Positions 1 to 52,043 of a stretch of DNA of 52,043 nt are shown here, one piece after another. The position numbers were made by a program, and so were the translations under genes. The stretch's first letter is position 1; every line of letters starts with the position of its first letter. Location: the NCBI GenBank assembly GCA_003151975.1, contig PLZD01000058.1, forward strand, positions 1 to 52,043. Direction: 5' to 3'. The notes under the pieces are model-generated. The model saw nothing but the letters and a program-made list of their open reading frames with translations. It ran no database searches and was not told the origin of the DNA. The stretch comes from Elusimicrobiota bacterium. Lineage in GTDB: Bacteria; Elusimicrobiota; Elusimicrobia; UBA1565; UBA9628.

Positions 1-581
1 GCCGAACAGTTGATCGCGACGAATTCCCCAGAACGCCCGGATTGATCGTGGATGACGCGGGCCAAGCTCGTCTTGCCGGTGCCCGACGGCCCGAGAATCA
101 GCATGGGAAGCTCGGACGAGGCGTACTTAAGCGCCTCGGCGACCGCCGCGCGCGTGGCCGCGTCCTCGGTGATGAAGCGGTCCTTGAAGAGCAGCTCGGG
201 GTCCGAGGTCTGGCGGCGGCGGGAGAAACGCTCGATCACCACGCCGATGTTGCTTTCCTCATTTCCTTTCGCGTAGAAATCGTCGCAGCCCAGGGCGTAG
301 GCGCGCTCGACGATCGGTTCGCCGTCGTGGCCGGACATCACCACGGAATAGATCCCTTTGGCCGCCGTGACTGGGATGAGCTCCAGCCCCGAGACGTCGC
401 CGTCGCCGCCGAGGTCGAGATCGATGAAGCAGAGGTCTGGTGCTCCGGCCTGCAGCTTCTTGAGGGCCGAGGCCTTGTCGGCGGCAAACTCCACGTCATG
501 GGCCGCGAGATGCATGCCCATGACCTTGCGCGCGAGCGGATCGTCTTCCACGACCAGGATCGAGAGTTTTTCCATAGGCAT
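1..581 (-). CDS. Sigma-54-type response regulator, N-terminal part (runs off window)
   Basis: A receiver domain followed by the start of an AAA+ domain, as in NtrC-family activators of sigma-54 promoters. Numbering from the ATG at 575: acidic pocket E10-D11-D12, probable phospho-acceptor D52 in the FIDLDL stretch, conserved K103, then a Walker A loop GPSGTGKTS at 162-170 and the characteristic FVAINCS just before the window ends. The gene reads leftwards and its C-terminal half lies outside. Two in-frame ATGs are possible (581, giving MPMEKL, and 575); neither has a strong Shine-Dalgarno. It ends the minus-strand block but is separated from the TPR gene by about 50 bases, so it may have its own promoter. 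The class assignment is firm; the target genes are unknown. Confidence 0.88.
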   Translation of the reverse strand, partial: MPMEKLSILVVEDDPLARKVMGMHLAAHDVEFAADKASALKKLQAGAPDLCFIDLDLGGDGDVSGLELIPVTAAKGIYSVVMSGHDGEPIVERAYALGCDDFYAKGNEESNIGVVIERFSRRRQTSDPELLFKDRFITEDAATRAAVAEALKYASSELPMLILGPSGTGKTSLARVIHDQSGRSGEFVAINCS

Positions 582-632
582 CCATCATAGCATATGTAAT
601 TCTCATTTGGCAAGTCATATTTTCAATTGAAA

Positions 633-1322
633 TTAAACGCCGCAGCTAGGAGGCACTTGGCCTACAGCCCTGAACTCATCGCAGGCATTCATCTTCTTGA
701 CCGCCGCAGGATCCAAGGCAACGGCTCTTTCGTAGGACCGAACCGCCTCGTTGGACCGCCCCAGCTTCAGAAGAAAAAGGCCTCGGAAGAAGTGCGGCAT
801 TGCGTACTTGGGATCAAGAGCGACAGCCCTATCCTCTTCACGAAGCGCCTCCTGTAGCCGTCCTTGCTGGGACAAGACTTTGCCCTTGAGCATTCTCAGA
901 TTCTTCAAGAGGATCGTCTCATCCGAGTCCAGCGCCTTGCCCTCCAGGGCCTTGATGCCGATGTCCAGGTCCGGCCCGGCGGATGCGATATCTCCGGCGG
1001 CCGCCTCCATCATACCCCGCTCGCCGATCATCTCGATGCGATCCTCCGGAGCCACACCCTGCTCGCCCATGACGGCGTCGATATCGTTCTTGGCGCCCAA
1101 ATAGTTGCCTTTGGCCACGTTCTGCATGGTCTTTTGGTAGAGCATGACCAAATGCATCACCAGGCGCTGAGACAGGATCTTGCGCCTGACTTCGCCGAGG
1201 TCGTCATCGAAAGCGGACGTCGGCGCGGACCCCGGAACCTGCATCGCGACGGCCGCAGGCTGCGCGCGAGCCAATCTCAACAGAGGCCCAAACGCCAAGA
1301 CGATCGCCAGCATATGTTTCAT
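633..1322 (-). CDS. Secreted TPR-repeat protein, last gene of the radical SAM cluster
   Basis: 229 residues with an N-terminal signal peptide (hydrophobic stretch ending ARAQ near residue 21), so probably periplasmic or cell-surface. The C-terminal half holds at least two TPR units ending in the typical DPKY and DPAA turns, with paired helices HFFRGLFLLKLGRSNEAV. The last 20 residues carry two cysteines that might form a disulfide. The start overlaps the preceding radical SAM gene stop by four bases (ATGA), so it is translationally coupled to it and belongs to the same operon. TPR proteins usually scaffold protein contacts; a role in handling the cluster's product is inference only. No catalytic motif is visible. 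Confidence 0.75.
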   Translation of the reverse strand: MKHMLAIVLAFGPLLRLARAQPAAVAMQVPGSAPTSAFDDDLGEVRRKILSQRLVMHLVMLYQKTMQNVAKGNYLGAKNDIDAVMGEQGVAPEDRIEMIGERGMMEAAAGDIASAGPDLDIGIKALEGKALDSDETILLKNLRMLKGKVLSQQGRLQEALREEDRAVALDPKYAMPHFFRGLFLLKLGRSNEAVRSYERAVALDPAAVKKMNACDEFRAVGQVPPSCGV

Positions 1323-2380
1323 ACCATCTCCTTGATGTTCGATTGATTAAGAAGCGCCTTCTTATAGCTGAAAAGGGGATTTAAATCGAGGTTACGGTCG
1401 CAGCCCTTTTGGAAGGAATACATGTCGGAACCGACGCAGATCATCTTCGGGCAGGCCGAATAACCGCCGAACAACGGGGGAAGTTCCGGGTCGGTCACGA
1501 AGTTGTTGTTGTCCCGCTCGTGGCAGCCGACGATAACCGTGCCGTACGCGTCCATGCAGTAGGCAACCGCCGGAAACAGGCACAGAATTCCCAGCGGGCT
1601 GGCCTTCTCGTACTTGTGCCGATAGTCGATCGAGGGCAGCCGCTGCTTGAAGACGGCGGCCGTCGGCGCGTCGTATTCTCTTTCGCCACTGACCAGCGGG
1701 TTCGGATTGACGGGGATGTCCGGATTCAAAGCCGCGCGCAGCTCCTCGAAACGACCTCTATTGAGCTTGGTCACCACGAAGTTCACCATGCCGATGTTGA
1801 AGCCGGCGGCCCGATATTCGCCGATCCTGCGCACAAACCTCTCGAGGGTGAAATAATCAGGATGGAAAGAGCAGTTCAACCAGATCTTTCCCTTCTCCTT
1901 GACGGTTTCAAAGGATTTGCGGGCCCAAGATGCGTTGGTGTCCATCCGCACGTTGCGGATGTAGCTTCTTCGGCAGAGCTCTCCCAGAAGAAAGGCCATG
2001 TTCTTTGTGTCAAGAGTAGGCTCTCCGCCCGAAAGCAACAGCGAGACCCCGCGATCCCCGCCGCCGAAATGACGATCGAAGGCCTCGAGCCACTTTTCGG
2101 CCCGGAATGCGTCGAAGCAATGCTTATGCGCCGTCGCCCGCTCCTCGTTTTGCCAGCAATATGAACAAGCAAAATTGCATCCGATCGTGCATTGCCACCT
2201 GAAAAGAATGTTGCGCTTCGCCTTGGACGGGGTTCGCTCTGGGGTGGGGTCGTCCCGAGGAAAGGTCCGGTCATTGTAGAGCCATAACCGCTCGAGCGCA
2301 TCCCGACCGCTCCGCGTCTCCGAGGAGAAGACGGATTGATAGTTCTTCAGCAGGACCGCGGCGGTCTCGGCATTCTCCAC
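1319..2380 (-). CDS. Radical SAM enzyme (third of the cluster)
   Basis: 353 residues. After a 60-residue N-terminal extension comes the canonical CxxxCxxC iron-sulfur motif (C68, C72, C75, with an extra C64), then the SAM-binding LSGGEPTLD and a MDTNAS strand, typical of radical SAM enzymes. The C-terminal third has a further group of cysteines (LCLF, YCMDAYGTVIVGCHE, ACPKMICVG, GCDRN) laid out like a SPASM/twitch domain that binds auxiliary Fe-S clusters. Such enzymes often modify ribosomal peptides. The start used is GTG at 2380 without an obvious Shine-Dalgarno; the codons just upstream also read like protein until a stop. It lies 45 bases after the secreted-protein gene and overlaps the TPR gene. 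The substrate is unknown. Confidence 0.88.
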   Translation of the reverse strand: MENAETAAVLLKNYQSVFSSETRSGRDALERLWLYNDRTFPRDDPTPERTPSKAKRNILFRWQCTIGCNFACSYCWQNEERATAHKHCFDAFRAEKWLEAFDRHFGGGDRGVSLLLSGGEPTLDTKNMAFLLGELCRRSYIRNVRMDTNASWARKSFETVKEKGKIWLNCSFHPDYFTLERFVRRIGEYRAAGFNIGMVNFVVTKLNRGRFEELRAALNPDIPVNPNPLVSGEREYDAPTAAVFKQRLPSIDYRHKYEKASPLGILCLFPAVAYCMDAYGTVIVGCHERDNNNFVTDPELPPLFGGYSACPKMICVGSDMYSFQKGCDRNLDLNPLFSYKKALLNQSNIKEMV

Positions 2381-2425
2381 ATAACGAGACGGATCAATTT
2401 CTGTGCCGAACCCTCGGCCTCACGA

Positions 2426-3271
2426 TCATTTCGTCCGAAGCGTCATGGAGAGTTGTCTGAGGACATAACTGTCGCGTTTCTCGAAGATTGACTCCTGAAG
2501 GTCCCCCCTCAGGAGGAGCCCCCGGTATTCTCCTTCCAGCGGCACAAACATTGTGAGTTGATAGTCCGTGCGGATGGGAGCCTTCGAATTCTTATCTTTG
2601 AAAGTGTTCCCCGGAGTCGCCACCTTGAACACCGCGCAGCGAATCCCGTCCACAATATCGACGCGGTCGTAGGTCTGCACACTGCTTCCATTCCTGAAGA
2701 CTCCAAAGTCCAGGGGAATTTTCTTGGGGGGCTTAATGACGATGTCGCCCGGCCGCTGAGCGCTCGAAATATCATCGATGATCGATTGGAAAGTATGGAT
2801 GTCCATCGTCTTATAGAAAACGAAGGTGCCCGCCTCAGACGACAAATAGGGCGCGAAGAACGCGCCCGTCCTGTTGACGATTTTCCCATCCGAATCATAT
2901 TCATAGCCAAAATCGGAAGGGAAGCCCGGGATGGCGCTGGAGAGCGAGATGGACGGAGCTTGATTATATTTTTTCGGCGCGGCGGAGCGATACAGGCCGT
3001 CGCTGAATTCTATCCGCCGGCGCGCCGTGCCGCTGCTGACCCCCACAACACGTATCCTCAGATTGACGCGCACGCCTGAAATCGAGCGCAGCGTCTTCGG
3101 CCTCAAGAGCCCAGCTTCAGGCTTCGCGTCGTAGACATAGTCTGTATCTTCAAAATAATACCTCAGCGTCTCGCCCTTGCGGTACGAGTGCCGGGCGATG
3201 CCGCCGTCCGCGGCCCGAGCCGCGCCAAGGCTTGAGAAAAATAAGCCGCCGACAGCCAAAGCCCGTCTCAT
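2426..3271 (-). CDS. Secreted protein of unknown function in the radical SAM cluster
   Basis: 281 residues beginning MRRALAVGG with a signal peptide cleaved near ARAADG, so exported. The remainder is predicted by eye to be beta-rich, with GETLRYYFED near the N terminus and a YDRVDIVDGIRCAVF stretch later, a pattern reminiscent of periplasmic beta-sandwich proteins of the DUF3108 or DUF6263 kind; I am not sure of the family. The chosen start overlaps the upstream radical SAM stop by ATGA; a longer reading to 3445 would run inside that gene and looks like a shadow. It sits between two radical SAM genes in the same operon, so it may receive, hold or display the modified product. Confidence 0.7.
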   Translation of the reverse strand: MRRALAVGGLFFSSLGAARAADGGIARHSYRKGETLRYYFEDTDYVYDAKPEAGLLRPKTLRSISGVRVNLRIRVVGVSSGTARRRIEFSDGLYRSAAPKKYNQAPSISLSSAIPGFPSDFGYEYDSDGKIVNRTGAFFAPYLSSEAGTFVFYKTMDIHTFQSIIDDISSAQRPGDIVIKPPKKIPLDFGVFRNGSSVQTYDRVDIVDGIRCAVFKVATPGNTFKDKNSKAPIRTDYQLTMFVPLEGEYRGLLLRGDLQESIFEKRDSYVLRQLSMTLRTK

Positions 3272-4296
3272 TTCGCTCCCGCGACTTGCGCATCGAGCGT
3301 CTCGCAGGACGGTTCTCGCATGGCAAGCAAAGCCAGCTTTATCTCCGTCGACTCGGTCGACGCCTCCGCGTGCCGGCGAAAAGCCTCTGCGGCGGAGGGC
3401 GCCAGCATGACGCTCATGCACATATCGCAGCCGGAAGTGAAACAATTCCGCGGAAGGCCCTTGGCGGCCTCAGGCTGCGCCCGCATGCTCTCGGCCACTC
3501 CGCGCGGGCCATGCGCCACGAGATACTGGTAATCCGAACGCTTTCGTGCGGCGCCCATGATCTCGACGAAGGAGGACTCCCTGAGGTTTCCCAGCGCATA
3601 AGGAGAGCTCTTAATGCTCCGGTGCGAGGAGACCTTGCCGATATGGCAGGCGAAGACGTCCCCGTTGGGATTGATCAAGGGAGTCCCCATAAAACAGCTG
3701 CTCTCATAGTTCTTTGGAGACAAGTCGAACTGAGGGATGTACTGCGTCTCATCCCGCCGCATCCCCTTGTTCGGAATTAGAAGCTGGGAGGTGATCTCAA
3801 CGCGTCCGCCGTAGCACGAATACCACGACGACACCTCTGCGAGATCCCGCTGGTTCGCGTAGGTGATGGTCATCGTGATTCGCGGAATGCCGATCTCGAG
3901 CGCGGCATCGATCGCGTTGTAGACGTGAGTAAGCGGAACGCGCTCCTGATGGTACTTGTCCGTGCTGATGTAGAGCTGGCGGAGCGTGGAGATCTCGCGC
4001 AGTGTCTCCCGGGCGCTCTCGGGGGTCTTAGCCCAAAAGGCGCTCGTAAAAACGGCCGTGGGGACGCCGCTCTCGTGAGCGCGGCGCACGCCGCGCCCAA
4101 GCAGGTCGAAGCGCTCGAACGCCTCGCCGCCGGTGAATATGATCTTAGGGATCGCGTAAATGCACAACTGCCCCACCCAATCCGCCATCTCGTCGACGGT
4201 CATCTCGCGGTCTCTTCTTGAACCGATGTAGCCGCAGTGCCGGCAGCCCACGTGACACCGTTCCGTGACATTGATAAGGATGTTATATATTTTCAT
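3268..4296 (-). CDS. Radical SAM enzyme with C-terminal cysteine cluster (second of the cluster)
   Basis: 342 residues. The radical SAM motif is almost at the N terminus (C14, C18, C21 in CHVGCRHC), followed by IIFTGGEAF, the usual SAM-contacting GGE segment. The C-terminal region has CFMGTPLINPNGDVFACH and later CFTSGCDMCMSV, a cysteine layout like SPASM-type auxiliary cluster domains. The first part resembles peptide- or small-molecule-modifying radical SAM proteins, but I cannot name the reaction. It starts inside the stop of the glycosyltransferase-like gene (ATGA) and its own stop overlaps the secreted protein start in the same way, so it is embedded in a translationally coupled chain. 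Confidence 0.88.
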   Translation of the reverse strand: MKIYNILINVTERCHVGCRHCGYIGSRRDREMTVDEMADWVGQLCIYAIPKIIFTGGEAFERFDLLGRGVRRAHESGVPTAVFTSAFWAKTPESARETLREISTLRQLYISTDKYHQERVPLTHVYNAIDAALEIGIPRITMTITYANQRDLAEVSSWYSCYGGRVEITSQLLIPNKGMRRDETQYIPQFDLSPKNYESSCFMGTPLINPNGDVFACHIGKVSSHRSIKSSPYALGNLRESSFVEIMGAARKRSDYQYLVAHGPRGVAESMRAQPEAAKGLPRNCFTSGCDMCMSVMLAPSAAEAFRRHAEASTESTEIKLALLAMREPSCETLDAQVAGAK

Positions 4297-5444
4297 ATCG
4301 TGAGTTGCGCCTCCGATTTCTCGATCACGTACGAGCCGGCCCGGGGCATTGCTCTCAAGCTTTCCACATAACTCGCTTGCCTCTCCAACGACCGGCAGCG
4401 CGCGGCTCCCTCAGAAGTCAGGTCCCTCAGCGCGCAGATCAGGGATCCAGGCCTGGACAGCTCGGCGACCGTGACGGCCTTAAGAAGCGGATTCCTGGAC
4501 AGTACAGGCTCGAGAAAGCGGGAGTAGCCCAAAGGCCATATCCGAAAGGGATAAGGCAAGACGGTCCTGCCGACGCCGGAATCAATGTGCTGCACGAGGA
4601 TTACCGGCACGCCCGCCCCGAGAGCCTTCGCCTGCGAGGCGCAGACGGGGCTCAAGGACAGATAGACCGCGCTGCGCGACAGCAGGCGCATGTAGTCCGC
4701 CGGCGGCAGGGCGCCTACCCAGCGATATCGGGAACCGAGAGACTGGAAACCCGGCAAGGGCTCGGCGCCAGCATGGACGAGGTCCAGTCCCTCGACTTCG
4801 CCGACGGCGGCGGCAATCAACCCCGGGACCTCACGCTGGACGACGGCCCCGCGTTCGTCCTCGAGGTCCGCGTGCTGCCATGGACTGGTGGAGACCATCG
4901 CATACGATCGATCGATCGCCTCGCGTGGCGGCCGCTCCGCCGGCGGGTGAAACAACCCCGAACAAACTTCCTCCCCGTCTTGGGTCCTGCAAAGGGGCGC
5001 GATCCTGATCGGGTTCAGCCATTCCGGCCAAGACTCCAAAGCGCGCTTGCCATCGCCGAACACATCCGCCTCCAGCCCGGTCTCGGCGTGGCTCCAAGTG
5101 TCGACGGCAAGCACGCGCGCTCCCGTCCGCGCGAAAAGGGCGGGATCCAACTTCACTTGGCGCAGGGCGTGAAGCACGCTGTCACCGTCGCAGAACACGA
5201 CGCCCACCGGCTCCAGCCGGTCAAGCAAATCCTCGAAATAGAGCTTAAGCAGAGCTCCGGGTAGATTCGGAATGATCTCCATCGCAAGATCGCTTCCATC
5301 GAATGCGCCCGCACCGGCCGTGCCGCAGACCACGCGCACATCGCGGCCCAGGCGGCCGATATCCTCGCCCAGTTCGCGTGCGAGCGCGGCCCTGCCCCAG
5401 GCGTTGTCGCCGAAGCACAGCAAGAGGTAGCCGCCATTCTTCAT
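4293..5444 (-). CDS. Glycosyltransferase-like protein, paralogue B
   Basis: 383 residues starting with a Rossmann-like strand (YLLLCFGDNAWGRAALA) and a second nucleotide-binding-like half (LVHAGAEP, VGALPPADYMRLLSRSAVYLSLSPVCASQAKALGAGVPVIL), the arrangement of GT-B glycosyltransferases. It is clearly homologous to the protein at 7526-8830: both carry YPF-x2-WPLG followed by SFLEP or RFLEP and NP-LL/FL. There is no signal peptide or membrane segment, so it is cytosolic. Four-base overlaps link it to the radical SAM gene downstream and to the pyruvyl transferase-like gene upstream. Sugar transfer is inferred from fold-like features; donor and acceptor are unknown, and a non-catalytic role is possible. 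Confidence 0.65.
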   Translation of the reverse strand: MKNGGYLLLCFGDNAWGRAALARELGEDIGRLGRDVRVVCGTAGAGAFDGSDLAMEIIPNLPGALLKLYFEDLLDRLEPVGVVFCDGDSVLHALRQVKLDPALFARTGARVLAVDTWSHAETGLEADVFGDGKRALESWPEWLNPIRIAPLCRTQDGEEVCSGLFHPPAERPPREAIDRSYAMVSTSPWQHADLEDERGAVVQREVPGLIAAAVGEVEGLDLVHAGAEPLPGFQSLGSRYRWVGALPPADYMRLLSRSAVYLSLSPVCASQAKALGAGVPVILVQHIDSGVGRTVLPYPFRIWPLGYSRFLEPVLSRNPLLKAVTVAELSRPGSLICALRDLTSEGAARCRSLERQASYVESLRAMPRAGSYVIEKSEAQLTI

Positions 5445-6649
5445 GACAGGACCATCCCGGCCAGCCGATCAAAATGCTTGCCGAGTTCCGCGGCCAACCT
5501 CTCGCGCACGGCGGCAATGTACCCCCGGCCGAGATCCTTCGCGTCCTGGGCGGCCCGGCGCACATCGGCGCGCCCTGCCAAGAGGTCCGCAAGGGTGAAA
5601 TAGAATCGTTCGAGCCCGCATTGGACCGCAAACTCCCGCATCTTGCTGGTCCGCGTGTGCGCGCTGTGATAGGGATCGATCATGATGAAGGGCGTGCCGG
5701 CAGAAAGCGCCAGGATGCAGGAATGGAGCCGAAAGCCCACGATGACGTCGACACCGGCGAAGAAATCCAGGGTCGCCTCGAGATCGCCGTCCCACAAGCG
5801 GCGGTAAGGAGCCCGGAGCTTGCGCGCCAGGGGCTCACAGACCAAGTCGTCGCCGTACATCTCTCCGAAAGCGGAGACGACGACATCCCCCCCATCGGCC
5901 AGCCCGGCGAGGCCCCGCTCGAGCTCATCGGTGTAGCGATCGTCACTATAGTCCGAGGCTTCGTCGTACCGGCGCATCTCGACCAACGCGAAATCGCACA
6001 CGTCCATGTTCGCCGCGGCGACACCCGCCACTTGCGACAAAAATCGGAGAGGGAATACGGGGCGGCCGGCCGCGACGGCGACGGTCGCTCGCTTCGATCG
6101 CCGACGGGGTCCGACCTCCGCGCCAGCCACCACGCAGATATCGGGAATGACGTCGATGGACCCCTTCACGCCGCAATCCTCGAGATAGCTCCGCGTCCTC
6201 GCGTTGCGCACAGCCCGATAGGCAACGCGGTCGCAAGCGCTAGACATAAAATCGCGCCAGACGCGCTCCGCGGGAGCGCGGTGCTGCGCATCGGAACAGA
6301 CTCCGTTCCAAAGAATAGGGCATTCGTCCTTGAAGCGGGATGGGTAGGGTCCGAGCAGGAAGAACTGGCTGGACGGATCGCGGAACGGCGGCCCCACCAG
6401 CAGGGCTCCACCGCCGATGACGATGGCGTCGAATTTCCCCTGCCCACTCCACACGCCGCTCCGATCGATCCTGAGCGTGTTTCGGCAATAGCGGCCCGGC
6501 CAGGGCGTAAAGGTGGTAAACTCGGCACCCGGAATCCGGCGCGCAAGCTCCCGCCGCGTGACCTGATCAATGGCCTGGTCGCCAATGTTGTCCAAGCCCG
6601 AACCATTCCAAAGCGCGACGCGCGGATGTCCGTTGCTCATCGGGGTCAT
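5441..6649 (-). CDS. Polysaccharide pyruvyl transferase family protein
   Basis: 402 residues. Family signs (CsaB/WcaK, PF04230): an N-terminal N-x-GDQAI glycine loop after a short beta strand, VIGGGALLVG about 90 residues in, and near residue 310 the segment VIVGFRLHSCILALSAGTPFIMIDP, which matches the conserved R-x-H region that binds the PEP-derived group in this family. Members transfer a pyruvyl ketal from PEP to a sugar or, in some cases, act as glycosyltransferase-like enzymes. Its place between a radical SAM gene and a glycosyltransferase-like gene, with ATGA overlaps on both sides, ties it to the same product. Family confidence is high; the substrate is inferred to be a sugar made or attached by its neighbours. 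Confidence 0.85.
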   Translation of the reverse strand: MTPMSNGHPRVALWNGSGLDNIGDQAIDQVTRRELARRIPGAEFTTFTPWPGRYCRNTLRIDRSGVWSGQGKFDAIVIGGGALLVGPPFRDPSSQFFLLGPYPSRFKDECPILWNGVCSDAQHRAPAERVWRDFMSSACDRVAYRAVRNARTRSYLEDCGVKGSIDVIPDICVVAGAEVGPRRRSKRATVAVAAGRPVFPLRFLSQVAGVAAANMDVCDFALVEMRRYDEASDYSDDRYTDELERGLAGLADGGDVVVSAFGEMYGDDLVCEPLARKLRAPYRRLWDGDLEATLDFFAGVDVIVGFRLHSCILALSAGTPFIMIDPYHSAHTRTSKMREFAVQCGLERFYFTLADLLAGRADVRRAAQDAKDLGRGYIAAVRERLAAELGKHFDRLAGMVLS

Positions 6650-7563
6650 GCGGGCGCTCCGGCGAGCCGCTGCCTGACGGCGGAAAACTCATCCCAGCCG
6701 TGGTATTGGATGTATTCCGGGTAGACCCCGCCGCAGTCCTTCTTGAAGGAGCAGCTTTGACAGGGAGCGCCCATCACCTTCATGCGATTGGTCATGAAAC
6801 CGTCGTAGTCTGAAATGACCTGGCCGCGCATCAGCATCTTGATCTGACGGTTCTCCGTGTTGAGCTGATGCTCGATGAGCTCCGGCACGCTGCAGAAAGG
6901 GAACCCTTCCAGCGTGAGGCGCCGTCCTGCGGCAAGAGCCGCGGCGCCCGCCGCCTTGACGCTCTCGGCGACCAGCTTCAACCTCGGCATGGTGCGGCCG
7001 AGAGAGAACATCGAGCTGCCCACGGGGTGAAAATTTGAGATGTTAATATGGTCAACGCCGAGGCCGCAGGCGAGGCCGACGATGCGCGTCAGGTCGTGGG
7101 AGTTCTGCTGCGTGACGACCGTGTTCGTCCGGACCCGCGCGCCGAGCGTCTTCACGTTCCTGATGCCTTGAAGGGTCTTCTCGAATCCTCCGGGCGTGTG
7201 CGTCAGCTCGTCATGGACCTCAGCATCGGCGGCATGCAGCGAGATGATAAACAGGTTGGCCCCGCTTTCGACGGCCCGCCGTGCGAAATCGATCTTCGCG
7301 ATATTGATCCCGTTGGTCTGGACATGGATCTCAGGATATCCCAGCCGCTTGATGAGCTCCAGAGTCTCGAAGAACTTGGGGTGGATCGTCGCTTCGCCAC
7401 CATGCAGGTTGACCGCGGCGTAGCCTTGTCCAGCGTGGCTTTCAAGGAATCGCACGACCTCGGCGTGTTTGACGCTGTCGGAGACGTAAAGAGGCGACGC
7501 TACGACGCAAAAGGCACACTTGCTGTTACAGAGATCGGTCAGGTGAACACTGAGCTGTTTCAT
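6646..7563 (-). CDS. Radical SAM/SPASM-like enzyme (first of the cluster)
   Basis: 305 residues. N-terminal CNSKCAFC (C12, C16, C19) and LHGGEATIHP are radical SAM hallmarks; the SISLHAADAE strand is typical of SPASM-subfamily proteins such as peptide maturases. Near the C terminus C268, C271 and C277 form CxxCxxxxxC followed by GG and YPEY, a short auxiliary-cluster motif. The ATG at 7563 is preceded by a GGGAG about 11 bases upstream and lies 38 bases inside the end of the preceding glycosyltransferase-like gene. It is the first radical SAM gene after the precursor-like gene and so the best candidate for the initial modification. The three radical SAM proteins share only the core motifs and are not recent duplicates. 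Confidence 0.9.
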   Translation of the reverse strand: MKQLSVHLTDLCNSKCAFCVVASPLYVSDSVKHAEVVRFLESHAGQGYAAVNLHGGEATIHPKFFETLELIKRLGYPEIHVQTNGINIAKIDFARRAVESGANLFIISLHAADAEVHDELTHTPGGFEKTLQGIRNVKTLGARVRTNTVVTQQNSHDLTRIVGLACGLGVDHINISNFHPVGSSMFSLGRTMPRLKLVAESVKAAGAAALAAGRRLTLEGFPFCSVPELIEHQLNTENRQIKMLMRGQVISDYDGFMTNRMKVMGAPCQSCSFKKDCGGVYPEYIQYHGWDEFSAVRQRLAGAPA

Positions 7564-8830
7564 ATGTTAGGGGGCTCCCGGTTATGCGGCTCAGCGCCGC
7601 TTCGAAGGCGGTCGACGGCGTCGGCAACTCCATCAACCGCTTCTTAAAATCGGCCTGCCTTCGCCTCAGCTTGTAGACCGCGGCCTGCGAAAAGAGCAGC
7701 TCGCGAATCGTCTCGACGACTTGCACGCCGTCGAGCAACTCGATGCGGCGGAGCGTCTCGAGGAAGGGGTTCTCCTTGAGCGTCGGCTCCAAGAACGACT
7801 GAAGGCCTAGCGGCCAGAGCGTGAACGGATACAGAGGCAGCAAAGCGGAAGCGCTCTCTTGGACGATGGGATGCAGGGGGCCGCCTACGAACTCCCCGAG
7901 CTCGTCCAGCGTCCGGGCTTGGCAGGAATTTCCGAGCACCACGACCGGCAGCCCCGCGGCGACGGCTCGGATGGTGGTCACGCCGGAGATGTTGAGACTC
8001 AGGAACAGATCGGCACTGCGCATCAGCATCTCGAAGATGTCCGCGCCCTGGGGCGGCATCCAGTGGTAGCGGTCGGCGCCGAGAGCGAGCCCGTCGTATC
8101 GCGTGGGCCCGATATGCACGAGATGGACCGACGGTCCGAGGCTGGATAGATATTTTGAGATCAGCGGCGGCACAGCCGCGGCCAAGCGCTCTCCGTCGCG
8201 GTTCCTGTACGGACCGTACTGCCACGCCGAGGTGCAGAAAAGAACGAGCTTCTCGCCGTAGCCGATGCCGAACTCCCTTCGAATATGACGGCGGACGGCG
8301 GAAGACAGCGGGACACCCTGCGGGAAAAAGCGGCAAACGCCGGATCCGGCATTCCAGTTCAGAAACGGGACCGGCTTGAGACGGTGCGGGAGCTTTTCGA
8401 GCCACGCCTCCGCGTCTAATGCGTCGGCGCCGGTCCCGAACATGTCCATACTGGGTCCGGAGACGGCGGAGTTCCAGGTGTCGATCCCGGTGACCGGGAC
8501 GCCGCTGCGGAAAAGAGCATCGGGCCCGGCCCCAGCGCGCTTGAGCGCGCGGATGGAGGTCACGATGTCGCAAAGCACGACGGCCGCCGGCCGGGATTTC
8601 TTGATCTTCTCATCGAGCATGAGTTCGAGAAAAGGCATCATCGCCTCGGGCAAGGGAGTGACGGCGATGCCGCCGCCATGGAAGAGCTGCGCCGTCGAAT
8701 CGTGAATCAAGGCCTCGACCTTCCAGCCGGACTCGAGCAGTTCCTTGCCCAAATGCACGGCGAAGGCCGTCTCGCCCCAACCTTTGGGCGTAGGCGCAAG
8801 CAGCAGGACCGACCCGCGCTCAGCTGGCAT
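7526..8830 (-). CDS. Glycosyltransferase-like protein, paralogue A
   Basis: 434 residues, homologous to the protein at 4293-5444 and 50 residues longer, mostly at the C terminus. It begins with a strand-loop VLLLAPTPKGWGETAFAVHLG, has a central LVLFCTSAWQYGPYRNRDGER, then LVHIGPTRY, ADLFLSLNISGVTTIRAVAAGLPVVVLG, which resembles the donor-binding half of GT-B enzymes, and finally YPFTLWPLGLQSFLEP shared with its paralogue. No signal peptide. The start overlaps the nucleotidyltransferase stop by 11 bases and its end overlaps the radical SAM gene by 38, so the operon is tightly coupled. Function is inferred from fold-like features and from the sugar-activating enzyme next door. Confidence 0.65.
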   Translation of the reverse strand: MPAERGSVLLLAPTPKGWGETAFAVHLGKELLESGWKVEALIHDSTAQLFHGGGIAVTPLPEAMMPFLELMLDEKIKKSRPAAVVLCDIVTSIRALKRAGAGPDALFRSGVPVTGIDTWNSAVSGPSMDMFGTGADALDAEAWLEKLPHRLKPVPFLNWNAGSGVCRFFPQGVPLSSAVRRHIRREFGIGYGEKLVLFCTSAWQYGPYRNRDGERLAAAVPPLISKYLSSLGPSVHLVHIGPTRYDGLALGADRYHWMPPQGADIFEMLMRSADLFLSLNISGVTTIRAVAAGLPVVVLGNSCQARTLDELGEFVGGPLHPIVQESASALLPLYPFTLWPLGLQSFLEPTLKENPFLETLRRIELLDGVQVVETIRELLFSQAAVYKLRRRQADFKKRLMELPTPSTAFEAALSRITGSPLTYETAQCSPDRSL

Positions 8831-9638
8831 AGGTTCCTACAGGCGCGTTCTCACCGGCGATCATCTCGATCGACCGGCGCAGGAACTCGCCCCACCCCGT
8901 TGAAGTCCCGAGATCAAAAAAACGTCCCTCCGGGAAATATTGAGCGCGAACGTCCAGCCCGCGCTCAACGGCGGCCTGAAAAACCTCTCCCAGTATGGGC
9001 CCCGAAGCTTCGCCGGCCGCTTTCTGATTCTTTTCGGCGAGCAACTGGGTGAAACGCGGCCCCCAAACGGCGATCGCCCATGTATTCTTGATCGAGCATT
9101 CCTTAGGCTTGTCCAGAACCTCAAGAACGGCGCCGTCGACTCCGATGCGGACGGGGCCGAGCTGTTCAGGAATAGAAGTCGGGAAAACGCCCAAGACGAC
9201 GTCGGCTGACGCGGCGCTGAACGCGGCGCACACGTCCCGCAAAGCGGACGCCGGCTCGATAATGGTATCGGGCAGGGTAAGGCACACATTGCGCCCCATG
9301 AGCCATGGCGAGGCGGCATCGACGGCGTCCGCAAGCCCCCGCGGCAAGCGCCGGACCGCATAGACAAGCGACTGCCCGTGCGATTCCCCGCCGCCGAAGA
9401 CCTGCATGATCTCGTGCTTGAGCTCGGAAATCACGACGATGGACCTCCTCACCCTAGCGCGCTCGAGCATCTCTAAGGAATACGCCATAACCGGCCTCGG
9501 CCTCATGCCGAGCGTCGTGACATTCCCATCGAAGGCGATCGGCAGCAATTCCTTCGGGTAGCCCATGGGTCCCAAACGGGAGCCGAGCCCCGCGGCGGGA
9601 ATCACTCCCACGAAGCCCGGCTCCTCGTTGGCGCTCAT
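8820..9638 (-). CDS. Sugar-1-phosphate nucleotidyltransferase
   Basis: 272 residues starting MSANEEPGFVGVIPAAG. The signature GLGSRLGPMGYPKELLPI is the nucleotide-binding loop of GalU/RmlA-type enzymes, which join a nucleoside triphosphate and a sugar-1-phosphate to give an NDP-sugar. LPDTIIEP is the usual metal/nucleotide aspartate strand, and LDKPKE the lysine-containing sugar-binding segment. The start chosen is one base after the stop of the precursor-like gene; an upstream in-frame extension lies inside that gene and has low-complexity arginine-serine sequence. As the second gene of the operon it probably supplies the activated sugar for the two glycosyltransferase-like proteins. Which sugar and which nucleotide cannot be told from the sequence. 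Confidence 0.87.
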   Translation of the reverse strand: MSANEEPGFVGVIPAAGLGSRLGPMGYPKELLPIAFDGNVTTLGMRPRPVMAYSLEMLERARVRRSIVVISELKHEIMQVFGGGESHGQSLVYAVRRLPRGLADAVDAASPWLMGRNVCLTLPDTIIEPASALRDVCAAFSAASADVVLGVFPTSIPEQLGPVRIGVDGAVLEVLDKPKECSIKNTWAIAVWGPRFTQLLAEKNQKAAGEASGPILGEVFQAAVERGLDVRAQYFPEGRFFDLGTSTGWGEFLRRSIEMIAGENAPVGTYAS

Positions 9639-9639
9639 T

Positions 9640-9984
9640 TCAGGCTCTGCTGTAATCCACGTCGTGCACCCGCGGCCCCTCGATCGATTCCTTGGAGTTC
9701 TTGAGCTTGATGATCTGATCATCGGTCAGATTGTACGCGCTCCGGAACTGCTCGGGATTATTCAGAAGCTCGTCGGCGAACTGCGGGTCGCTCACTGCGC
9801 GCAGCAAGGCGGCGTGCAGGCTCGGGGCTGCCTCGGCCTGCGCCGACGGATTCTGACCGTCGGCATCTCGATTTCCGAATTCCTGCTCAGCTGCCGACGC
9901 CGTCGCCCCGCCCGCCAGCAGCACCGCGCCGGCGGCCAGCAGCGGCAGCACCAGCCCCCTCGCGTCTTTCTTCGTATCAGACAT
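9640..9984 (-). CDS. Candidate precursor peptide of the radical SAM/glycosyltransferase cluster
   Basis: 114 residues; the ATG at 9984 follows a perfect AGGAGG seven bases upstream. Three parts are visible: residues 1-33, basic then strongly hydrophobic and ending in ATASAA like a signal peptide or membrane anchor; a Q/A/N-rich linker; residues 60-98 with ALLRAVSDPQFADELLNNP and YNLTDDQIIKLKN, a short helical domain like the leader regions of NHLP/LigA-like ribosomal peptide precursors; and a final tail GPRVHDVDYSRA rich in charged residues, His and Tyr and without Cys. It is the first gene of an operon containing three radical SAM enzymes, two glycosyltransferase-like proteins and a pyruvyl transferase-like protein. 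The precursor role is inference; the alternative is a small periplasmic protein. Confidence 0.6.
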   Translation of the reverse strand: MSDTKKDARGLVLPLLAAGAVLLAGGATASAAEQEFGNRDADGQNPSAQAEAAPSLHAALLRAVSDPQFADELLNNPEQFRSAYNLTDDQIIKLKNSKESIEGPRVHDVDYSRA

Positions 9985-9997
9985 TGTTATCCTCCTC

Positions 9998-10035
9998 TTG
10001 ATCACGATCAACGCATCCGGCGTGAAAGTCCGGAT
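9998..10035. promoter_or_regulatory. Two inverted repeats upstream of the precursor operon
   Basis: In the 107-base divergent gap between the precursor gene (minus) and the SDR gene (plus) there are two perfect short inverted repeats: TTGATC-AC-GATCAA at 9998-10011 and ATCCGG-N9-CCGGAT at 10015-10035. They lie directly upstream of the AGGAGG of the precursor gene, so they would be in its 5' leader or promoter and could be an operator or a hairpin controlling expression of the cluster. No convincing -35/-10 pair was found for the minus direction. Regulatory function is inference from position and symmetry only. Confidence 0.35.
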
Positions 10036-10091
10036 CAATTTTCATGCCGCGGGACCGATCTCCCGTCTGATGCGAGCCGCCATCGTATATA

Positions 10092-10904
10092 ATGAAGAAG
10101 AAAATCATGAATGTACTCACAGGGGATCCGGTCTGGATCACGGGAGCGGGCTCGGGCCTTGGCCTTGAGTTCGCGCGGGAATTTCTGCGGCGCGGCGCGC
10201 GCGTCTTGGCCGTCGACCGAGACGCCAAGGCCTTGGCCAAGCTCGCCGCCGAAGCCAAGGTCTCGGGCTTGCCGCTCGGAACGCTCGCCGCCGACGTCGG
10301 CGCGGGCAAGGAGTTCACGGCGGCGCTCGAGGGCAAGGTCAAGGAGCACGGCGCGCCCGCGGTCTTCATAAACAACGCCGGTATCGCGCGCATCGGCGGC
10401 TTTGAGAAGGCCGGGCTCGAGGTCTTCAATGAGGTCATGCGCGTCAACCTGAGCGGCGTCGTCTTCGGAACGCACTTCGCGCTCGGCCGCATGCGCCAGC
10501 GCGGCCGCGGCCTCATCATCAACATCGCCTCGACCGCGGGCTTGGTCCCCTCCTCGTTCATGCCGAGCTACACGGCCTCCAAGCACGCGGTCGTGGGCTT
10601 CACACGCTCGCTCACGCTCGAGCTCCACGCGGCCAAGAGCCCCGTACGCCTGTGCCTCGTCACCCCTGGCTTTATTGACACTCCGATTCTCTTGCAGCCC
10701 GGGGCGGAGTTTCCCAAGTGGTTTAAGTGGACCATCCCCAAGCCCGGGCCCACCGCCCGCAAGATCGTCGCCGCGGCGCTGTCGGGCAAAGACGAGGTCA
10801 CGCCCGACTTCGGCGGACGCCTGATCCAGCGGCTCTACCGCTGGGCGCCGGGACTTTCCACGCGCGGCTCCAATTTCCTGCTGCCGGTCTCGCTCGAGCC
10901 ATGA
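10092..10904 (+). CDS. Short-chain dehydrogenase/reductase
   Basis: 270 residues, classical SDR length. Rossmann loop TGAGSGLG at 17-24 binds NAD(P); NNAGIARIGG is the conserved NNAG strand; the catalytic Tyr/Lys pair is Y160 and K164 in SYTASK, preceded by the catalytic serine in NIASTAG. The enzyme probably reduces or oxidises a carbonyl or alcohol; the substrate is not predictable. Start uncertain: ATG 10092 overlaps a TATAAT (10088-10093) that would be the -10 of its own promoter, which favours the in-frame ATG at 10107 (MNVLTGDP). It overlaps the next gene by ATGA, so the phosphatase-like protein is co-translated with it. It diverges from the radical SAM operon. Confidence 0.9.
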   Translation: MKKKIMNVLTGDPVWITGAGSGLGLEFAREFLRRGARVLAVDRDAKALAKLAAEAKVSGLPLGTLAADVGAGKEFTAALEGKVKEHGAPAVFINNAGIARIGGFEKAGLEVFNEVMRVNLSGVVFGTHFALGRMRQRGRGLIINIASTAGLVPSSFMPSYTASKHAVVGFTRSLTLELHAAKSPVRLCLVTPGFIDTPILLQPGAEFPKWFKWTIPKPGPTARKIVAAALSGKDEVTPDFGGRLIQRLYRWAPGLSTRGSNFLLPVSLEP

Positions 10905-11611
10905 CCACGACCGAGCTGAAGTGGCCCGCGCACATCGTCATCGTGCGTCACGGAGAATCCGAGCGCAACGTCGCCAAAGCCGTGGCCGCGGCGGCCGGCG
11001 CGGCGGAATTTGGCACCGGCATACGCGACAACGACGTGCCGCTGACTAAGCGGGGCCAAGAGCAGGCCCGCGCCACCGGCGTGCACCTCGGCAAGGCCTT
11101 TAAATTCGACCGGGTGTTCGCCTCGCCGTACCTGCGCGCGTGGGAGACGGCCCGCCTCATGCGCAAGCAGTTCCCTTATGTCGTCGACATCACCTGGGAA
11201 GAGCGCGTGCGCGAGATCGAGTTCGGCATCTTGGACGGCTTGACCAAGCACGGCTTGGCCACGCGCTATCCCGATGAGAAGGCCCGTCGAGACAAGCTCG
11301 GCAAGTACTGGTACCGCGCGCCCGGCGGCGAGAACTACCCCGACATCGCCTTGCGCCTGCACAGCTTTCTCGGCACGCTCTCGCGCGACTACCGCCGCAA
11401 GTCGGTGCTCGTCGTCTGCCACAGCGTCGTGGTGATGATCTTCCGCAGACTGTTGGAGCGCTTGACCGAGGAAGAGCTCATGGCCATCGACCGCGACCCC
11501 CAGCAGGAGGTCGTCAACTGCGGGGTCATGCACTACGCCGCCGAGTCGGGCGGAACGCGCGGCGGGCGACTGGCGCTCAAGGAATTCAACGGCGTCTATT
11601 ACGACCGCTAG
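10901..11611 (+). CDS. Histidine phosphatase (phosphoglycerate mutase-like)
   Basis: 236 residues. VRHGESERN near residue 15 is the RHGE signature carrying the phospho-accepting histidine; the second catalytic histidine is in VVCHSVVVM, and ASPYLRAWETA is the usual substrate-arginine region. Family members dephosphorylate small molecules (sugar phosphates, alpha-ribazole phosphate) or are mutases. The ATG overlaps the stop of the SDR gene (ATGA). It converges with the CYTH gene, and the two stop codons interlock in a CTAG, so the genes share four bases. The true substrate is unknown; co-operon location with an SDR suggests small-molecule metabolism. Confidence 0.88.
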   Translation: MTTTELKWPAHIVIVRHGESERNVAKAVAAAAGAAEFGTGIRDNDVPLTKRGQEQARATGVHLGKAFKFDRVFASPYLRAWETARLMRKQFPYVVDITWEERVREIEFGILDGLTKHGLATRYPDEKARRDKLGKYWYRAPGGENYPDIALRLHSFLGTLSRDYRRKSVLVVCHSVVVMIFRRLLERLTEEELMAIDRDPQQEVVNCGVMHYAAESGGTRGGRLALKEFNGVYYDR

Positions 11612-12051
11612 GAAGCCAGCGCGGAATTGTCGTAGCGCCGCTGGCCCGTCACTTCGCGGCCGAGCCACGCGGGCTTTTCAAAGCGCTCCGCCTCGCTCTT
11701 GAGCTCGATCTCGGCGATCACGAGCCCTCGGTGCCGGCCGTGGAAGACATCCACTTCCCAGGTATGCCCTTTGAAGCGAATCTCGTAGCGCGTCTTGTCG
11801 ACGATGCGCTCGCCGCAAAGTCGGTCCAGCATTTCGTTCGCGTCCTTCAGAGGGACCGCATATTCGTATTCGTCGCGCGTCATGCCCTTCGACGCTCCTT
11901 TGATAGTCAAAGCGGCGCGGCGGCCCATTGTTCTGACGCGCACAACGCAAATCTTGCTGATCGATAGGTAGCCTTGGCGATACCGCGTGCCGCGCGCGCC
12001 CGCGCGCCATGCGTTGGATGCGACCAAGAATTTACGCTCAATCTCCTTCAT
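11608..12051 (-). CDS. CYTH domain phosphohydrolase
   Basis: 147 residues covering a whole CYTH domain. It opens with EIERKF, the ExExK motif that coordinates metal and triphosphate, followed by a YRQGYLS strand, VRVRTMGRRAALTIKG with the basic residues lining the tunnel, and VDVFHGRHRGLVIAEIEL with the acidic metal ligands. Bacterial short CYTH proteins are mostly inorganic triphosphatases or thiamine-triphosphatase-like. A strong AGGAGG lies upstream of the ATG. It lies nine bases after the stop of the lipoprotein gene (12061-12885), so the two are probably one transcript. Substrate assignment to triphosphate is from family knowledge. Confidence 0.87.
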   Translation of the reverse strand: MKEIERKFLVASNAWRAGARGTRYRQGYLSISKICVVRVRTMGRRAALTIKGASKGMTRDEYEYAVPLKDANEMLDRLCGERIVDKTRYEIRFKGHTWEVDVFHGRHRGLVIAEIELKSEAERFEKPAWLGREVTGQRRYDNSALAS

Positions 12052-12060
12052 GGGGGCCTC

Positions 12061-12885
12061 CTAATGCGTCAGCGCCGCCTCCAAATGCAGCGCCGACCAG
12101 TCGGTGCCCTTGGCCTTGAAGAACAAAAGGCCCCTGGCGCTCTGCCCAGGAGCGATCATGGCCGCGCTGAAGAACAACCCGTTGTAGTCGATCTCGGTCG
12201 TCTTGTGAAGTGGATTCATGATGGCATTGCCCGTGTCGAAGGACGAGTCCTCCCCCGCTTCCTCGACGCCGTCGGTGTACACTTTGCCGCTGATGCTGTC
12301 GGCCAGCGCGCGCCGGGGCCCGTCGACGTTCTTGCTCGAACTCGCGCGCTCGACCTTGTCCTCGGCCTTCTCCAGCAGGACGGCCGCGGTCAGCACGACG
12401 ATCGCGCTGGCGATGACGAGCGTGGTATTCGGGTTGAGGCTTTTCAGTTCGTTGCGAAGCTCCTCGTTGGGTATCGGCGCCAGCGAGAACGAGGCGTCGC
12501 GCAGACTCAAACGCAGACCCCTTGCGTCGATCGGCTGAGAGCCCGAGTTCTTCGCTTCGACGAAAACCGGGATGTAGCCCTTCGAGATCAGCGCCTTGAG
12601 CGCCTCGTCGTCGACGTTGGCGCGCCGGTACCTGAAGAGCGTCATGTGGCGCGCGTCCTTGATGTCGCCCTTGGCCAGCCGCTTGAGAAAAGTCGCCAAC
12701 GGCAGGAACTCGGGCTTATAAACGATCGAGTTGACCTCGAGGGGACCGGTCTCCGTGTACTGGACCATCGTCCTGCGGCGCTCGAGGTCGGCGGCGTCCT
12801 CTGAAACCCGCTTGGCGGTCTCGGGATTGACCCACAGGCAGGCGCCAAGAAATGCGGCCAGGGCGACCGGTAGCGAGCGCTTCAC
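12061..12885 (-). CDS. Lipoprotein with internal membrane-like segment, unknown function
   Basis: 274 residues starting with GTG (MKRSLPVALAAFLGAC); C16 fits a lipobox, so it is probably lipid-anchored in the envelope. A hydrophobic stretch at about 153-173 (LVIASAIVVLTAAVLL) could be a membrane segment or a buried helix. The last quarter (EIDYNGLFFSAAMIAPGQSARGLLFFKA) looks beta-rich and resembles the end of proteins that describe a free-standing sandwich domain. I do not recognise the family. A complete promoter lies immediately upstream, so close that the message is probably leaderless. The CYTH gene follows nine bases downstream. Confidence 0.7.
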   Translation of the reverse strand: MKRSLPVALAAFLGACLWVNPETAKRVSEDAADLERRRTMVQYTETGPLEVNSIVYKPEFLPLATFLKRLAKGDIKDARHMTLFRYRRANVDDEALKALISKGYIPVFVEAKNSGSQPIDARGLRLSLRDASFSLAPIPNEELRNELKSLNPNTTLVIASAIVVLTAAVLLEKAEDKVERASSSKNVDGPRRALADSISGKVYTDGVEEAGEDSSFDTGNAIMNPLHKTTEIDYNGLFFSAAMIAPGQSARGLLFFKAKGTDWSALHLEAALTH

Positions 12886-12891
12886 GTCATG

Positions 12892-12920
12892 AGTGTGCCC
12901 CGCAAACCCCGACGCGTCAA
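12892..12920 (-). promoter_or_regulatory. Promoter of the 12885 lipoprotein gene (leaderless type)
   Basis: On the minus strand: TTGACG (12920-12915), a 17-base spacer, then CACACT (12897-12892). Six bases later comes the GTG start of the lipoprotein gene, so transcription should begin at or within a base or two of the start codon. The -35 is a 5/6 consensus match; the -10 is weaker. No Shine-Dalgarno is present between promoter and start, consistent with a leaderless transcript. Confidence 0.6.
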
Positions 12921-12924
12921 GTCC

Positions 12925-13578
12925 TCAATGCTCGGACGCCGCCGACGAGCAGCTCTCGGTGACGCCGGTGGCGATGGCCGAGACGAACTCGGCCAAGTGA
13001 TGCGGGCACTTCACCGCCTCTTCCGCATCCTTCGTGCTGTAGAAGTGCTGGGCTCCCACGATGAAGTGGAAGTACTCGTGAGTCTGCACCTCGCGCCGGC
13101 AGTTCGATGACGCGCTCATGTAGGATGAGGTGAAGTAGATCCCCGCTGACGGATCGCCCGCATCCTTCACATAAGCGTAGTCGTTCTTGTCCTCGTCATC
13201 CCGGCGAAACGGCGCGCGGCCGCTGAGCGCCTGGTTCTGGCTGATGAGCCCGCGCGCTTTTCGAAGCCGCGCCCAGAACGCGGTGTTCATCGTCGGGATG
13301 TAAAGCCAGTCGGCCATCGCCTGCACGACTTTGTGGTCTTCGTCGTTCAAGACGGGCGCTCCCGCGTCCTCGCCGGGCTCCTTATTAAGGAGAGCGTCGA
13401 TCTTCTCGAGCGCGGCTTTGAGCATGTCGCGCCGTTCGCCTTCGGCTTTGGCGATCTTCTCTTCGGGAGTCGGAGTCGACATGCGCAGGGCGTGCGTGTC
13501 GATGTTCAAGGGGTCCTCCGCCCGCAGGGGGGCTGCGGGCAAGAGGAGCGAGAAAATCAGGATTAGGTTTTTTTTCAT
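12925..13578 (-). CDS. Secreted putative zinc metallopeptidase (M35/aspzincin-like)
   Basis: 217 residues with a signal peptide (KKNLILIFSLLLPAAPLRA). HEYFH at 167-171 is an HExxH zinc site preceded by a strand with CRRE and IYFTSSYM, and followed by an aspartate (D184) and a CPHHLAEF segment. This order resembles aspzincin (deuterolysin/lysine-specific endopeptidase) catalytic domains, in which an Asp rather than a Glu is the third ligand; the match is by eye and tentative. Several cysteines could form disulfides outside the cell. GGAGGCGA lies just upstream of the ATG. It ends about 40 bases before the lipoprotein start and is probably transcribed separately because that gene has its own promoter. 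Confidence 0.65.
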   Translation of the reverse strand: MKKNLILIFSLLLPAAPLRAEDPLNIDTHALRMSTPTPEEKIAKAEGERRDMLKAALEKIDALLNKEPGEDAGAPVLNDEDHKVVQAMADWLYIPTMNTAFWARLRKARGLISQNQALSGRAPFRRDDEDKNDYAYVKDAGDPSAGIYFTSSYMSASSNCRREVQTHEYFHFIVGAQHFYSTKDAEEAVKCPHHLAEFVSAIATGVTESCSSAASEH

Positions 13579-13589
13579 ATTCGCCTCCG

Positions 13590-13690
13590 AGAGCTCCCAG
13601 CCTCACTTCGCAGGTTACCGCTAACTGGGCAACCGGGCCTGGGTCCTTCATCGGAAGCCCCAGGGGTCGAAGGTCCTGCACGCGGCACAG
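13590..13690 (-). other. Inverted-repeat-rich leader upstream of the metallopeptidase gene
   Basis: The 167-base gap between the divergent metallopeptidase and cyclase genes holds, on the minus strand, a GGTTGCC/GGTAACC hairpin (one mismatch) enclosed by an imperfect CCCAGGCC/GGCTGGG stem, and further upstream a CCTTC/GAAGG stem around CCCCTGGGG. This would form a structured leader for the metallopeptidase mRNA. I compared it from memory with cyclic-di-GMP (GEMM-I) and cobalamin riboswitches and saw none of their core motifs. It may simply be GC-rich sequence. Confidence 0.25.
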
Positions 13691-13708
13691 CAACTCAAGA
13701 CCCCGTCC

Positions 13709-13737
13709 TTGACGAGCCGGGACAGCGGCACTATACT
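13709..13737 (+). promoter_or_regulatory. Promoter of the FHA-cyclase gene (leaderless type)
   Basis: TTGACG at 13709-13714, an exact 17-base spacer and TATACT at 13732-13737. The ATG of the cyclase gene begins eight bases after the -10, so the transcription start should coincide with the start codon. This is the clearest near-consensus sigma-70-type promoter in the window. No Shine-Dalgarno precedes the ATG. Confidence 0.75.
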
Positions 13738-13745
13738 TAGGGTCC

Positions 13746-15437
13746 ATGGGCGCCGCTATAGAAATCCTGATCAAGGGCAATCCCAGCGTGCGCTTCGAGC
13801 TGGGCGCCGGCGCCGTCGTCATTGGCCGCTCCGAAGACGCCGACGTGCGCGTCACCGGCGACCTGCACATCAGCCGCAAGCACGCCGAGGCGCTCCTCCA
13901 AGGCGACCGCCTGCGCGTCAAGCGCCTGGGAACTTCCTCCAACCCGATCTACCACAACGGTTTGGCCGCCGACGAGTTCGTGGTGGCCCCCGGCGACTAC
14001 TTCGTCATCGGCAGCACGCGCTTTACTTTCATCGCGAAGAAACTCGCGCCGCCCAAGGCCGCGCTGCCCCCGCAAGGCGCCGTGCCTCAAATGCTCAAGA
14101 CGATGACCGAGACCGAGCTCTACGCGATTGGCGAGTCCTCCGACCGCTTGAAGCTCCTCGACCTGCTGGAACTGCCCGAAATTTTGCGCAGCCGCGACCG
14201 CAAGGACTTCTACGTCCACATCGCGGGCCTGCTTCGGCTTTCGACGAACGCCACTTGGGCCTGCGTCGTGACCGAGGAAGGCAAGGTGCTAGGCGAGGAC
14301 GCCGCGTCCGACACGGCCCAGCGCTACTCGCCGAGCCGCTCGCTGATCAAGAAGGCGCTCGACGACAGTCCCGCTCCGACGATCTACTCCTGGAACAACC
14401 CGGGCAACATCCTCGCGACGATGCAGGAGGGCCTGGACTGGGCCGTGTGCTCCGCGGCTAAAATTCCCAACGAGCCAGCGATCATCTTCTACGCCTCGGG
14501 ACGCGAGGCGCACGGGCGCGGCACCTTGCGCCAGGACGAGGCGCGGTTCGTGGGCCTGGTCGCCGACATGGTGGGCCGCAGCATGTCGATGGACCGCCTG
14601 CTCACCATGGAAGGAAGGCTCGAGCGCTTCTTCGCGGGCCCGGTCGTCAACAAGATCTTGAAGTCTCCCGACATGCGCGAGCTCGAGCCGCGCGTGGCGC
14701 GCAGCACGGTGATGTTCTTCGACATCCGCGGCTTTTCCAAGCGCACCGAGGAGAAGAACGAGGAAATCCTGCGCTACATCTCCGATCTGCGCCACGCCAT
14801 GACGGCCATGACGGGCGCCATCCTCGATGAGCGCGGCGTCGTGCTGCAGTACATGGGCGACGGGATCATGGCCTGCTGGAACGTGCCCTTTGAGGAGCCC
14901 AAGCACGTCGACCTCGCCTGCCGCGCCGCCTTACGGATGGCGGCTGCCATCGGTCACACCACCGGCGGCTGGAGCTGCGGCATCGGCATACACACCGGCG
15001 AGGTCGTGGCCGGCGCCATCGGCTCGGAGCAGGTCTTTTCCTACGGCGTCATGGGTAAGGTCGTCAACCAAGCCTCGCGCATCGAGGGCATCACCAAAAT
15101 GCTCAAGACGCCGATCCTTGTTTCAAAAGAAGTCGCCGACGCTCTCTCGCCGACCGAGGGCAGCGCCCTGCGCGTGGGGCGCTTCAAGCCCGCCGGCATG
15201 AGCAACGCCCTGGATCTCTTCGAACTCGGAAACCCGCCGGGAGACCCGGGGCGCAAGGTGCTCTTCGCGCAGGCGCTGGGCTACCTCGAGAAAGGCGATT
15301 TCCGCGCCGCGGCCAAGCTCTTCGGCTCGCGGCCCGCCGACGACGGCCCCGCCTCCTACCTGACCGTGGTCTGCGAGACGCTCGCCGCCAAGCCCCCGGC
15401 CAAGTGGGAAGGCGTCATCGAGCTGACTCAAAAATAA
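13746..15437 (+). CDS. FHA-GAF-like-class III nucleotidyl cyclase
   Basis: 563 residues. FHA domain at about 22-97 (GRSEDADVRV...HISRKHA, the phosphothreonine-binding loops), a GAF-like region at about 125-290, and a class III cyclase domain at about 315-490. In the cyclase domain the metal aspartates are D326 (FFDIRGF) and D372 (MGDGIMA), and N441/R445 (NQASR) is the transition-state pair, so it looks active. The purine-specifying positions are unusual: Q368 where adenylyl cyclases have Lys, and K438 where they have Asp. The last 70 residues form a short helical tail ending KWEGVIELTQK. Probably cytosolic, making cAMP or another cyclic nucleotide in response to a phosphoprotein or ligand signal. 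A near-consensus promoter abuts the start. Confidence 0.9.
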   Translation: MGAAIEILIKGNPSVRFELGAGAVVIGRSEDADVRVTGDLHISRKHAEALLQGDRLRVKRLGTSSNPIYHNGLAADEFVVAPGDYFVIGSTRFTFIAKKLAPPKAALPPQGAVPQMLKTMTETELYAIGESSDRLKLLDLLELPEILRSRDRKDFYVHIAGLLRLSTNATWACVVTEEGKVLGEDAASDTAQRYSPSRSLIKKALDDSPAPTIYSWNNPGNILATMQEGLDWAVCSAAKIPNEPAIIFYASGREAHGRGTLRQDEARFVGLVADMVGRSMSMDRLLTMEGRLERFFAGPVVNKILKSPDMRELEPRVARSTVMFFDIRGFSKRTEEKNEEILRYISDLRHAMTAMTGAILDERGVVLQYMGDGIMACWNVPFEEPKHVDLACRAALRMAAAIGHTTGGWSCGIGIHTGEVVAGAIGSEQVFSYGVMGKVVNQASRIEGITKMLKTPILVSKEVADALSPTEGSALRVGRFKPAGMSNALDLFELGNPPGDPGRKVLFAQALGYLEKGDFRAAAKLFGSRPADDGPASYLTVVCETLAAKPPAKWEGVIELTQK

Positions 15438-15450
15438 CTTAGAAGAGTCT

Positions 15451-15508
15451 CACATTCGTCTTTGACGTTGTTGACCGGCCGCTCGCCGCGGTTGGCGAGC
15501 GGAACAAC
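15451..15508 (+). repeat. Repeat copy A with long hairpin, downstream of the cyclase gene
   Basis: Thirteen bases after the cyclase stop begins a unit CACATTCGT...TGAC...CGCTCGCCG..GTTGGC (15451-15498) that recurs in diverged form at 17793. In this copy CCGCTCGCC (15479-15487) pairs perfectly with GGCGAGCGG (15494-15502) and an outer GTTGTT/AACAAC (15467-15472 and 15503-15508) extends the stem with a bulge. There is no T-run after it, so it is not a standard terminator. The 107-base gap contains no gene. Confidence 0.55.
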
Positions 15509-15544
15509 TTGCCCATGGACATTTTCAGACTCCGGGGTTAACCT

Positions 15545-17164
15545 ATGGGCACCCCGATGCGCCCCGAATTCAAGGCTCTTCCGATACTTCTGATCATCCT
15601 GTCGGCTTGGCCGCCTGCGGCTTTGCCGGAAGCTCCCGTTGCGCCATCTCCAATCACTCCCCTTCCGTTCTGCAACATCGCCCAGCCGCTCTGCGATGAA
15701 TATCGCTTGCTCGAAGCAAAGACGGCGACGCCTCCGAAGGATCAGGATGCGGTCGAGTCTCTTTTCGCGGCTTATCGGACGCTCATCAGCCACAAGGACG
15801 AGGCGGCCGCGAGACTCAACTTTGACGCCAAGAAAAGCGACCAGACGTTTCTTGAACCTCTCGATGCGTTGAAGGCCAAGCTCAACGCTTTGAGTCTCGC
15901 ACAGGCGCCTAGCGATATCGGAAAACTCCATCAGGCGCTCGACGATTTGGACAATCGGATCGGTGGGCTCGAACATGGCCGCATCGCCGTGACCGCCGAT
16001 CGAATCGACCAACTCAATCGCGACGGCTCGGTTATCTGGGAGCATGTCAGACAAGTCGCTGAGAATGTCGACAATTCGGGGACTCCTTTGCACCAGGAAG
16101 CCCCCGCCAATATCCATCAGGACCCTTCTTATGTGATCACGGCGCCCGGCGCGCTGACGATGGCCGAGGTCAACCCGCTCCAGATTAGGGTCGCGGGCCT
16201 CGCGCGCCGCCTGCGCGCCCTCAGCAATACATTGCCCGCTCCACCGCAGGATGCGCGGACCACAGTGGTCAACGGCGAGGGCACGGCTTCTCGCCTCAGC
16301 AAGAAAGGCTTGCTTACCGATCCCTTTGGATCGAAGCCGGTGACAGTGACGTCCGACGGCGCGCCCGCAAGCAGCAACAACCCTCCGCCGGCCTCCGACC
16401 CTCATCTCGTGAACCTGGCGGTCGATCACGCCACTCTCCTCGACATGAACCTGATACCAACGCCCCCGGCTCCGATCCAGCATCACGTGGGGTGGCTCGA
16501 GCGTCTCGGGCTGAGGAAGCCGAAGGAAGACCTGCCGCCGATCGTAAGCAACGGCGACGAGGATTTGAGCGCGGGCGCGGCGAAGATAACGGAAGAACTA
16601 AGAAAGCAAAGCGACACCCAGGTCTTTGGAGACCCCGCGCGCCGCGCGAAGCTCATCTTTCGACAAACGGGGGGGACTTGCACGCTCGCGTCCCAGGTCG
16701 AGATGATGGCGGACGCCGGTTTGATCCCCGCGGATCCCGCGAGCCTCAAGAAAAAGGAAGACGAGCTCTATCAGAGGGCCTTGGCAAGAGGATACTTCAC
16801 GGGGAGATATACTGGCGAAGAGCTGCGCAAGAAAGGCGGCACCTCGAACCAGTTTACCGGAGATCTCATGGACATGCCGGTGGCGAAGCATTTCAAGGCG
16901 ACCGACGAGCAGTTGATCTCGGCGGCCAAGACTGGCAAAATGCTGTTGGTCTCCGTTAACGCCAGGATGCTGTGGGACCAGCTTGGTCCACCTGGCGGCC
17001 ATACGATCACGATCACGGGAGTCGAGATTGAACGAAAAGAAGGAGTCCCGCTGGGATTCTACGTCAACGATACGGGCGCGGGCGAAGGAGGACGCTTCGT
17101 GCCTGCGGTTCAGTTCCTGGCCGCGTGGCATAACGCGGGAGCGCTTTACGTAGAGCCGCTATGA
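15545..17164 (+). CDS. Secreted protein with C-terminal papain-like (C39-type) peptidase domain
   Basis: 539 residues. A hydrophobic N terminus (LPILLIILSAWPPAALP) is a signal peptide; about 330 helical and proline-rich residues follow, with repeated heptad-like segments. The C-terminal 180 residues carry the order expected of a C39-like cysteine peptidase: Q374 and C379 in RQTGGTCTLASQ, H486 in GGHTITITG, and N508/D509 in FYVNDTG. The start could be ATG 15545 or 15557. The next gene, a lipoprotein, starts inside its stop (ATGA), suggesting a partner or inhibitor. The region appears less GC-biased than its neighbours and is bracketed by the repeats at 15451 and 17793, suggesting acquisition as a unit. 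Role unknown. Confidence 0.72.
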   Translation: MGTPMRPEFKALPILLIILSAWPPAALPEAPVAPSPITPLPFCNIAQPLCDEYRLLEAKTATPPKDQDAVESLFAAYRTLISHKDEAAARLNFDAKKSDQTFLEPLDALKAKLNALSLAQAPSDIGKLHQALDDLDNRIGGLEHGRIAVTADRIDQLNRDGSVIWEHVRQVAENVDNSGTPLHQEAPANIHQDPSYVITAPGALTMAEVNPLQIRVAGLARRLRALSNTLPAPPQDARTTVVNGEGTASRLSKKGLLTDPFGSKPVTVTSDGAPASSNNPPPASDPHLVNLAVDHATLLDMNLIPTPPAPIQHHVGWLERLGLRKPKEDLPPIVSNGDEDLSAGAAKITEELRKQSDTQVFGDPARRAKLIFRQTGGTCTLASQVEMMADAGLIPADPASLKKKEDELYQRALARGYFTGRYTGEELRKKGGTSNQFTGDLMDMPVAKHFKATDEQLISAAKTGKMLLVSVNARMLWDQLGPPGGHTITITGVEIERKEGVPLGFYVNDTGAGEGGRFVPAVQFLAAWHNAGALYVEPL

Positions 17165-17784
17165 GAATTTCAATCGTGATTCTGACGCTGCTGATCGTGG
17201 CAGGTTGCCAAAGCCGGCCTAAGTTCAAGATGCCGGAAGAGCCCAAGGAGCCCGGCTCGGATCGATTGAACAAAGCCACTGAATCGGCATACATGCAGCC
17301 GCCTTGCAATTCGGTCGTCGCTAATGAATGGGGGCACATGTGGCCTGTGCCGCTGGCCGGGAAGCAGTCGCGATTTTCGCTGCTGTACTATCCGGTGATT
17401 GGCGGCTTCGGCAAGCCGTGGGAGATTTACTCGCCATCCGGGAAGGCGGTAATCGACCTGGACGCAGGGGGACCCGTGTCGTGCTCGTTGCTCGATGGTC
17501 GGGGTCCCATGGTGAGTCAGCGCCTTTATCCAGACACGACAAAGCTCCACGGGCAGGAATTCCGGGCGCACCTGTTCCGCCTCTTCGACCGCACCGAACG
17601 GGTGGCCGCGCTCTATCGAAGCGGGAACAAGCTCGCTCAGGCCGATCTTGCTTTGCTCAACGAGTACTTCGATCTCTTCGAGCAAATGTCGGAGCCCGAT
17701 TTCAAAGCCGAATACTATCGCCAGAACCCGGACTTCTGGGAGTGGCTGCGTCAGGCAATCGGGAAATCGCTTCCAAAGTCTTAA
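17161..17784 (+). CDS. Lipoprotein partner of the C39-like protein
   Basis: 207 residues; MRISIVILTLLIVAGC gives a lipobox with C16, so lipid-anchored. The mature part has two cysteines (PPCNSVV and VSCSLL) and a helical C-terminal half (LNEYFDLFEQM, PDFWEWLRQAI). No family recognised. ATGA overlap with the secreted peptidase-like gene means the two are co-translated; an immunity, inhibitor or tethering role is a reasonable guess but not shown. Nine bases after its stop begins repeat copy B. Confidence 0.7.
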   Translation: MRISIVILTLLIVAGCQSRPKFKMPEEPKEPGSDRLNKATESAYMQPPCNSVVANEWGHMWPVPLAGKQSRFSLLYYPVIGGFGKPWEIYSPSGKAVIDLDAGGPVSCSLLDGRGPMVSQRLYPDTTKLHGQEFRAHLFRLFDRTERVAALYRSGNKLAQADLALLNEYFDLFEQMSEPDFKAEYYRQNPDFWEWLRQAIGKSLPKS

Positions 17785-17792
17785 CCTTGTTC

Positions 17793-17845
17793 CACATTCG
17801 TAGATGACCTGGCTGTTAGGGTCGCTCGCCGACGTTGGCATTGGG
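17793..17845 (+). repeat. Repeat copy B, diverged direct copy of 15451-15503
   Basis: CACATTCGT is identical to copy A, followed by partly matching TGAC, a stretch with one indel, then CGCTCGCCG and GTTGGC in the same spacing. Like copy A, it begins about ten bases after a stop codon. The stem of copy A is not kept here. The two copies bracket the C39-like/lipoprotein gene pair. Confidence 0.5.
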
Positions 17846-17874
17846 ACAGGGTGATCGAACTCAACCAGAAGTAG
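17842..17874 (+). pseudogene. Remnant of a second cyclase C terminus
   Basis: Directly after repeat B, the frame TGG GAC AGG GTG ATC GAA CTC AAC CAG AAG TAG encodes WDRVIELNQK and a stop. The cyclase at 13746-15437 ends WEGVIELTQK and a stop: seven of ten residues are identical while most third codon positions differ. Upstream of the tryptophan the frame stops resembling the cyclase. This looks like the leftover 3' end of a diverged cyclase copy, now separated from the intact gene by the two-gene insert. Confidence 0.5.
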
Positions 17875-17888
17875 TTTACCCTCCTTTC

Positions 17889-17910
17889 ACCGGCGCTTTG
17901 CCGCTTTTTT
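17889..17910 (+). terminator. Weak intrinsic terminator candidate
   Basis: CGGC-GCTTT-GCCG followed by C and a run of six Ts, about 15 bases after the stop of the cyclase-tail remnant. The stem is only four to five pairs, so efficiency is doubtful. It would have ended the ancestral cyclase transcript and now ends the lipoprotein transcript. Confidence 0.35.
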
Positions 17911-17957
17911 CCTTGATTGTAGGCGCCCCCGGGCGCAAACTATCCCAGGAGCAAGCC

Positions 17958-18344
17958 ATGAAACTTCTGATCGTCGAAGACGACGCCGACACCTCCAGCT
18001 TCGTGAAATACGTGCTGGAGCAGGAGCGCTTCGATGTTCTAACCGCGGGCTCCGCCTTCGAGGCGCGCGGATATCTCAAATCCTTCAAGCCCGATCTCGT
18101 CATACTCGACCGCGGCCTGCCCGACGCCGACGGATTGGATTTCTGCCGCGAGCTCAAAATGCTGCCGCAATACGCGCACATTCCGGTGCTGTTTCTCTCG
18201 GCGGCCAAGACCCCGGCCGACGTGGTCGACGGCTTCAACTCGGGCGGCAGCGACTACATGACCAAACCCTTCGGCTTCATCGAGCTCGTGGCTCGCGTGC
18301 AGTCCTTGCTGCGCAAGCCCGCTCCCGCCATTACGCACGCCTAA
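17958..18344 (+). CDS. Single-domain response regulator
   Basis: 128 residues, one receiver domain and nothing else. E7-D8-D9 form the acidic pocket, D51 (VILDRGLP) is the phospho-acceptor, LFLSAAK carries the conserved Ser/Thr position, and MTKPFG the conserved Lys. AGGAGC lies seven bases upstream of the ATG, which decides the start over an upstream in-frame ATG at 17835. With no output domain it would act by protein contact or as a phosphate relay. No histidine kinase is visible nearby. A hairpin-T-run terminator begins within its stop codon, so it is monocistronic. Confidence 0.92.
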   Translation: MKLLIVEDDADTSSFVKYVLEQERFDVLTAGSAFEARGYLKSFKPDLVILDRGLPDADGLDFCRELKMLPQYAHIPVLFLSAAKTPADVVDGFNSGGSDYMTKPFGFIELVARVQSLLRKPAPAITHA

Positions 18345-18361
18345 GCGCCTCGGCGCTTTTG
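18343..18361 (+). terminator. Intrinsic terminator after the response regulator
   Basis: AAGCGC-CTCG-GCGCTT followed by TTG; six perfect pairs with a tetraloop. It starts in the stop codon of the receiver gene and ends just before a TATATT (18362-18367) that may be the -10 of the P450 gene. Confidence 0.65.
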
Positions 18362-18373
18362 TATATTCTTGTC

Positions 18374-19744
18374 ATGCTTCTCTCTCGGGAAGACGCGCGC
18401 CTATTGCCGCCCGGCCTGCGCCGCCCGCCGCTCATGCAGGTGCTGAGCTGGGTCTACCGCCCGGTGCCCTTTCTGACGATGTGCGCCAAGCGCTACGGCG
18501 ACTGGTTCACCGTGCGCTTCCCGCGCGGCTACACCTTCGTTTTCACGACCGACCCCGAGGCCATCCGCCAGGTCTTCGCCGGCGATCCCGACAAGCTTCA
18601 CGCGGGAAAGGCCAACTCGATCCTCAAGCCTTTGCTTGGCGACCACTCTTTGCTCCTGCTCGACGGCCCAGACCATTTCCGCGAGCGCCGGCTGATGATG
18701 CCGCCCTTTCATGGCGAGCGCATGCACAACTACGGCAAGGTCATGTCGCAGATCGCGAGCGCGGCGATTGCGCGCTGGCCGCGCGGACGCGCCTTTCCGG
18801 TGCAGACCGAGACGCAGGGCATGACCTTGGACATCATCTTGCGCACGGTTTTCGGCGTCGAGGAGGGCGCGACGCTGAGCGAACTGCGAGACGCGATGAA
18901 CGTCATGCTGCGCGCCGGCACCAACAGCAGGGTCATCAACTTCGTCGGCCGTGACGGCAAGATTCCCTTCGAGTCGCTCCAACTGGCGCTGGGAAATCTT
19001 TCGCCATGGGGGCGCATCGCCAAGCTCATCGCCAACGTCGACCGCATTCTGCTGGCCGAAATCGCCAAGCGCCGCGGCGAAAAAGATTCAAAGCGGACCG
19101 ACGTCTTGACCTTGCTGCTCGCCGCCAAGGACGACAAGGGTGAAGGCCTCACGGACAAAGAACTGCGCGACGAGATGATGACCTTGCTCGTCGCCGGCCA
19201 CGAGACGACGGCCACCACCCTCTCCTGGCTTTTCTGGCGGCTCACGCAGCATCCCGAGATCCAGGATAAGCTGCGCGCCGAGATCAACGCCGGGCCGATG
19301 GACCCCACTCGCATACTGCAGCTGCCGTACCTGGATGCCGTTATTAAGGAGACGCTGAGGCTCAATCCCATCATTCCGTTTGTCGCGCGCTGGGTCGTCG
19401 AGCCAGTCACCATCGCCGGCCACACGATTCCCAAGAACGTGATGATCGCGCCGTGCATTTTCCTGTCGCACCGGCGGGCCGACCATTGGCCCGAGCCCGA
19501 GCGCTTTCATCCCGAGCGCTTTCTCGATAAACGCTTGTCGGGCAATGAGTTTTTTCCGTTCGGCGGCGGCTCGCGGCGCTGTATCGGCATGGCCTTCGCG
19601 CTTTTCGAGATTAAAATCATCGTCGCCGAGGCCGTTTCCCGTCTAAAACTTCTTCCCAAGCCCGGCTACAAAGCGGGCCTCGTGCGGCGCGGCATCAGCT
19701 TCGCGCCCTCGCAAGGCATGCCGCTCGTCGCAGAACCCTTCTGA
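18374..19744 (+). CDS. Cytochrome P450
   Basis: 456 residues. AGHETTATT is the I-helix oxygen-activation motif (A/G-G-x-E/D-T), KETLRLNP the K-helix ExxR, and FPFGGGSRRCIGMAFA the heme loop with ligand C403. Length and motifs indicate a functional class I-type bacterial P450, a monooxygenase inserting an oxygen atom into a hydrophobic substrate; reductase partners are not in the window. The ATG at 18374 is preferred to an upstream TTG because it fits the N terminus better and a TATATT sits seven bases before it. It stands alone between a terminator and the SWIB gene. An O2-using enzyme implies at least occasional oxygen exposure. Confidence 0.95.
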   Translation: MLLSREDARLLPPGLRRPPLMQVLSWVYRPVPFLTMCAKRYGDWFTVRFPRGYTFVFTTDPEAIRQVFAGDPDKLHAGKANSILKPLLGDHSLLLLDGPDHFRERRLMMPPFHGERMHNYGKVMSQIASAAIARWPRGRAFPVQTETQGMTLDIILRTVFGVEEGATLSELRDAMNVMLRAGTNSRVINFVGRDGKIPFESLQLALGNLSPWGRIAKLIANVDRILLAEIAKRRGEKDSKRTDVLTLLLAAKDDKGEGLTDKELRDEMMTLLVAGHETTATTLSWLFWRLTQHPEIQDKLRAEINAGPMDPTRILQLPYLDAVIKETLRLNPIIPFVARWVVEPVTIAGHTIPKNVMIAPCIFLSHRRADHWPEPERFHPERFLDKRLSGNEFFPFGGGSRRCIGMAFALFEIKIIVAEAVSRLKLLPKPGYKAGLVRRGISFAPSQGMPLVAEPF

Positions 19745-19771
19745 AATAATAATTTCTCCTATACAGAGCTA

Positions 19772-19800
19772 TTGACTGTATTGGAGAAATAGGGCACAAT
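19772..19800 (+). promoter_or_regulatory. Promoter of the SWIB gene
   Basis: TTGACT at 19772-19777, 17-base spacer, CACAAT at 19795-19800. Transcription from about 19807 would give a 54-base leader containing a GGGGG/CCCCC hairpin candidate and ending in GAGGAGAG before the ATG at 19861. This gene, unlike several neighbours, therefore has a normal leader and ribosome binding site. Confidence 0.55.
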
Positions 19801-19860
19801 GTTGCTTCGCACGACGGGGGCCGACTCATTTCATCCCCCAATATCGAGGAGAGAATTATA

Positions 19861-20115
19861 ATGGCCAAAGCCAACGCCGCCTTCATGAAGGAACTCACGC
19901 CGAGCGCTATGCTCGCTGAGGTCGTCGGAGCCAAGCCCTTGCCCCGCACCGAGGTCGTCAAGAAGCTCTGGGTGTACATCAAGAAGCACAAGCTGCAGGA
20001 CACCAAGAACAAGCGCAACATCAACGCCGACGCCGCCCTCAAGGCCGTCTTCGGTGGAAAGGGCACGGTCAACATGTTCGAGATGACCAAGCTCGTCTCC
20101 AAGCACCTCAAATAG
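19861..20115 (+). CDS. SWIB/MDM2 domain protein
   Basis: 84 residues, almost entirely one SWIB domain: LTPSAMLAEVVG, LPRTEVVKKLWVYIKKH, LQD-x3-KR, and the end VNMFEMTKLVSKHLK match the family closely. Small free-standing SWIB proteins occur in Chlamydiae and several other bacterial phyla; they are thought to associate with the nucleoid or topoisomerase, by analogy with fused topoisomerase-SWIB proteins. GAGGAGAG lies upstream. A strong terminator follows, so it is monocistronic and probably well expressed. Confidence 0.93.
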   Translation: MAKANAAFMKELTPSAMLAEVVGAKPLPRTEVVKKLWVYIKKHKLQDTKNKRNINADAALKAVFGGKGTVNMFEMTKLVSKHLK

Positions 20116-20136
20116 TCTTTCCCACAAAGTAAAGCA

Positions 20137-20176
20137 AACCGCCCCGTGCATGACCTGCACGGGGCGGTTCGTTTTT
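20137..20176 (+). terminator. Strong intrinsic terminator after the SWIB gene
   Basis: A 14-pair perfect stem (20137-20150 with 20156-20169, arms AACCGCCCCGTGCA and TGCACGGGGCGGTT), a five-base loop and a CGTTTTT tail. It ends the SWIB transcript and lies just past the 3' end of the opposing tRNA-Glu gene. Confidence 0.9.
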
Positions 20177-20198
20177 GGCTACAATGGCGTCCGGGGCC

Positions 20199-20275
20199 TG
20201 GTGGCGCGTACGGGATTTGAACCCGTGATCTCTGCCTTGAGAGGGCAGCGTCCTAGGCCGCTAGACGAACGCGCC
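20199..20275 (-). tRNA. tRNA-Glu (CTC anticodon)
   Basis: 77 bases on the minus strand. Acceptor GGCGCGT pairs with ACGCGCC; D stem GTC/GAC with a loop containing TAGCGGCCTAG; anticodon stem CTGCC/GGCAG around loop CTCTCAA, anticodon CTC reading GAG codons; T stem ACGGG/CCCGT with TTCAAAT loop; discriminator A and a genome-encoded CCA (20199-20201). The T loop has TTCAA where TTCGA is usual. It lies opposite and between the SWIB terminator and the plus-strand lipoprotein gene. Confidence 0.95.
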
Positions 20276-20307
20276 ACGAGGACCCGGCGGACAACTGCGG
20301 CAACGAC

Positions 20308-20724
20308 ATGTCTATTTTACCAGTTCGAGGCAACCCTGCGCAATCGGCCCGTTTCGGTCTGGCCTTGATTTTGGCCGTCTCGTTTACGGGCTGCGCGGTC
20401 GTCAAGGACCAGCTTCGGGCCAATGGGCCGCGCTGGCCTCAACCCAAAGACAAGCACATCCGCATGGACGGCCCCGATCTGCGCGTGCACGCCGAGACTC
20501 TCGACGGCGCCAAGGCCGCCGAAGACGAGGCGCGCTCCGCTTTGACGGCTTACATGCGGCGCCTGGCCGTGCTCGGCGACGCCAACGAGCGTGAGGCGCG
20601 CATCAAAGCGGCGCTTAAGCGCGCGGCTCCCGCAAACGGGCGCGGCGCCAACGATCTCTACACGAGCGACATCGACGTGCCGCTCGCCGACCTTCAAGAA
20701 CTTCTGGGGACATCCTATGAGTAA
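20308..20724 (+). CDS. Small lipoprotein, unknown function
   Basis: 138 residues; LALILAVSFTGC gives a lipobox with C29, so probably anchored in the inner or outer membrane. The mature part is charged and mainly helical (AKAAEDEARSALTAYMRRL) with no family I recognise. Its end overlaps the start of the S9 peptidase gene by eight bases, so the pair is coupled. The function may relate to that peptidase, but this is only inferred from the overlap. Its 5' region faces the tRNA-Glu gene. Confidence 0.65.
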   Translation: MSILPVRGNPAQSARFGLALILAVSFTGCAVVKDQLRANGPRWPQPKDKHIRMDGPDLRVHAETLDGAKAAEDEARSALTAYMRRLAVLGDANEREARIKAALKRAAPANGRGANDLYTSDIDVPLADLQELLGTSYE

Positions 20725-22549
20725 GACCAAACGCATACCGCTCGAAATCCTGTTCGGCAATCCCGAGAAGGCCTCGCCCAAGATCTCACCGGACGGGAAG
20801 CATTTCGCCTATCTGGCGCCATTAGAGGGCGTGCTCAATATTTTCTGCGGGCCCGCCGACGGCGAAGCCAAGCCCGTCACCCACGACAAGGGCCGCGGCA
20901 TTCGCAATTATTTCTGGGCCGAGGACAAAAAGAGCCTGCTCTACGTCCAGGACCGCGACGGCGACGAGAACTGGCATCTCTACCAAAGCGACACCGCAGG
21001 CTCCACCGTCAAAGACCTCACGCCCCTTCCCGGCGTTCAGGCGCAGATCGTCGGCACCGATCCGCGCCACCCGCACGAGGTGCTGGTCGCGCTGAATTCC
21101 CGCGACGCGCACGTGCACGACGTGCACCGTCTCGACTTGCGCACGGGGAAGTTGACGCTCGAAGTCCAGAATCCCGGCGACATACTGGGCTGGCTTGCAG
21201 ATACCCAATTTCAGGTACGCGCAGCTAAAGCCATGCGTCCCGACGGCGGAACGGAACTGCGGCTGCTGGACGGCGGCACCTGGAGCGTCTTCATGTCTTG
21301 GGGCCCGGACGATCAGGGTGGAGCGCACGGATTTACTCCCGACAACAACGGGCTCTATGTCGAATCGAGCCACGACTCCGACACGACAGTGCTTTGGGAG
21401 ATGAGCCTCGACGGCAAGACCAAGAAGATTTTGGCTAAATGCGACGGAGCGGACCTCGGCGGCGTGCTGACGCATCCGACGGACTTCCACGCCGAGGCCG
21501 CGGCCTTCGAGCTAGACCGGCTGACTTGGACCGTGCTCGACGAGAAATTAAAGCCGGATTTTGCGGCCCTGGCCAAACTCTGCGACGGCGATTTCCAGAT
21601 CGTTAGCCGCGACGACGCCGACGCGACTTGGCTTGTGCTCTACAACCGGGACAATAAGGCTCCGTCGTTTTATCGGTACGATCGCAAATCCAAAAAAGGC
21701 TCATTCCTGTTCACGACGCGTCCCAAGCTCGACGGCTTCCAGCTCTCTCCGATGAAGCCCGTCAAGATCAAAGCTCGCGACGGCCTCACTCTGCAGGGTT
21801 ATCTAACCACGCCCGCCGGGCTTGCTCCCAAGAATCTGCCGCTCGTGCTCGACGTGCACGGCGGGCCCTGGGTGCGCGACGCCTGGGGCTTCAACCCGGA
21901 GGCGCAGTGGCTGGCCGACCAAGGCTACGCGGTGCTCCAGGTCAATTACCGCGGCTCGCAGGGCTTCGGCAAGAAGTTCCTGCACGCCGGCGACCGCGAG
22001 TGGGGCGCCAAGATGCAGGACGATCTCACGGACTCCGTTCATTGGGCTATAAAGGAAGGGATCGCCAACGCCGCTCAGGTCGCAATCTACGGCGGCTCGT
22101 ACGGCGGCTACGCGGCGCTGGCCGGCGCGGCTTTCACGCCCGACCTCTACTGCTGCGCGGTCGACATCGTCGGCCCCTCGAACATCAGCACGCTGATTCG
22201 CTCGATCCCGCCGTATTGGGAACCGATGAGGCGCATCTTCGACCTGCGCGTGGGCAACGTCGACACCGAGAAGGAGTTTCTCGACTCGCGCTCGCCTTTA
22301 TTCTCGGCGGACAAGATCGAGATTCCTCTGCTCATCGCTCAGGGAGCGAATGACCCGCGCGTCAAGCAGGCCGAGTCCGAGATGATCGTCGACGCCCTGC
22401 GCAAGAAAGGCAAGCCCGTCGACTACATGCTCTTCCCCGACGAGGGCCACGGCTTCGCGCGGCCGGAGAACCGCCTCAAGTTCTACGCCGCCGCGGAAAA
22501 GTTTCTGGAGACCAACCTGCGTTCCGGCCGCAAGGCCGTCTCAGCGTGA
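20717..22549 (+). CDS. S9-family prolyl oligopeptidase-like serine peptidase
   Basis: 610 residues. A long N-terminal half with WD/beta-propeller-like strands (KISPDGKHFAYLAP, IVGTDPRHPHEVLV) precedes an alpha/beta-hydrolase domain. The catalytic triad is S461 in GGSYGGYA, D546 in ANDPRVK and H578 in DEGHGF. Members cleave small peptides, often after proline or acylated residues. No signal peptide at the chosen ATG (20717), so probably cytosolic. The next gene starts inside its stop (GTGA). The preceding lipoprotein gene overlaps by eight bases. Confidence 0.92.
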   Translation: MSKTKRIPLEILFGNPEKASPKISPDGKHFAYLAPLEGVLNIFCGPADGEAKPVTHDKGRGIRNYFWAEDKKSLLYVQDRDGDENWHLYQSDTAGSTVKDLTPLPGVQAQIVGTDPRHPHEVLVALNSRDAHVHDVHRLDLRTGKLTLEVQNPGDILGWLADTQFQVRAAKAMRPDGGTELRLLDGGTWSVFMSWGPDDQGGAHGFTPDNNGLYVESSHDSDTTVLWEMSLDGKTKKILAKCDGADLGGVLTHPTDFHAEAAAFELDRLTWTVLDEKLKPDFAALAKLCDGDFQIVSRDDADATWLVLYNRDNKAPSFYRYDRKSKKGSFLFTTRPKLDGFQLSPMKPVKIKARDGLTLQGYLTTPAGLAPKNLPLVLDVHGGPWVRDAWGFNPEAQWLADQGYAVLQVNYRGSQGFGKKFLHAGDREWGAKMQDDLTDSVHWAIKEGIANAAQVAIYGGSYGGYAALAGAAFTPDLYCCAVDIVGPSNISTLIRSIPPYWEPMRRIFDLRVGNVDTEKEFLDSRSPLFSADKIEIPLLIAQGANDPRVKQAESEMIVDALRKKGKPVDYMLFPDEGHGFARPENRLKFYAAAEKFLETNLRSGRKAVSA

Positions 22550-24651
22550 GAGCCGAGCGGCTGATGGCGGGGATGATCCTCGGGATCATCGTGCTGGCCG
22601 CCGTCAACCTGAAGGTGCGCCTCTCCGCCTTCACGCCGCGCTACAACCCCGACGACGAGACCGGCTATTTCCGCACGGAAAGCGCCTACCAATACCGCTA
22701 TGCGCGCATGATCGCCGAAGGCAAGGCGATGCCCGAGCTCGACATCGCGGGCCAATACCCGGAGGGCGTGCGCGCCACGCGCGAGCTCACGCCTTTCATG
22801 GAGTACGCGACGGGCTGGACTTACCGCGTCCTGCGCAAGCTCGGCGCGGCTCCCGATTTTAGGTGGTTCATCGTCCTTTGGGTCGCGATGGTCTCGAGCC
22901 TGTCGATACTGCCGTTTTATTTTCTGGCGCGGCGCCTCTCCGGCTCGACGGCGGCGGCACTCGCCGCGTCGGCCGCCTACGGCCTCTCGTGGGCGGGGCT
23001 CTCCAACATGGTCGGCACGTACGTCTTCGAGAGCTTCGCCGAACCCCTGCTCTTCGGAAGCCTTGCGTGCTTGTGCGCGGCGCTCGACGGCGAGCGCCGG
23101 CGCGGACTTGCCGCGTGGTCGGCGGGCCTCTTGATGGCCGCAGCGCTCGGCAGCTGGCACCTCGGCCGGTTCTTTTGGACGAGCGTCGTGCTGGCGCTGA
23201 TCTTCACGGCCTGGCGGCGCCGAAACGATCCAGCCTCGCTCGAGCGCCTGCGCCAAGCCTTGTGGCCGATGCTCGCGGTTCTGCTTGCCGCGGCGTTTGG
23301 CATCGGCTCGCTGCGCGAGAGCGCGTTTGCGACTTCGCCGGCGATGATCCTGGCCTTCGGACTGCTCTTGTGGCTTTGGCTGCCGCAAAAACGTGCGCTG
23401 GCTTTGGGTCTGACCGCGGCGGCGCTGGCGATCGCCGCCTGGCGTTCGCGCGACACATCCGTCTACGGACATGTCTATGGATACTTGGCCGCGCGCCTGC
23501 GCTACGGGCTCACGCGTCCGCCCGATCCCTCGGTTCTCACTGACGAGGCGCGCGCCATCTGGAGCGGCCCGGCCGACTCGCCGACGCCGGGCTTTCTAGT
23601 CTTCTGTCTCGCGCCGCTGTCTCTCATTTTCCTCCCCCGCCTGCTCTCCTTGATCAAGCGCCAGCCCTCGGACAAAACGCTGACGGGAACGATCATCGAC
23701 GCTTTGCTCTTGATGTACGCCGCCGGCGCGGCGCTGGCGCTAAGGCTCATGGAGCTCCTGGCGTTTTTCCTCTGCGCTTCGAGCCTGCGCCTGACGGGCA
23801 AGTCCGCCAGGCGCCCGGCGTTCATCGCGGGGCTCGTGCTGCTCGGAGCGCTCGAGGGCTTCAAGGCGCTCTCGCCCGCCTCGCGCCACAATCCGTTCAT
23901 TCGCCTGGCGGCCTCGTTTCCCGAGAACGACCGGCGCCCGAACACCTCGTTCAGCAGCGAGCTCGAGGTCATCCGCTGGCTCAAGGCGAACGCGGGCGCC
24001 TCCTCGCCGGTGCTGGCCGACATCGCCTTCTCGGCGAACTTCCTGACCTACGCAGGCACGCCGGTGATCATTCATCCTAAATTCGAGGCGCCCGGCATCC
24101 GCGCCAAGGTCGCCGAATATCTGCGCGCGCTCTTCGACGACGAGGACGCCTTCTACGCCTACTGCCGCAAGTACGGCGCGAAGTATTTCGTGCTGACGAT
24201 CTACGACCTGCTCGACGAGACGCCCGACGGCCCGCGCTACGCCTCGGGCTCGATGCGGCTGGTGCCCAACGCCGCGGCCGTGCTCATGCAGTTCAAGCCC
24301 AACGAGCTCAAGCACTTCCGCCTAGCGTTCCAGAATGAAGACTTCCGGATTTATGCCGTCGGATCGCCGCCCGACAAGAAGAACGGCCTCGGCGGCCCGC
24401 CGATCTACGACCTATCGCAATTCTCGCCGCGGATCTTGCCCGACGGCACGCTGAACCTCGACATCGACGGCGTGCTCAAGCGCGTCAAGGAAAGCCGCGA
24501 GAAGCTTTTTCTCGCGCGCGTCTTCGTGCGCGGCCGCATGCTGGACGCGGCGCTCGAGTACTACGAGGGCTCGTTTTCGGCCTGGCCGCCGGACCCCGCG
24601 ACGCGCCGGGAGTACGAGAGCCTGCGCAAGGCGCTCGAGCGCTCGCGCTAA
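22546..24651 (+). CDS. STT3-like polytopic membrane glycosyltransferase (GT-C fold)
   Basis: 701 residues with about ten hydrophobic helices in the first 430 residues and a soluble C-terminal part. The N terminus (YNPDDETGYFRTESAYQYRYARMI) and LTPFMEYATGWTYRVL resemble oligosaccharyltransferase STT3/AglB/PglB, where the first loop holds metal-binding acidic residues. The later TDEARAIW region recalls the STT3 external loop. I could not find the WWDYG motif; at the equivalent place the sequence reads VLADIAFSANFLTYAG. It may thus be a degenerate or different GT-C enzyme. GTG start overlapping the S9 stop by four bases. The end converges with the HELSH gene by four bases. Confidence 0.72.
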   Translation: MRAERLMAGMILGIIVLAAVNLKVRLSAFTPRYNPDDETGYFRTESAYQYRYARMIAEGKAMPELDIAGQYPEGVRATRELTPFMEYATGWTYRVLRKLGAAPDFRWFIVLWVAMVSSLSILPFYFLARRLSGSTAAALAASAAYGLSWAGLSNMVGTYVFESFAEPLLFGSLACLCAALDGERRRGLAAWSAGLLMAAALGSWHLGRFFWTSVVLALIFTAWRRRNDPASLERLRQALWPMLAVLLAAAFGIGSLRESAFATSPAMILAFGLLLWLWLPQKRALALGLTAAALAIAAWRSRDTSVYGHVYGYLAARLRYGLTRPPDPSVLTDEARAIWSGPADSPTPGFLVFCLAPLSLIFLPRLLSLIKRQPSDKTLTGTIIDALLLMYAAGAALALRLMELLAFFLCASSLRLTGKSARRPAFIAGLVLLGALEGFKALSPASRHNPFIRLAASFPENDRRPNTSFSSELEVIRWLKANAGASSPVLADIAFSANFLTYAGTPVIIHPKFEAPGIRAKVAEYLRALFDDEDAFYAYCRKYGAKYFVLTIYDLLDETPDGPRYASGSMRLVPNAAAVLMQFKPNELKHFRLAFQNEDFRIYAVGSPPDKKNGLGGPPIYDLSQFSPRILPDGTLNLDIDGVLKRVKESREKLFLARVFVRGRMLDAALEYYEGSFSAWPPDPATRREYESLRKALERSR

Positions 24652-25298
24652 GGACGGCGGCGGAAGCTCCACTCCGCCGAGGCGCAGGCGTCGTAGACCT
24701 GGGCGTAGGAAGCCTCCGAGTCCTTGCGGCGGCGATCCTTGTCCATGTGTTCGAGCAAGGCGCGCGCGCGCTCGTCGACGATCCCGCTCAGCTTGCGCGA
24801 CACCAAAGCCTCGAAGGCGGCGATGTCTTCGGCTTTGATCTTCACCGGCTTGGCGCGCGTCGGCACGCGCGGTATGAGGATCTGCGAGCGGCCTAGGTCG
24901 GCGCGCAAGTCTTCCCTTCCCTGTTCGTAAATCTTCTTGAAGGCCCGCGCGTGCGAGAGCTCGTGCTGCCAGGTTTGCTCATAGGGGCAGCCGTCCTTGT
25001 CGTATTCCGAGGTGACGGCGACGGCGATCGCCATGGAGAAATTAATGTCGACGGATTGGGCGTAGAGCAGTATCTCGCCGCCCTGGCGGCCGGCGTCGTT
25101 CCAGGACAACCCGACGCTTTTCACGATCGTCGCCGTGGTGTAGCCCGCGCGATCCGCCTTGCTTCCGCCGGGTCCCGGAGATTTCGCGGAGACTTCCGGC
25201 GCCGACGGGATCGCGGCGGACTCGAAGCTCACATTGAAAAGCGTCGCTTCGCCCGCGTGCACGGAGAATGCCAGCAAGAGCAGCGCCGCGGCGATCAC
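24648..25298 (-). CDS. Secreted HELSH zincin-like protein, copy 2
   Basis: 216 residues starting with GTG (MIAAALLLLAFSVHAG), a signal peptide. HELSH at 112-116 is an HExxH site, set in CPYEQTWQHELSHARAF. The upstream gene (25295-26017) encodes a paralogue with CPYRVTWEHELSHARAY, so the motif context is conserved between copies. Both also share a C-terminal cysteine before a W (CASAEW and CPAADW) that might pair with the Cys in CPY. Probably a periplasmic metalloprotein or protease of unknown target; it recalls predicted secreted zinc proteases (DUF922-like), not certainly. GTGA overlap with the upstream copy gives a coupled pair. Confidence 0.65.
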   Translation of the reverse strand: MIAAALLLLAFSVHAGEATLFNVSFESAAIPSAPEVSAKSPGPGGSKADRAGYTTATIVKSVGLSWNDAGRQGGEILLYAQSVDINFSMAIAVAVTSEYDKDGCPYEQTWQHELSHARAFKKIYEQGREDLRADLGRSQILIPRVPTRAKPVKIKAEDIAAFEALVSRKLSGIVDERARALLEHMDKDRRRKDSEASYAQVYDACASAEWSFRRRP

Positions 25299-26017
25299 GA
25301 GCCCCCCCTCAAGACGAGCCAGTCAGCCGCAGGGCATTTCTCAAAGTCCTTGCGGTAGGCCTCGGGAGAATCGCGGTCGCGCTTATGGTCGGCCATCAGC
25401 GTGTCCGTGACCCGTTCCTGATCTTCGACGACTTGCTTGAGCTTTTCGCCCATCCGCGCTTCGAAATCCGCGACCTCGTCGGCTTGAAGCGCGGCCGGCG
25501 CGTCTTGAGTCGGCAGGGGCGTATCGACTTCCTGGGAGTGCTCGAGCCCCGCGAGCAGGTGGACCTTGGAGGCCGCGAAGATCGAAACATAGGCGCGCGC
25601 GTGCGAAAGCTCGTGCTCCCAGGTCACGCGGTACGGGCAGGAATCCTCCTTGAAAGTCGACGAGACGAAGATCGCGATGCTCATCCGATAGACCACGGTG
25701 GCCGACTCGGCCCAGACGAGGCGTTTCCCTTCAGGAGCGGCCTGCGTGCGCCACTGGATGCCGATAGCCTTCGAAGTCGAGCCGACAGTCAGCCCCGCGC
25801 GGTCGGCCTTCAAGGAATCGTCGGGGCCCGGGTGCGCCTGCGAGCGGTCGGGGGACGCGGGAATCTCGGGCTCGTTGGAGTCGATCCGAAACAGCGGCCC
25901 GTCCTCCTTGGCCGAAGGCGCGGGCGCGGCGCTGGCTTGCGGCGCCGGCGCCTTCGGCGGCTCGTGGCTCTTGCCGCAGGCGGCGAGGATCAGGACGGCA
26001 GCGAGGAAGGCCCTCAT
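25295..26017 (-). CDS. HELSH zincin-like lipoprotein, copy 1
   Basis: 240 residues; MRAFLAAVLILAAC gives a lipobox (C14), so unlike copy 2 it is lipid-anchored. A proline/alanine-rich linker follows, then the conserved domain with HELSH at 135-139, the CPY cysteine (C127) and a C-terminal CPAADW. A complete promoter (26025-26053) places the transcription start at the ATG at 26017, arguing against a longer start at 26053. It is the first gene of a two-gene operon; its stop overlaps the start of copy 2. Anchored and soluble versions of one domain suggest a division of labour, which is inference. Confidence 0.68.
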   Translation of the reverse strand: MRAFLAAVLILAACGKSHEPPKAPAPQASAAPAPSAKEDGPLFRIDSNEPEIPASPDRSQAHPGPDDSLKADRAGLTVGSTSKAIGIQWRTQAAPEGKRLVWAESATVVYRMSIAIFVSSTFKEDSCPYRVTWEHELSHARAYVSIFAASKVHLLAGLEHSQEVDTPLPTQDAPAALQADEVADFEARMGEKLKQVVEDQERVTDTLMADHKRDRDSPEAYRKDFEKCPAADWLVLRGGS

Positions 26018-26024
26018 GACTTGA

Positions 26025-26053
26025 AGTGTACGCCGCCAAGCCCTCCTGGTCAA
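26025..26053 (-). promoter_or_regulatory. Promoter of the HELSH pair (leaderless type)
   Basis: Minus strand TTGACC (26053-26048), 17-base spacer, TACACT (26030-26025), then seven bases to the ATG at 26017. An AGGAGGG lies inside the spacer, too far upstream to serve as ribosome binding site and outside the transcript. Spacing and motif quality make this a good promoter with leaderless output. Confidence 0.7.
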
Positions 26054-26077
26054 TAGCGGATGAAGCGGCCGCCGTTT

Positions 26078-26086
26078 TGGTAGGAT
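26078..26086 (+). promoter_or_regulatory. Extended -10 of the M42 peptidase gene
   Basis: TGG followed by TAGGAT (26081-26086) fits an extended -10 (TGn-TAnnnT); the ATG at 26096 is nine bases further on, so the leader would be at most a few bases. No -35 was recognised. It diverges from the HELSH promoter in the same 78-base gap. Confidence 0.4.
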
Positions 26087-26095
26087 AGGCGGCGC

Positions 26096-27166
26096 ATGGC
26101 TACTGCCGCCCTCGAGCTGTTCCGCGAACTGACTTCGGTGCCCACCGCGCCGTTTTTCGAGGCGTCGGTCTCCGCGAAAGCCCTAAAGTGGATCAAGAAG
26201 AATCTCGGCCGCAAGGTTCAAGTCTCGCGCCGGCGCGGCGGCATCATCGTCCGCTATCGCGGCCTCAAAGACGGACCCGCCCTCTGTCTTGCCGCACACC
26301 TCGATCACCCGGCCTTTGCCCTCTCGCAAGTCACGGCGCGCGGGGCGCTGGGCAAGATGCAGGGCGGTTTGCCCGCCCATCTCTTGCTCGGCCACGCGGT
26401 CGAGGCGTTTTCAGCGCGCCCGAAAGACAACCGGCCCCTGGCGCGCGGCAAGCTCGTCAAGGAAGCCAAGAAAGGCTTCTACGACATCGAGTGGACTCAA
26501 GGCCCGGAACAAAAAGCGGCGCTGGTCTTCGCGACCTTGGCCTTGACGCCATACTCCGTCGAGGGACGCTGGCTGTGCTCGCGCTCGATCGACGATCTGC
26601 TCGGCTGCGCGATTTCGATGGCCGCCCTTCGTAAGGTCGTCCAATCCCGGCTCAAGACGAACCTGACCGTCCTGCTGCACCGCGCCGAGGAAGTGGGCTT
26701 CATGGGCGCGCTGGACTTTATAAAGGAAGGCGCCGTCGATCTCGATGACTCGGTGCTCTCAATCGAAACTTCGCGCGAACTTCCCGGCGCGCGCCCCGGC
26801 AAGGGCCCCGTGATCCGGCTCGGAGACAAGGCCTGTCTCTTCGACGGCAATCTTACGGCGCTGCTCGACGAAGCCGCCAAGCTCGCGGGCAAGACCCAGC
26901 GCCTACGCTTGACCGGCGGCACCTGCGAGGCCACGGCCTATCAGACTTTCGGCTACGAGTCAGCTGGCGTCGCCGTGCCTCTGGTCAATTATCACAACGG
27001 CTGGGGCGCCAAGGCCATCGGGCCCGAGAAGGTCCGAGTGGAGGACGCCGCCGGCGCCGAGCGCCTGCTCATCGAAGCCGCGCGGCTTTTCCCGGCAAGC
27101 GTCCTGCGCGGCACGCTGCGCCGGCGCCTCACCGCGCGCCACAAAAATCTTCAGCGGCATTTCTGA
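26096..27166 (+). CDS. M42-family aminopeptidase/endoglucanase-like hydrolase
   Basis: 356 residues. AAHLDHPAF holds a metal-binding H-x-D, CSRSIDDLLG the bridging Asp region, HRAEEVGFMGA the catalytic Glu pair, and IETSRELPGA, TGGTCEATAY and VPLVNYHNG the remaining metal and substrate segments of the M42/M20/M28 fold. M42 enzymes form large cytosolic aminopeptidase particles that remove N-terminal residues. Compared with typical M42 sequences the E-E-V-G segment is kept while other parts diverge, so peptide specificity is unknown. No signal peptide. It is followed ten bases later by the cobalamin adenosyltransferase gene, probably in one transcript. Confidence 0.85.
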   Translation: MATAALELFRELTSVPTAPFFEASVSAKALKWIKKNLGRKVQVSRRRGGIIVRYRGLKDGPALCLAAHLDHPAFALSQVTARGALGKMQGGLPAHLLLGHAVEAFSARPKDNRPLARGKLVKEAKKGFYDIEWTQGPEQKAALVFATLALTPYSVEGRWLCSRSIDDLLGCAISMAALRKVVQSRLKTNLTVLLHRAEEVGFMGALDFIKEGAVDLDDSVLSIETSRELPGARPGKGPVIRLGDKACLFDGNLTALLDEAAKLAGKTQRLRLTGGTCEATAYQTFGYESAGVAVPLVNYHNGWGAKAIGPEKVRVEDAAGAERLLIEAARLFPASVLRGTLRRRLTARHKNLQRHF

Positions 27167-27176
27167 GGGCCGACCC

Positions 27177-27755
27177 ATGAAAATATATACGCGGACGGGA
27201 GACGCCGGAGAGACCGGGCTGTGGGGCGGCGAGCGCGTGCGCAAGAATCATCCGCGCGTGGCGGCCTACGGCGAAATCGACGAGCTCAATTGCTGCCTGG
27301 GCTGGGCGCTTTCCGTCATCGGCGCGGATAAGAAGCTGGGCTATCTCATCGGGTCGCTCACCCGAGTGCAGGAGGAGCTTTTCCTCGTCGGAGCCCTGCT
27401 CGCCACGCCCGAGGCTCGGCGCGGGCGTCTGTCGCCCCCGTTCGATAAAGGCTTGCCCGCCGACTCGTCCGCTCGGCTCGAGCGCGAGATCGACGAGATG
27501 ACCAAATCGCTCAAACCCTTGAAGAACTTCGTACTGCCGGGAGGCTCGCCCGCGGGCTCGGCCCTGCATCTGGCGCGCGCGGTCTGCCGGCGCGCCGAGA
27601 GAAACGCCGTGGCGCTCTCGGGCGCCGATCGGATCGCCGACGGCCTGATCGTCTACCTCAATCGCCTCTCGGACCACCTGTTCACGGCCGCGCGCTGGGC
27701 CAACGCGAAGGCCAAACGAGCCGAGACTCCTTGGCTGGGTCTGAAGGTTCGCTAA
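27177..27755 (+). CDS. PduO-type cob(I)alamin adenosyltransferase
   Basis: 192 residues. The N-terminal KIYTRTGDAGETGLWGGERV is the ATP-binding signature of PduO-type enzymes; VAAYGEIDELNCCLGW, FVLPGG-x6-LHLARAVCRRAER and LVYLNRLSDHLFTAARWAN are the remaining conserved helices. The enzyme transfers the adenosyl group from ATP to cob(I)alamin, giving adenosylcobalamin. No B12-dependent enzyme is in the window, so the user is elsewhere. It is followed by a small hairpin (TTCGCT-N6-AGCGAA) overlapping the stop, facing the convergent Gly-rich protein gene. Confidence 0.95.
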   Translation: MKIYTRTGDAGETGLWGGERVRKNHPRVAAYGEIDELNCCLGWALSVIGADKKLGYLIGSLTRVQEELFLVGALLATPEARRGRLSPPFDKGLPADSSARLEREIDEMTKSLKPLKNFVLPGGSPAGSALHLARAVCRRAERNAVALSGADRIADGLIVYLNRLSDHLFTAARWANAKAKRAETPWLGLKVR

Positions 27756-27771
27756 GCGCAGCGAAAGAAGC

Positions 27772-28497
27772 TTAGTGGACGGAGGTGGCGTTGCCGCCGA
27801 GACCCGGCGCCGAGTACCCGGCGCCCGTCGTCGCGGCGCCCGTCGTCGGCAGTGAGCCGACTCCCGGGATCGAGCCGCCGGCGCCCCCGAAAAGACCGGC
27901 CGGCAGGACCGCACCGGCACCCGTCGGAGCACCTGCACCGAGAGACGGGTTGGGCAAGGCGACGCACTGCCCCGCGAGCATCGTCTGCCCCGAGGGGCAC
28001 GGGGTTTGGGACGACGGGCTCTGGGACGCGGTGAACTTCGAGGCGTTGGTCCCCGCGTTGGCCGTCGTCGCGTTTGAAGGGCTGCTTCCGGTGATACCCG
28101 TCGCGACGCTTCCGCCGGAGACCGAGGCGGCTCCGGCCTTCGCGGAGTTGTTGTTGCTCGCGCTCGTCGTGGTGGTCGTCTTCGGCCGCGTCAAAACGTT
28201 GGTTTGAAAACCGCCGCCCGTCCCGCCGAAGGTCGAGCCGCCCCCGCCGAAAACTCCGGACTGGAACAGGCCGCCGCTGCCGCCGCCTTTCGCCGAGCTG
28301 GCCGAGGTATTCGCGCTGGCGGCGGCGCCGGGCTGGGCGATGTAGGTCACCGAGCCGTCGGCGGCCTGCACGGCGATGGTGCCCTTGGGAGCCGCCGGCG
28401 CTTTCTTGCCCTTGGTCGTCGTGCCGTAATAGCCGCCGTACGACCATGCCAGGCCGGGCCACAAGACGCAGAACGCCAATAAAGCCAATTTCCTCAT
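27772..28497 (-). CDS. Secreted low-complexity Gly/Ala/Ser/Thr-rich protein
   Basis: 241 residues. MRKLALLAFCVLWPGLAWSYGG is a signal peptide followed by a lysine patch and then long G-, S-, T- and A-rich runs (GGGGSTFGGTGGGF, TTTTTTSASNNN). A single cysteine pair surrounds CPSGQTMLAGQC, a small loop probably closed by a disulfide and common in surface proteins. TAGGAA precedes the ATG and a TATACT lies 20 bases upstream. An overlapping frame (27752-28543) is an arginine-rich shadow and was rejected. Probably an exported, disordered or filament-like surface protein; function unknown. Confidence 0.65.
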   Translation of the reverse strand: MRKLALLAFCVLWPGLAWSYGGYYGTTTKGKKAPAAPKGTIAVQAADGSVTYIAQPGAAASANTSASSAKGGGSGGLFQSGVFGGGGSTFGGTGGGFQTNVLTRPKTTTTTSASNNNSAKAGAASVSGGSVATGITGSSPSNATTANAGTNASKFTASQSPSSQTPCPSGQTMLAGQCVALPNPSLGAGAPTGAGAVLPAGLFGGAGGSIPGVGSLPTTGAATTGAGYSAPGLGGNATSVH

Positions 28498-28552
28498 CGG
28501 GAATTCCTACTTGAAGTATACCCCCCCGACGGGCATTTCGCAAGGGCGGAAT

Positions 28553-28561
28553 TGTTATAAT
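28553..28561 (+). promoter_or_regulatory. Extended -10 of the DUF1189 gene (leaderless type)
   Basis: TG-T-TATAAT (28553-28561) is a perfect extended -10. The ATG at 28570 comes eight bases later, so the transcript should start at or next to the start codon. No -35 match was seen, as is usual for extended -10 promoters. Confidence 0.65.
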
Positions 28562-28569
28562 CTCGGTTA

Positions 28570-29370
28570 ATGATACTCGACCCCGTCTTCGCGATCATCA
28601 GCCCGAGCTTCTACCGAAAGGTCGCGGGGCAGCCTTGGTGGCGGTCTGCGCTTTTCCTGGCTTACATCTCGGCCCTGCTCTCCTTGGCGGGCGCCGTCTC
28701 TCTCAAGATTCACGCCGGGCCGCACATCGACTCGACCTTCACCTGGCTCGAGAAATCGGCCCCGCCGCTCACCTTTGCCGACGGAAAGCTGACCTCGACG
28801 TTGACGGCGCCGCTGCTGCTGCGCCACCCCGAATTCGAGCAGGTCGCCATCATGGTCGACACGAGCCGGACCGATCCGGTGACCTACCAGATGCTGCTCG
28901 ACGCCAAGGTCTCCGCTTACCTGGCCTCCAACGCCTTCTACATGACCGAGCCCCAGCATCCGGGCCAGATGAAGGTCTACGACTTCTCGAAGAACGGCGA
29001 TCCCAAGCCCGTCACCATCGACGCGGCGTTCTACGAGAACGCGCGCCAAATCTTCACGCGCGTTCTGTACCCGACGGTTTTCGTCCTCGGCTTCCTATTC
29101 CTGATCCTCTGGAACGGCGCGTGGAGTTTGATTTACGCCTTGGTCGGCCTGCTGCTCAATGGGCTGGCCGAAGGGGGCCTAGGATTTGCGACCCTGTGCT
29201 CGGTCGCGCTCTACGCCCAGACCGCGGCGTCCTTCGTCCAGGCCCTGAGCCTCGTCATCGGGTTTCCCATCCCGCGCTGGCCGCTGATCTCGCTGCTCAT
29301 CACGGGCGCCTACATTTGGCTCGCGATCAAAAAGATCGGAGAGCCCGCGCAACCCGCTCCCGCCGTTTGA
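28570..29370 (+). CDS. DUF1189-like membrane protein
   Basis: 266 residues with one hydrophobic helix at about 25-45, an exposed middle domain of about 120 residues and four hydrophobic helices towards the C terminus. The N-terminal FAIISPSFYRKVAGQPWWRSALFLAY and layout match DUF1189, a family of bacterial membrane proteins of unknown function related to YIP1-type proteins. The lipoprotein gene begins in its stop (TTGA), so the two are co-translated. Its promoter is an extended -10 directly ahead. No function is known for the family as far as I can tell. Confidence 0.75.
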   Translation: MILDPVFAIISPSFYRKVAGQPWWRSALFLAYISALLSLAGAVSLKIHAGPHIDSTFTWLEKSAPPLTFADGKLTSTLTAPLLLRHPEFEQVAIMVDTSRTDPVTYQMLLDAKVSAYLASNAFYMTEPQHPGQMKVYDFSKNGDPKPVTIDAAFYENARQIFTRVLYPTVFVLGFLFLILWNGAWSLIYALVGLLLNGLAEGGLGFATLCSVALYAQTAASFVQALSLVIGFPIPRWPLISLLITGAYIWLAIKKIGEPAQPAPAV

Positions 29371-29768
29371 GCGTCCTAAAGGCGTGGCTCGCGCCATTGC
29401 TCCTGCTGGGGCTTGCCGCCTGCGCCGGCGACTTCAAGCTCTCGGGCACGATCACGGTGGCGGCCCACCTGCAGAACAAGGTCCCGCGCACCAACTCGGT
29501 GCTCTTCATCATCGCGAAGAATCCCGGCGGAGTCCCCGTCGCCGTCCGGCGGATCGTCAATCCGACTTTCCCGGTCTCCTACCAGCTGACCTCGGAGGAC
29601 CTCATCGTCCCCGGCACCGTGCCGTCGGGACCGTTGAGCCTCGAGGTCGAGATGAACACGCACGGCAACGTCGGCGCGCCGGTCAAGGGCGATCTCAAAG
29701 GGGCGCACCCCGACGCCGTGTTCTCGGGCGAGCGCGGCGTGCACGTCGTCATCGATACGGCTATTTAG
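29367..29768 (+). CDS. Lipoprotein with CcmI/CycH C-terminal-like domain
   Basis: 133 residues from a TTG overlapping the DUF1189 stop by four bases; the in-frame sequence upstream is a shadow. LAPLLLLGLAAC is a lipobox (C19). The mature part matches, by eye, the C-terminal domain of cytochrome c biogenesis protein CcmI (CycH): SGTITVAAHLQNKV, LFIIAKNPGGVPVAVRRI, FPVSYQLTSEDLI, a G-x-GAPVKGDLKG turn and VVIDTAI. In CcmI this domain follows TPR repeats and binds apocytochrome; here it stands alone as a lipoprotein without CXXCH or other cyt-c genes nearby. Its stop overlaps the convergent Trm112-like gene. Confidence 0.65.
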   Translation: MSVLKAWLAPLLLLGLAACAGDFKLSGTITVAAHLQNKVPRTNSVLFIIAKNPGGVPVAVRRIVNPTFPVSYQLTSEDLIVPGTVPSGPLSLEVEMNTHGNVGAPVKGDLKGAHPDAVFSGERGVHVVIDTAI

Positions 29769-29914
29769 GAGAGAAAGTCTGCGATCCCGTTCTTGATGGG
29801 ATAATCCTTGCCGCAAGCCGCGCAGCGGAGCGCGGAAGCTTTCAACGCCAGAGGTCCGCGGCACGACGGGCACGCCAGCAACGCAAGGCGAGGCAGGACG
29901 CCGTCTTGCGCCAT
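29765..29914 (-). CDS. Trm112-like small zinc-ribbon protein
   Basis: 49 residues, too short to be noticed by simple length filters. LACPSCRGPL and LRCAACGKDYPIKNGI form two CxxC knuckles followed by a YPIKNGIADFL motif, the hallmark of the Trm112/UPF0434 family. In other organisms Trm112 proteins stabilise methyltransferases; bacterial copies are short and of uncertain role. ATG at 29914, two bases after the stop of the PmbA gene, so it is the last gene of the long operon. Its stop interlocks with the stop of the plus-strand lipoprotein. Classification is confident, partner unknown. Confidence 0.87.
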   Translation of the reverse strand: MAQDGVLPRLALLACPSCRGPLALKASALRCAACGKDYPIKNGIADFLS

Positions 29915-29916
29915 GC

Positions 29917-31272
29917 TCAGGCGACGGTCATGCTGGAGACCCGGAAGGTCGGCGCTCCCAGCGAGCCGTAGAAGGTGAGGTCGTCGGCCACCAAGTCGAC
30001 GCGGTCCAAGAGCTCGACGAGATTGCCCGAGATCATCGCGGACTTCACCGGGTGGGTGGCGGCGCCCCCCGAGACGGCCAGGCCCGAGACGCCCACCGAG
30101 AACTCCCCCGAGATCGGGTCGGCCATGTGCATGCCCATGATATCGAGCACGAGCAGGCCGTCCTTGGTCTGCGCCATGAGCTCTTCGCGCTTCGTCTTGC
30201 CCGGCGCGAGATAAAAGTTAGACGAGCCGGGGCTCGGCAGGCCGCGGTACGAGCCGCGGCCCGCGCAGGCGTTGCTGGCGCGGCCCTCGCGATTGGCGGT
30301 GTAGGCGTCGTAGAAATATTCCCGGACGACGCCGTTCTCGATCATGACTTTCTTTCGCGTGGGACAGCCCTCGTCGTCGAAAAGAGAGCTCGCCATGCCC
30401 GCGGGACGGCGAGGATCGTCGACGAAGGTCACGAGTTCGGAGCCCACGCGCTTGCCGAGCTTGCCGGCCAACAGCGACTTGCCGCGCTGGACTTGGTCGG
30501 CGCACAGAAGGCCCGCCACAAGCTCGAGGAGCTCGCCGGCCACCCACGGATCGAATATGACCGCCCGCGTCCCGGTGGGCAGTTTGCGGGCGCCCAAAAG
30601 CGAGGTCGCGCGAGCGGCGGCCTCGCGCGCGGCCGTCGTGAAATCGAGCGCGTCTTTGCGCCGCGCGGAGCGGAAAGACGAGCCCGTCTGCCGCTCGTCG
30701 CCCTCGGAGCACAGCGCGGAGAGGCCGACGCTGGCCGAGCCCCCGCGCTCCCACGTTGAAAGGCCCAGCGTGTTGGCGATGACGACCTCGCCGCGCGACT
30801 CGCCGTAGCCCGCGCGGATGACCGAGCTCAAGCGCGGATCGGCTGCCAGCACGATCTGCTCCATGTCGGTCAGCTTCGGCAGAAACGCGTTCCAATCTTC
30901 GGTGAAAAGACTGTCGTCCCATAAAGTCGCCGCGAACGCCTCGTCGACGGGTGTGGAAGAGCCCGCGACGAACACCTTGGCCAGATCGGGCTCCAGATGG
31001 TCGAGCTGCGCGGACGCCTTCGCGAACAAGCCCGAGATCGTTTCCAAGCTCAAGCCCGCCCCGCAGGCGAAACCCATGCGGCCGCCCGCGGCCAAGCGCA
31101 GGCCCACGCCCTCGGCCACCGCCTCGGACGCCCCGTCGGGCCGGCCTTCGCGCCGCTCAAGCCCCCGCTCCTCGGCGCGGGAAAGGTAGAGCTCGGCCTC
31201 CAGCCCCTTGGCCGGCCGGTTCTTGATCCACTCGAGGCCGCGGCGGGCCAACTCGCGCAGGTCTTCGCTCAT
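29917..31272 (-). CDS. pmbA: PmbA/TldE-family protein
   Basis: 451 residues starting MSEDLRELA (an upstream extension to 31341 lies in the small membrane-protein gene and is rejected). The domain order matches TldD/PmbA proteins; no HExxxH zinc site is seen, as expected for the non-catalytic TldE (PmbA) partner, and the C-terminal ASNACAGRGSYRGLPSPGSS with NFYLAPGKTKREELM is characteristic. TldD/TldE heterodimers degrade or process peptides, including microcin B17 precursors. No tldD is in the window. Start overlaps the small membrane-protein gene stop (ATGA) and it is followed by the Trm112-like gene. Confidence 0.85.
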   Translation of the reverse strand: MSEDLRELARRGLEWIKNRPAKGLEAELYLSRAEERGLERREGRPDGASEAVAEGVGLRLAAGGRMGFACGAGLSLETISGLFAKASAQLDHLEPDLAKVFVAGSSTPVDEAFAATLWDDSLFTEDWNAFLPKLTDMEQIVLAADPRLSSVIRAGYGESRGEVVIANTLGLSTWERGGSASVGLSALCSEGDERQTGSSFRSARRKDALDFTTAAREAAARATSLLGARKLPTGTRAVIFDPWVAGELLELVAGLLCADQVQRGKSLLAGKLGKRVGSELVTFVDDPRRPAGMASSLFDDEGCPTRKKVMIENGVVREYFYDAYTANREGRASNACAGRGSYRGLPSPGSSNFYLAPGKTKREELMAQTKDGLLVLDIMGMHMADPISGEFSVGVSGLAVSGGAATHPVKSAMISGNLVELLDRVDLVADDLTFYGSLGAPTFRVSSMTVA

Positions 31273-31490
31273 GGACGGTCTAGCGCCGTGAAGCCCATAT
31301 AAAGGAAGAGGAAGCCGATCATCAGAAAGAAGAACGCCCACTTCTTGCGCTCGAGGGCGATGTGCGCGTCGTTGAGCAGATACTCGCGGATGATCGCGTT
31401 GATCCGCGTGATGAGGTTGGGCTTGTAGAGGTAGCCCAAACCCAGCAGGAACGAGACGAGCCCTACGATGATCTTAAAAAGAGGACTCAC
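31269..31490 (-). CDS. Small two-helix membrane protein
   Basis: 73 residues from GTG 31490, which overlaps the pth stop by four bases. Two hydrophobic segments (LFKIIVGLVSFLLGLGYLY and WAFFFLMIGFLFLYMGF) are separated by a charged 30-residue loop (NAIIREYLLNDAHIALERKK). Its end overlaps the start of pmbA (ATGA). The reading upstream in this frame is a shadow of pth. No family is recognised; position within a core operon argues that it is a real gene. Confidence 0.78.
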   Translation of the reverse strand: MSPLFKIIVGLVSFLLGLGYLYKPNLITRINAIIREYLLNDAHIALERKKWAFFFLMIGFLFLYMGFTALDRP

Positions 31491-32050
31491 GTTTCGCTCG
31501 GGGCCGGATTGTAGCGGTTCATCGCCGCCGGTATGCCTTCGTCGTTTACTAGACCCACGGCCTCGATCGCACGGTCGAGTATCTCGTCGAGAGCCTTCTC
31601 CTCGGCCGATGAGAAGCGGCTCAGCACGAAGTCGGCCGAGTCCCAGCCCGCGGGCTGAGGGCCGACGCCCACGCGCAGCCGGGGGATCTCCTCGGTGCCG
31701 AAGGACTGCAGGATCGAGAGCATCCCTTTTTGGCCGCCCGAGGAACCCGACGGCCTGACCTTCAAGCGGCCCAAGTCCAGCGCCACGTCGTCGAAGCAAA
31801 CGAGCATCTCGGACGCCGGGACTTTATGAAACGCGGCGAAGGACCGCACGAAGCGGCCCGACTCGTTCATAAAGGTCAACGGCTCGGCCAGAAGCAAAGA
31901 ACCCGCCTTGGAAAAGCGGCCGAGTCCCTGGAATTCCTTCCAAGGCGCGTCGCCCGCCATGCGCTCGACCAAGCGAAAGCCGATGTTGTGGCGCGTGCGG
32001 GCGTAACGCTCCCCGGGATTGCCGAGTCCGACGACCAGGCGCAGCGCCAA
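31487..32050 (-). CDS. pth: Peptidyl-tRNA hydrolase
   Basis: 187 residues. VGLGNPGERYARTRHNIGFR contains the catalytic histidine H21 and the conserved N11; TFMNESGRFV and DDVALDLGRLKVRPSGSSGGQKGM are the other Pth signatures. It releases tRNA from peptidyl-tRNA dropped by ribosomes. The start is TTG at 32050, 12 bases after the rplY stop, with no clear Shine-Dalgarno. The rplY-pth order is conserved in many bacteria. Its stop overlaps the small membrane-protein GTG. Confidence 0.96.
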   Translation of the reverse strand: MALRLVVGLGNPGERYARTRHNIGFRLVERMAGDAPWKEFQGLGRFSKAGSLLLAEPLTFMNESGRFVRSFAAFHKVPASEMLVCFDDVALDLGRLKVRPSGSSGGQKGMLSILQSFGTEEIPRLRVGVGPQPAGWDSADFVLSRFSSAEEKALDEILDRAIEAVGLVNDEGIPAAMNRYNPAPSET

Positions 32051-32062
32051 GGAGCCCGAGCC

Positions 32063-32818
32063 TTACTTCTTCTCGTCCTTCTTCGCCGAATCCTTGCCCT
32101 TTTCGGCGGCGGGAGCGGCTTTGACTTCCTTCGGGATGACCTTGCCTTCCTCGTCCTTCTTGCCCTTGGTCGAGGCGGACTCGGGCTCGGCGGTCGCGGC
32201 GGCGGCGCCCTCGGCGGCGGCGGCGGCGGCGGCGGCCGCGGGAGTGACTTCGGCGACCTCCTCCTTGACGATGGTCACGTGGACGACGATGTGGTCGGCC
32301 GCGTCCAGGACCTCGACGCCTTCGGCCAGCTTGAGTTCCTTGACCGAGACGTGCTGATGGAGTTCGAGATGCGAGACGTCGACGTCGACGAACTGCGGGA
32401 TTTGCGTAGGCAGGGCGCGGATGCGCAGCTCGCGCAGCTCGTACTGGAGCAGGCCGCCGCTGTTCTTGACGCCGGGAGCCTCGCCGGTGATGCGCAGCGG
32501 CACCTTGGCCTCGATCTTCTGCGTGAGAGAGATCCTCTGGAAATCCGCGTGGACTAGGCGGTCGGTGACGGGATGGCGCTGGAGCTCCTTGACGATGACG
32601 GTCTCGCTTTTACCGCCAAGCTCCAAATGCAGGATGGCGTTGACGCCGCCCTTCCTGCGCGCGGCCATGAGCTCCTTCTCCGACAAAGCGACGAGCACGG
32701 GCGGCTTGTCGCCCCCGTAGATGACGCCGGGAATCTTCGCTCCGGCGCGCAGGGTCGAAAGTTCCTTCTTCGTGCCCTTGCCTTCTTTCTTTTCAACGGC
32801 CAACTTGATCTCTTCCAT
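32063..32818 (-). CDS. rplY: Ribosomal protein L25/Ctc, long form with Ala/Lys-rich tail
   Basis: 251 residues. The first 95 residues are the 5S-rRNA-binding L25 domain (KKELSTLRAGAKIPGVIYGG), followed by the Ctc C-terminal domain to about 190. The last 60 residues are low complexity: an Ala run encoded by about eight GCC/GCG codons (32212-32235) and a Lys/Glu-rich end. Long Ctc forms are typical outside Enterobacteria; this tail is unusually long. A clear AGGAGAAG precedes the ATG. The prs-ctc-pth order matches Bacillus. Confidence 0.95.
   Translation of the reverse strand: MEEIKLAVEKKEGKGTKKELSTLRAGAKIPGVIYGGDKPPVLVALSEKELMAARRKGGVNAILHLELGGKSETVIVKELQRHPVTDRLVHADFQRISLTQKIEAKVPLRITGEAPGVKNSGGLLQYELRELRIRALPTQIPQFVDVDVSHLELHQHVSVKELKLAEGVEVLDAADHIVVHVTIVKEEVAEVTPAAAAAAAAAEGAAAATAEPESASTKGKKDEEGKVIPKEVKAAPAAEKGKDSAKKDEKK
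32212..32235. repeat. Trinucleotide (CGG)n repeat in rplY
   Basis: An uninterrupted CGG repeat (read on the plus strand), about eight units, encoding the alanine run in the L25 tail. Such runs can vary in length by slippage; being in frame, changes would alter only the tail length. Confidence 0.8.
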
Positions 32819-32854
32819 GTAACTTCTTCTCCTAGTTTAGCGACAGCGGTCGAA

Positions 32855-33880
32855 TTAGACGAATAGAGCGGATATGGACTTGCCTTGATGGTTGCGGGCG
32901 ATGGCCTCTCCCATGAGAGGGGCGATCGAAAGCACCTTGATCTTGCCGCCCTCGAGATGGCGGATCGGAATCGAATCGGTGAGCACCATCTCCTCGAGCG
33001 AGGATCGCTCGACGAGGTCGGAGGCCGCGCCCGACAGCACGCCGTGCACGCAGGCCGCGTAAACCTTGGTGGCGCCGTTCTCGCGGATCTTGTGCGCGAC
33101 CTTGACGAGCGTGCCCCCGGTGTCGACCATGTCGTCGAGGATGATGCAGGTCTTGTCGGCGACGTCGCCGATGATGTTGTAGACCGAGGCCTCGTTCGGC
33201 CGCGGGCGCCGCTTGTCGATGATGACGAGCTGGGCGTTCATGCGCTTGGCGAAGGCCCGAGCGCGCTCCGTGCCGCCCACGTCGGGCGAGACAATGGCGA
33301 GATTCTTGAGGTTCTTCTTGCGGAAATAATCGAGGATGATCGGCGCCGCGTAGAGGTGATCCACGGGGATGTCGAAGAAGCCCTGGATCTGCGCCGCGTG
33401 CAGGTCCATCGTGATGACGCGGTTGGCGCCCGAGGTCGTGATCAGATTGGCGACGAGCTTGGACGAGATCGGCACGCGGGGCGCGGTCTTGCGGTCGGCG
33501 CGGGCGTAGCCGAAGTACGGGATCACGGCCGTGATGCGGCCGGCCGACGCGCGCCGCAGGGCGTCGATCATGATGAGCAGCTCGACCAAGTTTTCGTTGA
33601 CGGGCCGGCAGGTCGGCTGCACGACGTAGCAGTCGCAGCCGCGCACGTTCTCATCGATCTGGACGTTGATCTCGCCGTCGGCAAAGCGACCAACCGTGGC
33701 GGCTCCAAGATTGGTCCCCAAATATCGGCAAATGTCCTCGGCCAGCGGCCGGTTGGAGTTGCCCGAGAAGATCTTGAGGTGCTGGAAGAGCTTCACGCCG
33801 CCCTCGAAGCGGCTCTCGGAGGAGGTCTTCGGCGTGATGCGGGACTCGGGAGCGGTCTTCGTCAGCATGGGCTTGGCCAT
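32855..33880 (-). CDS. prs: Ribose-phosphate pyrophosphokinase (PRPP synthase)
   Basis: 341 residues with an extra 30-residue N-terminal extension relative to typical 310-residue enzymes. Conserved regions: FADGEINVQIDENVRG, PYFGYARADRK, DLHAAQIQGFF, VSPDVGG-x2-RA and the PRPP-binding loop ILDDMVDTGGT. It makes PRPP from ribose-5-phosphate and ATP for nucleotides and several cofactors. One base separates it from glmU, and rplY follows 36 bases later, so they form one operon. Confidence 0.97.
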   Translation of the reverse strand: MAKPMLTKTAPESRITPKTSSESRFEGGVKLFQHLKIFSGNSNRPLAEDICRYLGTNLGAATVGRFADGEINVQIDENVRGCDCYVVQPTCRPVNENLVELLIMIDALRRASAGRITAVIPYFGYARADRKTAPRVPISSKLVANLITTSGANRVITMDLHAAQIQGFFDIPVDHLYAAPIILDYFRKKNLKNLAIVSPDVGGTERARAFAKRMNAQLVIIDKRRPRPNEASVYNIIGDVADKTCIILDDMVDTGGTLVKVAHKIRENGATKVYAACVHGVLSGAASDLVERSSLEEMVLTDSIPIRHLEGGKIKVLSIAPLMGEAIARNHQGKSISALFV

Positions 33881-33881
33881 T

Positions 33882-35270
33882 TTATTGTTTGATCACCTGG
33901 CGCGCGCGCGCGATCGCGAGGGCCTTGTCGGGGACGTCCTCGGTGACCGTCGAGCCGGCCGCCACCTGAGCGCCGCGGCCGATCTTGACGGGCGCGATCA
34001 GGTTGACGTTGGAGCCGATGAAGGCCTTGGCCTCGATGATCGTCTTGTGCTTGGCCTTGCCGTCGTAGTTGCAGGTGATCGTGCCGGCGCCGATGTTGAC
34101 GTCTTCCTTGATCTCGGTGTCGCCGATGTAGGAGAGGTGGTTGACCTTGCTGCCGAAGCCGATGCGGGAATTTTTGACCTCGGTGAAATTGCCGATCTTC
34201 GCGCGCGGCCCGATGATGGACTCGGCGCGGATGTTGGAGAAGGGCCCGACCATGGTCTTCTCGAGCAGGCGCGCTTTCACCATTTGAGAGAAGCGCACCT
34301 CGCACTCGTTGCCGATGAGCGAGTCCTCGATGAAGCTGAACGGGCCGATCTGGCAGTTCTTGCCGATTTTCGTTTTCCCGCGAAGTATCGTGGAGGGGAA
34401 GATGACTGAATCTTGCCCCACCTCCACGTCGGCGTCGACGTGCGTGGACGCGGGATCGAGCACGGTCACGCCGGAGAGCATCAGGCGCTCCAAAAGGCGG
34501 CGGTTCATGATCCGCTCGGCGGTGGACAGCTGGACGCGGGAATTGACGCCGAGGACTTCCTCGGGGACCTGGCTCACGTAGGCGTTGACCTTGCCGCCCT
34601 TGGTGCGGATGAGCTCGAGGATGTCGGTCAGGAAGTGCTCTTTCTTCGGGCCCTTGGCGCCGATCTCCTTGAGGCCCGTCAGCAGGGACTCGACTTCAAA
34701 GCAGTACGCGCCGGAGTTGATTTCCGTGATCGAGAGCTCTTTGGTGCTGCCGACGGACTCCTCGACGATCCGCTGCACTTCGCCCAGCGGCGACCGAACA
34801 ATTCGGCCGTAGCCCTTCGGGTTGGCGAGCTTGGCGGTGAGCAAAGTGACCTGGCCCTTCTGGTCCTGGTGGCTTTGGGCCAAGGCGTAGAGGCTCTCGT
34901 AGGTCAACAGCGGCGTGTCGCCGCAAAGCACGACGGTCGTCTTGAACTTCTTCAGGAAGGGAACTGATTCGAGCACCGCGTTGCCCGAGCCCGTCTGCTC
35001 CTTCTGGTGGATGAACTGAATGGGCCGCGTGATGCCGCAGTCCTTGGCCATCTCATTGACGGCGGCCTTGACGCGCTCGGCCTCGTGGCCGACGACGATG
35101 CCGATCGCGTTGGGCTTGAGCGCGTTGGCCAGCCGCAGGCAGTAGAACAGCATCGGCCTGCCGCCGACGTTGTGCAGGACCTTCGGAATGGAGGACTCCA
35201 TGCGCGTGCCCTCGCCGGCGGCGAGGATCAACGCGCAAAGCGACTTGGCGCCTTTATGGTTAGTGTTCAT
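33882..35270 (-). CDS. glmU: Bifunctional GlmU (GlcN-1-P acetyltransferase / GlcNAc-1-P uridyltransferase)
   Basis: 462 residues. The N-terminal pyrophosphorylase domain has LILAAGEGTRM-x4-PKVLH and CGDTPLL; the C-terminal left-handed beta-helix has hexapeptide repeats (IGPFSFIEDSLIGNECEV...) and the acetyltransferase segments. It catalyses the last two steps to UDP-GlcNAc; glmS and glmM occur at 46266 and 48855. It starts ten bases after the 3' end of tRNA-Gln with no Shine-Dalgarno, so processing of that tRNA would leave a nearly leaderless mRNA. Confidence 0.97.
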   Translation of the reverse strand: MNTNHKGAKSLCALILAAGEGTRMESSIPKVLHNVGGRPMLFYCLRLANALKPNAIGIVVGHEAERVKAAVNEMAKDCGITRPIQFIHQKEQTGSGNAVLESVPFLKKFKTTVVLCGDTPLLTYESLYALAQSHQDQKGQVTLLTAKLANPKGYGRIVRSPLGEVQRIVEESVGSTKELSITEINSGAYCFEVESLLTGLKEIGAKGPKKEHFLTDILELIRTKGGKVNAYVSQVPEEVLGVNSRVQLSTAERIMNRRLLERLMLSGVTVLDPASTHVDADVEVGQDSVIFPSTILRGKTKIGKNCQIGPFSFIEDSLIGNECEVRFSQMVKARLLEKTMVGPFSNIRAESIIGPRAKIGNFTEVKNSRIGFGSKVNHLSYIGDTEIKEDVNIGAGTITCNYDGKAKHKTIIEAKAFIGSNVNLIAPVKIGRGAQVAAGSTVTEDVPDKALAIARARQVIKQ

Positions 35271-35280
35271 TTATATTTCA

Positions 35281-35351
35281 TTCCCAGGCCTGGACTCGAA
35301 CCAGGAATAGCGGATTCAAAGTCCGCTGTGTTACCATTACACCACCTGGGA
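35281..35351 (-). tRNA. tRNA-Gln (TTG anticodon)
   Basis: 71 bases on the minus strand. Acceptor TCCCAGG pairs with CCTGGGA; D arm contains GTAATGGTAAC; anticodon stem GCGGA/TCCGC around CTTTGAA, anticodon TTG reading CAA/CAG; T stem CCTGG/CCAGG with loop TTCGAGT; discriminator A, no encoded CCA (next bases TGA). It lies inside the operon between spoVG and glmU, so the tRNA must be cut out of a polycistronic transcript, or have its own promoter. Confidence 0.95.
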
Positions 35352-35357
35352 GCCAAT

Positions 35358-35642
35358 TCATACGGTCGTGGGGTCGGGCGGCGTGCCTTTCTTGACCTCT
35401 TCCTCGTAGGTCGCCAACACCTTGTCCTCGAGCACCTTGCGGAAATCCATGTTGATCGGATGAGCGATGTCCTTGTACGTCCCGTCGGGCAGCTTCCGCG
35501 AAGGCATGCAAAGGATCAGGCCTTTGTTGCCCTCGATGATCTTCATGTTGCGCACGACGAAGCAATTGTCGAATGTCACGGTCGCGAAAGCTTTTAGCTT
35601 GTCCTCGTTGCGCAGGTGAACCCTGATCTCGGTGATTTCCAT
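35358..35642 (-). CDS. spoVG: SpoVG family RNA/DNA-binding regulator
   Basis: 94 residues, full-length SpoVG: EITEIRVHLRNEDKLKAFATVTFDN and CMPSRKLPDGTYKDIAHPIN match the family closely. SpoVG proteins are site-specific nucleic-acid-binding regulators in Firmicutes, Borrelia and others, including species that do not sporulate. It is in the ispE-spoVG-(tRNA)-glmU order known from Bacillus. No Shine-Dalgarno is obvious. Confidence 0.95.
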   Translation of the reverse strand: MEITEIRVHLRNEDKLKAFATVTFDNCFVVRNMKIIEGNKGLILCMPSRKLPDGTYKDIAHPINMDFRKVLEDKVLATYEEEVKKGTPPDPTTV

Positions 35643-35672
35643 GAAGTCGCAGCTGATGCCGTAATCGATGCG

Positions 35673-36566
35673 TCAACCGTTGCAGCACGTCAAAAAAACG
35701 CTCCAGGGATAGGCGCCGAGCCGCTTGAGGAGCCTGTCCCCCTCGTCGTGCGACGAAACGAAACCGAAAACCGAAGACCCCGAACCCGACATGCGCACGC
35801 CGCGGGCTCCCGCCTGAGAAAGAATCCGGCGCGCCTGCTCCACCTGGGCCAGCGCCGGAATCCGGGACTGCTCGAGCCGGTTGAAGAGCAAAGCCTCCCA
35901 TTCTCCGACGGGCGCGCCCCTTTTCAAGCTCTTGACTAGTTTATCAAGCTGGGAAAGCCGTGTCAACACGTCGGCCCGGGTCGGTTTTGGCAGATTTCGG
36001 TAAGAATCTACTGTGGAAATGTGGACCGAGGGGTAGATCAAAATCATGTACGGCAAGGATTTGGCGATCTTGACCGGCTTGAGCTTGTCGCCGATGCCCG
36101 TGCCGATGCAGAAAGTATCCGGATGGAGGAAAAAAGGGATGTCGGCGCCCATTTTGGAGGCGATCTTATGCAGCTTGGCCTTTTCCTTAACGCCTAGTTT
36201 GATGTCGAAGAGTTTCGCGAGCCCCATCAGCGTGCCGGCCGCGTCCGACGAGCCGCCGCCCAAGCCCGCGCCGACCGGGATGCGCTTCGTGAGATGAATC
36301 TTGACCTGCTGGCCGACGCCGAATTCCTTGCAGAACGCCTCGGCCGCGCTCACGACGAGATTGTCGGGCCCCGCGGAAATTTCCGGTATGCCCTCGGCCG
36401 TCTCGATGGTCAGTTCGATGCCTTTCTTGCCCGGGTCGGCCGTCATGTCGAGCACGTCGTAGAGGTTGATCTTCGCGAAAAGCGTGGCGAGCTTATGATA
36501 CCCGTTGGGCATCTTGCCCGTGATCTCGAGGAAGAGGTTGATCTTCGCAGGGCACTGGACCTTCAT
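35673..36566 (-). CDS. ispE: 4-diphosphocytidyl-2-C-methyl-D-erythritol kinase
   Basis: 297 residues, GHMP-kinase fold. CPAKINLFLEI at the N terminus, the ATP loop PVGAGLGGGSSDAAGTL and the C-terminal MSGSGSSVFGF are IspE motifs. It phosphorylates the methylerythritol intermediate of the MEP isoprenoid pathway. It follows the caspase gene after one base and precedes spoVG by 30. Confidence 0.96.
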   Translation of the reverse strand: MKVQCPAKINLFLEITGKMPNGYHKLATLFAKINLYDVLDMTADPGKKGIELTIETAEGIPEISAGPDNLVVSAAEAFCKEFGVGQQVKIHLTKRIPVGAGLGGGSSDAAGTLMGLAKLFDIKLGVKEKAKLHKIASKMGADIPFFLHPDTFCIGTGIGDKLKPVKIAKSLPYMILIYPSVHISTVDSYRNLPKPTRADVLTRLSQLDKLVKSLKRGAPVGEWEALLFNRLEQSRIPALAQVEQARRILSQAGARGVRMSGSGSSVFGFVSSHDEGDRLLKRLGAYPWSVFLTCCNG

Positions 36567-36567
36567 G

Positions 36568-38592
36568 TCAGTGTGAGGCTGAATTCCCGTACCGCGTCAA
36601 CACAGTCTGGTCACCCGTCATTTCCTGTCTTACAATTTGGCCCAACAGGGGAGAAAACCACTGGGTGGCGCTCACATGGACGGTCAGAGCTCCCGATCCG
36701 GCATCGAGATCGTTCTTCAAGACATAGCAATCAAAACTGCCCGCGGGAACCGTCGCCTTTTCTCGACCGGTGACCTGATAATGGCTCACCATCTCCGTCC
36801 CGCCGACCTTGCCCTTCCATTCCCATTCGGCGCCGATCTTCCACGTTTTAGGGAAGGTCAGCATCGGTGGTTCGTAGATCGAGTTAGTCACCGTACCGTT
36901 AACATCCACATGTGTCCCGATCGTGTATAGGCCCTCCTTTGAGTTTAAGTAGTAATTCTTTACCACGCCTCCGGACGGAACATCCGCATCAACTGAAAAG
37001 GATGCGGACCGCCCATTAAAATCCCCGACGTTTATTTTCTTACTGGTCCCAGTCGTCTTCTTTCCACCCATGTCCCTTTCAAATTCCCACCAATCTCCGG
37101 ACTTCGATGAGAATAGACCGGTGCGGATGGCGCCGCCGGATTGCCCGTTGTCATCCTTGGGCGCCTTGAGCGCCAGTTCCTTGACTCCGGCCCACTCGCC
37201 GGGCTTTAGATGAGCGGCCAGCGCCTTTGCCATTTCGGGCTCGATGCCGGGCATTTTCCAATACGCCTTCAAGAAATCCGCGGACCAATGATGTTTGTCG
37301 CCTTCTGGAATGACTTCCAAGGCCAGGAGCCGTCCGAGTTTTTCCCAATCCTTGTCCCGGGCCTCGAGCCGCTGCTGCTCGGCCGCTTGGGCGGCTTTCC
37401 ATTGCGCTTCATAACTATCCCATTCGTCGGCTCTTTTCCCCGCGAGATCGGCGAACTTGGGCGCGTCCTTCGCGAGCTGGCGCCAGCTGGCCGCCTTTTC
37501 CGACGGAGGGGCGTCGCTTTTGTCGAGCTTGGTTGCCTCGTTGTATTTTTCCAGCGCGTCCACATCGACGTCCTGCCAGTTCATCCCGGACGCCGCCGAC
37601 TCGAGCGCCTTTGGAGCATTCGCGGCGGGCAGGGACGGCAGATTGGCCGCGGAAACACGGAATCCGCCGACTCCTCCGAAAGACGCCGCGCCCTCGCGAT
37701 CGATCTTGGCGAGATCAGGAGCGTTCTCACGCCCGTGTCCCAAAATGGCGCTCGCCGATCCGGCCGCGAGCTCCGGCGTCTGCGTGCGGCCGTGGTCGAG
37801 CTTGAGCGCCTTGTCCGCGAAATGAATGATCTCGCCGGCAGTCACTTTCCCCGTCGGGTCGGCCGCCCAGCCGCGCAAAGCGCCGAGCGCAAGGTAGCTG
37901 AAGGCCGGGCGCATCTTGTCGGCCTTGGGCAAGGGGCCCGCGAACTGATCCGACTTGCCTGCCGTCAGCAGAATCGTCCTCGGATCGACGCCCAGAGGCT
38001 GCGCGCGGACCACGACCAGCGGCTGAAGGCCTTCCACGATATTTTTTCCCGAAGAGGATTTCCCGCTAAAGCATGCGTCGATGAGCACCACGGTCCTTTC
38101 TTGTTTGCCCTTGGACAAAAGGCTCAAGAGTTCTCCGCGCGGCAAGCTGCGCTCGTAGAGACTGTCGGGGTCCTGCTGAGCGTCGACGCCGACGAGCAGA
38201 CCATCCTTGCCATCCTTCGACGGAGCGCCGTGGCCGATAAAAACGAACCACAAAGTCCCGCCAGGCGCGACTTCGGAGGCCGCCTGCTTGGCGTACTTGC
38301 GCATCTTCTCCAAAGTCGCTTCGTTGTCGCGCAAAAGCGTGACTCTGTCCGACGGGACTTTGAGCGTCTCCGTCAAATAGGCCTGCCAGTCGTTGGCGTT
38401 CTGCTGGGCGCCGGGCACGTGCTCCACCGTGAAATAGTTCTCCGCACCGACGATCACCGCCGCGTCTTTCTCGCCGCCGCCGACGGCTTTGGGAGGAGCC
38501 GACAGATCGGGCCAAAGCTCCTGCTGGGCGCGCGCCGTCGTCGCGAGGATACAGCAGGCAAGCAAGCCTGCGAGGCAGAATTTGCTTTTCAT
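36568..38592 (-). CDS. Secreted caspase-like (C14) protein with C-terminal beta domain
   Basis: 674 residues. Signal peptide (KFCLAGLLACCILATTARAQ), then a caspase/metacaspase p20-like domain with the catalytic pair H121 (FVFIGHGAP) and C174 (VLIDACFSG). A proline/alanine-rich linker and a helical EAQWKAAQAAEQQRLEAR segment follow; the last 200 residues form a beta-rich region (YQVTGREKATVPAGSFDCYVL, WFSPLLGQIVRQE) like DUF3108/DUF6263 domains. It is thus an exported peptidase with a probable substrate-binding domain. ATGA overlap with the GT2 gene start, and one base before ispE, so it is embedded in a core operon. Function unknown. Confidence 0.85.
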   Translation of the reverse strand: MKSKFCLAGLLACCILATTARAQQELWPDLSAPPKAVGGGEKDAAVIVGAENYFTVEHVPGAQQNANDWQAYLTETLKVPSDRVTLLRDNEATLEKMRKYAKQAASEVAPGGTLWFVFIGHGAPSKDGKDGLLVGVDAQQDPDSLYERSLPRGELLSLLSKGKQERTVVLIDACFSGKSSSGKNIVEGLQPLVVVRAQPLGVDPRTILLTAGKSDQFAGPLPKADKMRPAFSYLALGALRGWAADPTGKVTAGEIIHFADKALKLDHGRTQTPELAAGSASAILGHGRENAPDLAKIDREGAASFGGVGGFRVSAANLPSLPAANAPKALESAASGMNWQDVDVDALEKYNEATKLDKSDAPPSEKAASWRQLAKDAPKFADLAGKRADEWDSYEAQWKAAQAAEQQRLEARDKDWEKLGRLLALEVIPEGDKHHWSADFLKAYWKMPGIEPEMAKALAAHLKPGEWAGVKELALKAPKDDNGQSGGAIRTGLFSSKSGDWWEFERDMGGKKTTGTSKKINVGDFNGRSASFSVDADVPSGGVVKNYYLNSKEGLYTIGTHVDVNGTVTNSIYEPPMLTFPKTWKIGAEWEWKGKVGGTEMVSHYQVTGREKATVPAGSFDCYVLKNDLDAGSGALTVHVSATQWFSPLLGQIVRQEMTGDQTVLTRYGNSASH

Positions 38593-39320
38593 TTTTTCCC
38601 GTACCTCGAGCGCAGGCTCGTGACGCCTTTGAAGGCACCCGCGATTTCCTTGAACGAAAGATTGGATTGGCCGCGACGCCGGTTGACGAACACGGTGGGC
38701 AAGCAGGCGAACCTGATTCCCTTGAGATGCAGTTGGTACGCGACCTCGGAGAGCACGATGTAGCCGGTCGCGGCGATCTTCTTGAAGTCGATGGCCTCGG
38801 CGGCCTCGCGCGTGTAGGCGCGGTAGCCGTTGGTGTAATCCGAGATCGGAATTCCCAGCAAGGTCCGCGCGAAGATGTTCGAGAATTTCGAGAACACGCG
38901 GCGCGCGATGGTCCAGTCGACGATCCGGCTCGTTCCTTCATAGCGCGAACGCAGCACGACGTCGGCGTTGCCCGATTCTAGAATCTCGAGCATCGCCGGC
39001 AATTCCTTCGGATCGTGCGAGAAATCGGCGTCCATTTCGACCACATACTTCACTTTCGGGTCGGACAAGCCCAGCATGAAGCCCGCCATGCAGGCCGAGC
39101 CCCGGCCGCCCTTGCCCGAGCGGTGAATGACCTGCATCGGAGCGAGCTTCTTGGCGGCCGCGACCGCGACCTCGCCGGTGCCGTCGGGCGAGCCGTCGTC
39201 GACGACGATGATCGACAAGCCGGGAGACAATGCGCGCAGAGCCTCGGCCAGCCGCGCGATGTTGGGCGCCTCGTTGAAGGTCGGGATGACGACGCAGGCC
39301 TGGGAGAGCGCCTCGCTCAT
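38589..39320 (-). CDS. Family 2 glycosyltransferase (dolichol-phosphate mannosyltransferase-like)
   Basis: 243 residues starting MSEALSQACVVIPTFNEAPNI; longer upstream readings are shadows of the TPR gene. VVDDGSPDGTG is the first GT2 nucleotide-sugar motif, VVEMDADFSHDP the DxD, and NRRRGQSNLSFKEI the C-terminal lipid-phosphate-sugar synthase motif. No C-terminal membrane helices, so like soluble DPM1. It probably makes a polyprenyl-phosphate sugar. It overlaps the TPR gene stop and caspase start by ATGA. Confidence 0.92.
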   Translation of the reverse strand: MSEALSQACVVIPTFNEAPNIARLAEALRALSPGLSIIVVDDGSPDGTGEVAVAAAKKLAPMQVIHRSGKGGRGSACMAGFMLGLSDPKVKYVVEMDADFSHDPKELPAMLEILESGNADVVLRSRYEGTSRIVDWTIARRVFSKFSNIFARTLLGIPISDYTNGYRAYTREAAEAIDFKKIAATGYIVLSEVAYQLHLKGIRFACLPTVFVNRRRGQSNLSFKEIAGAFKGVTSLRSRYGKK

Positions 39321-41485
39321 TTCGGCGTGTCCGGAAGCGGGACGGGCTTGAACTCCAACTTGACGTTGGTGAACTCGATGGAGATCGTAAAGCCTCGGCC
39401 CGCGACGGTCATCACCTTCGGCACCGAGTGGCCTTGCGTGCGCCCGAACTGGTCCAAGGTCAAAGTCACGCCGCCGCTCTTGGCAGACTCGATTGACTCC
39501 GCGCGGATCCCTTCCTTGTCGAGCCGGACCAGCCAACCGGGCAGCTCGAGCTCTTTCTTGCTCCAGCCGCTCTTGAAGCGCGCGGGCTTGAGCGCGTAGA
39601 AGCGGCCCGCGAGAAAATCGCGGATCAAGGTCATGGAGGCTTCGGCGGCGCTCATGACGTTCTCGGGCTTGAGGCCCTCGATCTGGAGCGGGTCCATCAG
39701 GAAGCCGTCCTTGTTGACGCGGATGCGCAGGATCGGCGTAAACAAAGGCCCGAGCATGTCCACGGAAAGGTCTTCGGGGCCTTTAAAAGTGAAGATGGCT
39801 TGGTAGGTCAGAGTGTGGCCGAGGATGGTTCCCTTGATCTCGCAAAGGCCGGAAAGTTTCTGATAGCCGCCTTCGGATTGCGCGAGAAAATCCTGATAGT
39901 AGCCGCCCAACGTCTCGGGAGAGAATTTGTCCTCGATGCCGTCGGCCTTGCGGTTGGGCTTGGCCTCGGGAGCCTGCAGGAATTGCGATTGTTTCCAATA
40001 ACGCCAGGCGGAAGGCTTGTCTCCGAGCTTCGCGTACGCGTCGCCGACGTGGTCCCAAACCGTGTCGTCCTCGGGCAGGCCGTGCAGGGCCTCGAGCAGC
40101 TCGGATAACGCCTCGGTGGATCGCCCCAGCTTGTAATGAACCCAGCCCAGCGAATCTTCATAGGCCGGGTTCTTGGGGTCAAGCTGGACGGCGCGCGCGA
40201 TCAGGGCTTCGGCGTCGTTGAGCTTGAGGCCGCGGTCGGCCAGCGAGAAGCCGAGGTAGTTGAGCACCGAGGCGTCGTCGGGCTTCTGCTCGAGCAGGGC
40301 TCGGAACTCCTTCTCGGCGTCGTCGATCTTGTTCTGCTTCTCGAGCAGGACCGCGAGCTGATAGCGCGCGTCGCGGTAATCGGGCTTAAGCTCGAGCACC
40401 TTGCGCAGGAGCTTGATGGCCGACGAGTCGTCCTTCAAGTCGTCGTAGCCCAAAGCGAGGAAGTAGGAGACTTGGTCGTTATTGGGCCAGCGCGCGTGCG
40501 CGGTCTCCAGGACTGCGACCGCGTCCTTGAGCCGGGCGGCCTGCGTGAGGTAGTAGCTCAGGCGCAATGAGAGCGAGGGCTCCTCGCCGAGCGCGGCGCT
40601 GGCCTGGAGATACTCGGCGGCCTTGGCGAAATCGCCCTTGCGCTCGGCGTAGAGCGCCAGCCAATGATTGGCGGTCGGGTCGTCTTTTTTGACCGCGCGC
40701 GCGTTCTCGAATTGCGCGCGCAGCTCCTCCCAATTTCCTTTCAGGAAATAGATCTGCCCGATGTGATCGAGCAAAGAGACGTCCTGCGGCTCGAACTTCA
40801 GGATCTTGAGGTATTCGGCGAGCGCTGCGTCGGTGTCGTGCTCGACCTCATAGGCCTGCCCCAGGGCGTAGCGCGCGGGAAGGGAATCCTCGTCGGGCGA
40901 GATCGCGATCGAGGCCTTAAGGTGCTTCTCGGCCTCGGCGACGCGCCCGTCCTGCATGTCGAGCTTGGCGATCTGAAAATGCGCCTCGCCGGCCTGCGCG
41001 GGATTCTGCTCCAGGAAGCGCTGCAGCAAGTCACGGGCTTTCTGCGGCGAGTTCGAAGACAGGAGGCTTGCCAGCGAATAGATCGACTCGGCGGATTTAG
41101 GATCGAGCTTGAGGGCTTCCTCGAATGATTTCTCCGCGCCTTCCGTGTCTCCCTTGGCCCACTGCACGCGGCCGAGCAGAAGGCGGGCGTCGGCGCTCTT
41201 GGGCTCGAGTTCGGCCACGCGCGCGGCCCATTTGGCGGCCTTGTCGATCTGGTTGACCTCTAGGGCGAGCGCCGCGGCCTCTTTTCCGATGACGGCGGAG
41301 TCGGGGTCTGCGGCCAGCGCGCTCTCGTAGGCCTTGAGCGCCGCGGGATAGTCTCCGCGGTGCTCGAGCAGCATGCCGCGCATGTAGTCCATCTCCGCCG
41401 ATTTCTGCGCGCCCACGGCCTCCGTCCCGGCAAAAGCCGCGGGAGTCAGAAGGCCAAGGGCGAGGAGCAGGATCGAGTGTTTCAA
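39317..41485 (-). CDS. Exported TPR protein with LolB-like C-terminal domain
   Basis: 722 residues, TTG start overlapping the rimI stop by four bases. A signal peptide (LLLALGLLTPAAFAG) precedes about twelve TPR units spanning residues 25-520 (repeated DPKSA, DYRDA, YEDSLGWVHY turns). The last 190 residues (ELPGWLVRLDKEGIRAESIE region) look like a LolB/DUF4292 lipid-carrier fold. TPR plus lipid-carrier domains occur in outer-membrane biogenesis proteins. The protein is thus probably periplasmic or outer-membrane associated and supports a diderm envelope. Confidence 0.8.
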   Translation of the reverse strand: MKHSILLLALGLLTPAAFAGTEAVGAQKSAEMDYMRGMLLEHRGDYPAALKAYESALAADPDSAVIGKEAAALALEVNQIDKAAKWAARVAELEPKSADARLLLGRVQWAKGDTEGAEKSFEEALKLDPKSAESIYSLASLLSSNSPQKARDLLQRFLEQNPAQAGEAHFQIAKLDMQDGRVAEAEKHLKASIAISPDEDSLPARYALGQAYEVEHDTDAALAEYLKILKFEPQDVSLLDHIGQIYFLKGNWEELRAQFENARAVKKDDPTANHWLALYAERKGDFAKAAEYLQASAALGEEPSLSLRLSYYLTQAARLKDAVAVLETAHARWPNNDQVSYFLALGYDDLKDDSSAIKLLRKVLELKPDYRDARYQLAVLLEKQNKIDDAEKEFRALLEQKPDDASVLNYLGFSLADRGLKLNDAEALIARAVQLDPKNPAYEDSLGWVHYKLGRSTEALSELLEALHGLPEDDTVWDHVGDAYAKLGDKPSAWRYWKQSQFLQAPEAKPNRKADGIEDKFSPETLGGYYQDFLAQSEGGYQKLSGLCEIKGTILGHTLTYQAIFTFKGPEDLSVDMLGPLFTPILRIRVNKDGFLMDPLQIEGLKPENVMSAAEASMTLIRDFLAGRFYALKPARFKSGWSKKELELPGWLVRLDKEGIRAESIESAKSGGVTLTLDQFGRTQGHSVPKVMTVAGRGFTISIEFTNVKLEFKPVPLPDTPK

Positions 41486-41925
41486 GCGAGGTTCCGGTCC
41501 ATCAAGACGGCGTCGCAGACGCCATTATAGAAGTTTGGCCGTCGGCCCACAACGGCGAACCCGGCCGCGCGGTAGAGCGCGAGTGCTGCGGCGTTATCGG
41601 CGCGGACCTCGAGCGTCGCCTTGGAGAGCTTCTCGCGCGCGGCGCGCTCCAGAAGATCGGCTATCAGCGCGCGACCCAGCCCCCTGCGCGTGCGACGAGC
41701 GTCGACGGCCACATCGAGAATTTGCGCCTCGCCCGCGACGGCGCGAAACACCAAGTAGGCCGCGACCTGCCCGTCTTCCTCGACGACGACGATGCGCGAC
41801 GAGGAATTCGCGAGCTCCTCTGAAAATTGCTTTTGGGTCCACCCCGCGGAGGCGGCTTGCGCGGCGCCGATGGCCGCGACGGCGCCCAAGTCAGCGGACC
41901 GGGCGAGCCTTGTGCTTGGCTTCAT
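41482..41925 (-). CDS. rimI: GNAT N-acetyltransferase, RimI-like
   Basis: 147 residues, one GNAT domain: ILDVAVDARRTRRGLGRALIADLLERA is the acetyl-CoA loop, and LEVRADNAAALALYRAAGFAVVGRR the C-terminal signature found in RimI. In many bacteria rimI follows tsaB, as here; RimI acetylates ribosomal protein S18 or other N termini. It overlaps tsaB by 35 bases and the TPR gene by four. Confidence 0.85.
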   Translation of the reverse strand: MKPSTRLARSADLGAVAAIGAAQAASAGWTQKQFSEELANSSSRIVVVEEDGQVAAYLVFRAVAGEAQILDVAVDARRTRRGLGRALIADLLERAAREKLSKATLEVRADNAAALALYRAAGFAVVGRRPNFYNGVCDAVLMDRNLA

Positions 41926-42493
41926 AACTGGCGGGCTTGAGATACAGCGGCTCGAAGCGCGGCCGCCGCTTGCGCCCGAAATGCCGAAGCGCGGGCGCGA
42001 GCAGGTCCTGGGCCGTGGGATCGCATTCTTTTATAACGACATGCTTGAGCGCAAGCTCGGCCTGCACGCCCTGCCAAACCTGCGGATCGGCCCAGACCGG
42101 CGGCGCCTCGGGACGCAGGCCGCGGAAGATCTGGTAGAACTTCTCGTCGCGCCACCCCGGCACGACTGCGCACACAAGCCCTCCTTTGGAAGTGCCCAGC
42201 GCTGCCTCGAGGCGCGAGACGGCGATGGCCGGAATTTTCAACGCCGACGCGGCCACTGTCGCGTAGGCCATGCCGATGCGGATGCCCGTGAAGCGCCCCG
42301 GGCCGCTGGCGGCGGCGATCGCGTCGAGTTCCTTGAGATCGATGCCCGCGCGCCTCAAGAGCCGGTCGATCTGCGGCAGCAAGGTCTCGTCGTGCGGGGC
42401 TTTGAAAGCCTTGTGCAGCGCGAAGACTTTGTCGCCCGCGCGCAGCGCGAGGCTCAAAGATTCGCCGGTCGTGTCGACGGCCAGCAAATTCAC
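41891..42493 (-). CDS. tsaB: tRNA t6A-synthesis protein TsaB
   Basis: 200 residues from GTG 42493 (LLAVDTTGESLSLAL), overlapping the tsaE stop (GTGA). AAASGPGRFTGIRIGMAYA is the conserved glycine-rich segment of the TsaB/TsaD ASKHA fold. TsaB scaffolds TsaD and TsaE for threonylcarbamoyl-adenosine at position 37 of tRNA. The longer reading to 42631 is a shadow of tsaE. TsaD is not in the window. Confidence 0.93.
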   Translation of the reverse strand: MNLLAVDTTGESLSLALRAGDKVFALHKAFKAPHDETLLPQIDRLLRRAGIDLKELDAIAAASGPGRFTGIRIGMAYATVAASALKIPAIAVSRLEAALGTSKGGLVCAVVPGWRDEKFYQIFRGLRPEAPPVWADPQVWQGVQAELALKHVVIKECDPTAQDLLAPALRHFGRKRRPRFEPLYLKPASYEAKHKARPVR

Positions 42494-42945
42494 TTGGCCT
42501 CCAACCGGCCGAGCAGTTCGCGCGAGCGGCGCCCGAGCGCCTTGAAGGCCAGCCTGCGCCCGCTCGAGACGTGCGAGAGCCGGACCTCGAGCCGGTCCTT
42601 CGGATAGTACGCCGCGCCCGCCTCCGGCCACTCGATGACGCAGGCCGCCTTGGGATCGTGGATGAAATCCTCGATGCCGATATCGCCCGTCTCGCCGGCG
42701 CCGACGCGATAGAGGTCGAGATGGTTGAGCGCCAGGCGCCGCCCCCGGTAGAGCCGCGCCAGGCCGAAGGTCGGGCTCATGACGCGCCCCTTGAAGCCGG
42801 CGCCCGCGGCGATGCCCTTGGCGAGCGTCGTCTTGCCGCTGCCGAGGTTGCCGAACAAGCAGACCACGTCGAGTCCCTTGAGCAGGCGCCCCAGCCTTCG
42901 GCCCAAGGACTGCGTCTGCTCCGGCGTGCGCGTCGTCACCATCAT
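42490..42945 (-). CDS. tsaE: tRNA t6A-synthesis ATPase TsaE
   Basis: 151 residues from ATG 42945 (a TTG further up at 42966 is less likely). FGNLGSGKTTLAKGIA is the Walker A loop; SPTFGLARLYRGRRLALNHLDLYRV is the family's characteristic region and VIEWPE the Walker B-like end. TsaE hydrolyses ATP to reset the TsaB-TsaD complex. A TAGTGT lies seven bases before the ATG, suggesting a leaderless start of the long operon. Confidence 0.95.
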   Translation of the reverse strand: MMVTTRTPEQTQSLGRRLGRLLKGLDVVCLFGNLGSGKTTLAKGIAAGAGFKGRVMSPTFGLARLYRGRRLALNHLDLYRVGAGETGDIGIEDFIHDPKAACVIEWPEAGAAYYPKDRLEVRLSHVSSGRRLAFKALGRRSRELLGRLEAK

Positions 42946-43007
42946 GAGCACTACACTAGCAGACAAGGCGCCGCGCGCACAACCCCGCGGGGCTCTCTGT
43001 TAAGCGC

Positions 43008-43046
43008 CATTGCATAATTTTTGTTTAAGTATTACTCTTTCGTTAA
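43008..43046 (+). promoter_or_regulatory. AT-rich LysR promoter/operator region
   Basis: The 107-base gap between tsaE and the LysR gene is unusually AT-rich from 43008 to 43046. It holds TTGCAT as a -35 candidate, TTTAAG...GTTAAC (loosely symmetric, resembling a LysR T-N11-A box) and TACTCT as a -10 candidate. A LysR protein often binds its own divergent promoter, here perhaps shared with tsaE. None of these matches is strong. Confidence 0.3.
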
Positions 43047-43052
43047 CACGCC

Positions 43053-43949
43053 ATGGACCTCTACCAGCTGAGGTACTTCCTCGAGGTCGCCCGCGAGCTC
43101 AACTTCACGCGCGCGGCCGAAAACCTGCATCTCTCCCCGCCCGCGATCTCCCGCAGCGTCGCCTTGCTCGAGCGCTCCCTGGGCAAGACGCTCTTCACGC
43201 GCACCAAGCGCCGCGTCGAGCTGACCGCCGATGGCGAGACGCTCAAGGCCTGCGCCGAGCGCGTCTACGACGAGATCGAGCGCGTGCAGTTGGGCCTCAA
43301 GGAGCGGGCCGACGCGGCACCGCCGTTTCTGCGCGCGGGAAGCCGCGAAATGATCACGAACTATCTGCTGCCCGGGCCGCTGCTGGCGTTGCGCAAGACA
43401 TCGCCGTCGACGCGCTGGGGGTTTCACGAGCTCGACGCGCGCGCGATGGGAGACGCCCTAAAGAAAGATCAGCTCGATTTCGCGTTCCACTACACCGACC
43501 CGCAAGACCCCGTGCTCGAGGCCAAGCGGCTCGGAACGCTCGTCTCGCATGTCTACGCCGCGCGAAGCCTCTTCGGCAAGAATCGGCCGCCCAAGACCTT
43601 CGCGGAACTCACCAAGGCGCCGTTCATCGCGCCGCGCTACTTTCAGGCCGATCCCGCCGCGCCGAGCGTAGACGGCTTTCCCGACCACCGCCACCCGCGC
43701 GAGATCGTCGTCGAGGGCGAATTCTTGGAGACGCACCGGCGCTTCGTGCTCGAGGGCATCGCCGCCGCGGTCCTGCCCGACATCGTCATCAAGGACGCGC
43801 TCAAGGGCGGCAAGGTCGTCCGCTTCGACGGCCCGCCGATTTCCCGGGAGATTTATTTCTGGAAGCGCCGCGCGCGCACGCTGCCCAAGCTCGTCGACGA
43901 GTTTTGCGGTTTGATCCGCCGGGAGATCAAACGGTCCGGCAGGGCTTGA
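43053..43949 (+). CDS. LysR-family transcriptional regulator
   Basis: 298 residues. The N-terminal winged helix-turn-helix (LRYFLEVARELNFTRAAENLHLSPPAISRSVALLERSLGKTLF) is classical LysR; the rest is the substrate-binding-like effector domain. It diverges from the tsaE operon, so it may control it, or itself; the inducer is unknown. The nearest plus-strand gene downstream is absent, so it is monocistronic. Confidence 0.95.
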   Translation: MDLYQLRYFLEVARELNFTRAAENLHLSPPAISRSVALLERSLGKTLFTRTKRRVELTADGETLKACAERVYDEIERVQLGLKERADAAPPFLRAGSREMITNYLLPGPLLALRKTSPSTRWGFHELDARAMGDALKKDQLDFAFHYTDPQDPVLEAKRLGTLVSHVYAARSLFGKNRPPKTFAELTKAPFIAPRYFQADPAAPSVDGFPDHRHPREIVVEGEFLETHRRFVLEGIAAAVLPDIVIKDALKGGKVVRFDGPPISREIYFWKRRARTLPKLVDEFCGLIRREIKRSGRA

Positions 43950-43979
43950 GTTCCGATCGCTTCTTCAAACTTCCCCAAT

Positions 43980-44011
43980 AGGGTTTTGTCACTAAAGAGT
44001 GACAAAACCCT
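43980..44011. repeat. Perfect 14-bp inverted repeat downstream of the LysR gene
   Basis: AGGGTTTTGTCACT (43980-43993), loop AAAG, AGTGACAAAACCCT (43998-44011). It sits between the LysR stop and the thiL terminator on the opposite strand. There is no T-run on either side, so it is not a standard terminator although it could act as one in part; it could be a protein-binding palindrome. Confidence 0.85.
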
Positions 44012-44023
44012 CGACGGAGATTC

Positions 44024-44074
44024 ATAAAAAGGAAAAGGCCCGCCATCACGGCAGCACCCGCGGGCTGCGCGGGT
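44024..44074 (-). terminator. Terminator after thiL
   Basis: On the minus strand ACCCGCG-N5-CGCGGGT (44056-44074) begins directly after the thiL stop; a GCGGGCC segment followed by TTTTCCTTTTT (44040-44024) follows. The hairpin plus T-rich tract is a plausible rho-independent terminator for the ftsH-thiL operon. Confidence 0.6.
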
Positions 44075-44980
44075 CTAACGGAAGTGATCGAAGCCGGTGG
44101 GCTTGCGGGCCGACGAGCGCCGCTCGGTCCACATGACGCCGATGCGGTAGGCCTGAGGCAGCAGCTGCTCGACGCGGCCCCAATCCTTCGGCTTCACGGT
44201 GAAGACCAAGCCGTAGTCCTCGCCGTCGGCCTTGGCCGCTTCCCACTGCATGCGCGCCAATGAGAGCCGGAAGCCCAGCCCCGACTCCTGCGCGAGCAGG
44301 TCGCACGAGCGCATGAGTCCGTCGGAGTTGTCGATCATGCTCGTCGCAAGCCCGTGCTCGGCGAGAATGCGCCCGGCCTTGAGCTGAGGCTCGGGTTCCC
44401 AAAAGGCTTTGGCGAAACGCCCCGAGCTCGTGCCGGCCTTGAGATCCGCGAGACCCCGCGCCGCGTCGCCGATGGGGCCGATGCCCGCCAGAAGATCGCC
44501 CGCGCGAGCGCCCGAGCGCCGCACGATGTGCGCGGGCTTGGCCTGGCCGAGCGCGGTCAGCGTGAAAAAAACTTTTTGAGAGCGGCAGAGGTTGCCGCCG
44601 AGCACGGGGACCTTGAAGCGCGCGGCGTCCTCCGCCAGTCCGTCGAGAAAATCGAGCGCCCAGTCCTGCGGGGCCTTGGCGGGAAAACCCGCGCTCACCA
44701 GAACCCCGACGGGCGAGACCGCGCCCATCGCGGCCAGATCCGAAAGGTTGATGCGCAACAGCTTGTGCGCCAAGCGCCGGAAATCGGCCCACGCCAGCTC
44801 GAAGTGCGCGCCCTCGGCCAGATTGTCCTGAGTGGAGACGAGCACATGCCCGGGCTTGAGCTTCGAGATCGCCGCGTCGTCGCCGGGACCGACCACCAGC
44901 GTGGAATGCTTTTGGCGGCTGAAGCGCGAGCGGATGCGCGCGAGCAGCCCGTCCTCACCGAGCTCGGCGAGCGTCTTCAT
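44075..44980 (-). CDS. thiL: Thiamine-monophosphate kinase-like protein
   Basis: 301 residues. GPGDDAAI (N-terminal metal loop), DNLAEGAHF, LLRINLSDLAAMGA, IDNSDGLMRSCDLL and GEDYGLVF are ThiL motifs in order, giving TPP from TMP and ATP. One motif deviates: the GGDTT-type segment reads GGNLC, replacing the conserved Asp by Asn. The overall length and other Asp residues fit ThiL. It overlaps the nnrD stop by ATGA and is last in the operon, followed by a terminator. Confidence 0.87.
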   Translation of the reverse strand: MKTLAELGEDGLLARIRSRFSRQKHSTLVVGPGDDAAISKLKPGHVLVSTQDNLAEGAHFELAWADFRRLAHKLLRINLSDLAAMGAVSPVGVLVSAGFPAKAPQDWALDFLDGLAEDAARFKVPVLGGNLCRSQKVFFTLTALGQAKPAHIVRRSGARAGDLLAGIGPIGDAARGLADLKAGTSSGRFAKAFWEPEPQLKAGRILAEHGLATSMIDNSDGLMRSCDLLAQESGLGFRLSLARMQWEAAKADGEDYGLVFTVKPKDWGRVEQLLPQAYRIGVMWTERRSSARKPTGFDHFR

Positions 44981-45885
44981 AGTTTCGCGAACGCCGCCGG
45001 CAGATGCTCTACGACGTCGGAGGCCGTCATGGCCCAGGGCGTCTTGGCTTTTTGAGCGAGATCACCCGCGGTTCCGTGCAGCCAGGCGCCGAGTGCTGCC
45101 GCCTTGAAGGCCAAATCTCCCGACGCGCGGCCGGAGGCCAACAGCTGTGCCCAAAGCCCCGCGATGAGGCCGCAGAGCACGTCGCCCGTGCCGCCTTTCG
45201 CGAGTCCCGGCCCGCCGGTCGCGTTGAGCGCGCGGCGCTCGCCCGAGGCGATCACCGTAGCGTGCCCTTTGAGCACGGCGACGCCGTTCCATTCGGCGCA
45301 AAGCTTCTCGGCCGCGGCCTCGCGATCCTTCATGACCTCCTCGGTCGTCACGCGCAGGCAGCGGGCCATCTCGCCGGGATGCGGCGTGAAGACGCAGCCC
45401 TGCGCGCGGCTGCGCAGCAGCTGGCGCGAGCCCGTGACTTCCTGAAGCGCCAGCACGTTGAGCGCGTCGGCGTCGATGACGGCCGGCAGCGGCAGGTGGC
45501 TGAGCGCCAGCAGCACGAAGCGCGCCGTGTCCGAGTGCAGCGAGAGCCCCGGGCCGATGGCGAGCACGTTGTAATCCTTGTCCTTCTGGGCCTGCTGGAG
45601 GCGTTCGACGGCCTCGGGGCGCACCGTGCCCGACGAGTTCTCTGGAAGTGCTACCGTCATCGCCTCGGGCACGTGGCCCGCGACCGTGACCTGAATGCTC
45701 GTCGGAACGGCCAGCGTGACCAGGCCCGCGCCCGAGCGTAGGGCGCCTCTTGCCGCGAGGATGGAAGCACCCGCCATGCCGCGCGAGCCGGCGACGACCA
45801 GCACGTGGCCGAAACTTCCTTTGTGATCGTCGGCGCGGCGCGGCACGAGGCAGGCTTTCAGTTCCGATTTCGTGAGCGCTTTCAT
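44977..45885 (-). CDS. nnrD: ADP-dependent (S)-NAD(P)H-hydrate dehydratase
   Basis: 302 residues from ATG 45885; the dehydratase (ribokinase-like) domain only, with no epimerase (NnrE) domain. KGSFGHVLVVAGSRGMAGA, TPHPGEMARCL and LAKGGTGDVLCGLIAG are the NnrD signatures for ADP/ATP binding. It repairs damaged NAD(P)H hydrates. Start overlaps the acpS stop by ATGA; the longer reading to 46092 is a shadow of acpS. Confidence 0.94.
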   Translation of the reverse strand: MKALTKSELKACLVPRRADDHKGSFGHVLVVAGSRGMAGASILAARGALRSGAGLVTLAVPTSIQVTVAGHVPEAMTVALPENSSGTVRPEAVERLQQAQKDKDYNVLAIGPGLSLHSDTARFVLLALSHLPLPAVIDADALNVLALQEVTGSRQLLRSRAQGCVFTPHPGEMARCLRVTTEEVMKDREAAAEKLCAEWNGVAVLKGHATVIASGERRALNATGGPGLAKGGTGDVLCGLIAGLWAQLLASGRASGDLAFKAAALGAWLHGTAGDLAQKAKTPWAMTASDVVEHLPAAFAKL

Positions 45886-46217
45886 CGGACCTTCACCGCG
45901 ACGGCCACCGCGTAGTTGTCGCTGTGGGACAGAGAGAGCTTGAAGCCCGCGACTTTCTTGCCGCGGATGAGGACGCCGGGCTTGCCGCGCGCGTCGCGCG
46001 AGACCGAGATGTCCTTGAGCCGGATGCCGTCGCGATCCAATGCCTTCCAGACGGCTTCCTTGGCGGCGAATCTCACCGCGAAATGCTGCCAAGGGTTTTT
46101 CTTGCCTCTGCAGTACGCGATCTCGGCATTGGAAAAAACACGCTTGACGAAACGAGGGGTTTTGGTGACCAGACGCTTAACGCGGCTGATCTCGACGATG
46201 TCCAATCCGAGTTCCAC
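45882..46217 (-). CDS. acpS: Holo-[acyl-carrier-protein] synthase
   Basis: 111 residues from GTG 46217 (LGLDIVEISRV). LDIVEI carries the metal-binding Asp and RFAAKEAVWKAL the second metal/CoA segment with the catalytic Glu-Lys. It attaches phosphopantetheine to acyl carrier protein. GGAGG is ten bases upstream of the GTG; an upstream TTG at 46235 is possible but less fitting. A 16-codon reading frame bridges glmS and this start. Confidence 0.93.
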   Translation of the reverse strand: MELGLDIVEISRVKRLVTKTPRFVKRVFSNAEIAYCRGKKNPWQHFAVRFAAKEAVWKALDRDGIRLKDISVSRDARGKPGVLIRGKKVAGFKLSLSHSDNYAVAVAVKVR

Positions 46218-46218
46218 G

Positions 46219-46265
46219 CTATGGTTTTCCTCCAATATCCTTCGGAGTCAAACCATTCCCTTCGG

Positions 46266-46269
<4 letters not shown>
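46219..46269 (-). other. Possible 16-codon minicistron between glmS and acpS
   Basis: An ATG overlapping the glmS stop (ATGA) opens a 16-codon frame (MTEGNGLTPKDIGGKP) that stops one base before the acpS GTG. The GGAGG for acpS lies inside it. It may be a coupling device that passes ribosomes from glmS to acpS, or chance. Confidence 0.3.
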
Positions 46270-48128
<1,859 letters not shown>

Positions 48129-48132
48129 AAGT

Positions 48133-48858
48133 CTAGTTGATCAGCTGCTTCATCTCGGAGACCGCGGACTTGAGTCCGACGAACACCGAGCGCGCGACGA
48201 TCGAGAAGCCGATGTTGAGCGCGCCCAGATGCGGGATGCGCGCGACGGCCTGCACGTTGTGGTAGTCGAGCCCGTGGCCCGCGTGCAGGGTCAAGTTCAT
48301 CTCGTGGGCCAAGTAGCCCGCGAGCTCCAGGCGCTCGAGCTCGGCCTGGGACTTGGCTTTGTTGGGCGCGGCGCAGTACGCGGTCGTGCAGAGCTCGACG
48401 GCGTCGGCGCCCAAGGCCTTGGACGTGCGCACGGAAGGCGCCTCGGGATCGATGAAGAGGCTGACCTCGATGCCGGCTTTTTTAAGCTTCTCGATGGTCT
48501 TGCCGAGCGACTTGCCCCCGTTGACGAGATTCAAACCGCCCTCGGTCGTGACTTCCTTCGGGCTCTCTGGGACAATGCAGATCGACGCGGGCCCGGCCTT
48601 CAAGGCGATTGCCACCATCTCGGGCGTGTCGGCCATCTCGAGGTGCAGGTCGCCCTTGAGCTTGCAGAGCTTGATCAGATCATCATCCTGGATGTGCCGG
48701 CGGTCCTGGCGCAGATGGGTGACGATCATGTCGGCGCCCGCCTGACGCGCCACTTGGGCCGCCGCGACGGGATCCGGGTCGATGTCGCGCCGCGCCTGGC
48801 GCAGGGTCGCGATGTGGTCGATGTTGACGCCGAGCTTCACGTGATTGCCGATTCTCAT
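48133..48858 (-). CDS. pdxJ: Pyridoxine 5'-phosphate synthase
   Basis: 241 residues. LGVNIDHIATLRQARR at the N terminus, THLRQDRRHI, LFIDPE and LHAGHGLDYHNV are conserved PdxJ segments. It condenses aminoacetone phosphate and deoxyxylulose-5-phosphate into PNP in the DXP-dependent vitamin B6 pathway. ATGA overlap with glmM. Aminotransferase GlmS does not use PLP, so the linkage is probably one of operon organisation. Confidence 0.97.
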   Translation of the reverse strand: MRIGNHVKLGVNIDHIATLRQARRDIDPDPVAAAQVARQAGADMIVTHLRQDRRHIQDDDLIKLCKLKGDLHLEMADTPEMVAIALKAGPASICIVPESPKEVTTEGGLNLVNGGKSLGKTIEKLKKAGIEVSLFIDPEAPSVRTSKALGADAVELCTTAYCAAPNKAKSQAELERLELAGYLAHEMNLTLHAGHGLDYHNVQAVARIPHLGALNIGFSIVARSVFVGLKSAVSEMKQLIN

Positions 48859-50228
48859 TTCCGGGATGCCTCCTGACCTGTTTCGTGCAGAAAAATCTTG
48901 GCGAGTTCGTGCGCCATCGCTTGAATGCGCGTACGCGACGGGCCCTCGATCATGATGCGCAGCAGCGGCTCGGTGCCCGAGTAGCGCAAAAACAAGCGGC
49001 CGCGGCCCTTGAGCTCGCGCGTAAAGCGCGAGACGGCGCCCTGGAGGTGCTTGAGCCCCTCCAACGGAACCCTGCGCTCGACGCGCATGTTGTGCAGGAC
49101 CTGAGGAACGACGCGCAGATGGCGGCGGTGCCAGCTCATCGGCTTGCCCGACTCGCGCACCGCGGCCAAGGTCTGCACGGCCGTCAGCAGGCCGTCGCCG
49201 GTCGCCAGATAATCGCGAAAAATGATGTGGCCGGAATTCTCGCCGCCGAGGCTTAAGTGTTCCTTTTCGATGGCCTCGGTCACGTTGCGGTCGCCGACCG
49301 AAACGGAGACCACCTCGATGCCCTGCTCCTTCAAGCCCGCGACGATGCCGAAATTGGACATCACCGTCAGCACGACCTTGTCGCGCCGCAGCAGGCCCAG
49401 GCGGTGCAGGCGCGCAGCCGACAGGCAGATCAGCGCGTCGCCGTCGAGCAGAACGCCCTTCTCGTCGCAGAGGAGCGCGCGGTCGGCGTCGCCGTCGAAG
49501 CAGACGCCGGCAAACGCCTTGCGGCGGACGACTTCCTTCAGCAGAGCTTCCGGATGCATCGCGCCGCAGTCTTCGTTGATGTTGCGGCCGCTGGGGCGGC
49601 TGTGAATCGCGACGACTTCGGCGCCGAGCTCCTTGAACAACTCGGGAGCGAAAGCCGAGGACGCGCCGTTGGCGCAGTCGACGACGAGCTTGAGGCCCGC
49701 CAGGTCGAGGTGCGGCGGGAAGGTGCTGCGCAGAAAATCGAGGTAATCCGCGCGGGAGGCCCGGCCGTCCTCGAGCCGCGGCTTCTGATCGGAGGGCATT
49801 CTCAGATTCTCGAGTCCGCGCTCGATGGCTTCCTCCGCGGCGGGGTCCATCTTCAAGCCCTGCGCCGTGAAGAACTTAATGCCGTTGAACTCGGCGGGAT
49901 TGTGGCTGGCCGAGACCACGACGCCGCAGACGGCGCGGCGTTTGGGAACGAGGTATGAGATCGCGCCCGTCGGGATCACGCCCAGATCGATCGTCTTGCA
50001 GCCGGCGGCGGCAAAGCCCTCCGAAAGCAAGCGGCCCAGGGCCGCGCCCGAGCCGCGCGTGTCGCGGGCGAGCAGGATGCTGGGCCCGCCGCCGTTCAAG
50101 TGCAGGCCGGGCTGGCGCAGCATCAGGCGCGCGGCGAGAAACCCGATGCCGCGCACGGTCTCGGGCACGAGCGGCGCCTTGCCGGGGATGCCGCGCACGC
50201 CGTCGGTGCCGAAGAGCCGCTCGCTCAT
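48855..50228 (-). CDS. glmM: Phosphoglucosamine mutase
   Basis: 457 residues from ATG 50228; an upstream extension is a shadow of folP. Catalytic phosphoserine S108 in SASHNPAEFNGIKFF; FDGDADRALLCDE the metal loop; SGTEPLLRIMIEG the phosphate-binding loop. It converts GlcN-6-P to GlcN-1-P. The folP-glmM coupling (ATGA) is as in E. coli. Confidence 0.97.
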   Translation of the reverse strand: MSERLFGTDGVRGIPGKAPLVPETVRGIGFLAARLMLRQPGLHLNGGGPSILLARDTRGSGAALGRLLSEGFAAAGCKTIDLGVIPTGAISYLVPKRRAVCGVVVSASHNPAEFNGIKFFTAQGLKMDPAAEEAIERGLENLRMPSDQKPRLEDGRASRADYLDFLRSTFPPHLDLAGLKLVVDCANGASSAFAPELFKELGAEVVAIHSRPSGRNINEDCGAMHPEALLKEVVRRKAFAGVCFDGDADRALLCDEKGVLLDGDALICLSAARLHRLGLLRRDKVVLTVMSNFGIVAGLKEQGIEVVSVSVGDRNVTEAIEKEHLSLGGENSGHIIFRDYLATGDGLLTAVQTLAAVRESGKPMSWHRRHLRVVPQVLHNMRVERRVPLEGLKHLQGAVSRFTRELKGRGRLFLRYSGTEPLLRIMIEGPSRTRIQAMAHELAKIFLHETGQEASRK

Positions 50229-51091
50229 TTGGCGCTCCGGATGGCCGCGAGCGCCTGCAGGGCGCGCTGGGTGTCGCCCACGTCGTGCACGCGGACGATC
50301 CGCGCGCCGTGCTCCGCGCCCCATAACGCCGAGGCCAGCGAGCCGGCGAGCCTCTCATCGGGACCCGCGTCGGGCGTGACACGACCGAGGAACGACTTGC
50401 GCGAGGCCCCGAGGACGACGGGGGCAAGTTTTGAAAATTCAGAGAGGTGCTTGAGCAGCGAGAGATTATGGTCGAGGTCCTTGCCGAAGCCGATGCCGGG
50501 ATCGACGAGCGCGCGGCTCCGGTCTCCCCCCGCTTTCACGAAGGTCTCGATACGCTCGCTTAAGAAGTTTTTGACTTCCTTGACGACGTCGGCGTAAACT
50601 GGTTTTTTCTGCATCGTCTTGGGCGAGCCGCCGCCGAGATGCATCAGCACGACGGCCTCAAACTCGACGGCTTCCTTGAGCATCAATGGGTCGTTGCGCA
50701 GGGCCGAGACGTCGTTGAGCATGCGGGCTCCGGCCTTGCGGCAGGCGCGGGCGACCGCGGCCTTATCCGTGTCGATCGAGACGGGGATTTTTGAATTCCT
50801 GACGAACGCTTCGATAGCCGCGACCGTGCGGTCGAGCTCTTCGGACTCGGAGACCGGGTCGGAGCCCGGCCGCGTCGACTGGCCGCCGATGTCGATGATG
50901 TCGGCGCCCTGCTCGGCAAGCTGGAGCGCACGGTCGAGCACCGCTCTCTCGGTCCGCGCCCGGCTGGCCGCGTAGAACGAGTCGGACGTGGCGTTGACCA
51001 CGCCCATGATCAAGGGCAGCGGGCCGGGAGTGAGCACCCGGTCCAGCAGGCCGGAGGAAGGCTTAGGCTGGGCTAGCGGCAAGGATGACAT
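50225..51091 (-). CDS. folP: Dihydropteroate synthase
   Basis: 288 residues from ATG 51091 (GTG 51103 is the alternative). MGVVNATSDSF, IDIGGQSTRPGSD, LNDVSALRN, VDPGIGFGKDLDHNL and GASRKSFLG are the sulfa-drug-target signatures. It joins pABA to the pterin for folate. It overlaps the ftsH end by about 29 bases, forming the ftsH-folP-glmM order also seen in E. coli. Confidence 0.96.
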   Translation of the reverse strand: MSSLPLAQPKPSSGLLDRVLTPGPLPLIMGVVNATSDSFYAASRARTERAVLDRALQLAEQGADIIDIGGQSTRPGSDPVSESEELDRTVAAIEAFVRNSKIPVSIDTDKAAVARACRKAGARMLNDVSALRNDPLMLKEAVEFEAVVLMHLGGGSPKTMQKKPVYADVVKEVKNFLSERIETFVKAGGDRSRALVDPGIGFGKDLDHNLSLLKHLSEFSKLAPVVLGASRKSFLGRVTPDAGPDERLAGSLASALWGAEHGARIVRVHDVGDTQRALQALAAIRSAK

Positions 51092-52043
51092 CGATTTCTT
51101 CACCGGAGAGGACCTCGCGGTCGAACAGCTTGGCGGCGAGGTCGTCGAGGATTTTCTTGTGCGAGGTCAACAGCTCCGTCGCCTTGGCCTGAGCGTCCAT
51201 CACGAGCCGCTTGACCTCCTCGTCGATGAGCTGTGCCGTGCGCTCGGAGTAGCCCGCGTTCTGGGTGATGTCGCGGCCGAGGAAAACTTCCTGCGTGGGC
51301 TTTTTGAGCGCCAGCGGGCCGATCTTGTCGCTCATGCCGAACTCGGTGACCATCTTGAGCGCGTAGGAGGAAGCCTTCGCGAGATCGTCGGCGGCACCCG
51401 TCGTAATCTCGGCGAAGGTCAGCTCCTCGGCGCAGCGGCCGCCGAGCAGGATGGCCAGCCGATTGGTGATGTCGGTGCGCGAGGTCAGGTACTTGTCGTC
51501 GATCGGCAGCTGAAGCGTGTAGCCGAGCGCGTGGCCGCGCGAGATGATCGAGACCTTGTGCACGGGATCGGTGTTGGGCAAGAGCTTGGCGACCAGAGTG
51601 TGCCCGCACTCGTGGTAGGCCACGATCTTCTTCTCCTTCTCGGACATCAAGCTCGATTTCTTCTGAGGGCCGGCCATGACGCGCTCGATGCTTTCCTCGA
51701 GCTCCGGCAGCTCGACGCCTTCCTTGTTGCGTCTTGCCGCGAGCAAGGCCGCCTCGTTGATGACGTTGGCCAGGTCCGCGCCCGAAAACCCCGGCGTGCG
51801 GCGCGCGATGACCGAGAGGTCGACGCTCGCGCCCATCTTGACCTCGCGCGAGTGGACCTTGAGGATCGCCTCGCGGCCTTTAATGTCGGGCAAGCTCACG
51901 TTGATCTGGCGGTCGAAGCGGCCTGGGCGCAGGAGTGCTGGGTCGATGACGTCGGGACGGTTGGTGGCGGCGATCAGGATGATGCCCTGATTCTGCTCGA
52001 AGCCGTCCAATTCGATGAGGAGCTGGTTGAGCGTCTGCTCGCG
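51063..52043 (-). CDS. ftsH: FtsH ATP-dependent zinc metalloprotease, C-terminal part
   Basis: 327 codons of the C-terminal part; the gene continues beyond the right edge. Present are the end of the AAA+ module with the arginine fingers ([20 protein letters not shown]), the [15 protein letters not shown] region and the M41 zinc site HECGH (usually HEAGH), plus the third ligand region DDLAKA. FtsH is the membrane-anchored quality-control protease. Missing here are the membrane helices and Walker A. Confidence 0.97.

Follow-up and report, generated by a model that had tools for sequence, protein, structure and literature searches.

We report here a candidate peptide-modification operon in a genome of the phylum Elusimicrobiota. 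ORF and domain analysis of the window (the first 52 kb of the 210-kb contig C55, in a genome of 4.6 Mb and 68 contigs) delineates ten minus-strand genes that form one tightly packed set from position 9984 down to position 633 (Table 1). A RiPP-like pathway leading to a glycosylated, perhaps pyruvylated, Sec-exported peptide is the best and most economical reading of this set, and we hold its chances to be about even; the substrate, the reaction order, the sugar and the ketal are those that we infer. That the operon would define a new class of ribosomal peptides, with a Sec-exported precursor carrying an inner leader-like segment, three radical SAM enzymes, glycosylation by DUF6365 proteins of GT-B fold and a pyruvyl-ketal sugar, is a more tentative proposal, well short of even chances. 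Because the operon occurs as a single copy and the leader match is marginal, we regard it as no more than a candidate for a new peptide pathway.

Table 1. Genes of the operon, in order of transcription, and the gene downstream of it
Feature	Position	Strand	Remarks
Candidate precursor, 114 aa	9640..9984	-	Sec-like signal LVLPLLAAGAVLLAGGATASA, AxA site, Os1348/NHLP leader-like segment (residues 58-98), tail KNSKESIEGPRVHDVDYSRA
Sugar-1-phosphate nucleotidyltransferase	8820..9638	-	RmlA-like, PF00483, motif GLGSRL...PKELLPI
DUF6365 protein a	7526..8830	-	Predicted GT-B fold
Radical SAM enzyme A	6646..7563	-	CxxxCxxC; HxsC/HxsC4-like, below cut-offs
PF04230 protein	5441..6649	-	Ketal pyruvyltransferase/CsaB type; RLH...Y..K region present
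DUF6365 protein b	4293..5444	-	29% identical to DUF6365 protein a
Radical SAM enzyme B	3268..4296	-	Weak SPASM; N-terminal half YydG (peptide epimerase)-like
Secreted protein without family match	2426..3271	-	One clear relative in the phylum, unlinked to radical SAM genes
Radical SAM enzyme C	1319..2380	-	STM4011-like, below cut-off
Secreted TPR protein	633..1322	-	TPR domain call
Receiver and sigma-54-activator response regulator	1..581	-	Cut by contig end; own promoter-like site 613-584; probably a separate unit

The ten open reading frames lie at the positions and on the strand given by an earlier sequence-only reading of this DNA, whose account of the sequence proved accurate. It had described genes linked by overlaps or tiny gaps, mostly ATGA, and indeed five of the nine junctions are ATGA overlaps. 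In transcription order, the junction distances are +1, -11, -38, -4, -4, -4, -4, +45 and -4 bp, the single real gap (45 bp) being located ahead of radical SAM enzyme C. This tight coupling supports the single operon, headed by the small secreted-type gene, that had been proposed. All ten genes show a GC3>GC2 coding signature, and three probably start inside the longest open reading frame (the small gene at 9984, the nucleotidyltransferase at 9638 and the secreted protein at 3271). Since position 1 of the window is the first base of the contig, the operon adjoins the contig end. Its own end at 633 is probably natural, as the response regulator gene located 58 bp downstream has its own promoter-like site; upstream, a short-chain dehydrogenase gene is divergently oriented. 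The gene order suggests two blocks, each starting with a DUF6365 gene directly followed by a radical SAM gene, and each couple may act as a working pair.

The small secreted-type peptide gene placed at the operon start by the earlier reading is borne out as a coding gene of 114 aa with a strong ribosome-binding site (AGGAGG) and a Sec-like signal. The product has a hydrophobic stretch at residues 11-29 (mean Kyte-Doolittle value of 2.03) with an AxA site after it, and this N-terminus is most naturally read as a Sec signal. Further along, 41 residues (58-98) match the NF038399 model of Os1348/NHLP RiPP leaders (E 9e-7). The match is retained in the mature part, without the signal (E 4.8e-7), disappears in the reversed sequence, and scores 29-30 bits (29.8) against an NCBI curated cut-off of 40. 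The duramycin-B and cinnamycin precursor families also match weakly on the same segment. A model built on eight Os1348 peptides found in this phylum did not separate the small protein from its shuffled copies. Judged from these comparisons, the protein resembles RiPP leaders in a broad sense without being a close member of the family, and its role as a precursor is putative. No convincing homologue was found in the phylum genomes or in the plasmids and phages searched; weak matches in other phylum genomes (E 0.001-0.007) were rejected, since such values are expected by chance across 341 genomes and the matches lie in mostly long open frames.

Within the phylum, broad-family Os1348 peptides occur with a LanM synthetase and a C39 exporter in one genome (G070), and beside polyprenyl-synthetase-like proteins, in places with a cNMP-PqqD-M50 protein, in others (G002, G038 and G014). 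No radical SAM gene was seen adjoining the peptides in these genomes, and such surroundings speak slightly against a general link to radical SAM genes. Tandem Os1348 peptides (two to three or more copies, over the cut-off) lie beside a polyprenyl-synthetase-like protein at loci of three genomes of the family (L088 5226-8775, L089 7393-9322 and L090 3748-7383). L088, and L090 as judged by eye, also has a fused cNMP-binding/PqqD/M50 metalloprotease related to the daptide and epipeptide proteases; the three loci, at which neither a radical SAM nor a LanM gene was seen, make up a candidate separate RiPP system. Another locus (L091 8565-14075, G070:C12) is an NHLP-type lanthipeptide cluster with at least five precursors bearing Gly-Gly sites, a LanM synthetase and a C39 peptidase ABC exporter.

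Three operon proteins match the radical SAM family PF04055 of Pfam (6e-9 to 1e-19) and keep the CxxxCxxC motif in their sequence, in agreement with the three different radical SAM enzymes first noticed. Their nearest NCBIfam families, HxsC4 and HxsC for enzyme A, YydG for enzyme B and STM4011 for enzyme C, include peptide maturases, none being reached at its equivalog cut-off. Enzyme A scores 118 and 101 bits against HXS-family cut-offs of 500 and 268. It is part of an expansion that spans the phylum: at 1e-20 it has matches in 61 of the 147 phylum genomes searched (this genome included), often in tandem arrays, and in the genomes searched for both, an HxsA4 gene lies within 25 kb of 58 of the 104 listed homologues. 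A local, largely peptide-associated pool of radical SAM enzymes is thus the most likely source of enzyme A; this favours, without proving, a protein substrate. Its best homologues sit in cytochrome/haem-type loci and not in peptide loci, and it also weakly matches BlsE (cytosylglucuronate decarboxylase), PqqE and the mycofactocin maturases. The loci of its closest relatives (L085 7723-10669 and L086 6601-8529) combine a CXXCH cytochrome-like protein and a membrane-protein-like gene with further radical SAM genes, one of which is close to haem b synthase AhbD.

For enzyme B, the peptide epimerase YydG is the only solved relative (3.5e-6 in the PDB; 5.5e-12 in NCBIfam), with 45.8 bits against an equivalog cut-off of 300. 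No relative was found at 1e-10 in the 147 genomes searched, and plasmid relatives (<31% identity) belong to type III CRISPR and other loci, not to similar operons. Two Allochromatium plasmids carry such distant relatives, SPASM radical SAM genes, within their type III-B CRISPR loci, where they adjoin EcsC-family and Csm6 genes (L098 7854-8879 and L100 6977-8002). A defence role, raised by matches to viperin, was set aside as generic radical SAM similarity.

The two homologous GT-like proteins of the earlier reading both match DUF6365 (1e-68 and 9e-22), are 29% identical (E 4e-43) and are predicted to adopt a GT-B fold. Indeed, the AlphaFold2 model of DUF6365, obtained from five sequences (mean pLDDT 67.7, pTM 0.63), has two Rossmann-like domains and matches GT-B structures with a Foldseek E of 1e-11 and a probability of 1.00; the TM-scores, of about 0.3-0.6, are moderate, so that the GT-B fold is supported and the activity is not. 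The top structure matches are the kitacinnamycin, vicenistatin and calicheamicin glycosyltransferases, followed by UDP-GlcNAc 2-epimerases. DUF6365 is therefore predicted to be a GT-B protein closest to natural-product glycosyltransferases, with a fold that would also fit UDP-GlcNAc 2-epimerases. Among the 341 phylum genomes searched, it is found in this genome only, and no paper on it was found in the literature searched. The other DUF6365 genes found lie among ketosynthase and chain-length-factor genes of actinomycetes, in clusters partly read by eye. These are type II polyketide clusters (L007 14959-16224 and L008-L010); L007 also has a pseudouridine-5'-phosphate glycosidase, hinting at C-glycosylation.

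The NDP-sugar enzyme proposed for the pathway is supported by a PF00483 match (2e-12) and by likeness to RmlA. The membership of the putative pyruvyl transferase in PF04230 was likewise confirmed (4e-17, 63.6 bits for a cut-off of 25.3); against the CsaB equivalog, the protein obtains 46.9 of 213 bits and misses the cut-off. No relative was found among 97 genomes at 1e-12, nor among plasmids.

Of the two secreted proteins, the one at 2426 (predicted structure with a pLDDT of 32) has one clear relative in the phylum (G004, 34% identity, E 8e-40), a lone gene among unrelated genes. Since this relative stands alone, the place of the 2426 protein in the pathway is unsupported, and so is the earlier proposal that it handles the peptide outside the cell. 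Repeats and known target motifs of radical SAM enzymes are absent from both secreted proteins.

Altogether, we can propose the following course for a RiPP-like pathway. The small protein would be made in the cytosol, where its Os1348/NHLP-like helix would serve as a docking segment and the three radical SAM enzymes would alter residues of the tail or linker, by epimerisation or by forming C-C or C-X bonds. The nucleotidyltransferase would provide an NDP-sugar, which the two DUF6365 GT-B proteins, each paired with the radical SAM enzyme encoded just after it, would put on the peptide, and the PF04230 protein may add a pyruvyl ketal to this sugar. Its own signal would then take the modified protein out by the Sec route, which would account for the lack of both an ABC exporter and a leader peptidase in the operon. 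A role outside the inner membrane may fall to the TPR protein and, with less certainty, to the 2426 protein.

Several observations favour the RiPP reading: the position of the small gene, first in a tightly coupled operon and behind a strong ribosome-binding site, its match to the leader model, the kinship of enzyme B with YydG, the HXS association of the enzyme A family, the likeness of DUF6365 to antibiotic glycosyltransferases and its presence in natural-product clusters, and the RmlA-like enzyme. Others count against it, namely the leader match below its cut-off, the failure of the phylum Os1348 model to recognise the small protein, and the lack of a small-protein homologue and of a second operon. 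Also counted against it is that Pfam detects no PqqD/RRE domain in any operon protein (divergent RREs could escape); such a domain is present in most RiPP pathways, not in all. A Sec signal ahead of a leader segment is unusual for RiPPs, and this too weighs against the RiPP reading. The peptide pathway inferred at the outset thus stands in part: the operon, the leader-like segment, the peptide-type kin of enzymes A and B, sugar activation with GT-B proteins and the PF04230 protein speak for it, and the role given to the 2426 protein is unsupported.

Comparison with known systems places the operon near several of them and inside none. In HXS systems (HxsA/B/C/D; TIGR03977, TIGR03978 and NF038313), which are common in this phylum and present in the same genome, the similarity lies in enzyme A, which is HxsC/HxsC4-like, and in a precursor with a hydrophobic N-terminal stretch; however, the operon has no HXS repeat, HxsB or HxsD, and it has sugar genes. 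Neither HxsA nor HxsB is matched among the ten proteins, and contig C55 has no HxsA4. Two HXS loci lie on other contigs of this genome, and their precursors also have a hydrophobic N-terminal stretch (HxsA4 precursors at L080 13431-13892 on G000:C27 and at G000:C57:144133-144570). The C27 locus has HxsB over its cut-off and several further tandem radical SAM genes, beyond the described HxsB/HxsC pair. With YydF/YydG epipeptides, the operon shares the YydG-like N-terminal half of enzyme B, but this enzyme is far below the cut-off, YydH/YydI-type genes are absent and the precursor differs. The first gene recalls Os1348/NHLP-clan precursors by its 41-residue leader-like match, but the match is below the cut-off, a Sec-like signal lies ahead of it, no Gly-Gly site follows the segment and there is no NHLM exporter. 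Mycofactocin and glycocins also combine a peptide with a glycosyltransferase (and, in mycofactocin, radical SAM chemistry), whereas the operon has GT-B DUF6365 proteins in place of a SunS-type GT2 and has no Mft proteins. Finally, type II polyketide clusters of Streptomyces and Saccharopolyspora have DUF6365 at 26-30% identity and an RmlA-type enzyme, but the GT-B protein and this enzyme are all that they share with the operon, which has no polyketide genes.

The main rival to the RiPP reading, in our view unlikely, is a non-peptide pathway in which the enzymes would build a sugar-based small molecule or a surface glycan, the small protein being an exported accessory or carrier. DUF6365 is found elsewhere in type II polyketide clusters, PF04230 and RmlA proteins are typical of glycan pathways, enzyme A weakly matches BlsE, and its best relatives are in cytochrome/haem-type loci. 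However, none of the ten genes encodes a flippase, polymerase, chain-length, polysaccharide export or further sugar-biosynthesis protein, which weakens this explanation, and the first gene carries a leader-like segment. The known exopolysaccharide locus without a peptide against which the first interpretation had been set was not found.

Two other explanations appear improbable, to the same degree. In one, a redox cofactor similar to mycofactocin or PQQ would arise from the peptide tail through excision, radical SAM modification and glycosylation. The operon does share the logic of mycofactocin, that is a radical SAM enzyme, a glycosyltransferase and a short precursor, and enzyme A weakly matches PqqE and mycofactocin maturases; but it has no MftB/PqqD chaperone, peptidase or dehydrogenase, the tail has neither a Val-Tyr end nor a Glu-Tyr pair, and the precursor bears an export signal. 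In the other, an HXS-like envelope system would act not on the small protein but on a larger exported one, such as the TPR protein or the product of a gene elsewhere. The enzyme A family is mostly near HXS loci and the operon encodes two secreted proteins, but these have no repeat or known target motif and the relative of the 2426 protein exists alone. Lastly, a chance juxtaposition at the contig end or a mis-binned contig, suggested by the location of the operon in the first 10 kb and by a genome contamination of 3.6%, is very improbable given ten tightly coupled genes on a 210-kb contig, and given that the 2426 protein finds its one clear relative, and enzyme A many of its relatives, in the same taxonomic family.

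The RiPP-like pathway, if it is one, has so far a single representative. No second copy of the operon was found in the 341 phylum genomes, in genome contigs (two pattern-based scans of limited sensitivity), or in viral contigs, plasmids and phages. Moreover, the operon corresponds to no known RiPP, glycocin, HXS or polysaccharide locus, and no paper joining RiPP, radical SAM, glycosyltransferase and pyruvyl transferase was found. The initial impression that the gene set matches no known pathway therefore agrees with the family libraries and the literature searched.

If the RiPP reading is true, radical peptide chemistry, antibiotic-type glycosylation and pyruvylation would be united in one operon. 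It would give DUF6365 its first role outside polyketide clusters, and in peptide chemistry, and would add a type of precursor that leaves by the Sec route and not by an ABC exporter. Furthermore, it would suggest that this phylum, rich in HXS radical SAM loci, holds more unlisted peptide-modifying systems.
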